Shown: positions 1 to 33,257 of the stretch, in pieces
Numbering within the stretch: position 1 is the stretch's first letter
Layout of the letters: each line of letters starts with the position of its first letter
Source of the DNA: Pirellulaceae bacterium
Lineage (GTDB): Bacteria; Planctomycetota; Planctomycetia; Pirellulales; Pirellulaceae
Assembly: GCA_020852965.1 (NCBI GenBank)
Contig: JADYZV010000043.1
Span: 1 to 33,257, forward strand
Direction of reading: 5' to 3'
DNA length: 33,257 nt
Notes under the pieces: generated by a model
What the model was told of the DNA's origin: nothing
Databases searched by the model: none
What the model saw: only the letters and a program-made list of their open reading frames with translations
Program-made: the position numbers and the translations under genes

Positions 1-1
1 C

Positions 2-1102
2 CACCTCAAGCAGGAAGCCGACGCGGACAAGATTCTGAAGATCGTCCGCGACGAGGTCTTTCCGCACTTTCGCGTGATGGGCGAGTCGACGGCGCTAGCC
101 GCAGGTGCCACTGGCTCCCCTCGCCCCAGTACTCCGGGGAGAGCCCTACGCACCACTGGCTCCCCTCGCCCCAGTACTCAGGGGAGAGGGGCTGGGGGTG
201 AGGGGCCTAGTTTGACCTACACCGGCGACCTGATCGAGCCGCGGCAATGGAAGCATATCAAGAGCGAGATGTTCCACGGCTTCGATTTCGACGTGACCAT
301 GCTTCGCATCGCCGCCATGAACATGATGTTGCACGAGATCGACACGCCCGACATCAACTATCAAGACACGCTCAGCACCAACTTCACCGACCGCAAGGAA
401 ACTCGTCGTTGGGCCTCGGATGCCTTTGACCTGATCCTGGCCAATCCGCCGTTTAAAGGCTCGCTCGACGAAGAGGATGTCCACAAGACGCTCACCGGCA
501 AGGTCAAAACGAAAAAGACCGAACTGCTGTTCATCGTGCTGATACTGCGCATGCTCAAGCTCGGTGGCCGCTGCGCCGTCATCGTTCCCGACGGTGTCAC
601 CTTTGGTTCGTCAAAGGCTCACAAAGAGCTACGCAAGATGCTGATCGAAGAGAACCAACTCGAGGCAATTATCAAACTACCATCTGGTGTCTTCAAACCC
701 TACGCCGGTGTCAGTACCGCCATCTTGCTCTTTACCAAGGGAGGTCAGACCGACAACGTTTTCTTCTTTGACGTACAAGCCGACGGAAAAACGCTCGACG
801 ACAAACGCGACAAGATCGGCGACGACGATGATTGGCAGGACTTGGATGTGTTGCGAAAGGTATGGCCCAAGTGGAACGGTGGCGCTGGGAAGAAGCACTT
901 CAAAGACCGCACCGCAAATGCCTTCTTTGTGCCCAAGTCCGAGATTGAAGAGAACGCCTTTGATCTCTCCATCAACCGTTACAAGGAGGTCGTCCACGAG
1001 GAAGAACAATACGACACGCCCAAGGTTATTCTCGGACGGCTCAAGAAACTGGAAGCTGAGATCGCGACTGATCTCGAGCAACTGGAGGCACTACTCGGAT
1101 GA
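2..1102 (+). CDS. hsdM: Type I restriction-modification DNA methyltransferase subunit (HsdM), 5' end outside window
   Basis: N6-adenine methyltransferase subunit of a type I restriction-modification system. It modifies the sites chosen by HsdS and forms the M2S core. The frame is open from the first base of the window, so the gene starts upstream and the AdoMet-binding motif I is not visible. Seen here are the segment [20 protein letters not shown], the catalytic adenine-methylase motif NPPF (about position 448), then [20 protein letters not shown] and the block [20 protein letters not shown]. These are typical of the HsdM catalytic core and its C-terminal half. The stop overlaps the hsdS start as ATGA (1099-1102), so the two genes are probably translationally coupled. 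Oddity: a duplicated GC-rich palindromic repeat is translated in frame near 108-206, just before the conserved YTGDLIEP segment. Confidence 0.95.
108..206. repeat. Duplicated GC-rich palindromic repeat inserted in frame in hsdM
   Basis: Two near-identical copies of a GC-rich repeat lie inside the open reading frame. Positions 108-134 and 153-179 are identical over 27 nt. The match continues with one mismatch to 143 and 188. The copy distance is 45 nt, exactly 15 codons. The second copy continues into CAGGGGAGAGGGGCTGGGGG and forms an imperfect palindrome centred on AGTACT. It is translated as the low-complexity stretch [10 protein letters not shown] / [10 protein letters not shown]. This type of C/G-rich palindrome resembles dispersed intergenic repeats of planctomycetes (recalled, not searched). 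The frame stays open through it. Confidence 0.85.
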
Positions 1103-2328
1103 GTACAACCAACGGTTACTACGCTTCACCGATCAAGACGCGACTCAGCGATAATGAACCTATTCCAAAAGGCTGGCGTTGGGTTGATCTTCAAGAAGTG
1201 GCACGCCTCGAAAGCGGACACACGCCAAGCCGGAAAATTCCAGAGTATTGGGCAGGTGGGGATGTTCCGTGGCTATCGCTAAAAGATATTCGCGGCATGA
1301 AGTATCGATATGTCGAAGACACGATCGATAAGCCAACTATGCTCGGGATCGACAACTCTTCGGCTCGAATGCTTCCCAAGGGAACGGTTGCTTTCTGTCG
1401 GACGGCATCGGTAGGCAATGTCGCGATATTGGGTCGCGACATGGCTACGAGTCAGGATTTCGTTGATTGGGTTTGTGGGCCAAATCTCTTGCCGGAATAC
1501 CTGTACGAGGCATTCAAAGCGTCAGGGCCAACATTCGCGAGCGAGATGCAGGGCAGCACGCACCAGACGATTTACATGCCCTCGGTTAAGCGGTTCAAAG
1601 TGCTGCTACCGCCGCTGTCGGAGCAGAAGCGGATCGCCGACATCCTCGACAAAGCCGACGCCATCCGCCGTAAACGACAAGAGGAGCTTGACGCACTTTC
1701 CGCTCTTCGCAGTTCGGTTTTTCTTCGGCTCTTTGGTGATCCGCGAATCCAACGGACGGACTGGCACCAAGTCAACTTGGGCGATGTGACCATTCTTGAC
1801 GCACCAATGGTTGACCCAAGGGAAGACGAATACATCGACCTCGTGCATCTTGGACCGGACCGAATTGAAAAGAACACGGGAAGACTGCTACCCGCTTTGA
1901 CCGCACGCGACGAAGGGCTAATCAGCGGGAAGTTCCTGTTCGATGACCGATATCTGCTCTATAGCAAGATTCGACCGTACTTGCGAAAAGTTGCCTTGCC
2001 TCATTTCAAGGGCTTGTGCAGTGCTGATGTGTACCCAATTCGACCTGTCGAGAAAGTCACAACTCGTGAATACCTTTTTGCGCTCCTGATCTCGGAGGCG
2101 TTCTTGTCATACACAACATCGCTTCCATCGCGTGCCAGCATACCCAAGCTAAACCGAAAGGAACTCGCCGCATACACCTTTTGTTTACCGCCCATCGAAT
2201 TGCAACAGCAATACACCGAGACACTCCGTTCTCACGAACACACCACACAGACGTTCTGCAAGGCGTCCGACGAGTCCGAACATCTTTTCAACGCACTCGT
2301 CCAACTCGCTTTCAAGGGAGAGCTGTAA
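1099..2328 (+). CDS. hsdS: Type I restriction-modification specificity subunit (HsdS)
   Basis: DNA-recognition subunit of the type I system, 409 residues, the usual length for two target-recognition domains. TRD1 covers roughly residues 15-175, starting at [19 protein letters not shown], with the characteristic VPWLSLKDI and the end block [21 protein letters not shown] helical spacer follows ([19 protein letters not shown]). TRD2 covers roughly 220-365 and ends in a second [10 protein letters not shown] block plus a helix and the common C-terminus [10 protein letters not shown]. The internal two-fold repeat is what allows recognition of a split DNA target. The start is the ATG of the ATGA overlap with hsdM. 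The target sequence cannot be read from the protein. Confidence 0.95.
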
Positions 2329-2331
2329 CAA

Positions 2332-3534
2332 ATGGCGAAGAAAAAGACACCGGCACGCAACGTTGTTGAGAAGAAACGCGAAGACGGGTCGTTACTCTAC
2401 CGGCTTGATCGAGATAAGAAGGTAGGGGAGTACCACGTCAATACAGATTCATCTCAGAACAAGTACCTGAAGAAAGTGCAGATTGACGGGTTCGCGACTT
2501 TCCCGTCCGCTCTTTATCCGACCGGCTTTGGGTTCAAGGTCTCCGGTGCGCAGCTCGTTGAGCCGCTGCATTCCAAGTATGGCAACAAGCTCGACGTTGT
2601 GCTGTCAGCGACGAAACCATCGTCTGTAAAGAAAACCAAGACACGCGTCACCGTTACCATCAACGCGAACAAGCTTCAGCAAGTCAATCGTGAAGTTTCA
2701 GACGTAAAGCGGGCTCGAAGGAACGAGATCACGGCGCTGGTGCAGGATTTCCTGATTGACCAGTTTCCCAAGGAGTTTACTGGAGCCGCTTCGGGAACGT
2801 TCAAATACCGCCCAAATAAGATCGCCGAAATGTTGGCCGATCAAGACGTTGTCGACAATCTGTCGGACCTAGACCGATTTGCGATTCAGGCTGCGTTCCC
2901 GGATCTAGTGAAGGAAATGGAGTTCAGCCTGCGATCTGCGAAGAAGGTGAAGATCGTCACGGACGGCATCAACATAAGCAAGAAGGTGTATCTGGACAAG
3001 ACCATTGCCGAGTTCGAGAAGAAACTGAAAGGTTCGAGTTCGGAGAACGTTTGGCAGAAATTTCTCCACGAGCACATCCTGACGCTATTGAACACTTACG
3101 CCCACGTCATCGAAAAGAAAAGCGTTGAATTAGACGGAAAGTACCCCGACTTCATGCTGATTGACGCGTATGGGTATCTGGACGTTTATGAAATCAAGAA
3201 GCCACAGACCAAACTTTTGAGTTTCGACAACGGTCGGAAGAACTACTACTGGCACGCTGAAATCTCTCGCGCGACTACTCAAACCGAAAAGTACATGTCG
3301 AGCATCCAGAGGCATCGTTACGAACTCGAAAACAAACTTCGCAAAGAGAGTGTAGATGCACGCATTGTTCGACCTCGCGGATTCATTATTGCTGGGAAAC
3401 GATCTAGCCTTAAAACCGATGACATGCAGGAAGACTTCCGTGTGCTGAATGACAGCCTGAAAAACATCGACCTGATTTGCTTCGATGATCTACTGGACAA
3501 CTTGAAGGCACTTCGGGAGCGGCTTGACAGCTAA
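2332..3534 (+). CDS. Shedu-family (SduA/DUF4263) PD-(D/E)xK nuclease, antiphage defence
   Basis: Putative single-protein phage-defence nuclease of the Shedu type, 400 residues. The C-terminal domain (about 235-395) shows the PD-(D/E)xK nuclease signature: WQKFLHEHIL (241-250, with E247 as a candidate acidic residue), YPDFMLI with P272-D273, and YEIKKP with E287-I-K289. The Shedu-like WHAEISRATTQTEKY segment (307-321) follows. The N-terminal half (1-230) is a lysine-rich, beta-type region without a recognised catalytic motif, as in other Shedu proteins with variable sensor domains. The gene starts 3 nt after the hsdS stop with GGAG at 2317-2320, so it is probably co-transcribed with hsdMS. It could act independently or interact with the RM proteins. 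The family call is from remembered motifs, not a search. Confidence 0.85.
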   Translation: MAKKKTPARNVVEKKREDGSLLYRLDRDKKVGEYHVNTDSSQNKYLKKVQIDGFATFPSALYPTGFGFKVSGAQLVEPLHSKYGNKLDVVLSATKPSSVKKTKTRVTVTINANKLQQVNREVSDVKRARRNEITALVQDFLIDQFPKEFTGAASGTFKYRPNKIAEMLADQDVVDNLSDLDRFAIQAAFPDLVKEMEFSLRSAKKVKIVTDGINISKKVYLDKTIAEFEKKLKGSSSENVWQKFLHEHILTLLNTYAHVIEKKSVELDGKYPDFMLIDAYGYLDVYEIKKPQTKLLSFDNGRKNYYWHAEISRATTQTEKYMSSIQRHRYELENKLRKESVDARIVRPRGFIIAGKRSSLKTDDMQEDFRVLNDSLKNIDLICFDDLLDNLKALRERLDS

Positions 3535-3549
3535 GGGCGGCGATGGTGA

Positions 3550-3921
3550 AAAGAAACACAACCACGTTTACAACCACACAAACCAAGTTGTGCTTCTCCG
3601 GAGATCGAGTTTTTGCGTGAGCTGTATTTCAATGGAAACTGCTGTGCTTTGCAGGTTCAGAACGTTTGGCACAGCGATTGCCTAGAGACAGACAAGACTC
3701 GAATCGGTCGAATCGAAAACAACCAAGTCGCAGGAGTAACGACTCAAGGCCATTGGGAGTATCTCGACTCATTGCGGATCGAGACAGCGATAGTCGCCAG
3801 TTCATCGGTGGGTCCCGCCACAGTTCGGTTCATTCCGCACTACTTCAGTGATCACTCCATGACCGGTTACCGCGACCTCGTTCGACGCTACCGCGATGGT
3901 CAAGCGAGAACAAGTCGTTGA
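3550..3921 (+). CDS. Unrecognised short ORF, possibly a degraded gene end
   Basis: An open frame runs from 3550 to a stop at 3919-3921. The first plausible start is the TTG at 3613, giving 102 residues; no clear ribosome binding site precedes it. I do not recognise the protein. The piece VTTQGHWEYLDSLR resembles the wing of winged-helix domains that precede effector domains in some defence proteins (ITxxGWxxLxxLR style). This is a weak resemblance only. The frame may be the remains of a third defence gene next to the Shedu gene, or chance. Between 3922 and 4001 I see nothing else. Confidence 0.25.
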   Translation, partial: KETQPRLQPHKPSCASPEIEFLRELYFNGNCCALQVQNVWHSDCLETDKTRIGRIENNQVAGVTTQGHWEYLDSLRIETAIVASSSVGPATVRFIPHYFSDHSMTGYRDLVRRYRDGQARTSR

Positions 3922-4004
3922 GCAAGCGGGCTTCGAGAAGGCACAGAATGCGCAACCATCAGGAAGCTGGACAATGATCACTGGAATAGAGATTGAAAAC
4001 TTGT

Positions 4005-4018
4005 AACCGTTCACGGTT
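4005..4018. repeat. Short inverted repeat upstream of the IS66 fragment
   Basis: AACCGT (4005-4010) and ACGGTT (4013-4018) flank TC, within TGTAACCGTTCACGGTTC. It lies 49 nt upstream of the transposase start and may mark the left end of the IS66-family element, whose termini generally begin with GTAA-type sequence. No matching right end was found, in line with truncation of the element. Confidence 0.35.
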
Positions 4019-4066
4019 CAAGAACTGCTAGTGCGTTAGTTTAGCCTAATTTGCTACTGTTGGAGA

Positions 4067-4849
4067 ATGGGCAGTAGTAGTGACAACGTTATTGAAGAGC
4101 TCCGCGCGTTGACTGCGAAACAGTCTGCGCAGATCGAGACGCAATCTGCTCAGATTGAGAAGTTGACCGCTCGTATTGGTGAGCTCGAATTGCAACTTGC
4201 CAAGGCGAAGAAAGACTCGACAACTTCGTCCAAACCGCCGTCGAGTGACATTGCCAAACCTAAGCCCAAACAACGCCCAGGGCGACCGAAGAAGCCTCGC
4301 CAAGGGGGGCAGCCGGGACATGAGCGACATTTACGAGAGCCTTTGCCACCGGAGCGTGTCGACGAAACGATCGAATACGAAATCGGTGAAGCAGAGCGGC
4401 AGCGTTTAGGCTTGACGCCAACCGGAGACTTCGACTCGATTCAGCATATTGAACTTCCCGAAACACCCGTCCATGTCACCGAACATCGACTGACTGTGTA
4501 CCGTGATGCGGATGGCAACTTATACGTCCCCGAATGCCCAGAGCTGAAAGGCCCAATTTTCGGACCGCAAATGTTAGCGATGATTGGCTGGCTTAAGTCC
4601 GTGGGGCATTGCAGCTACCCGAACACGAAGCATATTAACATGAACAAGTCCACTGTCCAACGATTTTTTGGGCGGCGCCCTGACCCAAAGGACTCGCGGG
4701 CCTCGTCCACTACCCCAACTTTTAATGTGGTCAAAGCACTAGCACGGATGGCAAAGCCGATGCACGGAAAGCAGGCGACACACATAGGACGGTCAAACAG
4801 CTATTGTATTTCAAGCAGTGTTAGATTTCCTTCGAGATTCCTGGTGTAA
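4067..4849 (+). pseudogene. Truncated IS66-family transposase (TnpC N-terminal part)
   Basis: N-terminal third of an IS66-type transposase. Residues about 8-48 form a coiled coil rich in repeated QSAQIE units. The TSSKPPSSD signature, a basic linker (KPKPKQRPGRPKKPRQGGQP) and GHERH follow, then the region leading to GPQMLAMIGWLKSVGHCSY. After about residue 183 (near 4615) family similarity stops and the frame runs through unrelated sequence to 4849. The DDE catalytic domain is therefore missing and the element cannot transpose on its own. It marks the border between the defence genes and the chromosomal genes to the right. The fusion tail from 4616 to 4849 is not recognised. Start choice: ATG 4067. 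Confidence 0.85.
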
Positions 4850-4894
4850 CGACAAGCTACAACTTCGCACCTCGCGCGCACAGGAAGTTGAAAG

Positions 4895-5893
4895 TCAGTT
4901 GATAATATTCCTTAGTGGCTCGCCGAGTAGGGCGCGGCGGCAGGCTTGAGAGCCTTTGCTGCGCATGTCGCCGAGCCCCTCTTCGGAATAAAAGGCGGCG
5001 TGGGGATTGATGATCAAGCGAGTGTAGGCGGGATGCTGCGGATCGCGCCAAGCTTGTAGCAGCGGATTGTCGGCTGAAGGGGGCTCGCCTACGAGTACGT
5101 CAATGGCGGCACCAGCCAACTGACCGCTCGCCAATGCATCGGGAATCGCGTCGGTGTCGACAACTCCGCCACGGGCGGTGTTGATGAGATAACTTCCCAT
5201 CGGCATCTGGGCGATGGCTTGGGCATCGATCATGTGATGGGTTTCGGGGGACAGCGGCGTGTGGATGCTCAGGGCAAACGATTGGGATAAAAGTTCTTCG
5301 AGCGTTTCGACTCGTCGCACTCCCAGCGATTTGTCGTAGCCGTCTTGTTTGTAGGGATCGTAGAATACGACCTGCATCCCCAACGCTTTGGCTCGCAGGG
5401 CGGTTGCGGTACCGATGCGTCCGAGTCCGACGAGTCCCAGCACTTGACCACGCAATCGAACGAGCTTTCCGGCGGTGGTGTACATCCAGGGATCGGGTTG
5501 CTCACGCAGTAGAGTGTTGTAAAGGCTAATACCCCGAGTCATGGCGAGCAGCATGCCGATCGCCGAGTCGGCGACTTCTTCCGTTCCATAGTCGGGAATG
5601 TTGGCGACGGGGATACCGCGACTACGGGCTAGCGCGTGGTCGACGTTATCAAAACCGACTCCGCAACGAACAATCAGTTTGCAGCGTTCGAGCCGCTCGA
5701 TCGTTTCCCGAGACATGCCCAGATTGTGATACAACATGATGGCGTCGGCTTGTTCGATGCGTCCGCGCAGATCGGCTTCGCTGAAGGCATCGAGGGCGAC
5801 GACATCGGCGATGTCCCCTAAGATTTGTTGTTCGATTGGTAGTTCGTCGTTAATAAAGTCGGCGATCATCACTTGGAAGCGTCGGTCGCTCAT
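4895..5893 (-). CDS. D-isomer-specific 2-hydroxyacid dehydrogenase (CtBP-like)
   Basis: NAD-dependent dehydrogenase of the D-2-hydroxyacid family, 332 residues. The catalytic domain is formed by both ends. The central Rossmann domain shows VGLGRIGTATALRAKALGM with the G156-x-G158-x-x-G161 fingerprint and an acidic residue in FYDPYKQ. The catalytic triad is visible as R241 (INTARGG), E270 (LVGEPP) and H298 (INPHAAF). The HAAFYSEEG ending is closer to the C-terminal-binding-protein / phosphoglycerate-dehydrogenase-like branch than to formate dehydrogenase. The substrate is unknown. An upstream ATG at 5965 is in frame, but the ATG at 5893 starts the family's normal N-terminus and has AGGAT about 8 nt before it, so I chose 5893. 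It is divergent from the RraA-like gene. Confidence 0.9.
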   Translation of the reverse strand: MSDRRFQVMIADFINDELPIEQQILGDIADVVALDAFSEADLRGRIEQADAIMLYHNLGMSRETIERLERCKLIVRCGVGFDNVDHALARSRGIPVANIPDYGTEEVADSAIGMLLAMTRGISLYNTLLREQPDPWMYTTAGKLVRLRGQVLGLVGLGRIGTATALRAKALGMQVVFYDPYKQDGYDKSLGVRRVETLEELLSQSFALSIHTPLSPETHHMIDAQAIAQMPMGSYLINTARGGVVDTDAIPDALASGQLAGAAIDVLVGEPPSADNPLLQAWRDPQHPAYTRLIINPHAAFYSEEGLGDMRSKGSQACRRALLGEPLRNIIN

Positions 5894-5923
5894 ATTTGCA
5901 ATCCTAGAGTTCATGGAAGTAAA

Positions 5924-5970
5924 ATCCGTGTCAATTTTGTAACATCCGTGCCCCGGCTTTGCCATCCGTG
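5924..5970. promoter_or_regulatory. Three ATCCGTG direct repeats at exact 20-nt spacing in a divergent promoter region
   Basis: ATCCGTG occurs at 5924-5930, 5944-5950 and 5964-5970, exactly 20 nt start to start. The flanks are only partly similar (AAATCCGTGT, ACATCCGTGC, CCATCCGTGC). The block lies between the starts of the dehydrogenase (5893, -) and the RraA-like gene (6057, +), so it could hold binding sites of a shared regulator on one face of the helix. It could also be a copy of a dispersed repeat. No binding protein can be named. Confidence 0.5.
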
Positions 5971-6056
5971 CTAATTGCCAATGCGTCCTTGCTAACGCGG
6001 CGAGTTGCGAATAATCTGGGTGAACCGATTCAATAAGATGTCACTAAGGAAAAACG

Positions 6057-6797
6057 ATGACTCTCCCGCATGCAGATTTGTTGAAGTTGAAGCGCTGGAA
6101 TACACCTACGATCTATAACGGTTGGGAACAGATTACCAAATCCGACGTGGCGCGCGATGCATTCAATGTAGAAGAGACTCGCGATTTCATGCCACAGATG
6201 GGGCCGATGGTAGGCTACGCGGTGACGTTAATCATCGAACCATCTAACGTCGAGCATCGCAAGCAGGCCCGCGCGTGGGAGGACTACCGGGAGTATGTAG
6301 CCAGCCAGCCTGGACCGAAAATTGCGGTCGTGCAAGATCTGGACAAGCCGCAGGTAATCGGTTCCTTTTGGGGAGAAGTCAACGCGAACACGCATCGCGC
6401 TTTGGGATGTGTGGGAACGATTACGGATGGAGCGGTGCGGGATTTGGACGAGATGACGAACGCCGGGTTTAAGGCGTTGGCGCGGCGTTTGTGCGTCGGA
6501 CATGCTTACGCCATGCCGGTCCAATGGGGTTGTGAAGTGCAAGTCTTCGGGCGCAGTATCACACCTGGCCAATTGATTCATGCTGACAAGCACGGTTTTC
6601 TGGCAGTGCCGGCGCAGGACGAAGCCCGCTTGCTAGAAGCGGCCGCGTTTATGGACGCCAACGAATGCAATACGGTGATCGCGGCTGCTCGCCAGGGTGC
6701 GATGGATTCGCGACAGCTTTTGGAGCTTATGGCGGAGGCTGGCCAAGCCTTTGGCGCTGCGGCTAAGCAGAAGTTTGGTAGTGGTGGCGAGTGGTAG
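6057..6797 (+). CDS. RraA-family protein (HMG/CHA aldolase-like)
   Basis: Member of the RraA / dimethylmenaquinone-methyltransferase-like fold, 246 residues. Many members are class II 4-hydroxy-4-methyl-2-oxoglutarate/oxaloacetate aldolases; RraA itself inhibits RNase E. The core is visible: VVQDLDKPQVIGSFWGEVNA (about 91-110) with the GxxxGE loop, LGCVGTITDGAVRDLDEM (about 116-133) with the R-D pair that binds substrate and metal in the aldolases, then GRSITPGQLIHADKHGFLAVP. The ATG at 6057 has AAGGA at 6046-6050. Similar proteins occur beside dehydrogenases in sugar-acid catabolism, which fits the divergent 2-hydroxyacid dehydrogenase. A role in RNA decay is less likely but not excluded. 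Confidence 0.85.
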   Translation: MTLPHADLLKLKRWNTPTIYNGWEQITKSDVARDAFNVEETRDFMPQMGPMVGYAVTLIIEPSNVEHRKQARAWEDYREYVASQPGPKIAVVQDLDKPQVIGSFWGEVNANTHRALGCVGTITDGAVRDLDEMTNAGFKALARRLCVGHAYAMPVQWGCEVQVFGRSITPGQLIHADKHGFLAVPAQDEARLLEAAAFMDANECNTVIAAARQGAMDSRQLLELMAEAGQAFGAAAKQKFGSGGEW

Positions 6798-6820
6798 TAG
6801 CGCGGAGTGGTAGTAGCGCA
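6789..6820. repeat. 16-nt tandem repeat across the stop codon of the RraA-like gene
   Basis: GAGTGGTAGTAGCGCG (6789-6804) is followed directly by GAGTGGTAGTAGCGCA (6805-6820). The first copy contains the final codons and TAG stop of the upstream gene. The duplication looks recent. Confidence 0.75.
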
Positions 6821-6901
6821 GAGCATCTGATCGGTGGAGAGAGCAGCGACAATCGGATGAACGGTTACGATCGTCGAAACGATCACTGGCGGCATTTTAA
6901 C

Positions 6902-6957
6902 GTGGCATAGGCTTCCAACCGGTGAAAGAGGAACCGCAGGCTGAAAGCCTATGCCAC
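6902..6957. terminator. Perfect 13-bp inverted repeat between convergent genes, terminator-like
   Basis: GTGGCATAGGCTT (6902-6914) and AAGCCTATGCCAC (6945-6957) are perfect inverted copies around a 30-nt spacer. TTTT follows on the + strand, directly before the hflC stop codon. It can serve as a terminator for the RraA-like gene. On the - strand no T-run follows, so its effect on hflC is uncertain. It also resembles dispersed planctomycete intergenic palindromes. Confidence 0.5.
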
Positions 6958-6960
6958 TTT

Positions 6961-8091
6961 TCATTCGGTGGTGGAGGTAAGACTATTGTCTTCGGCGGAG
7001 TCGGAAGGGGTCGAGTTAGACGATTCACCGACTAGGGGTTGCAAGGCGGGTTGGATTTGGCTGGGCTGCAAGTGTTGAAACTGCTTGAGGAAATCGTTAT
7101 CGGTGGTCAGGATTAGTTCGGTTTGTTCGTTGATCGATTTCTCGTAGGCTTCGAGTGTACGCACGAAGGTGTAGAACTCGCCGACTTCGCTAATGGCTTC
7201 GGCGTAGTTACGAATGACTTTCGCGTCCGCTTGGCCACGCAGAATGCTGGCCGTACGTTGTCCTTCCCCTTGAATGCGTTCGACCTCGGCATGGGTCTTA
7301 TTGAGGATCTCTTGTTTCTGCTGTTCGCCAATTTTGACATTGTGGGCGCTAAACGATTCACGCTCCGCGATCCAGCGCATGAAAGTGGTGCGACGGACGG
7401 TTTCCACGAAGTCGATGTGTGAAATGCCCACATCGACCAGTTCGATACCGCGTGAGCCGGATTCATCGCCATCGACGTTGGCGGCCAGCGAGTGCATGGC
7501 GGCTGCGTTGATCTTTTCGAGAATGGCTTGGCGGCCGACGAGCCCGCGAGTCTTGGGTGTAGCTGCTGCCAATTCCGACTCGGGGAGCACTTCCTTGAGG
7601 ATTTCCAATTCCCCTTCACCGCCTTCGAGTTCGGCCATTTTCATTTCACGGTCGGTGCTGCGGACCAGATCTTCCAGGTCGTATTTGGTGATCACGTCGC
7701 GCAGGGCACCGCGTGCGAACTGTGCCACACGATTTTCGGCATTGTCCATCGTGCGCATACGTTTGACGAAGGCGATGGGGTCACTGATCTTCCATACCGC
7801 CCAGGGGCGGATCTCAATTTTTTTATTGTCTTTGGTGGGCAAGTCTGGCAGGACTTCCGAGGGATCGTCACCCCAGAACTGAAGTGTTCTGGGAAGAAAA
7901 CGCACAGATTCTGCCAAGGGGATTTTGAAGTAGAGGCCCGGTTGGGATTGGGCTCGCACCGGTTCGCCAAAGCGCAGGACCACGGCCAATTGTCTTTGGT
8001 CGACGATGTAGATCATGAACTGAGAAAGTATGAGCAGCAGCCCCACCACGGCGAATATTCTGACGATAAGCTGGACGATACGTTGTGACAT
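6961..8091 (-). CDS. hflC: HflC-like SPFH/band-7 protein, FtsH protease modulator
   Basis: Membrane-anchored SPFH protein, 376 residues, partner of HflK in the complex that surrounds FtsH and controls membrane-protein proteolysis. An N-terminal membrane segment (about 6-31, IVQLIVRIFAVVGLLLILSQ) is followed by VDQRQLAVVLRFGEPVRA, the classical band-7 start, and QPGLYFKIPLAESVRFLPR. The mid part has VDVGISHIDFVETVRRTTFM and the coiled-coil stretch with EVERIQGEGQRTASILRGQA. The C-terminus is a Ser/Thr-rich tail. It lies 116 nt downstream of hflK in the usual hflK-hflC order. The ATG at 8091 lacks a clear Shine-Dalgarno sequence. Confidence 0.92.
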   Translation of the reverse strand: MSQRIVQLIVRIFAVVGLLLILSQFMIYIVDQRQLAVVLRFGEPVRAQSQPGLYFKIPLAESVRFLPRTLQFWGDDPSEVLPDLPTKDNKKIEIRPWAVWKISDPIAFVKRMRTMDNAENRVAQFARGALRDVITKYDLEDLVRSTDREMKMAELEGGEGELEILKEVLPESELAAATPKTRGLVGRQAILEKINAAAMHSLAANVDGDESGSRGIELVDVGISHIDFVETVRRTTFMRWIAERESFSAHNVKIGEQQKQEILNKTHAEVERIQGEGQRTASILRGQADAKVIRNYAEAISEVGEFYTFVRTLEAYEKSINEQTELILTTDNDFLKQFQHLQPSQIQPALQPLVGESSNSTPSDSAEDNSLTSTTE

Positions 8092-8207
8092 GATAATCTT
8101 CGTTTGACAGTTGTTTATTTAGGAGGAAAGCGGCAGCAAACTCGGTGCATGCTCTACGCGCCGATGAGTGTCGCGCCGGAGAGCGATGTTAGGCTGGTAG
8201 TCGCTGG

Positions 8208-9245
8208 CTAACGACTGGAGCCGGTATTCGGTCTAGTCGGGGCGCTCGGCTGGGGAAGGCTTGGGCTGCCCAGGTTCATCAACGGCACAAGCCCTTTGAG
8301 CTGTTCGTCGAGAATTACCTTGCGGCCGCCGTTGGCGAATACGCGTTCCATGGTCTCCAGATACATGCGCTGCCGCGTGATCTCAGGAGCCAGTTTGTAG
8401 CTTTCGTATTTGGCGAGCAATGCCGTCGTTTCACCTTCGGCTTCGGCCAAGCGGCGCGATGCATATCCCTCTGCTTCCCGAATCAATTTATCGCTGTCGG
8501 CATGTGCCAAGGGGAGGAGACTATTCCGCTCGCGAGTAGCTTCATAGATCAATTGCCCTTTCTCTTGAATCGAGGCGTTGACTTGGTCAAAAGATGGTTT
8601 GACGACGTCAGGAGGGGTGACTCGCTGTAGCTGCAGGTCGGTAATCTCGATTCCCGCATTGAAAAGCTCGAGTGCTTGTTTCATTTCGGATAGAGCGGCC
8701 AAGGCGATTTCCTCTCGCTTGCCGGTGAGAGTTTCATCGGCCGAATAATCGCCTACGATGCGATGCATGGTCGAGCGGGCGACGGCGACCAGAGTCTGTT
8801 CGAGCTGTTGATCATTGAAGCTGAAGATGTATTTCTCCGGCTCGATGACTCGCCAAAACACGTTCCACTCGACGACCGCTGCATAAAGATCGCCAGTGAG
8901 GATTAGCGCCTGCTCGTCGCTGCGACTGGCATCGGGGGAGGGCCAACCATCGGCTCGTTCGGCGTGTCCCCACGGAAGACGCAAACTGCGTTCACTCATA
9001 TCGACCAACACACGCTCGTCGACGCCTGGGATCTTGAAACGCAAACCTGGAGGCTGGGTCGAATGATACTTTCCAAATCGCAACACGACCGCTTGTTCGT
9101 GCGCGTCGACGACATAGGCTGCGCTCCAGCCGATGTAAGCCACTACCAACAAACCAAACGCTACGGCCGCTGCGCTAACCAGGCTGGACAATTGCTGCGG
9201 TGTCATGTCGCCCCAGTCGAAATTACTGGCGGGGTGTCGAGCCAT
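8208..9245 (-). CDS. hflK: HflK-like SPFH/band-7 protein, FtsH protease modulator
   Basis: Partner of HflC, 345 residues. An N-terminal membrane segment lies at about 20-43 (LVSAAAVAFGLLVVAYIGWS). It is followed by VVDAHEQAVVLRFGKYHSTQ and PPGLRFKIPGVDERVLVD of the SPFH domain, then EVEP-type helical regions, EREGYASRRLAEAEG-type coiled coil (seen as LIREAEGYASRRLAEAEGE) and a conserved RMYLETMERVF segment. The ATG at 9245 has AGGA about 9 nt upstream; the in-frame TTG at 9254 has none, so 9245 is preferred. The C-terminus is Pro/Ser-rich. Both Hfl proteins are expected to face the side of the membrane opposite the cytoplasm. Confidence 0.92.
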   Translation of the reverse strand: MARHPASNFDWGDMTPQQLSSLVSAAAVAFGLLVVAYIGWSAAYVVDAHEQAVVLRFGKYHSTQPPGLRFKIPGVDERVLVDMSERSLRLPWGHAERADGWPSPDASRSDEQALILTGDLYAAVVEWNVFWRVIEPEKYIFSFNDQQLEQTLVAVARSTMHRIVGDYSADETLTGKREEIALAALSEMKQALELFNAGIEITDLQLQRVTPPDVVKPSFDQVNASIQEKGQLIYEATRERNSLLPLAHADSDKLIREAEGYASRRLAEAEGETTALLAKYESYKLAPEITRQRMYLETMERVFANGGRKVILDEQLKGLVPLMNLGSPSLPQPSAPTRPNTGSSR

Positions 9246-9585
9246 GAGAATCAATCCTATCGTGAAATAATGTAAGCAAGCTTATCGGTGCCAATAGATC
9301 ATGGCCCAACGCGTCGCGCTGCTAGGCGCGGGCTGCCTAAAGTTAACCCTTTAGCCGCATCGCAAATCAGTGCGGACGACTGTTGAAAGCCTAGGCCCCA
9401 GATTGGACCTACCGTTGATGCTACCCGATGTTAGGAGGTATTGAGGCTAAAAGGCAGTGAACAACCCGAATAGTCGTTAAAAACCTGTTGTGCTCTACCT
9501 TGCTAAGCATTTTTGAATCGGTATTCAAACATATTAGCCATTTTGGGTACTCGCCGTCTGTCAAGGTTATATCGAAGACGGGTGG
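9246..9585. other. Intergenic region upstream of hflK
   Basis: 340 nt between the hflK start and the end of the short-chain dehydrogenase gene, both on the - strand. It should contain the hflK-hflC promoter. I see no convincing coding sequence, repeat or hairpin; the small open frame that begins at 9513 runs into antisense of the next gene and is not credible. Confidence 0.5.
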
Positions 9586-10374
9586 TTAGCGGGCGGTCCA
9601 ACCACCATCAACGGTCAGTAGGCTACCGGTGGTGTAACTGCTGGCGCGGCTGGCGAGGTAGATTGCGGCGCCCTGGATTTCTTCCGCCTTGCCCCATCGC
9701 TCGAGGGCGACGGCACCCACGATGAACTTCTTGGCTTCTTCGCTGTCGGCAATGGGGATATTCATCTCGGTGAGAAATGGTCCAGGGCAGATGGCGTTGC
9801 AGGTGATCCCTACGGGTGCCAGTTCGAGCGCCAGTGCGCGCGTCATTTGGACCACGGCCCCTTTGCTGCTGGCGTAGGGGGTGCGATTGGCCAAGCCAAC
9901 GACGCCCAACGTGCTGGCTAGGTTGATGATGCGTCCGTAGCCGGCTTGCTTCATGTGGGGGACCACTGCCCGGCAAGCATTCCAAGTTCCATGGACGTTG
10001 GTCTTGATCACGTCGTCGAATTGCTCGGGTGTGAGTTCGTCGATCGGTCCACGAATATTGATTCCTGCGCTGTTGACCAGGATATCGACTTTTCCCCATG
10101 CGGCCATTGCGGCGCCGACGGCAGCCTCCATGGCATGAGGTTCGGTCACATCCGCACCAAAGCTAAGGGCTGTGGCACCATAGTGTTGCTCGATGGCTGC
10201 GGCGGCAGTCGCTGCCGTGTCAGCTTGGCGGCTGACCAGCATGACTTGGGCCCCCGCTGAAGCCAGCCCAAAGGCGATAGCCAGCCCCAACCCTTTAGAA
10301 CCTCCAGTCAGCATGGCGGTGCGTCCATCGAGTCGAAATTGATCGATGCCCGGGAGGTCAATGAAGTCGCTCAT
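9586..10374 (-). CDS. Short-chain dehydrogenase/reductase (gluconate 5-dehydrogenase-like)
   Basis: Classical SDR enzyme, 262 residues, NAD(P)-dependent oxidoreductase in the cytoplasm. The cofactor motif is T23-GGSKGLG (TGxxxGxG). NSAG lies at 101-104, N126 in KTNVHG, S154 in NLASTLG, and the YxxxK pair is Y167-x3-K171 (YASSK). The PG motif (NAICPGPFLTEM) and the C-terminal VDGGW are present. Sequence style and length are those of gluconate/2-deoxygluconate dehydrogenases and 3-oxoacyl-ACP reductases, but the substrate cannot be assigned. Start ATG 10374. It is divergent from the ceramidase operon, with a 183-nt gap that must hold both promoters. Confidence 0.9.
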   Translation of the reverse strand: MSDFIDLPGIDQFRLDGRTAMLTGGSKGLGLAIAFGLASAGAQVMLVSRQADTAATAAAAIEQHYGATALSFGADVTEPHAMEAAVGAAMAAWGKVDILVNSAGINIRGPIDELTPEQFDDVIKTNVHGTWNACRAVVPHMKQAGYGRIINLASTLGVVGLANRTPYASSKGAVVQMTRALALELAPVGITCNAICPGPFLTEMNIPIADSEEAKKFIVGAVALERWGKAEEIQGAAIYLASRASSYTTGSLLTVDGGWTAR

Positions 10375-10557
10375 CGAGAGTCTTTCCAGTCAAGTCGCTT
10401 GGGTGGTGTTATACTATTCTGTCGAGGAGCAGAGGACGCTTCTGGTAAAGACTCTCCGCAAGCCCCGACTCCATTCGACCTACTCCCTTCCATAGGTAGC
10501 CGATGTCCCAACCAGGATACACCCATCTATGGACCCGCCACAACCTGGAATGAATCT

Positions 10558-11985
10558 ATGAACCGAAGACTACTTGTTTTTGCTGCGACGACCTTTACGA
10601 CAACGCTTCTAATGCTCACCGCAGCCGCATTAGGCGGCGACTCCACATGGAAAGCTGGTGCAGCCAAGGCCATGATCACCCCCGAGAAGCTGATGTGGAT
10701 GGCCGGTTATGGTTCGCGCACTCGCCCGGCCGACGGCAAGCTGACCGAACTTTGGGCGAAAGCGCTCGTGCTGGAGGACCAGGATGGCAATCGCGGTCTG
10801 GTGCTGACACTGGATCTCGTGGGTATCGATCGCACACTCTCGCAAGCAGTTTGCAATTCGCTGAAAGAGAAGTACGGGTTGCAGCGCGAGCAGATTGCGA
10901 TTTGCACATCGCATACCCACAGCGGTCCCGTCGTTGGTCACAATCTTGCGCCGCTGCACTACCGGTTGATCGATGCTTCCCAGCAGCAACTGGTCGACGA
11001 GTGGGTCGCGGGGTTTCAAAAGCAAGTGGTGGCCGTGGTTGGCGAAGCGATCAGCAATCTTGCCCCGAGCTGGGTGTCTTGGGGCAGTGGCACGACGACG
11101 CTTGCGGTCAATCGCCGCGAAAACCCGGCGGCGACTGTACCTCAGTGGCGAACCGAAGGCAAACTGAAGGGCCCCAGCGACTACGACGTGCCCGTGCTGG
11201 CCGTCCGAGATGCAAACGAGAAGCTGACCGCAGTTTTGTTCGGATACGCGTGTCACGCGACAACCTTGAGCGGCTATCAATGGTCGGGTGACTATCCCGG
11301 ATACGCTCAGATTGATTTGGAGAAAGCACATCCGGGCTGCGTCGCGCTGTTCTTTGCGGGTTGCGGTGCTGACCAAAATCCCTTGCCGCGCAGTACGGTG
11401 GAAATGGCGGAGCACTATGGCGAGCGATTGGCAACGGCCGTGGATACCGTCTTGATGACGTCGCAAATGCGCCCCGTAGAAGGCGCGCTGCAGACAACCT
11501 ACGCAGAGATCGCTCTGCCGCTCGACACCCTGCCGACGCGAGAGCAAATCGAGTTGAATGCAAAGTCCGAGAATCACTACGAAGTATCGCGAGCGACGAT
11601 GCTACTGGAGCAGATCGATAGCGGTGTGCCGCTCAGCCAAACGTATCCGTATCCCGTCAGCGCCTGGTCGATTGGCGATGATCTACAATTCGTAACGCTC
11701 GGCGGTGAAGTGGTTGTCGATTACGCAATTCGGCTCAAGAGCGAATTGACTGGGCCGGCGACATGGGTGGCCGGTTACTCCAACGACGTTATGGCTTATA
11801 TCCCCTCGCGACGAGTGCTTGCCGAGGGCGGGTACGAAGGCGGCGGTGCAATGGTTTACTATGGGTTGCCCAGCGTGTGGTCGCCAGAAATCGAAAACGA
11901 CATTGTTGCTGAAGCCCATCGACAAGTCGAACTCGTAGCGCCTCAAGGCACCCCTTCTGTCGAACTGCAGTCGCTTCGACCTTAG
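10558..11985 (+). CDS. Secreted neutral/alkaline ceramidase-like hydrolase
   Basis: Likely periplasmic or secreted zinc hydrolase with the N-terminal domain of neutral/alkaline non-lysosomal ceramidase, 475 residues. The start at ATG 10558 gives a signal peptide (MNRRLLVFAATTF... LTAAALGG); the in-frame extension back to 10339 lacks such a signal and overlaps the divergent gene. The catalytic domain shows AGAAKAMITP, CTSHTHSGPVVG (zinc His candidates), FGYACHATTLSG (His) and the conserved FFAGCGADQNP. The protein is shorter than true ceramidases and lacks a clear C-terminal Ig-like domain, so its amide or ester substrate is open. It is the first gene of a same-strand cluster with a cytochrome-type dehydrogenase and two amidohydrolase-fold proteins. 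Confidence 0.88.
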   Translation: MNRRLLVFAATTFTTTLLMLTAAALGGDSTWKAGAAKAMITPEKLMWMAGYGSRTRPADGKLTELWAKALVLEDQDGNRGLVLTLDLVGIDRTLSQAVCNSLKEKYGLQREQIAICTSHTHSGPVVGHNLAPLHYRLIDASQQQLVDEWVAGFQKQVVAVVGEAISNLAPSWVSWGSGTTTLAVNRRENPAATVPQWRTEGKLKGPSDYDVPVLAVRDANEKLTAVLFGYACHATTLSGYQWSGDYPGYAQIDLEKAHPGCVALFFAGCGADQNPLPRSTVEMAEHYGERLATAVDTVLMTSQMRPVEGALQTTYAEIALPLDTLPTREQIELNAKSENHYEVSRATMLLEQIDSGVPLSQTYPYPVSAWSIGDDLQFVTLGGEVVVDYAIRLKSELTGPATWVAGYSNDVMAYIPSRRVLAEGGYEGGGAMVYYGLPSVWSPEIENDIVAEAHRQVELVAPQGTPSVELQSLRP

Positions 11986-12016
11986 ACTACTTCCAAATGG
12001 TAACTAGGTGGTATTA

Positions 12017-15000
12017 ATGAATGTCTGGAGTCGGTTCGCATTGCAAGTAACACGACAGCAGCTCGGTATACTTCTCGCATCCATGCTCTCGTTCTCCTGT
12101 GGTTGGCTAAGTGCCGATGGATTGCCTCGCGTGGCCCCCAAGACTCCCTCGGAGGCCGTACAAACCATTCGATTGCAGGATGGTTTTCGTGCCGAGCTGG
12201 TGGCTGCAGAACCGATGGTGACCGACCCCATTGCCATGCAGTATGACGAGAATGGATTAGCCTACGTGATCGAAATGAACGACTACCCCTATTCGGACAA
12301 GTCGTACGACTTGGCGTGGCAGACGCAAACCTCCGAGCCCATCGGACGCGTTCGCTTGCTTGAAGACACCAATGGCGATGGGATATTCGACAAGTCGACC
12401 ATCTTTGCGGATCATCTTTCCTGGCCGACCGGCGTGGCGGTTTGGAAGGGGGGCGTTTACGTGATGGCCACCCCCGATGTCTTCTACTTGAAAGACACCG
12501 ATGGTGATGGTCGCGCCGACATTCGCCGAAAAGTATTTACCGGCTTTCATAAATACAACGTGCAAGCGGTGATGAACAACCCGCAATGGGGAATCGACCA
12601 TCGCATCTACGCTGCGGGATCGAGCAATGGAGGTGCAATCGAGTCGCCGTCAGGCAGCCACGATAATCAAAGCGACGCGCGGGCACCCGTGACAGTGATT
12701 CGTCGCAGCGATTTCCGCTTTGATCCGAGAGACGAACAATTCGAAGCAATTTCTGGGGGAGCACGATTCGGCCATTCCCATGATGACTGGGGGAATCGTT
12801 TCTTGACCGATATCCGAAATCCAGTGCAGCATGTTCTGTTTCCCACGCACTATCTACAGCGCAACCCGCTGCTTAATGCTCCGCGAGCGATCTGGGATGT
12901 CGTCCCCTCCGGCGATAGCCTTGCCGTCTTTCAGATCAGTCCTGCCGAGCCTTGGCGGGCAATCAATGCCGAGCGACTAACAGCGGACACGAGTAAGAAA
13001 TCCCCGTTCGATTCGACCGTAGCCAAAGGCTACGTGACCTCGTCCAGCGGTGTAACGATCTATCGAGGCGCGGCCTACCCTGAGCAGTACTATGGAAACG
13101 CCTTTGTCGGAGAAGTGGCTGGAAACTTGGTGATGCGTTACCAGATCAACGACGATGGGGTTACGTTCCAGGGGCAACGTGTCCATCAGGACTCCGAGTT
13201 TCTCGCGTCGACAGACAACTGGTTTCGTCCAGTCAATTTCATCAACGCCCCCGATGGAATGCTGCACGTCCTGGACATGTACCGCGAGACCATCGAGCAC
13301 CCATGGTCGATGCCAGATGATCTCAAGGCTCAAGTCGATTTGACCAGTGGCCGAGATCGTGGACGAATCTATCGTTTGGTACCCAACCGTTACCGCGATG
13401 GTTTCGTCAAACCAACAATTCCTCGCTTGGGATCCGCGACGACCAAGGCGCTCGTTGCGGAGCTTTCCAATCCCAATTCCTGGTGGCGAGAAACCGCCCA
13501 TCGATTGTTGTTTGAGCGGCAAGATACGAGTGAGAACACGGCGCTGAAATCGATGCTGCGCGAACATGAACTGCCACTTACCCGAGTGCATGCACTGTGG
13601 ACTCTGGAAGGAATGCAATCGCTCTCGGGCAACGACCTGGCAGTCGCGATCCAAGATCCCAATGCGCGCGTTCGAGAGCAGGCGATTCGACTCGCGGAGT
13701 CTCGGCTGGCACAATCCCCAGCGCTACTTCAACTCGTTGTCGAGGCGGCCACCGATAGTGATAAACGTGTCCGCTTTCAGGTCGCGTTTACCCTCGGCGA
13801 AGTCGACGACGAGCGGGTCAACGAAGCGCTGGCGACAATCGCCCGCCGCGATGCGGATGACCCGCTGATGCGAACGGCCATAATGAGTTCTGCATCCCGC
13901 TCCGATACGGCGATGTTGAAGATCCTGCTGCTGGATCGGCCCTTTACAGAATCCGATCATGGCTTAGAAACCATCTCGCAACTGGCCGTGATGGTAGGCG
14001 CTTCCGGCGACCTATCGCGCGCAGATGAACTGCTATTGGCCGTTTCCGATCACCCCCAAGCTGTGCAGGTTGCGATGGTTAGTAGCCTAGCGACCGGTCT
14101 GCGACGCGCAAAGCAAGACCTGGCTGCGCTGACTGACAATAAGGATTTTGCAAGTGGCCCGCTGATCACATCCACCCTGAACGATGCAGCAGCCAACGCT
14201 GTCGACGCAACGGCAACTATCGAGCAACGACAACAGGCGATTGCGTTGCTCAGCTATGGCCACTATTCGGATATCGAGCCAACCTTGCAGGAGTTGCTCA
14301 GCATCCAACATCCACCGAAGCTGCAATCGGCTGCCGCAAGTGCGCTCGTCGGCACGGCACGCCCCGAGATCGCTGCGCTACTACTCAAGCGATTCTCCAA
14401 GTTGACCCCCAGCCTGCAAGCCGAAATCATCGGCCATTTATTGCAACGTACGGTCTGGATTCCCGACGTCCTGGATGCGGTGGCGGCACACAGCGTGCCA
14501 GCCAAGTTGATTGCACCCAACCTACGCGCAGCCTATATGAAGAGCTCCTCCCCTGAGATTCGGCAACGCGCAACCCAGTTGTTTGCCAACGATTTACCGA
14601 GTTCTCGAAGCGAAGTGCTTGACAGGTACCAAGTCGCGTTGACTTTGGATGGCAATCAACAGCGAGGAGCTGAGATTTTTCGAAAAAACTGTCAGAGTTG
14701 CCATCGCTTTAACAACTTGGGATTTGAAGTGGGCCCGAACCTGGCCACGATCCAAAACCGAACGGCAGGGCAGTTGCTAGTTAACATTCTTGATCCCAGC
14801 CGAGAGGTCAGCCCGGATTTCTTAGAGTACATCGTGCTCTCGATCGACGGTCGTGTTGTCAGCGGAATGATCGCAGCCGAGAATGCGAACAGCATTACCC
14901 TGAGGCAAGCTGAGGGTGTCGAAACGAACATTTCAAGGAGAGATATTGATGCGATTCAATCCAACGGCAAATCGTTGATGCCCGAAGGAATTGAAGCGAT

Positions 15001-15061
15001 GATCACACCGCAGGAAATGGCGGACTTGATCACTTATCTGCTTTCTCTGGGAGCGAACTGA
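12017..15061 (+). CDS. PVC-type membrane-bound dehydrogenase / heme-binding (CxxCH) protein
   Basis: Large exported protein (1014 residues) of the family found in Planctomycetes and Verrucomicrobia. A signal peptide (about 1-37) leads into a soluble-dehydrogenase-like beta-propeller (about 45-460), with repeated calcium-like loops such as DTNGDGIFDKS and DTDGDGRADI and the HVLDMYRETIEHP block. HEAT-like helical repeats follow (about 475-850: REQAIRLAE, VRFQVAFTLGEVDD). The C-terminus is a cytochrome-c-like domain with C892-QS-C895-H896 for covalent heme and a candidate Met ligand in SLMPEGIEAM. I chose ATG 12017 (AGGTGG 5 nt upstream) over GTG 12008. It probably passes electrons from a sugar or alcohol substrate to the respiratory chain. 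The stop overlaps the next ATG by one base. Confidence 0.92.
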   Translation: MNVWSRFALQVTRQQLGILLASMLSFSCGWLSADGLPRVAPKTPSEAVQTIRLQDGFRAELVAAEPMVTDPIAMQYDENGLAYVIEMNDYPYSDKSYDLAWQTQTSEPIGRVRLLEDTNGDGIFDKSTIFADHLSWPTGVAVWKGGVYVMATPDVFYLKDTDGDGRADIRRKVFTGFHKYNVQAVMNNPQWGIDHRIYAAGSSNGGAIESPSGSHDNQSDARAPVTVIRRSDFRFDPRDEQFEAISGGARFGHSHDDWGNRFLTDIRNPVQHVLFPTHYLQRNPLLNAPRAIWDVVPSGDSLAVFQISPAEPWRAINAERLTADTSKKSPFDSTVAKGYVTSSSGVTIYRGAAYPEQYYGNAFVGEVAGNLVMRYQINDDGVTFQGQRVHQDSEFLASTDNWFRPVNFINAPDGMLHVLDMYRETIEHPWSMPDDLKAQVDLTSGRDRGRIYRLVPNRYRDGFVKPTIPRLGSATTKALVAELSNPNSWWRETAHRLLFERQDTSENTALKSMLREHELPLTRVHALWTLEGMQSLSGNDLAVAIQDPNARVREQAIRLAESRLAQSPALLQLVVEAATDSDKRVRFQVAFTLGEVDDERVNEALATIARRDADDPLMRTAIMSSASRSDTAMLKILLLDRPFTESDHGLETISQLAVMVGASGDLSRADELLLAVSDHPQAVQVAMVSSLATGLRRAKQDLAALTDNKDFASGPLITSTLNDAAANAVDATATIEQRQQAIALLSYGHYSDIEPTLQELLSIQHPPKLQSAAASALVGTARPEIAALLLKRFSKLTPSLQAEIIGHLLQRTVWIPDVLDAVAAHSVPAKLIAPNLRAAYMKSSSPEIRQRATQLFANDLPSSRSEVLDRYQVALTLDGNQQRGAEIFRKNCQSCHRFNNLGFEVGPNLATIQNRTAGQLLVNILDPSREVSPDFLEYIVLSIDGRVVSGMIAAENANSITLRQAEGVETNISRRDIDAIQSNGKSLMPEGIEAMITPQEMADLITYLLSLGAN

Positions 15062-15990
15062 TGCAGTCAACCGATCGACGATCATTCCTTTCGACCTCCG
15101 CAGCGGGCGTGGTTGGCTGCGTGGTTGGGGCGGGGAATTCGAATCTCGCGGCAGTCGCTGACGACGCTCCCCTTGCCAATGCCCCTTTTCGCACCTCGGA
15201 GCACGACGCGATTTGGGACTTGCACTGCCATTTTTCGGGTGTGACCGGGGATACTGTCGAGCAGCGAGCGGCGAAGTTGCTTGAGTACGCTGATCGGATG
15301 TACGTTCAACGACTTATCTTTTTCATGGGCTGGCCGTGGTCGTACACTCCGGAACCGGCGGAGTTTCGCAGGCAAAACGATCAAGTGTTGGGAGTGCTCC
15401 AGCGCTGGCCGGACCGCTTGCTCGGCTTTGCCTATTTGAATGCGAGCTTTCCAGACGAGTCGCTGGCGGAAATCGAGCGCTGTATCCAGAACGGACCGAT
15501 GGTGGGTGTCAAGTTATGGGTTGGCAGGAGATGCAACACCGAAGACGTCGATCCGCTCATTCGCCGCTGTGGTGAACTGAATGCATTGGTTTTTCAGCAC
15601 ACGTATTTGAAGATCACGGGAAACCTACCGGGCGAGTCGACACCTCAAGATCTTGCTGAGCTGGCTGCGCGAAATTCCAAGGTGCCGCTCATCTGCGGGC
15701 ACTGTGGCGCGGATTGGACGCTCGGCATTCGCGCCGTTCGCCAGTTCCCAAACGTTTCCGTCGGGATCAGCGGAAGCGATCCCACGGCGGGCTTTGTGGA
15801 AATGGCGGTTCGCGAGTTGGGAGCCGAGCGAGTGCTCTATGGCAGCGATATTGGCGGCCGTAGTTTTGCCTCGCAATTAGCCAAGGTCTATGGCGCGGAT
15901 ATCACCGACGCCCAACGAACTTTAATTCTAGGCGGAAATTTGCGGCGGATGTTGAAGCCGATCATGGACAGCAAGGGGATGCAGCAGTGA
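15061..15990 (+). CDS. Tat-exported amidohydrolase (amidohydrolase_2 family)
   Basis: TIM-barrel metal-dependent hydrolase or decarboxylase-like protein, 309 residues. The N-terminus MQSTDRRSFLSTSAAGVVGC is a twin-arginine signal, suggesting export in folded form. Metal-site candidates are all present: H55-x-H57 (WDLHCHFSG), K151 or E nearby (GVKLWVG), H180 (FQHTYL), H214 (ICGHCGADW) and D263 (LYGSDIGG). The family includes amidohydrolases and nonoxidative decarboxylases, so the reaction cannot be fixed. TGATG overlap with the upstream cytochrome gene and GTGA overlap with the next gene indicate one operon. Confidence 0.87.
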   Translation: MQSTDRRSFLSTSAAGVVGCVVGAGNSNLAAVADDAPLANAPFRTSEHDAIWDLHCHFSGVTGDTVEQRAAKLLEYADRMYVQRLIFFMGWPWSYTPEPAEFRRQNDQVLGVLQRWPDRLLGFAYLNASFPDESLAEIERCIQNGPMVGVKLWVGRRCNTEDVDPLIRRCGELNALVFQHTYLKITGNLPGESTPQDLAELAARNSKVPLICGHCGADWTLGIRAVRQFPNVSVGISGSDPTAGFVEMAVRELGAERVLYGSDIGGRSFASQLAKVYGADITDAQRTLILGGNLRRMLKPIMDSKGMQQ

Positions 15991-16778
15991 TTATCGATGT
16001 CAATGTTTATCTGTCGCGTTGGCCGTTCCGCCGACTGCCACACGACACTCCCGATTCTTTAGTCCGAAAGTTGCGTTTTCACGGAGTCGAACAAGCCTGG
16101 GCGGGAAGCTTCGACGGTCTTCTGCACAAAGATATTGCCAATGTCAATTCACGACTGGTGGCTGATTGCAAACAACACGGTGAAGGCCTACTCGTACCGG
16201 TGGGAGCAGTCAATCCGACTCTCCCGGATTGGCAAGACGATCTGCGGCGATGCCACGAAGTTCATCAGATGCGGGCCATCCGCATTCACCCTAACTACCA
16301 TGGATACAGTCTTGATTCCGCACTATGCGACGAATTGTTCCAGGCGGCGCAGGATCGCAGATTGATCGTTCAGTTGGTGCTCGCCATGGAGGACGTGAGG
16401 GTCCAGCATCCATTGATGCGCGTGGCCGTCGTTGACACAGCCCCCTTGGCTGCGCTGGTCAACAAGTTTCCGCGATTACCATTGGTGATCATGAACAACT
16501 CTGCCGCAGTTCGCACTGGCCAGGCGAGCGAACTTGCGAAGGTTGGCAACACTTTTTTTGAACTATCGCACTTTGAAAGCGTCGGTGGCTTAGAGAACTG
16601 GGTCAAGGAAGTGCCTGTGGAGCGGATACTATTCGGATCCTACTTTCCTTTCTTTAACCTTGAAGCCGCACTTTTGAAGTTCCAAGAATCACAACTGGGT
16701 GGCTTTGCGACGACTACAATCCAAGCGGGCAATGCTAAGGATTTGGTATTCGACTTGCATAGCCAGGAATCGCCCTGA
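15987..16778 (+). CDS. Amidohydrolase-fold protein lacking the usual metal ligands
   Basis: A 263-residue relative of the upstream amidohydrolase, starting with GTG in a GTGA overlap. The fold markers match: the MIIDVNVYLSRWP N-terminal strand, RAIRIHPNYHGY in mid-barrel, VERILFGSYFPFF near the end. The metal-binding HxH is N6-V7-Y8, the His of the FQH strand is replaced by IVQLVL, the GHCG strand reads IMNNSA, and the GSD aspartate is Y219. No signal peptide is visible, unlike its partner. It may be a non-catalytic subunit of the neighbouring enzyme or a protein with a different active site. The conserved length and intact frame argue against simple decay. Confidence 0.8.
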   Translation: MIIDVNVYLSRWPFRRLPHDTPDSLVRKLRFHGVEQAWAGSFDGLLHKDIANVNSRLVADCKQHGEGLLVPVGAVNPTLPDWQDDLRRCHEVHQMRAIRIHPNYHGYSLDSALCDELFQAAQDRRLIVQLVLAMEDVRVQHPLMRVAVVDTAPLAALVNKFPRLPLVIMNNSAAVRTGQASELAKVGNTFFELSHFESVGGLENWVKEVPVERILFGSYFPFFNLEAALLKFQESQLGGFATTTIQAGNAKDLVFDLHSQESP

Positions 16779-16829
16779 TCATCGGGCTGCACCAAGTTGA
16801 TCACACACTTATCGGTTTGCGGAAATCGA

Positions 16830-16993
16830 TCATGGCGTGGAGTGCAATGTGGGGAAGGTCGTTTCAATGTAGTGGCGGAATTGTTGATGAACTCCCTCTT
16901 CGTTCATTCTGGCCATGGAGATTGAGATCGCAGGGATGCGGATTGCTCCCTGGAATCGACTGAGTACCTCCGCTTCATCGAGCGTTAGCTTGG
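16830..16993 (-). pseudogene. Remnant of an M20-family peptidase N-terminus
   Basis: On the - strand, an open frame overlapping the end of the 443-residue protein gene encodes TLDEAEVLSRFQGAIRIPAI and FRHYIETTFPTLHST. These resemble the start of PM20D1 / carboxypeptidase-S-like M20 peptidases (LxxAIRIPTIS ... F..YLE..FP.VH). A stop at 16830-16832 ends the frame after about 50 family residues and the metal-binding parts are absent. The fragment is probably a decayed 3'-truncated gene copy left between two convergent operons. The assignment rests on remembered family consensus. Confidence 0.55.
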
Positions 16994-18316
16994 GAAGAGG
17001 GGCAAGTGCGATTTGTAGAAGCGCAGACTGAGGAGAATGCAAATGGATATCCCGATGGCGATGAAGAGCAGGGCCAATGCGTTTCGTCCGCCGGAGGTTT
17101 CAGCGTTAGGAGCATTCTGGGCAATTTTTGCGGTGGAGCTATGCGCCGTGGCGGAGCTATGCTCAGCCGCCGATTCTGGCGAGTCGCGACCTGGGGGAAT
17201 AGCCAACATTTGGGGTGCATGATCTGTCGCAGCGGACGAGGCAAATGCTGCTGGCGCTTCAAACCCCCAGCCGTCTCCTTGAATGACCGTAGCACTAAGC
17301 TCACCGAATTCGTGGTCGCCTGCAAGCGACAAGGTTGAGTTGACAACATCGCCAACGACATCACGTTCATTGAGTAGACTTTGAGGTCCGCGCTGGATGA
17401 TCCGCTTAACCTCTTCGACGACGAGTGTACTGCGTGGATCAAAGCCGAGGTGATGTGCTATGTCCGCTTGCCGATCTTCCGGCCAAGCGAGAGGCAAATG
17501 CGGAAAATGAACCCAATGGCGCTGCGTGCCGCACTCACAGGCCTGACCGACCAAAACGAGCTGAGCCAGAAGTGATTTCACTCGGATGGCATCACCCTGC
17601 AATGTAGGACCTGCCAGGCGACCGCGCCCGTAGAGCATCGCCAGGCTGGCGGTATCCGCTGGCAGTTCCTGGTTATACATTGCCCAAAGCAGCGTTGCAT
17701 TTTCAGCGCGCTGGCTTGCAGGCACACGAATCACCCTCACGGGTTGGCTAATTGGGCGTGGCAGTAAGCTCGCCGCCTTGCCGAGGGCAGTGATGGCTTG
17801 CGCGATCACCTGCTCAGATTTTTCGTTATTTCCACCGACGGTAGATTCGAACAGCACCAACTGCGCAAAGGAATCCAAGGCTTGCTCACGAAACGTTGCG
17901 ATCAAGGGCAACTGAAGATGCTCCTCTAGAAGTTTCTCCCAACTCGGGTGCTGCTCGATGGAAGCTTCTTCAAGTAGTCGGACCTCCCCATCGTCGCGCC
18001 TTAGCCAGCACGACCAGTCGTGGTCGCTGTTACGCAACCAAGCTCGCTGTGCGTCCGTCGGATCATGAAGATTAGCGAGCGTCCCGCATTGGAATTTCAA
18101 ATTCCAAACGAGGCAGTTGGACTCGGTTGCTTGTTCATTCAATTCGCGTTGGGCTTCGCGAAGTTGCGTCGCGTCCAACCGGTCATGAAATAACACTATT
18201 AACTGCAATTTGGGGGCGCCGAATTCCACGAATCCGATATCGCGAACCGTATAATCACAGGCCGCAGCCAGCGCGGACGACCACAGCAGCGTTAGTAGGA
18301 AGATGAAGCTTCTCAC
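16985..18316 (-). CDS. Exported, C-terminally membrane-anchored protein of unknown function
   Basis: 443 residues with an N-terminal signal peptide (MRSFIFLLTLLWSSALAAAC) and a single C-terminal membrane segment (about 412-432, ALALLFIAIGISICILLSLR) followed by a short basic tail. Between them I recognise no catalytic motif. There is an early CDYTVRDIGFVEFG segment and a Ser/Ala-rich linker at about 350-405. The first 100 residues (LQLIVLFHDRLDATQLREAQ and following) could be a thioredoxin-like or periplasmic sensor domain, but this is not established. The start overlaps the stop of the upstream propeller gene as ATGA (18313-18316), so the two proteins are co-translated and probably act at the same membrane. 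The C-terminus overlaps the M20 remnant. Confidence 0.8.
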   Translation of the reverse strand: MRSFIFLLTLLWSSALAAACDYTVRDIGFVEFGAPKLQLIVLFHDRLDATQLREAQRELNEQATESNCLVWNLKFQCGTLANLHDPTDAQRAWLRNSDHDWSCWLRRDDGEVRLLEEASIEQHPSWEKLLEEHLQLPLIATFREQALDSFAQLVLFESTVGGNNEKSEQVIAQAITALGKAASLLPRPISQPVRVIRVPASQRAENATLLWAMYNQELPADTASLAMLYGRGRLAGPTLQGDAIRVKSLLAQLVLVGQACECGTQRHWVHFPHLPLAWPEDRQADIAHHLGFDPRSTLVVEEVKRIIQRGPQSLLNERDVVGDVVNSTLSLAGDHEFGELSATVIQGDGWGFEAPAAFASSAATDHAPQMLAIPPGRDSPESAAEHSSATAHSSTAKIAQNAPNAETSGGRNALALLFIAIGISICILLSLRFYKSHLPLFPS

Positions 18317-21300
18317 GGTTGCATTCTCGTTCCAAAGCCGACCGACGTTTCAATCCATCCACCACAGGAACAACCGCCGCCCCCCTCGGGCGAAAGCAAC
18401 ATTCCCTCGGCCGGAATGGTACTGATCCAACAGTCTGGCCGCAGACGCTCCCATCGTGTGGCGTCTATTGAATTGCCGTCCCACATGGAAAGGTTTCCAG
18501 CCCGTAGGAATATGGCATTACTGGTGCAGGTGTAGGTGCCACATTGATGGCCGACGGGGAAGGTTTTGGACAATACTTTCCCGCTCGTTCGATCCAGAGT
18601 GAGTGGGCGGAGATAGATTTTGTCGCCGACGATAGCTGGGCGCGACAAGTGCTTCCCGTGGTTATCGGATTCCCAGCCATACTTTCCGCGCCACTGCATT
18701 TCGCCGGAGTCCAATGCGAGCGAGTACACCGCAAACTCGCCCTCGGCGCTGGTTTCTAGCAAGTATTGGTCCCTGGTGCTCACGCCATACATGGCCGATA
18801 CACCGGCCAGTGGTTTAGCCGGCGACTCCCACTGCAGTTTGCCGGTGTGTTTATCGAGAGCAACGATAAATAGGTTATCCCACAACTCGTCGCCATCCAA
18901 TCGTCGCGACTGGGCATCACGGAGTCGCTCTGAGCGGCATTCCGCAAAGACGATCTTTTCGTCGGAAATGGCGATGGTCGGATTGATGACCAGTGCTGAG
19001 TCATAGCGCCAGCGCTCGACACCTGTCTCGCTGTCAACGGCGAACAATGTGTCTGAGGCGACTTTCTTGGCGTTTTCACCGTCCTTGGCATCGTACCAAA
19101 ATTCGTTGCCCCAATATCCGGTAAAGGCGGCCGATGGCGCAACGCTGCTACCGATCAGCAGATCGTCCTGGCGGGAGACAAATCCCCAATTCATTGGGCC
19201 GCAGTCATTTGGTAACGCGGTAAACTCTGCCAACTGCTCTCCAGTCGCTCCGTCAATCTTTAGGCAACTATCTTCGACGGCCACGTATACCGCATGCGAA
19301 TCACAACACCAATTGGAGCAATCGCGCGGAACATTGAAGCGGACCATCTTCGGCATTTCCTTAGCCCACAGAATAGTGCCATTGTGAGCGTCCAAGCCAA
19401 GCAAGCGATGGTGACCTTGCAGATAGAGACGCCCATTGGATGCGAGCGGTGAAGGCTTGCGATTTCCTCGATCGGATTGGTACCGCGGCCCGGGACGCCC
19501 CGCCCAAATGACTTGCAATTGATCCGCGTAAGTTGCCCCCCCAAGCGTTTCACCGGCAAATGCCGTGTTGTCCGCCATGCCATACATGTGCGTCCAGCCG
19601 GCCGAGCCTTCTAATCGCGGTTTGCGATGCACCGCGAGCTGCTGGCCACCCGCTGCCGCAGGAGAAATGTCGATGTAGCCTTTCGTCTCTGGATGCGTGC
19701 GATTCTGCTTCCGAGCGCTAATATAAAGACCTCCTGGCGCGAGGCAGCGTTCCAGAGCGGTGAAGGCATCTTCCGCCCAGTCGGTGCTGAGCAAAGTTGA
19801 AGATTCTTTGCCGTCGACGTTGAACCAGATCATGTTCAAGCAGTTGTCGGGAATCTTGGGCAAGTCCGCGAGCGAATGAACGCTGATCGGCCTACCATAC
19901 AGCTTTCGCTCAAGGAGCGTTTTCCGCAGTTGCTGGACCTGCGCTTCACCCTCCAATAGCACCACGACATCCAATCCCGACTCGTGGCATAATGCTTCCG
20001 CCGTGTATGAATCCGTGTTGTCTTGCACTACCACAGCGATACCTCGAGAATTTGTCCAAGGTATCGCCTTCATCATTGCGGCAGCGGCGGAGTAGCGCGG
20101 GCCTGGCTCTGGCTTCGGAAGCAGCGTGCGCGCGTAATCGAAATGGCCATCGCACTGATACTCGGCACTCTTGAGCCAACTTGAACCCTGTTGCTGTTCG
20201 ATGCAAAACCGCACTACTTCCCGTTGATCCACATCGCGGATCAGCCAGCGGTGACGCTGCCTAGGCTCCTGAGTGGCTTCGTTCGCATTCGACTCGTTCA
20301 CGGTCGCGTTCTCCGCTTGGGCGGAACCGGACAGGATTACTAGTCGACAAGTGGTCGGTTGCTCGGTCGCCCACTGGATTTGAGCCGTTGTGGGCTGGAT
20401 GAACTCCATGTGTAGTCCGTCCAGTGCAAATTGATCTTCGCCCCGCACTGGGGCCGCGTGCGTCAGCGTTTCTTGCGGTGATTCTTGCGGTGGTGTGGCG
20501 GTTGTGGCAGGCTCCTCCACGGAAACCGGCAGCGACTGGTACGAAGTCAGCTCGATCCAATTCTTATTGTTCACGGAAGCGTTGCTGGCGAGCGTGTCGG
20601 AAGGTGCATGGGCGAACACAGCCAACTGCCCACGATCTGTGCTGACGACCAGGTGCCCTTGCGCCGCCGCCAGTCCACGGCCGCGTCCCAGGAGGGGGCT
20701 GGCCCATTGCAATTCGCCACTCTCAGCCGAAATGGCTGCCACGTATCCGTCTCCCCCTACGAACAGGGTTGAGCCAGCCAGGATCAGTTCCTCTCCCGCT
20801 CGCAAAGCGATTTTCCAAATTGGCTGCTGAGCGGAACGGTCAATGGCCGTGACCCCTTTCGGATCTAGTAGATAGGCTACACCATGATGGACCACCATCG
20901 AAATCCCGTTCTCGAAACTCGCAAAATGTTCTCGAGAATCCAAGCGGGAGCCCGTGAGCCAACCCGCCTTGTTGCCAGGACCATGAAGCACTTCGTTTTG
21001 TTCTGTCAACAGCGCAAATGAACCCCCACCGCCAGCCAGGGCACCCACTGGCTTGCCATCGGCTCGGGCGAACAACTGGGGCGGCGCACGGCCTTGGGGC
21101 GAGACGACATGTTCCTCACCGAGCAACAGTGGCCCTTCGATCGTATAGCCCAGTCCTAAATCCTGTTTCCAGGCCAGCTCACCGCTATCGGTTTGCAGAG
21201 CACACAGCAGGGAAGGTCGCCATGGGAAAACCCCAGCTCCGGCGATGAGCGTCGATCTGGATTCGTCCAGCAGGACTCCCGTCCGGACAGGCTGGAACGA

Positions 21301-21834
21301 GCACAGGCGCCCATCGTTGACGAAGCAATCGGCCTCAACCAGTCGTCGCTTCCAAAGCAACGAGCCGTCCTCGACTTCTACGGCATACACGCAGCCATCG
21401 TCGGAACCGAAATAGGCCTTGCCATTGGCGATGGTTGGAGCGACGCGTATCGGACCTCCGGTGGTAAAAGTCCACACGGTGGCACCAGAGACCAAATCGA
21501 AACAGCGCAAGCTGTCGTCGGAGTTACTGGCGAGCAGTAGTTTGCCTTGGGAGACCACCGGTTGAAACGCCGAATCGTAGTCCCGCATCGACCGCATGCC
21601 TTCAAGCTTCGCGTAGGCGTCCCATCGCGCGGCATCGGGCCATGCCGAAACGGGTGGCAGCGGGGATTGCCATTGCCAAACTCGAGTCAATGGACCGGTG
21701 GGCAACTCCTCGCTGGAGACACCGCTGCGATGTTGGTCGTGACGATAGGTTAGCCACTCGTCGGCCACAACGAATGAAGTCGCGACACTGAAGAACGGCC
21801 ACAACAACCAAGCCAAGTGAAAGCCTCGTACCAC
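18313..21834 (-). CDS. Exported PQQ-type beta-propeller protein with an internal methyltransferase-like domain
   Basis: 1173 residues with a signal peptide (about 1-24). A first PQQ-like propeller spans about 30-410, with blades such as DLVSGATVWTFTTGGPIRVA and ESGELQWASPLL. A Pro/Thr-rich linker (435-460) and an Fn3-like segment (about 468-565) follow. A Rossmann-like stretch (about 595-735) ends in ALERCLAPGGLYISARKQ, as in class I methyltransferases, but the glycine-rich AdoMet motif I is not evident. A second propeller (about 760-1130: LDAHNGTILWAKEMPKMVRF, LDKHTGKLQWESPAKPLAGV) and a Cys-rich tail (GGGGCSCGGW) complete it. PQQ-binding residues could not be confirmed. ATGA overlap joins it to the next gene. 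Function unknown; periplasmic redox or scaffold role inferred. Confidence 0.85.
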   Translation of the reverse strand: MVRGFHLAWLLWPFFSVATSFVVADEWLTYRHDQHRSGVSSEELPTGPLTRVWQWQSPLPPVSAWPDAARWDAYAKLEGMRSMRDYDSAFQPVVSQGKLLLASNSDDSLRCFDLVSGATVWTFTTGGPIRVAPTIANGKAYFGSDDGCVYAVEVEDGSLLWKRRLVEADCFVNDGRLCSFQPVRTGVLLDESRSTLIAGAGVFPWRPSLLCALQTDSGELAWKQDLGLGYTIEGPLLLGEEHVVSPQGRAPPQLFARADGKPVGALAGGGGSFALLTEQNEVLHGPGNKAGWLTGSRLDSREHFASFENGISMVVHHGVAYLLDPKGVTAIDRSAQQPIWKIALRAGEELILAGSTLFVGGDGYVAAISAESGELQWASPLLGRGRGLAAAQGHLVVSTDRGQLAVFAHAPSDTLASNASVNNKNWIELTSYQSLPVSVEEPATTATPPQESPQETLTHAAPVRGEDQFALDGLHMEFIQPTTAQIQWATEQPTTCRLVILSGSAQAENATVNESNANEATQEPRQRHRWLIRDVDQREVVRFCIEQQQGSSWLKSAEYQCDGHFDYARTLLPKPEPGPRYSAAAAMMKAIPWTNSRGIAVVVQDNTDSYTAEALCHESGLDVVVLLEGEAQVQQLRKTLLERKLYGRPISVHSLADLPKIPDNCLNMIWFNVDGKESSTLLSTDWAEDAFTALERCLAPGGLYISARKQNRTHPETKGYIDISPAAAGGQQLAVHRKPRLEGSAGWTHMYGMADNTAFAGETLGGATYADQLQVIWAGRPGPRYQSDRGNRKPSPLASNGRLYLQGHHRLLGLDAHNGTILWAKEMPKMVRFNVPRDCSNWCCDSHAVYVAVEDSCLKIDGATGEQLAEFTALPNDCGPMNWGFVSRQDDLLIGSSVAPSAAFTGYWGNEFWYDAKDGENAKKVASDTLFAVDSETGVERWRYDSALVINPTIAISDEKIVFAECRSERLRDAQSRRLDGDELWDNLFIVALDKHTGKLQWESPAKPLAGVSAMYGVSTRDQYLLETSAEGEFAVYSLALDSGEMQWRGKYGWESDNHGKHLSRPAIVGDKIYLRPLTLDRTSGKVLSKTFPVGHQCGTYTCTSNAIFLRAGNLSMWDGNSIDATRWERLRPDCWISTIPAEGMLLSPEGGGGCSCGGWIETSVGFGTRMQP

Positions 21835-22006
21835 GAGCGGACTCCATCATGCGAAGGGACAACGTCAATGATCAGCTAGCCGCAGTTCCTTGGAGCGAGG
21901 CAGCAGAAACGATCTTTACAATATAGACGACCAACGCCTCGATTGTAGCAGTGGATGGGGAACTGGCCAAGGAAAGCCCTTTCCTCTCATATGCTTGTTC
22001 TCTCCC

Positions 22007-22243
22007 TTAGTACCGACACAACCAAGAGAGCAACGAGAGGACGGTTAGCGCCGATGCAGCCAACGGGGACACTCTAAATTGACGCTGAAAATCGGTATCC
22101 ATCGTCGTGTCGTTCAAACTCGCCAGGCGACTGGCCGCATCGTAAACATAGCTCAACGAACCGCTGCCCCCCTTTGTTCCCGGCCTTTCCAGTGGCAGCG
22201 ATTGCGAGTAGGGTAGTTCAGCGTTGTCATCGTAGTTCAGCAA
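22007..22243 (-). pseudogene. Fragment of a YD/RHS-repeat protein gene
   Basis: A 78-residue open frame contains SLSYVYDAASRLASLNDTTM, close to the YD/RHS repeat consensus (YxYDxxxRLxxL). The rest of the protein is missing: the frame begins within the 5' flank of rph and ends in an unrelated hydrophobic tail. RHS-repeat proteins are usually very long, so this is a relic. The remaining bases from 21835 to 22259 hold the likely promoter region of the propeller gene and nothing else I recognise. Confidence 0.6.
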
Positions 22244-22259
22244 TTCCGAGAGTTAAAAC

Positions 22260-22970
22260 ATGGCATCCGCCACCATTCGACCTGTTAAGATCAAACGCAA
22301 ATTCACTCGGTCCAGTCCCGGCAGCGTGCTCTACCAATGCGGTGAGACCATCGTGCTGTGTACGGCTAGCGTGCAGTCGCAAGTTCCGCCATGGATGGTC
22401 GGCAAAGGAACTGGGTGGGTCACCGCCGAATACAACATGCTGCCGCATAGCACCGATAAACGAAAGAGTCGCGATCGCGCTGGCAAGGTCGACGGTCGGA
22501 CGACTGAGATTCAACGCTTGATCGGTCGCAGCCTGCGAGCCGTTGTCGATATGAAGAAGCTGGGCGAACGGATGGTAACCGTCGACTGCGATGTGCTGCA
22601 AGCCGATGGTGGAACGCGAACTGCAAGTATCACCGGTGGCTTTCTGGCCTTGATCGATGCTCTGGCAAGCGAATTTCGTGGAGTACCCAAGGAGGCCTAT
22701 CCGCTGAGCGACAGCGTGGCAGCGATCAGTGTGGGGATCTGCGACGGCAAGCCGACGCTGGACTTGAACTACGAACAAGATCTCAACGCGGCGGTCGATA
22801 TGAACGTGGTCATGACAGGTGCGGGGCGGTTCATCGAGATTCAAGGAACCGGCGAGGAAGCGACCTTTGACGACGCGGAGCTTGCCGCCATGTTGAAGTT
22901 GGCGAAGGCGGGCATCAAGCAATTGAGTAAGTTGCAGCAAGAAGCGTTGGGCAAGCAGTGGCCGCTGTAG
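22260..22970 (+). CDS. rph: Ribonuclease PH
   Basis: Phosphorolytic 3'-5' exoribonuclease that trims tRNA precursors, 236 residues, forming hexameric rings in the cytoplasm. Conserved blocks: IRPVKIKRKFTRSSPGSVLY, VLCTASVQ, GTGWVTAEYNMLPHST, GRTTEIQRLIGRSLRAVVD (R80 equals the substrate-binding Arg), VDCDVLQADGGTRTASITGG (phosphate site T119-R120), and D174/D180 with MNVVMTG. The protein starts about 6 residues shorter than typical RNase PH and lacks the usual N-terminal R-x-D/A-G-R. An in-frame TAA at 22254-22256 rules out a longer start. GAGAG precedes the ATG by about 7 nt. The RHS relic covers the 5' flank on the other strand. Confidence 0.95.
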   Translation: MASATIRPVKIKRKFTRSSPGSVLYQCGETIVLCTASVQSQVPPWMVGKGTGWVTAEYNMLPHSTDKRKSRDRAGKVDGRTTEIQRLIGRSLRAVVDMKKLGERMVTVDCDVLQADGGTRTASITGGFLALIDALASEFRGVPKEAYPLSDSVAAISVGICDGKPTLDLNYEQDLNAAVDMNVVMTGAGRFIEIQGTGEEATFDDAELAAMLKLAKAGIKQLSKLQQEALGKQWPL

Positions 22971-23048
22971 ATTGATTTATGGGAGACGCAGTCGGATACT
23001 GCGCGGAGTAGTGGGGCCTGGCTAGCTAGAAAACTGATTCACCAGCGA

Positions 23049-23106
23049 GCAAGCTCGCGGGGGTCTGAGAAGCTGTAGTGCGGCAAGCTCGCGGGGGTCT
23101 GAGAAG
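23049..23106. repeat. 24-nt direct repeat, two copies, 34-nt period
   Basis: Identical 24-nt copies at 23049-23072 and 23083-23106, each containing GCAAGCTCGCGGGGGTCTGA. A partial third copy (AGTAAGCTCG) follows near 23114. They lie between the rph stop and the stop of the convergent membrane-protein gene. Each copy carries AGCTCGCG; no T-run follows, so a terminator function is not shown. Confidence 0.7.
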
Positions 23107-23133
23107 TGACAGTGAGTAAGCTCGACGTAGAGC

Positions 23134-24249
23134 CTATTCCGTCTCAGCGGTTTGAGTCGCTGGGGGTGGAGGCGTGCTGGGAATATCAGGGAGCGAGACT
23201 TGCACAGAGCTCTCAACCGAATCGAGCTCATCGAGTTCCACGCTGTCGACCGACTTGCGAAGAATCAAATAAATTGCTGCCGCTGCGCTCCACAGAAAAC
23301 TAAACCAGTAGGCGGCCAAGAGATTTTCGCTGAGCCAGTTGCCCGCCGCCACGTAGCTTCCGGCGGCAGGTTGAACGCTGGCGCCTGCGATGAGGTAAGT
23401 ACCACGCATGAGCCACCACCCCGAGGTGATGGTCCAGAAGACCAACAGTTCGCCGACCATGCCGACCAGCAGCAAGCAGGCTGCGAGTAGGGCGGTTAGG
23501 AGTGGTCGTTGAAAGAAGTAGGCATTGGAGCGACTAAAGCCTTCGAAGGCGTCCGCTTTCTTCTCCGCCGCAATGGCGCATACGCTCAGCGGAAAGCAGA
23601 CGATGGCACTTAGTACAAAACGTCCGATGGCGAACACCAGCGGATAACTCAACAGCAACAGTACGCCCGAAAGAATGGCTCCCAAAGAACCCAAGCGGCT
23701 GAGCAGACCCAAGATATAGAAGGGGACGAGCAGCCCGGCGACAGCGACGAAGTGCATGCCCATCGACCAGAGGTAGCTCTGCCAACGCGAGAAAACGATA
23801 TTCAGGGCTTCGCCCCAAGCCGAGACGGTGCGTTGGCCGAGCTCTACCAAGCTGCGTCGGGCGAGGACGCCGCCGAGCAGCGCGAAGGTCATCGTCAACC
23901 ACAAAAGCTCGAAGGTCAAAAAACCAAGTTCTCTCCACCCCATGCGTTCGAACGACAGCAAGGACTGTAGCAGGGCCACGCCCCAATGGACGATGCGCGG
24001 AGTGTAAGTCGCCGTCGCGGCGGAGAGACTGTCCACCGTCCAGTTCGGTTGCCAGGCGGGAGAGAACAGACGTTCCCCGAGTTGCAAACCGGCCATCGAG
24101 AGCAACAGTGCGATCAGGCTTACGGCGAGTGCATTCATGCGCACAGCGGGAGCGATGGCGCGCGTGACAGGATACCACCACCATGCCGAACGTTCCCAAT
24201 CGATTTCGACGCGCGGGACATCTCGATCCTCAAAAGGAACTTCTTCCAT
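23134..24249 (-). CDS. Polytopic membrane protein of unknown function
   Basis: 371 residues with about seven predicted membrane segments, roughly at 38-56, 107-127, 158-180, 184-206, 207-231, 250-275 and 318-340. The soluble segment AEKKADAFEGFSRSNAYFFQ between segments resembles a signature of uncharacterised planctomycete membrane proteins. The C-terminal tail is acidic and Pro-rich. The frame is open back to 24396, but that extension runs through the inverted repeat and has no membrane-protein character. The ATG at 24249 (MEEVPFEDRDVP) is a better start although no strong ribosome binding site is seen. I cannot assign a function. Confidence 0.75.
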   Translation of the reverse strand: MEEVPFEDRDVPRVEIDWERSAWWWYPVTRAIAPAVRMNALAVSLIALLLSMAGLQLGERLFSPAWQPNWTVDSLSAATATYTPRIVHWGVALLQSLLSFERMGWRELGFLTFELLWLTMTFALLGGVLARRSLVELGQRTVSAWGEALNIVFSRWQSYLWSMGMHFVAVAGLLVPFYILGLLSRLGSLGAILSGVLLLLSYPLVFAIGRFVLSAIVCFPLSVCAIAAEKKADAFEGFSRSNAYFFQRPLLTALLAACLLLVGMVGELLVFWTITSGWWLMRGTYLIAGASVQPAAGSYVAAGNWLSENLLAAYWFSFLWSAAAAIYLILRKSVDSVELDELDSVESSVQVSLPDIPSTPPPPATQTAETE

Positions 24250-24297
24250 TGGTGAGCAGCTTTGGTTGGGTGACTTAGTGGATGATGGTGCGGTAGC

Positions 24298-24392
24298 GGA
24301 CGAGGCTACGAGTCCATTTGGTTTTCGAGCATCGTGGACGAGGTTGCGAGTCGGTCTTATTCGCCATGCGTCAGGGACTCGTAGCCTCGTCC
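24298..24392. repeat. Perfect 18-bp inverted repeat with a third degenerate copy
   Basis: GGACGAGGCTACGAGTCC (24298-24315) and GGACTCGTAGCCTCGTCC (24375-24392) are exact inverted copies. Between them, 24336-24352 (GGACGAGGTTGCGAGTC) is a related copy in the first orientation. The unit lies between yacG and the membrane-protein gene and probably belongs to a dispersed repeat family. Confidence 0.8.
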
Positions 24393-24416
24393 ACAACGGC
24401 CCAACTAGGCGTCGTG

Positions 24417-24647
24417 CTAGGCGTCGTGCCAGCCAGGGGGAAGCGTCGGGGAACCACTGGGAGGCGAATCCTCCGTATCTTCGTCGGCTGCATCGCAGGG
24501 TAACTGATGCTCCTCATTTAGCCAACGCCCCAAATCGATCAATCGGCAACGCTCGCAGCAAAACGGCAGGTACTTGTCGCTTACGCCTGGTTCGGCCAGC
24601 ATATCACAAGTGGGACAACGCGGCCGGAACTGATTCGAATGGGTCAT
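24417..24647 (-). CDS. yacG: YacG-like zinc-ribbon DNA gyrase inhibitor
   Basis: 76 residues. The zinc ribbon is clear: C11-P-T-C14 and C30-C-E-R-C34 in the context [20 protein letters not shown], which is the YacG signature (FC-x3-C-R-x-x-D-L-G-x-W). In E. coli YacG binds the gyrase B subunit and inhibits supercoiling. The C-terminal tail here is acidic and Pro/Ser-rich. Start ATG 24647; the open frame continues upstream to 24791 but that part overlaps the PAP2 gene and has no family similarity. Its start overlaps the PAP2 stop as ATGA, so the two are co-transcribed and probably translationally coupled. Confidence 0.9.
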
Positions 24648-25411
24648 GGTTGGGATAGTCGCTTCTTGATGGGTGATAAGGGTAACAGGAGAGCGGTCAC
24701 GGTAAAGGCGATCGCCGCACCGGCTAGGACATCGGTCGGGAAGTGAGCTCCGCTGGTGATGCGTTGCAGCGATGCCAGGCTGGCAAAGCAAGCAAACAGC
24801 AGCACACCACGTGGGAAGACGAACGAGAGGCCAAGCGCCAATCCCCAGGCAGTCGCGGCATGGCCGGAAGGAAAGCTGCGTTGACGTGAATCGGTCAGGC
24901 GAACTGGCACTAACTCACGCCCATCGGGTAAGCGCGGTCCGGCCGCACCGCGCACCACCTGATACTCGCCTGGGTCGGCCACTCGAATGAGGTCAGCCGA
25001 GTGCGGTCGCACACGCACAAAACAGCTCTTCAACGCATTGGCGGCAAGACCGCTGGCTAGGGTGATCACAATGGCTGCCCATACCGTGGGGCGTCGGCCC
25101 GGGGCGAGCAGCAAAACCGACAACAATATGGCAGCAACTCCTAGGCTATGCCCAAAAACCTCACTCAAGTTAATCGCTTTGGCTAGATCGCCAGGGAGAT
25201 GCCACTGACGCAGCGCTGCCGAGATCGGTCGATCAACGCCGATCAAGGCTAGCCCGCATAGAGCCACAGCTAGTGCCGCTAGCAATAGCCTCAGGCTAAT
25301 CGTTCGGCTGGGGAGGCAAGTCCACACGCCGGCAGCCAGGGGAGTTATCGAGGGCTGAGGCGTAGGGTCGTCAGCCGTAGGGTCGTCCTTCAGGCGGTCG
25401 TCAGCTAGCAT
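24644..25411 (-). CDS. PAP2-superfamily membrane phosphatase
   Basis: Integral-membrane acid phosphatase of the PAP2 type, 255 residues, likely acting on lipid phosphates such as phosphatidic acid or undecaprenyl pyrophosphate. The three motifs are present: K128-SCFVRV-R135-P (KxxxxxxRP), P181-SGH184 (phosphatase nucleophile region) and R217-ITSGA-H223-FPT-D227. In the third motif the usual Ser before Arg is Gln (LQRITSG). Five or six membrane segments flank these motifs. The ATG at 25411 is preferred to the adjacent GTG at 25414. The N-terminus is unusually acidic, from a short DNA repeat (GTAGGGTCGTC copies) encoding repeated DDP units. Confidence 0.9.
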
Positions 25412-25477
25412 CACAGAACATCGCTCGCGTCATTTTCTGAATCGATATATGATGGGCCGCATTGTGCAACAAGTACT

Positions 25478-26314
25478 ATGGTTAAAGGATACGCCGTGGG
25501 TTCCATTGTTGAAGGGGTCAAGACCGTCAATTCGGTGGTCCGTACGTTCTTGCTGGCCGCTTCGGCGGGAGTGCTGGGGTGGGGAGGCTACATAGCTTAT
25601 AGCGAAGTCACTAAACGCGAGCGCTTGCTGCATGAGCAAGAGCAAGTAATCGAACAGACGCAAGAGAAGCTCGCGTCACTGGAGGGGGAGCTGAGCGGCA
25701 AGCTGGTAGAGATCGAACAACTCAACGAGCATGTCGCGGAGCAGCGACTTGAGATCGACAAGCTCGAAACCTCGTTGCACTTGCTCAAGACCGATCAGCG
25801 TCTGGCGCGGCTGAACGTCGTCAAGGTCGTTCGCGACGAAGACGGAAAGGCGCTGACTAGCAAGCTGGAATTCGTTGAGCTCTCGCCCAGCGGCAATCCA
25901 CTGTCGCCTGCGAAATCGTTCGAACTGCCCGGCGATGTGATCTACATCGATAACTGGGTAGTCAAATTTGACGATAGCTATATCGAGAAGGGAGACATCG
26001 AACGCGGCACTTCATTGTGTCTCTTCCGCCGAATTTTTAGCGAACAGCAAACACCGAACGAAGGAATTTCGCTGGATGAGATTGGCATGCGTCCGCAAGC
26101 CTACTCGCGCGGTGGAACGCTGAGCGAATTCGAGCAACACCTGTGGAGCGATTTTTGGGAGTTCGCCAACGATCCGGCCAAGGCGACCGAGATGGGAATT
26201 CGCGCAGCCAACGGCGAAGCTGTTTCTATCCAAGTCCGCGAAGGAAATGCCTATAGTATTTCACTGCGCGCCTCGGGCGGATTGTCGATCAAACCGCTTG
26301 AGCCTAAGGAGTAA
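25478..26314 (+). CDS. Membrane-anchored coiled-coil protein of unknown function
   Basis: 278 residues with one membrane segment near residues 22-41 (VRTFLLAASAGVLGWGGYIA) and a long coiled coil at about 45-115 (ERLLHEQEQVIEQTQEKLAS, LVEIEQLNEHVAEQRLEIDK). A soluble domain of beta and helical character follows, with WVVKFDDSYIEKGDIERGTS. No catalytic motif seen. Two starts are possible: ATG 25478 without a ribosome binding site, or GTG 25496 preceded by AAAGGA at 25484-25489; the second may be the real one. The ICMT-like gene follows 33 nt downstream. Predicted topology: short N-terminus inside, coiled coil and domain in the periplasm. Confidence 0.75.
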   Translation: MVKGYAVGSIVEGVKTVNSVVRTFLLAASAGVLGWGGYIAYSEVTKRERLLHEQEQVIEQTQEKLASLEGELSGKLVEIEQLNEHVAEQRLEIDKLETSLHLLKTDQRLARLNVVKVVRDEDGKALTSKLEFVELSPSGNPLSPAKSFELPGDVIYIDNWVVKFDDSYIEKGDIERGTSLCLFRRIFSEQQTPNEGISLDEIGMRPQAYSRGGTLSEFEQHLWSDFWEFANDPAKATEMGIRAANGEAVSIQVREGNAYSISLRASGGLSIKPLEPKE

Positions 26315-26347
26315 GCGAATCCATGCACAGACGAACTCGGTGGTGAA

Positions 26348-26830
26348 ATGACTGGTGACCATGTCGATTTACATCGGGATTGGCTTGCGCGCGGGCTTGT
26401 GCTGGCACAATTCGTGTTGGCTGGGGCTATCGTATTGAGTACTCCCTGGCGAGCGTGGCCACCTCCGCCGATAGGATTTTTGGCCGTGCTGTTGCTGTTG
26501 GTCGGGAGTGGGGTGGCAATGTGGGCATGGTTCACGATGGGCTCGCAGCATCTGAGAATCATGCCTCATCCGCATCAGGAAGCCAAGCTATTGCGCCATG
26601 GGCCCTACCGCTGGATTCGGCATCCGATGTACGCCGGTCTATTGCTAGCCACGTTGGGTTGCTGCCTGTGGAGCGGTTCGCTCACTCAGGTAGCATTTTG
26701 GCTAGGGCTGGTTGTCGTGTTGTTTTGTAAAACGAGAATTGAAGAAGACCTGCTGTCTGAGAAATTTGCTGACTACGAACAGTATCGTCAGAGCGCTGGA
26801 CGTTTTTCGCCTAAGATTTGGAGAGGCTAG
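26348..26830 (+). CDS. Isoprenylcysteine carboxyl methyltransferase (ICMT)-like membrane protein
   Basis: 160 residues, small integral-membrane methyltransferase-like protein. Three to four membrane segments are visible. The ICMT/phospholipid-methyltransferase signature is clear: HGPYRWIRHPMYAGLLLAT (cofactor-binding region, about 84-102), then TRIEEDLLSEKFADYEQYRQ and FSPKIW at the end. Bacterial members may methylate small molecules or lipids; the substrate is unknown. Located 33 nt after the coiled-coil gene on the same strand, convergent with the sigma-factor gene. Confidence 0.88.
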   Translation: MTGDHVDLHRDWLARGLVLAQFVLAGAIVLSTPWRAWPPPPIGFLAVLLLLVGSGVAMWAWFTMGSQHLRIMPHPHQEAKLLRHGPYRWIRHPMYAGLLLATLGCCLWSGSLTQVAFWLGLVVVLFCKTRIEEDLLSEKFADYEQYRQSAGRFSPKIWRG

Positions 26831-26852
26831 CAGTTTACCCCGGATGATTCAT

Positions 26853-26876
26853 GTACCCTCCCGCGCGGGAGGGTAC
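26853..26876. terminator. Perfect 24-bp palindrome between convergent genes
   Basis: A 24-bp perfect palindrome, GTACCCTCCCGC followed directly by its reverse complement, lies between the end of the ICMT-like gene and the end of the sigma-factor gene. It may act as a bidirectional transcription barrier or be a copy of a dispersed palindromic element. There is no T-run directly after it on either strand. Confidence 0.55.
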
Positions 26877-26924
26877 CCTTACAACTTGATGTAGGCGCGC
26901 AGGAACAAGGCCTAGGCAGCGCGA

Positions 26925-28595
26925 TCAATCGGGAAGTTCGATCTTCTCAAAGCTGGCCGCTTCGCGAAGTTTGCTCAGCGCACGGGCTTCCAACTGTCGG
27001 ATGCGCTCCTTGGTTACCCCCATCTCGGCACCGACTTCCTTGAGCGTCAGTGGCTCTTGTTTGTGGTCGAGCCCGAAGCGGCGGATGATGATCTGCTGCT
27101 CGCGTTGATCGAGACGGTGCAAAATGCGATTGCTCTGCTTCTCACGCGTCTTTTGAGCGATCTCTGCGGCGAAGTGATCGCCGCGACTATCCTCGTGAGC
27201 CATGAACAATTCTTCACCGGTGGTGCGGAAACGATCTTTGTGCTTGAACTCGTCGGGAATCGACCGAGCAAAGTTCTTCATGATCGCCCAGCTCGCATAG
27301 GTGCTGAACTTATTACCACGCGAGTAGTCAAACTTTTCGACGGCGCGGAACAGCGACATATTGCCATCGCTGACCAAGCTGAAGAAATCGTCCGAGCTCT
27401 TCATGTGGCGTTTGGCGATCGATACGACCAAGCGCAAGTTGGCTTGCACGATCCTATTTTTGACATCGACCACGCGTTGATAGAGTGAATCGATCTCGTC
27501 CATGACCCCTACGGTGGGATCCGATGCGCTTAAGTCATCGCGCAGCGCGTGCGCTTTAAACTTGAGATAGTTCATCTGGCGGAACAGGTGGTATTCCTGC
27601 TCGCGAGTGAGCAACTGCACGTCGTACAGCGAGGCCAGGTAGGTAGGCAGTCCGCTGGGCGCGCGCACCTTGCGTGGCGGAATGATCGCTTCGGGAAGCT
27701 CGCCCAAAATCTCTTGCTCGACAGCGCCTTTAATTCCCACGAACAAGTCGTTGTGGATGAAGTCGAGCGGCAATAGCATGATCGCTGCAGCCCGCTGTTC
27801 ATTGATGATGCGCACAATTGCACTACGTGAACGAGCGTACTGGCGCGTCAACTGACTGATGCCTGAACCGCGTTGATATTGCGTGTAAATGGCCGCTTTA
27901 TCGGCATCGGAGAGGACGGGACGAAAGTCAGGGAACACCGCCAGCTCCGGATTGCAGCGGTCGTGGTTCTTCAGCGTATAGCGAATGGTTTCAACACTAC
28001 GTCCCAAAGCCTCAGCAACTTGGCGCGCTACTTCGGAAAGGTTGGCTCCGCTGGCTGCTGCACGGCGAGCGCGTTCGATGATCTCGGTACGCTCGTCGGA
28101 CGAAAGCTGGCTGAAGCGCTCGCCACGTCGTACGCGATCGCGATGACGAGCCACGAAACGCTCGACACTGCTGTGCAGAAAGCCTACTCGCTTGCGACCG
28201 TCGCAGACGAAGCGGCGGCTGACAAGTCCCTGATCGCGCCAACGCGAGATCGTCTTGGTGGAAACATTGAACATACGGCTCAAGTCCTCTACGGTGTGGA
28301 CTGGCTCGGCCGCCTCTTCAACTTTAAGGTTCAGCGAATCGGTAACGTCTTCGACAAACAATCGCAAGTCGTGCGCAGCGTCCTCGCCTCGCACAATCTT
28401 GCGGCAATTCTCCTCGGGACGATAATCGGTCACGCGGAAGTAGATGAACTCATACGGATACTCGCGGGCCATGTCCAATTCGCTCAACAGTCGCTCAGCT
28501 CGTTCGGCTTGTTCAAGCCGTTTGCCGCGCGGAGCGAAGCGAACTTGGTGGTCGCGTAGTTCTCGAATCAGTGCGATGCGGTAATCTTGGTGCAT
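26925..28595 (-). CDS. Sigma-70 family RNA polymerase sigma factor with extra N-terminal DNA-binding domains
   Basis: 556 residues. The C-terminal half is a sigma-70 protein: region 1.2-like (318-347, YLASLYDVQLLTREQEYHLF), region 2 (about 380-447: NRIVQANLRLVVSIAKRHMK, DGNMSLFRAVEKFDYSRGNK, FSTYASWAIMKNFARS) and region 4 (about 488-548: LTLKEVGAEMGVTKERIRQL). Region 3 is short. The first 270 residues are unusual for sigma factors: a MerR-like helix-turn-helix at about 100-148 (DLSRMFNVSTKTISRWRDQG), a second HTH-like repeat at about 165-210 (LSEVARQVAEALGRSVETIR) and a third at about 228-268 (ISQLTRQYARSRSAIVRIIN). It could bind extra promoter elements or sense a signal. ATG 28595 has AAGG about 9 nt upstream. 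Confidence 0.92.
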   Translation of the reverse strand: MHQDYRIALIRELRDHQVRFAPRGKRLEQAERAERLLSELDMAREYPYEFIYFRVTDYRPEENCRKIVRGEDAAHDLRLFVEDVTDSLNLKVEEAAEPVHTVEDLSRMFNVSTKTISRWRDQGLVSRRFVCDGRKRVGFLHSSVERFVARHRDRVRRGERFSQLSSDERTEIIERARRAAASGANLSEVARQVAEALGRSVETIRYTLKNHDRCNPELAVFPDFRPVLSDADKAAIYTQYQRGSGISQLTRQYARSRSAIVRIINEQRAAAIMLLPLDFIHNDLFVGIKGAVEQEILGELPEAIIPPRKVRAPSGLPTYLASLYDVQLLTREQEYHLFRQMNYLKFKAHALRDDLSASDPTVGVMDEIDSLYQRVVDVKNRIVQANLRLVVSIAKRHMKSSDDFFSLVSDGNMSLFRAVEKFDYSRGNKFSTYASWAIMKNFARSIPDEFKHKDRFRTTGEELFMAHEDSRGDHFAAEIAQKTREKQSNRILHRLDQREQQIIIRRFGLDHKQEPLTLKEVGAEMGVTKERIRQLEARALSKLREAASFEKIELPD

Positions 28596-28596
28596 C

Positions 28597-28645
28597 GTTC
28601 AATACCTTTCCCTGCTTGCGCGAGAGTGTTCAATCCATTCCCTGC
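28597..28645. repeat. Imperfect direct repeat spanning the sigma-factor leader
   Basis: GTTCAATACCTTTCCCTGC (28597-28615) and GTTCAATCCATTCCCTGC (28628-28645) are imperfect direct copies, 31 nt apart. The first copy contains, on the - strand, the AAGG used as ribosome binding site of the sigma-factor gene. Possible leader control or duplication. Confidence 0.45.
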
Positions 28646-28683
28646 GGTTTCCGACCGCCAACACTCGCACGCGGCTGGGCATG

Positions 28684-28700
28684 AATCCCATCCTGGGATT
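28684..28700. promoter_or_regulatory. 7-bp-arm palindrome upstream of the sigma-factor gene
   Basis: AATCCCA (28684-28690), TCC, TGGGATT (28694-28700), 89 nt upstream of the sigma-factor start. Perfect arms and a short spacer fit an operator or a hairpin in the leader. The binding protein is unknown; it could be the sigma factor's own HTH domains (inference). Confidence 0.35.
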
Positions 28701-28963
28701 CTGCGAAAAAGCCGCCAATCACTAATGCGACGTTTGCCTATCCAATACTCGCCGCTGCCAGTTTATCACAGACTGCTAACTCTAATACGATAGCAATCGG
28801 TCAAATGGTTCGTTGGCAGCACAGTTCGGAAAAGCTCTCCGTCGTAACCGTGTCGCTCTCGCGATTGGTCACTGGAAATATAGATGCAAACCCGGGGCCA
28901 TATGTTCGACACTTGGGATTGGATTTTCGTGGATTGCGGCAAGTCGCTTGACAGCAACGCTTT

Positions 28964-29032
28964 ATGTCAAAACGACATTTTGCGAATGTCAACCCACTTT
29001 GGGGGCATTGCTTGTAAAAATGTCCAAAGTGG
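28964..29032. promoter_or_regulatory. Cluster of overlapping short palindromes in the 28596-29376 intergenic region
   Basis: ATGTC (28964-28968), GACAT (28974-28978) and ATGTC (28986-28990) form two overlapping palindromes (GACATT-TTGCG-AATGTC at 28974-28990). Just after, CCACTTTGG (28994-29002) and CCAAAGTGG (29024-29032) form a 9-bp inverted repeat with a 21-nt spacer, with CTGAAAAA behind. No coding sequence of credible type overlaps. Possible regulator sites for the exported protein gene at 29377, or a small RNA. The rest of the 780-nt gap has repeats and no recognisable gene. Confidence 0.35.
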
Positions 29033-29074
29033 CTGAAAAAGTGACACATGGCTGTCGCAATTTGAGACAAACAA

Positions 29075-29128
29075 CGTAGCTCGGTGGTCTCCACCGAAGA
29101 AGTAGCGTAGCGCGGTGGTCTCCACCGA
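29075..29128. repeat. Two copies of a palindromic CGGTGG-TC-TCCACCG repeat
   Basis: Copies at 29075-29097 and 29106-29128, 31 nt apart, differ at one base (CGTAGCTCGG versus CGTAGCGCGG). Each contains TCGGTGG or CGGTGG and the inverted CCACCGA, so each can fold to a hairpin. Similar palindromic units are frequent between planctomycete genes (recollection, not searched). Confidence 0.75.
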
Positions 29129-29130
29129 CT

Positions 29131-29222
29131 GGAGTGCGGGGAAAAGGAGTGCGGGGAAAAGGGGAAAAGCGGAGAAGATACGACGCGGAGCGTCGAGCCA
29201 CATTAAATGAGCCACATTAAAT
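29131..29222. repeat. Tandem duplications and palindrome upstream of the 29377 gene
   Basis: GGAGTGCGGGGAAAA is exactly duplicated at 29131-29145 and 29146-29160. GAGCCACATTAAAT is exactly duplicated at 29195-29208 and 29209-29222. Between them CGACGC-GGA-GCGTCG (29181-29195) is a hairpin-forming palindrome. The 18-nt stretch 29187-29204 recurs inverted at 33131-33148. Confidence 0.8.
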
Positions 29223-29376
29223 GAGCTACTTTGACAACGGGCGGGAGTTTGCTGATTTTAACGGCGAGGCTTGCCGAAAACTATTCAGGTAGCGTGTCGT
29301 GCCGAAGGTCTCTTGGACACCAGGGTTTTGCACGCACTCAGAGATTTTAGCGACTGACGAGCCAACGGAGTGACTC

Positions 29377-30945
29377 ATGGACCAGCTTGCAAGCACCACT
29401 ATATTATCCACGCTTCAACCCCAGCCCCTTTCACGCCGACAGTTTGTCCATGGCTTGTCGCTAGGACTGGCGGCGACGGTTGCGACAGGCGTGGCGGATG
29501 CCCAAACGACCAAGCCCAGCGGGTCTGCAGCCACGGCCGCGTCGAGCAATAAGAAAGTGCTGCTGGTACAGCCCCATCAAGTGAGCGAACTCAATACGCG
29601 CGCCAAAATTGTGCTGGAAGTCACCGGACAACTGCGGGTAACCGAAGGCGAGTCGAATTCAGGCGATAAAGAGTCCGACTCCTCGCCGGCCATCGAAGTC
29701 AAAGGCAAGTCGACGCTCGACTACTTTGAGAAGATCGCTTTTATGGAGGATGCTCAGGGCCCGAGTTCGCCCCCCACGGCGGCAGCCCGGCGCTACATTG
29801 AAGCTGAGGCTGAAAACTGGGTATCAGGCAAGTCAACGAGAAGTAAGCTGCGCTCCGATTGCGCCGAAACTCGCCTACTGCCGCACAAAGGCTTGTGGCA
29901 ACAGTACTGTGACACCAATCCACTCGACAGTCGCGAAGTGCAACTGCTCCAATCCCCAATCAATTCGGCGGCGCTTGAATTGCTGTTGCCGCTCGAGCCA
30001 GCTCGGCCCGATTCGCAGTGGGCGGTTAGCGCCCAAGACGCGAAGCAACTATTTAACCTCGACGCGGTCCACAAATCGGCGCTGACCGCCAAAATCTCCA
30101 AAGTGGAAAATGGGGTGGCGACCGTCGCGCTTCGAGGTGAGCTCGACGCGACCGCCAATAGCGTCCCCACGCGATTGGACATCAACGGGAATTTCCAAGT
30201 CAAATTGGCCAGCAGGTGCGCCATGGTGACTTGGTTGGGATTGGTCATCCAAGAGGAGCGAGAACTCAGTCAGGCCGAGCCAGGCTTTGACATTACGGCT
30301 CGCGTACGTCTGATTCGGGAAGAGAGCGATGCGAAAATCGATATCAGCTCCGCTGCTTTGCGCAAGCTGGCGACGGACGACGACGATGGCCGCTGGCTGG
30401 TGAAGCTTCATTCAACGGCCGGGCGCTACACGATGCTGTCCGATCGACGTTGGCACATCCATCGCGACTCGCCGGAAGAATCGATCTTGCGAATGGTCGA
30501 GAACAATACGGTCATCGCTCAGTGTACGGTCAGCCGCTTGGTCGAACTGGAGGCTGGCCAACAACTAACGATGGAAGGCTTGCAGACGGACATTAAAGGG
30601 CTTCTCGGCAAGGGCTTTGGGGAGTTCCTGGAGTCGACGGAAAAGGTCACGTCGACCAAGCTGCGGATGATTCGCACGGTGGTTGGTGGCGAACTCGAAG
30701 AGGTTCCCATTCAATGGATCTATACGCACTTGTCGGACGATAGTGGTCGTCGCTTGGCCCTCATCTTCACGATGGGGGGGACGGAGACGGAGCGTTTTGG
30801 GGCAGCCGACGAACAGATGGCCGGTAGCTTTGAGTGGCTACCCGACTTGCCAAAACCCAGCGGTTCGAAATCTGACGATCCGAATCCTGCGGCGCAGGGG
30901 ACGAAGCTGACCGCCGAGCGTCCACCGGCCAAGCCAAAACGTTAG
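29377..30945 (+). CDS. Tat-exported protein of unknown function
   Basis: 522 residues. The N-terminus has a twin-arginine signal (LSRRQFVHGLSLGLAATVAT followed by GVADAQ), so the protein is probably exported folded or to the cell surface. I recognise no catalytic motif. The mature part is rich in beta-type stretches (ISKVENGVATVALRGELDAT, LASRCAMVTWLGLVIQEERE) and ends in a Pro/Lys-rich disordered tail. The ATG at 29377 has GGAG 6 nt upstream. It is a same-strand neighbour of the next unknown membrane protein, 75 nt away. The function is open; a secreted planctomycete-specific family is most likely. Confidence 0.75.
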   Translation: MDQLASTTILSTLQPQPLSRRQFVHGLSLGLAATVATGVADAQTTKPSGSAATAASSNKKVLLVQPHQVSELNTRAKIVLEVTGQLRVTEGESNSGDKESDSSPAIEVKGKSTLDYFEKIAFMEDAQGPSSPPTAAARRYIEAEAENWVSGKSTRSKLRSDCAETRLLPHKGLWQQYCDTNPLDSREVQLLQSPINSAALELLLPLEPARPDSQWAVSAQDAKQLFNLDAVHKSALTAKISKVENGVATVALRGELDATANSVPTRLDINGNFQVKLASRCAMVTWLGLVIQEERELSQAEPGFDITARVRLIREESDAKIDISSAALRKLATDDDDGRWLVKLHSTAGRYTMLSDRRWHIHRDSPEESILRMVENNTVIAQCTVSRLVELEAGQQLTMEGLQTDIKGLLGKGFGEFLESTEKVTSTKLRMIRTVVGGELEEVPIQWIYTHLSDDSGRRLALIFTMGGTETERFGAADEQMAGSFEWLPDLPKPSGSKSDDPNPAAQGTKLTAERPPAKPKR

Positions 30946-31020
30946 GCAGATTCTCAGTGCCGCGACTACAATGGTGTTTCACACCGGCAGATTTTGGAAA
31001 TAATTTTGGAAGGGTCTGAC

Positions 31021-31686
31021 ATGTATGAGATCAACGACGTGGTCGGTCAAGATATTAGCGAAGCGATTGGTCAGAACGCGTCTAGGGTGCACCGACGGCG
31101 CCGCTCGCGGCGTAGTGTGTTGATCGTAACGACCGCCTGCTTGTGCAGTTGCTTGGCGTTGGGGGCAGGCTACTGGCTGGGACAAGAGCCGGCCGGCTCC
31201 CCCCCCTTGCCGCCGTTGTTGGCCGCCGCTGCTGCTTCGGGTGATACGATGGCGATGGCGACAGGCCCCATCGGTCGCGACTCCGAAGGGGTTTTCTTTC
31301 TCGATTTCATCACCGGCGAACTGCAGTGCTTGGTCTACTACCCGCGTATGGGCGGATTTGGCGCCCATTATGTGACGAACGTCGCGCAGCACTTAGGGGG
31401 CGGGGCCGGTCAGAACACAAAGTATCTGATGCTGACAGGCCTGGCTACGGTGACCGGCACCTCCGGCGGAGCTCGACCGGGAGGGTCGTTGGTCTACGTT
31501 ACCAATACCACCACCGGGGTCTTCGCCGCTTACGCAGTCCCATGGAATCCCACGGCTGAAACCAGCGGGCAGATGCAGGCGGGGGCGCTGGTCTATGTTG
31601 GCGGCGGGCCGATTCGCAACTACCAACTGCAGGCTCCAGGCAATAACAAGCCTGCGGCCATCGTCGACCCCGCGAACAAGAAATAG
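31021..31686 (+). CDS. Single-pass membrane protein of unknown function
   Basis: 221 residues. The start at ATG 31021, with GGAAGGG about 8 nt upstream, is preferred to the in-frame ATA-region start at 30994. A basic N-terminal segment (HRRRRSRRSV) precedes a membrane segment (about 38-56, VLIVTTACLCSCLALGAGYW). The outer part has GPIGRDSEGVFFLDFITGEL, VYYPRMGGFGAHYVTNVAQ and a Gly-rich region with LVYVTNTTTGVFAAYAVPWN, suggesting repeated beta strands. No function can be named; the topology fits a type II protein with its bulk outside the cytoplasm. Confidence 0.75.
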   Translation: MYEINDVVGQDISEAIGQNASRVHRRRRSRRSVLIVTTACLCSCLALGAGYWLGQEPAGSPPLPPLLAAAAASGDTMAMATGPIGRDSEGVFFLDFITGELQCLVYYPRMGGFGAHYVTNVAQHLGGGAGQNTKYLMLTGLATVTGTSGGARPGGSLVYVTNTTTGVFAAYAVPWNPTAETSGQMQAGALVYVGGGPIRNYQLQAPGNNKPAAIVDPANKK

Positions 31687-31707
31687 TTGTCGTTCGCGCA
31701 GTAGCCG

Positions 31708-31757
31708 CTGACCGCTCCGTCGGTCAGTCACTTTTCAGCCGCTGGCTGCTCCGCCAG
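31708..31757 (+). terminator. Tandem hairpins with compensatory stems, each followed by CTTTTC
   Basis: First hairpin: CTGACCG (31708-31714), CTCCGT loop, CGGTCAG (31721-31727). Second: CTGGC (31742-31746), TGCTCC loop, GCCAG (31753-31757). The two share their surrounding sequence (GTCAGTCACTTTTC and GTCAGTCGCTTTTC), but the stems differ with pairing preserved. They sit 22 and 56 nt after the stop of the 31021 gene and may be a double terminator. Confidence 0.55.
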
Positions 31758-31821
31758 TCAGTCGCTTTTCTGCAACAATCTGCTCCATCGTCCGCCGTTA
31801 CCGTGCCATCTACTTGACGAC

Positions 31822-31886
31822 AACAATTGGAATTGTTTGGCCGTCTGACAGTCTCCGCGAAAATGTGGTAAAACTTGCGAGCAAGT
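31822..31886. promoter_or_regulatory. Two palindromes upstream of the Gfo/Idh/MocA gene
   Basis: AACAATT-GG-AATTGTT (31822-31837) and ACTTGC-GA-GCAAGT (31873-31886) lie 85 and 36 nt before the ATG at 31922. Their size and position fit repressor or activator operators. No binding protein is named. Confidence 0.4.
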
Positions 31887-31921
31887 CGTCAGGTTCCCGC
31901 TGCTTTTAGGAGACATCCGCA

Positions 31922-33115
31922 ATGACAAATGGTCCGCTCAATCGCAAGCTGAAAATGGGATTGGTTGGAGGTGGCCAAGGCTCGTTTATTGGCAAAGTCC
32001 ACTCGATCGCCGCCTGCCTAGATAATCGTGCGGAAGTGGTGGCGGGAGCTTTCTCTAGCAGTCCCGAGCGCAGTAAGGCATCGGCCGCCGACTACGATGT
32101 CAATCCGGCTCGCGCTTACGGTTCCTATCAGGAGATGCTCGAGGCCGAGAAGAAGCTCCCCGAAGGAGAGCGGATCGACTTCGTCAGCGTCACCACTCCG
32201 AATCACACGCACTTCGAAATTGCCAAGGCTGCCGTCGAAGCGGGCTTTCACGTGATGTGCGACAAACCGATGACTTTCGATTTGCAACAAGCCGAAGAGC
32301 TGGCCAAGGCGGTGGACAAATCCCAAGTCGTCTTTGCACTGACTCACAACTACACCGGCTACCCGCTGGTACGCCAGGCGCGCGAGATGATCTTGTCAGG
32401 TGAGTTGGGCGAGATCCAAGCCACGCGAGCGACCTACATCCAGGGTTGGTTGCGCACCAAGCTCGAAGACTCCGACCAAAAGCAAGCGGCTTGGCGGACC
32501 GATCCGACCAAGAGTGGGGCAGCGGGTTGCTTTGGCGATATCGCCACACACGCCTACAACCTGGGACGTTATATGACGGGGCTACTTCCCGATCAAATCT
32601 CAGCTCATTTGCGCACCTTCGAGACGGGACGCAAGCTCGATGACTACGGTGCGGCACTCATCAAGTATCAAAACGGTGGACTGGGTACCGTGACCGCTTC
32701 TCAGATTAGCCATGGTCGCGAGAACGATGTGCTGATCGAGATAGACGGTACCAAGGGTTCGTTGCAGTGGCGTCAAGAGGATCCCAATGCGATGATCGTC
32801 CGCGTCAATGGCCAACCGCACAGGATCTACACTCGCGATCCCGGCGCGGGTTACTTGGGCCCCGCCGCCAGTGCAGCTTGTCGTTTGCCGAGTGGCCACC
32901 CCGAGGGTTTCTTCGAGGCCTTTGCCAATATCTACGTGGCTGCCTTCGATGCGATGATCGCCAAGGCGAGTGGCGAGAAGGTCGAACGCGTCAATACAGT
33001 TTTCCCGAACGTACACGATGGCGTCGAAGGGATGATGTTCATTCAGCAAGCGGTCGCCAGCAGTCAGCAAGATGGTGCCTGGTTGCCCTTTAAGTGTGAG
33101 CGCGCTCGACGTTAG
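31922..33115 (+). CDS. Gfo/Idh/MocA family oxidoreductase
   Basis: NAD(P)-dependent sugar or cyclitol oxidoreductase, 397 residues. The N-terminal Rossmann fold shows MGLVGGGQGSFIGKVH (GxGxxG-like), SVTTPNHTHFEIAKAAVEAG and HVMCDKPMTFD, where the usual EKP is DKP. The C-terminal substrate domain shows SGAAGCFGDIATHAYNLGRY (active-site D and H, GDxxxH) and NGGLGTVTASQI. It is an intact full-length family member. ATG 31922 has AGGAG 9 nt upstream. Planctomycete genomes carry many such paralogues, so the substrate cannot be inferred from this alone. Confidence 0.9.
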   Translation: MTNGPLNRKLKMGLVGGGQGSFIGKVHSIAACLDNRAEVVAGAFSSSPERSKASAADYDVNPARAYGSYQEMLEAEKKLPEGERIDFVSVTTPNHTHFEIAKAAVEAGFHVMCDKPMTFDLQQAEELAKAVDKSQVVFALTHNYTGYPLVRQAREMILSGELGEIQATRATYIQGWLRTKLEDSDQKQAAWRTDPTKSGAAGCFGDIATHAYNLGRYMTGLLPDQISAHLRTFETGRKLDDYGAALIKYQNGGLGTVTASQISHGRENDVLIEIDGTKGSLQWRQEDPNAMIVRVNGQPHRIYTRDPGAGYLGPAASAACRLPSGHPEGFFEAFANIYVAAFDAMIAKASGEKVERVNTVFPNVHDGVEGMMFIQQAVASSQQDGAWLPFKCERARR

Positions 33116-33130
33116 TACGGTTGATTTCTC

Positions 33131-33148
33131 AATGTGGCTCGACGCTCC
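33131..33148. repeat. Inverted copy of an 18-nt dispersed repeat
   Basis: AATGTGGCTCGACGCTCC at 33131-33148 is the exact reverse complement of 29187-29204. It lies just after the Gfo/Idh/MocA gene. The remaining bases 33116-33257 contain no recognised gene. Confidence 0.7.
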
Positions 33149-33257
33149 TAGGCTGTGAATTTATGACCTAGGGCTGTGCAAGCTGATAGGGTGCGCTACA
33201 ACTATAGCATGAATACTTTAAAACCATCTCAGCTAGCGCGTGTTTCTCGGCCTCATC

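Follow-up and report, generated by a model that had tools for sequence, protein, structure and literature searches.

Type I restriction-modification (RM) is commonly regarded as an enzyme that is always on and acts alone. It is already known that effectors can be housed in hsd operons (PrrC), that Shedu can accompany BREX and that nuclease-bearing GHKL genes occur near RM genes. In EcoprrI the extra effector PrrC is carried in the hsd operon, where it has been portrayed as a second defensive line (PMC2610378, PMC3710099, PMC12707154). BREX systems with auxiliary effectors that include Shedu have been reported (PMC12839542), and genes of the paraMORC3 type, with GHKL and nuclease domains, have been placed in RM neighbourhoods (Iyer 2008, PMC2292703). 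On the regulatory side, CARF-NtrC proteins are often associated with RM and were predicted to work through sigma54-dependent activation (Makarova 2014, PMC4012209); in one study oligoadenylates failed to activate E. coli RtcR (PMC9650030). For Shedu itself, a review reports binding of EcSduA to DNA ends and nicking at a set distance from them (PMC12904381).

The stretch of DNA analysed here (the window, 33,257 nt) is the entire contig C43 of an 8.37-Mb, 199-contig genome of a Pirellulaceae bacterium. The open reading frame 3 nt downstream of hsdS, on the same strand, had been called a Shedu-type nuclease in a first-pass annotation, and Pfam, PADLOC and solved-structure matches agree on this call. 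Profile comparison of the C-terminal region returned SduA_C (PF14082; residues 235-388, E 7.4e-30, 104.6 bits against a cut-off of 27), the protein matches 21 PADLOC SduA models (best E 2.9e-27), and the solved Shedu proteins 8ti8 (E 3.4e-11) and 8ps4 (E 4.2e-11) align to its C-terminal part. When the window protein was aligned with four homologues of 34-89% identity, the PD-(D/E)xK residues named in that annotation (P272, D273, E287 and K289) were invariant, as were W307, E310, Q317 and Y321 of the accompanying WHAE...QxxxY segment. By sequence criteria, then, the reading frame is a real Shedu-family protein and a predicted DNA-cutting anti-virus gene. Its N-terminal 220 residues found no family in Pfam and only chance-level matches (E > 1) in the PDB, and the N-terminal part diverges faster than the nuclease domain (about 47% versus about 72% identity to the homologue in Rhodopirellula sp. 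JC639). AlphaFold2 run on three sequences gave a mean pLDDT of 49.8, most blocks within residues 11-150 scoring about 70-89. Searches with the Shedu protein found no match among phage records and no relative among IMG/VR viral contigs, the latter at a reach of close relatives. The same genome encodes a second Shedu-domain gene near one end of contig C81 (109504-109935), and the region fetched around it showed no hsd gene.

Table 1. Features of the window (positions 1 to 33,257 of contig C43) and contents of the slot after hsdS in related operons
Feature	Position or locus	Strand	Details
Exact overlap with the 3' end of contig C143, same genome	1..127	.	127 bases
hsdM, 3' part, open at contig start	2..1102	+	N6_Mtase; SAM motif I absent, NPPF kept
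Direct repeat in hsdM frame	90..179	+	two 45-nt units, at the site of the missing HsdM residues
hsdS, type I specificity subunit	1099..2328	+	residues 22-409 on positions 5-391 of a 391-position PADLOC model
shedu (SduA family)	2332..3534	+	400 aa; nuclease domain residues 235-388
PD-(D/E)xK core codons	3145..3198	+	P272-D273 ... E287-x-K289
DUF6444 gene	4067..4849	+	next downstream of shedu
Slot after hsdS	window, JC639		Shedu
Slot after hsdS	G437		patatin phospholipase, then CD-NTase
Slot after hsdS	G496		unrecognised gene, then patatin and CD-NTase
Slot after hsdS	G696		5'-nucleotidase
Slot after hsdS	G721		201-aa ORF, then 5'-nucleotidase
Slot after hsdS	G802		unrecognised gene, then PD-Lambda-3_B
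Slot after hsdS	G809		TIR-like fragment, under cut-off
Slot after hsdS	G821		PIN-like gene, under cut-off
Slot after hsdS	G834		gene of no recognised family

Judged by gene order and spacing, shedu is part of the hsd operon: hsdM and hsdS overlap by 4 nt and 3 nt separate the hsdS stop from shedu (Table 1). The HsdS protein contains two PF01420 stretches, that is, two target-recognition domains, and covers its PADLOC model almost fully. The earlier wording that the nuclease is "fused" to a type I RM operon holds for the order of the genes; the proteins are separate. That no hsdR is visible is likewise true of the window, as an effect of the contig end, the window being the whole of C43. Contig C143 of the same genome ends in the very 127 bases with which the window begins, probably an overlap of the type left by a graph assembler between adjoining contigs, and this identity places the missing genes directly upstream. 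C143 carries, in order, a regulator (sigma54-activator plus HTH), two hsdR reading frames, a DUF1016 gene and, at its extreme end, a lone hsdM start; the suggestion that hsdR lies upstream of the window was therefore correct. An hsdR on contig C47 was rejected as the operon partner: C47 carries a separate set of type I genes, and the HsdM encoded there shares only 28% identity with that of JC639. Downstream of shedu, no gene of the AAA_15 kind that follows shedu in JC639 was found among the window proteins scanned up to position 10374, and the next gene, DUF6444, is one we take to be IS66-type transposon-associated.

An intact operon of the same composition is present in JC639 (L032), whose contig matches G634:C252 and which belongs to the same family as the window's genome; its Shedu, found in a single scan of named genomes that yielded two relatives only, is 58% identical to the window's. 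The order is regulator, hsdR (1133 aa), hsdM (544), hsdS (399), shedu (398), an AAA_15 ATPase, then one more gene and a NucS-like one. Each junction between hsdR and the AAA gene is a 4-nt overlap or a 5-nt gap, and HsdR is complete by its Pfam domains. Identity between the two genomes is 48% for the regulator, 46-49% for HsdR, and 43% (N part) and 62% (C part) for HsdM. These values, with that for Shedu, are of one order along the operon, HsdS excepted (28%), a divergence as expected for a specificity subunit. In JC639, as with PrrC, the effector gene is embedded in a type I hsd operon. The hsdM-hsdS-shedu order thus recurs, as an intact operon here and as an hsdS scar beside the orthologue in genome G332 described below.

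The RM genes of the window's own genome look broken, as assembled. The first hsdR frame corresponds to residues 1-350 of JC639 HsdR and the second, in another frame, to residues from about 587-611 to 1129, so that about 351-610 are absent with a frame change; the loss removes the first helicase domain (ResIII/SNF2, JC639 359-571) and leaves Helicase_C. The DUF1016 gene contains one in-frame stop. The hsdM frame is open, yet it lacks the residues that in the HsdM of genome G437 run from about 105 to 200 or beyond (237 by another alignment). SAM motif I, present in the JC639 and G437 proteins, is missing from the window HsdM, in which NPPF is retained. The whole of this lesion falls within the window, so it does not depend on the C143/C43 join. 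The 19-base core of the 45-nt repeats found at the site has no other copy in the window with up to three mismatches allowed. Both hsdS and shedu are full length. The locus carries a warning: an hsdM-hsdS-shedu array that seems to lack hsdR can be a decayed operon and not a new enzyme.

To place the operon among its relatives we searched with HsdM, obtaining matches in 21 of 392 genomes of the phylum (E <= 1e-60) and in 23 of 397 genomes of the class (E <= 1e-120), and among the matches listed 13 and 16 neighbourhoods, respectively, were fetched. At least 13 operons, including those of JC639 and the window's genome, have a regulator before hsdR-hsdM (a fragment in G726); the remaining fetched regions have none. 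Three contigs (G226, G806 and G726) end within or soon after hsdS or hsdM, leaving ten informative slots. In nine of the ten, the start of a reading frame of 90 aa or more falls within -4 to +5 nt of the hsdS stop, a figure that stands without a chance control; in G821 the corresponding frame starts at +56 nt. What occupies the slot varies from operon to operon (Table 1): the first gene belongs to a recognised family above cut-off in 4/10 loci, and one of the first two does in 7/10. Relatives of the JC639 AAA gene lie further downstream in G437, G496, G696 and G834, with a fragment in G809. The closest chassis relative found for the window is G437 (regulator 75%, HsdR 76-85%, HsdM 88-90% identity), in which the patatin/CD-NTase pair stands where the window has Shedu. 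Set beside JC639, this means that one machine carries different cargoes and that one cargo also occurs on a machine less closely related.

Some of the loci examined have features of their own. In G437 (L100, 7533-12441) patatin and CD-NTase, a CBASS-type pair, directly follow hsdS in a CARF-regulated type I RM operon in which a Fic gene separates hsdM from hsdS. In G290 (L106, 6363-7271) a type I operon with an interrupted hsdM frame has HamA (Hachiman) after its hsdS. The cargo of G809 (L118, 8730-10338) seems half deleted, with a TIR-like fragment and a 106-aa AAA piece preceding a 305-aa downstream gene.

The regulator matches the PADLOC model RtcR_PspF2 CARF_AAA_HTH (PDLC01995, E 2.4e-154 over 33-552); Pfam recognises its Sigma54_activat and HTH_8 domains, and the CARF assignment comes through PADLOC models only. 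We scanned for a sigma54-type promoter using the consensus TGGCAC-N5-TTGC with weights of our own (maximum 18). A site was present 13-53 nt after the regulator stop codon and scored at least 16/18 in 11 of 12 loci, G726 with its regulator fragment being left out; four were perfect, among them the predicted site of the window's genome, TGGCACACCAGTTGC, 40 nt after the regulator stop. The remaining locus, G226, scored 14, a value that shuffles reach in 29%. By comparison, 14 control operons, type I or related, that lack the regulator scored 15 at most in the 200 nt preceding their first gene (two of these controls, L129 and L130, have their best site in common and are thus not independent). Upstream of the regulator genes themselves nothing exceeded the shuffle level in 10 of 12 loci, with lower values in G437 (0.06) and G809 (0.025). 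A sigma54 gene is encoded in the window's genome (PF04552, contig C36). Simple patterns found the GAFTGA loop as GAFSGA in the window's genome and did not find it in G437 and G696, nor a Walker A motif in the regulators of G809 and G834.

How often does Shedu adjoin RM genes? SduA_C occurs at 26 places in 21 of the 392 phylum genomes, corresponding to 25 genes (two G138 places are one gene). We examined neighbours with Methylase_S (PF01420) in 24 genomes and with HsdM, HsdS and EcoEI-type HsdR queries on the regions of all 25 genes, a count that would miss a lone hsdR of another class and in which some regions end at short contigs. Genes of the hsd type adjoin four of the 25: the window, G463, G338 and G153, the domains of G153 (26.1) and G338 (21.3) scoring under the Pfam whole-protein cut-off of 27. 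In G463 a shortened HsdR is followed by an HsdS-like fusion whose frame overlaps shedu by 8 nt. In G338 (L078, 1426-6916) the weak SduA_C-like gene is flanked by hsdS and hsdR, 3-4 nt from each. In G153 (L071, 5030-9625) hsdM-hsdS come immediately after the gene of a GHKL ATPase whose C-terminal domain resembles SduA_C and falls just short of the cut-off; a NACHT-like protein is encoded upstream. On plasmids, none of 13 Shedus inspected (of 16 matches) had annotated hsd neighbours, in a plasmid gene table that is incomplete, and one of the 13 lies inside a BREX operon: on Methylomonas koyamae plasmid NZ_AP019778.1 (L094) the gene sits between a PDDEXK-annotated nuclease and pglZ of a BREX-1 operon, with overlaps of 8 nt and 4 nt. 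Homologues with RM neighbours therefore exist, and they are a minority: RM linkage was seen for 3/24 of the other phylum genes, none being detected beside 21/24, and for 0/13 of the plasmid genes.

The history of the window's Shedu can be followed through its closest orthologue found, in the one-contig genome G332 from another family of the class, which is 89% identical over 400 aa. HsdM, HsdS and EcoEI-type HsdR queries detected no hsd gene adjoining it, and the sole HsdS match of that genome lies about 3 Mb away. The DNA match between the two loci begins 45 nt before the shedu start codon, within the hsdS tail. This hsdS-tail scar scores 23, whereas none of 2000 random placements at the same locus exceeded 0, so that the G332 copy most likely descended from an hsdS-linked shedu. 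Comparison of the two genes gave dN 0.066 and dS 1.26, which points to purifying selection on shedu. The more distant homologues G159 and L033 (the latter on a contig of just 5 kb) have no hsd genes next to them. In G332 (L024), two reading frames some 2-5 kb downstream of Shedu, 15757-17031 and 17571-18893, look DNA methyltransferase-like by eye.

We consider it probable, at roughly two chances in three, that Shedu is an exchangeable backup cargo in the slot directly after hsdS of inducible planctomycete type I RM operons that have their own CARF-sigma54 activator. In such an operon an infection or damage signal would release the CARF brake, and sigma54 RNA polymerase would then produce hsdR-hsdM-hsdS-cargo as one transcript. 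The RM enzyme would form the first line and the cargo the second, the Shedu cargo being a PD-(D/E)xK nuclease that may attack free DNA ends, possibly those made by HsdR. If the window Shedu acts like EcSduA, HsdR breaks would feed it; end sensing cannot be assumed for it, since its N-terminal domain does not align to the solved Shedu proteins. In the window's genome, with the RM part decayed, Shedu would act without RM. Only tentatively would we extend this to a phage-inducible chassis with an effector socket, in which the activator and HsdRMS stay constant, the hsdS-coupled genes are swapped (Shedu, CBASS-type cyclase-phospholipase, 5'-nucleotidase, TIR-like, PIN-like, PD-Lambda-3) and the HsdS/HsdM complex or cut ends might serve as a common trigger for unrelated effectors.

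Some observations speak against exchangeable cargo. Within this Shedu subgroup shedu was found to follow hsdS in two operons only, one intact (JC639) and one decayed (the window), plus one scar, and the G332, G159 and L033 Shedus are not beside hsd genes. The shuffle-level promoter score of G226, the GAFTGA and Walker A motifs that simple patterns missed or found altered in some regulators, and the small share of slots (4/10) that open with a gene of a recognised family also weigh against it. These solitary copies, together with the 0/13 inspected plasmid Shedus with annotated hsd neighbours and a shedu kept where the window's RM genes are broken, would suit a stand-alone Shedu that landed after hsdS by chance in a defence island and works alone. 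We hold this rather unlikely: the two operons share the position and a gap of 3-5 nt although their Shedus are only 58% identical, the G332 copy bears its hsdS scar, a reading frame is tightly coupled to hsdS in nine of the ten informative chassis loci (again without a chance control), and one sigma54-type site heads the operon.

Dependence on the Hsd proteins could also be closer than backup. The Hsd complex might silence Shedu until a phage anti-restriction protein releases it, a special case of exchangeable cargo whose odds overlap with it. The gene is placed as prrC is in the type Ic hsd locus (PMC2610378, PMC3710099), and the cargo of other chassis operons includes cell-killing effector families (patatin; TIR-like under cut-off). 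A guard of this sort is nevertheless unlikely in our judgement, because the 89% identical G332 Shedu persists with no adjacent hsd genes and the window Shedu persists beside broken HsdM and HsdR, so that Shedu seems to be tolerated without the Hsd complex. The first-pass annotation had raised, as one of its options, that Shedu replaces or supplements HsdR, and had mentioned a methylation-guided or methylation-sensitive Shedu; in its strongest form this reading has Shedu replace HsdR under guidance by HsdM/HsdS methylation status. It is true that hsdR in the window's genome lacks its first helicase domain while shedu is intact. Replacement by design is very improbable all the same, as the hsdR gene is there, broken, before hsdM, and the intact JC639 relative has its full-length HsdR beside Shedu. 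With hsdR broken and HsdM devoid of SAM motif I, an enzyme that should methylate nothing, Shedu is unlikely to be guided by methylation or sensitive to it in this genome. That annotation is thus partly supported overall, and exchangeable cargo remains the reading that we prefer.

Among titles and abstract openings of the matches listed in literature searches on Shedu/SduA/DUF4263 with restriction and on RtcR with type I restriction, the present arrangement was not described. The window protein shares its C-terminal domain, catalytic residues and size with the Shedu (SduA) family, which has variable N-terminal domains; this member differs in an N-terminal part that has no Pfam match and chance-level PDB matches only, and in its location as cargo of a type I RM operon. 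As in the EcoprrI type Ic system with its PrrC anticodon nuclease, an extra effector gene sits inside the hsd operon. Unlike that system, the effector is a predicted DNase, it follows hsdS and the slot content varies between related operons; the window protein is not a PrrC-type anticodon nuclease (ABC plus HEPN), having a PD-(D/E)xK SduA_C domain instead. BREX with auxiliary effectors (PMC12839542), and the BREX operon of M. koyamae, likewise put Shedu and a PDDEXK nuclease beside a methyltransferase system, but with pglX/pglZ in place of type I RM and no CARF-sigma54 regulator among the five genes shown. ParaMORC3 (PMC2292703) brings a nuclease domain of like kind next to RM genes, as in G153, and has a GHKL ATPase domain, whereas the window protein has no GHKL Pfam match. 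The regulator belongs to the class (RtcR_PspF2) of the RtcR-like CARF-NtrC proteins treated in the available text of Makarova 2014 (PMC4012209); the Shedu, the slot after hsdS and the promoter sites are features of the present operons that are absent from that text. These little-understood RM-linked CARF-sigma54 regulators thereby gain a concrete candidate promoter. A promoter predicted to be inducible, a type I enzyme and a slot for diverse anti-phage effectors are here united in one operon family, and this combination makes possible a direct test of RM as a sensor or trigger for other defences.
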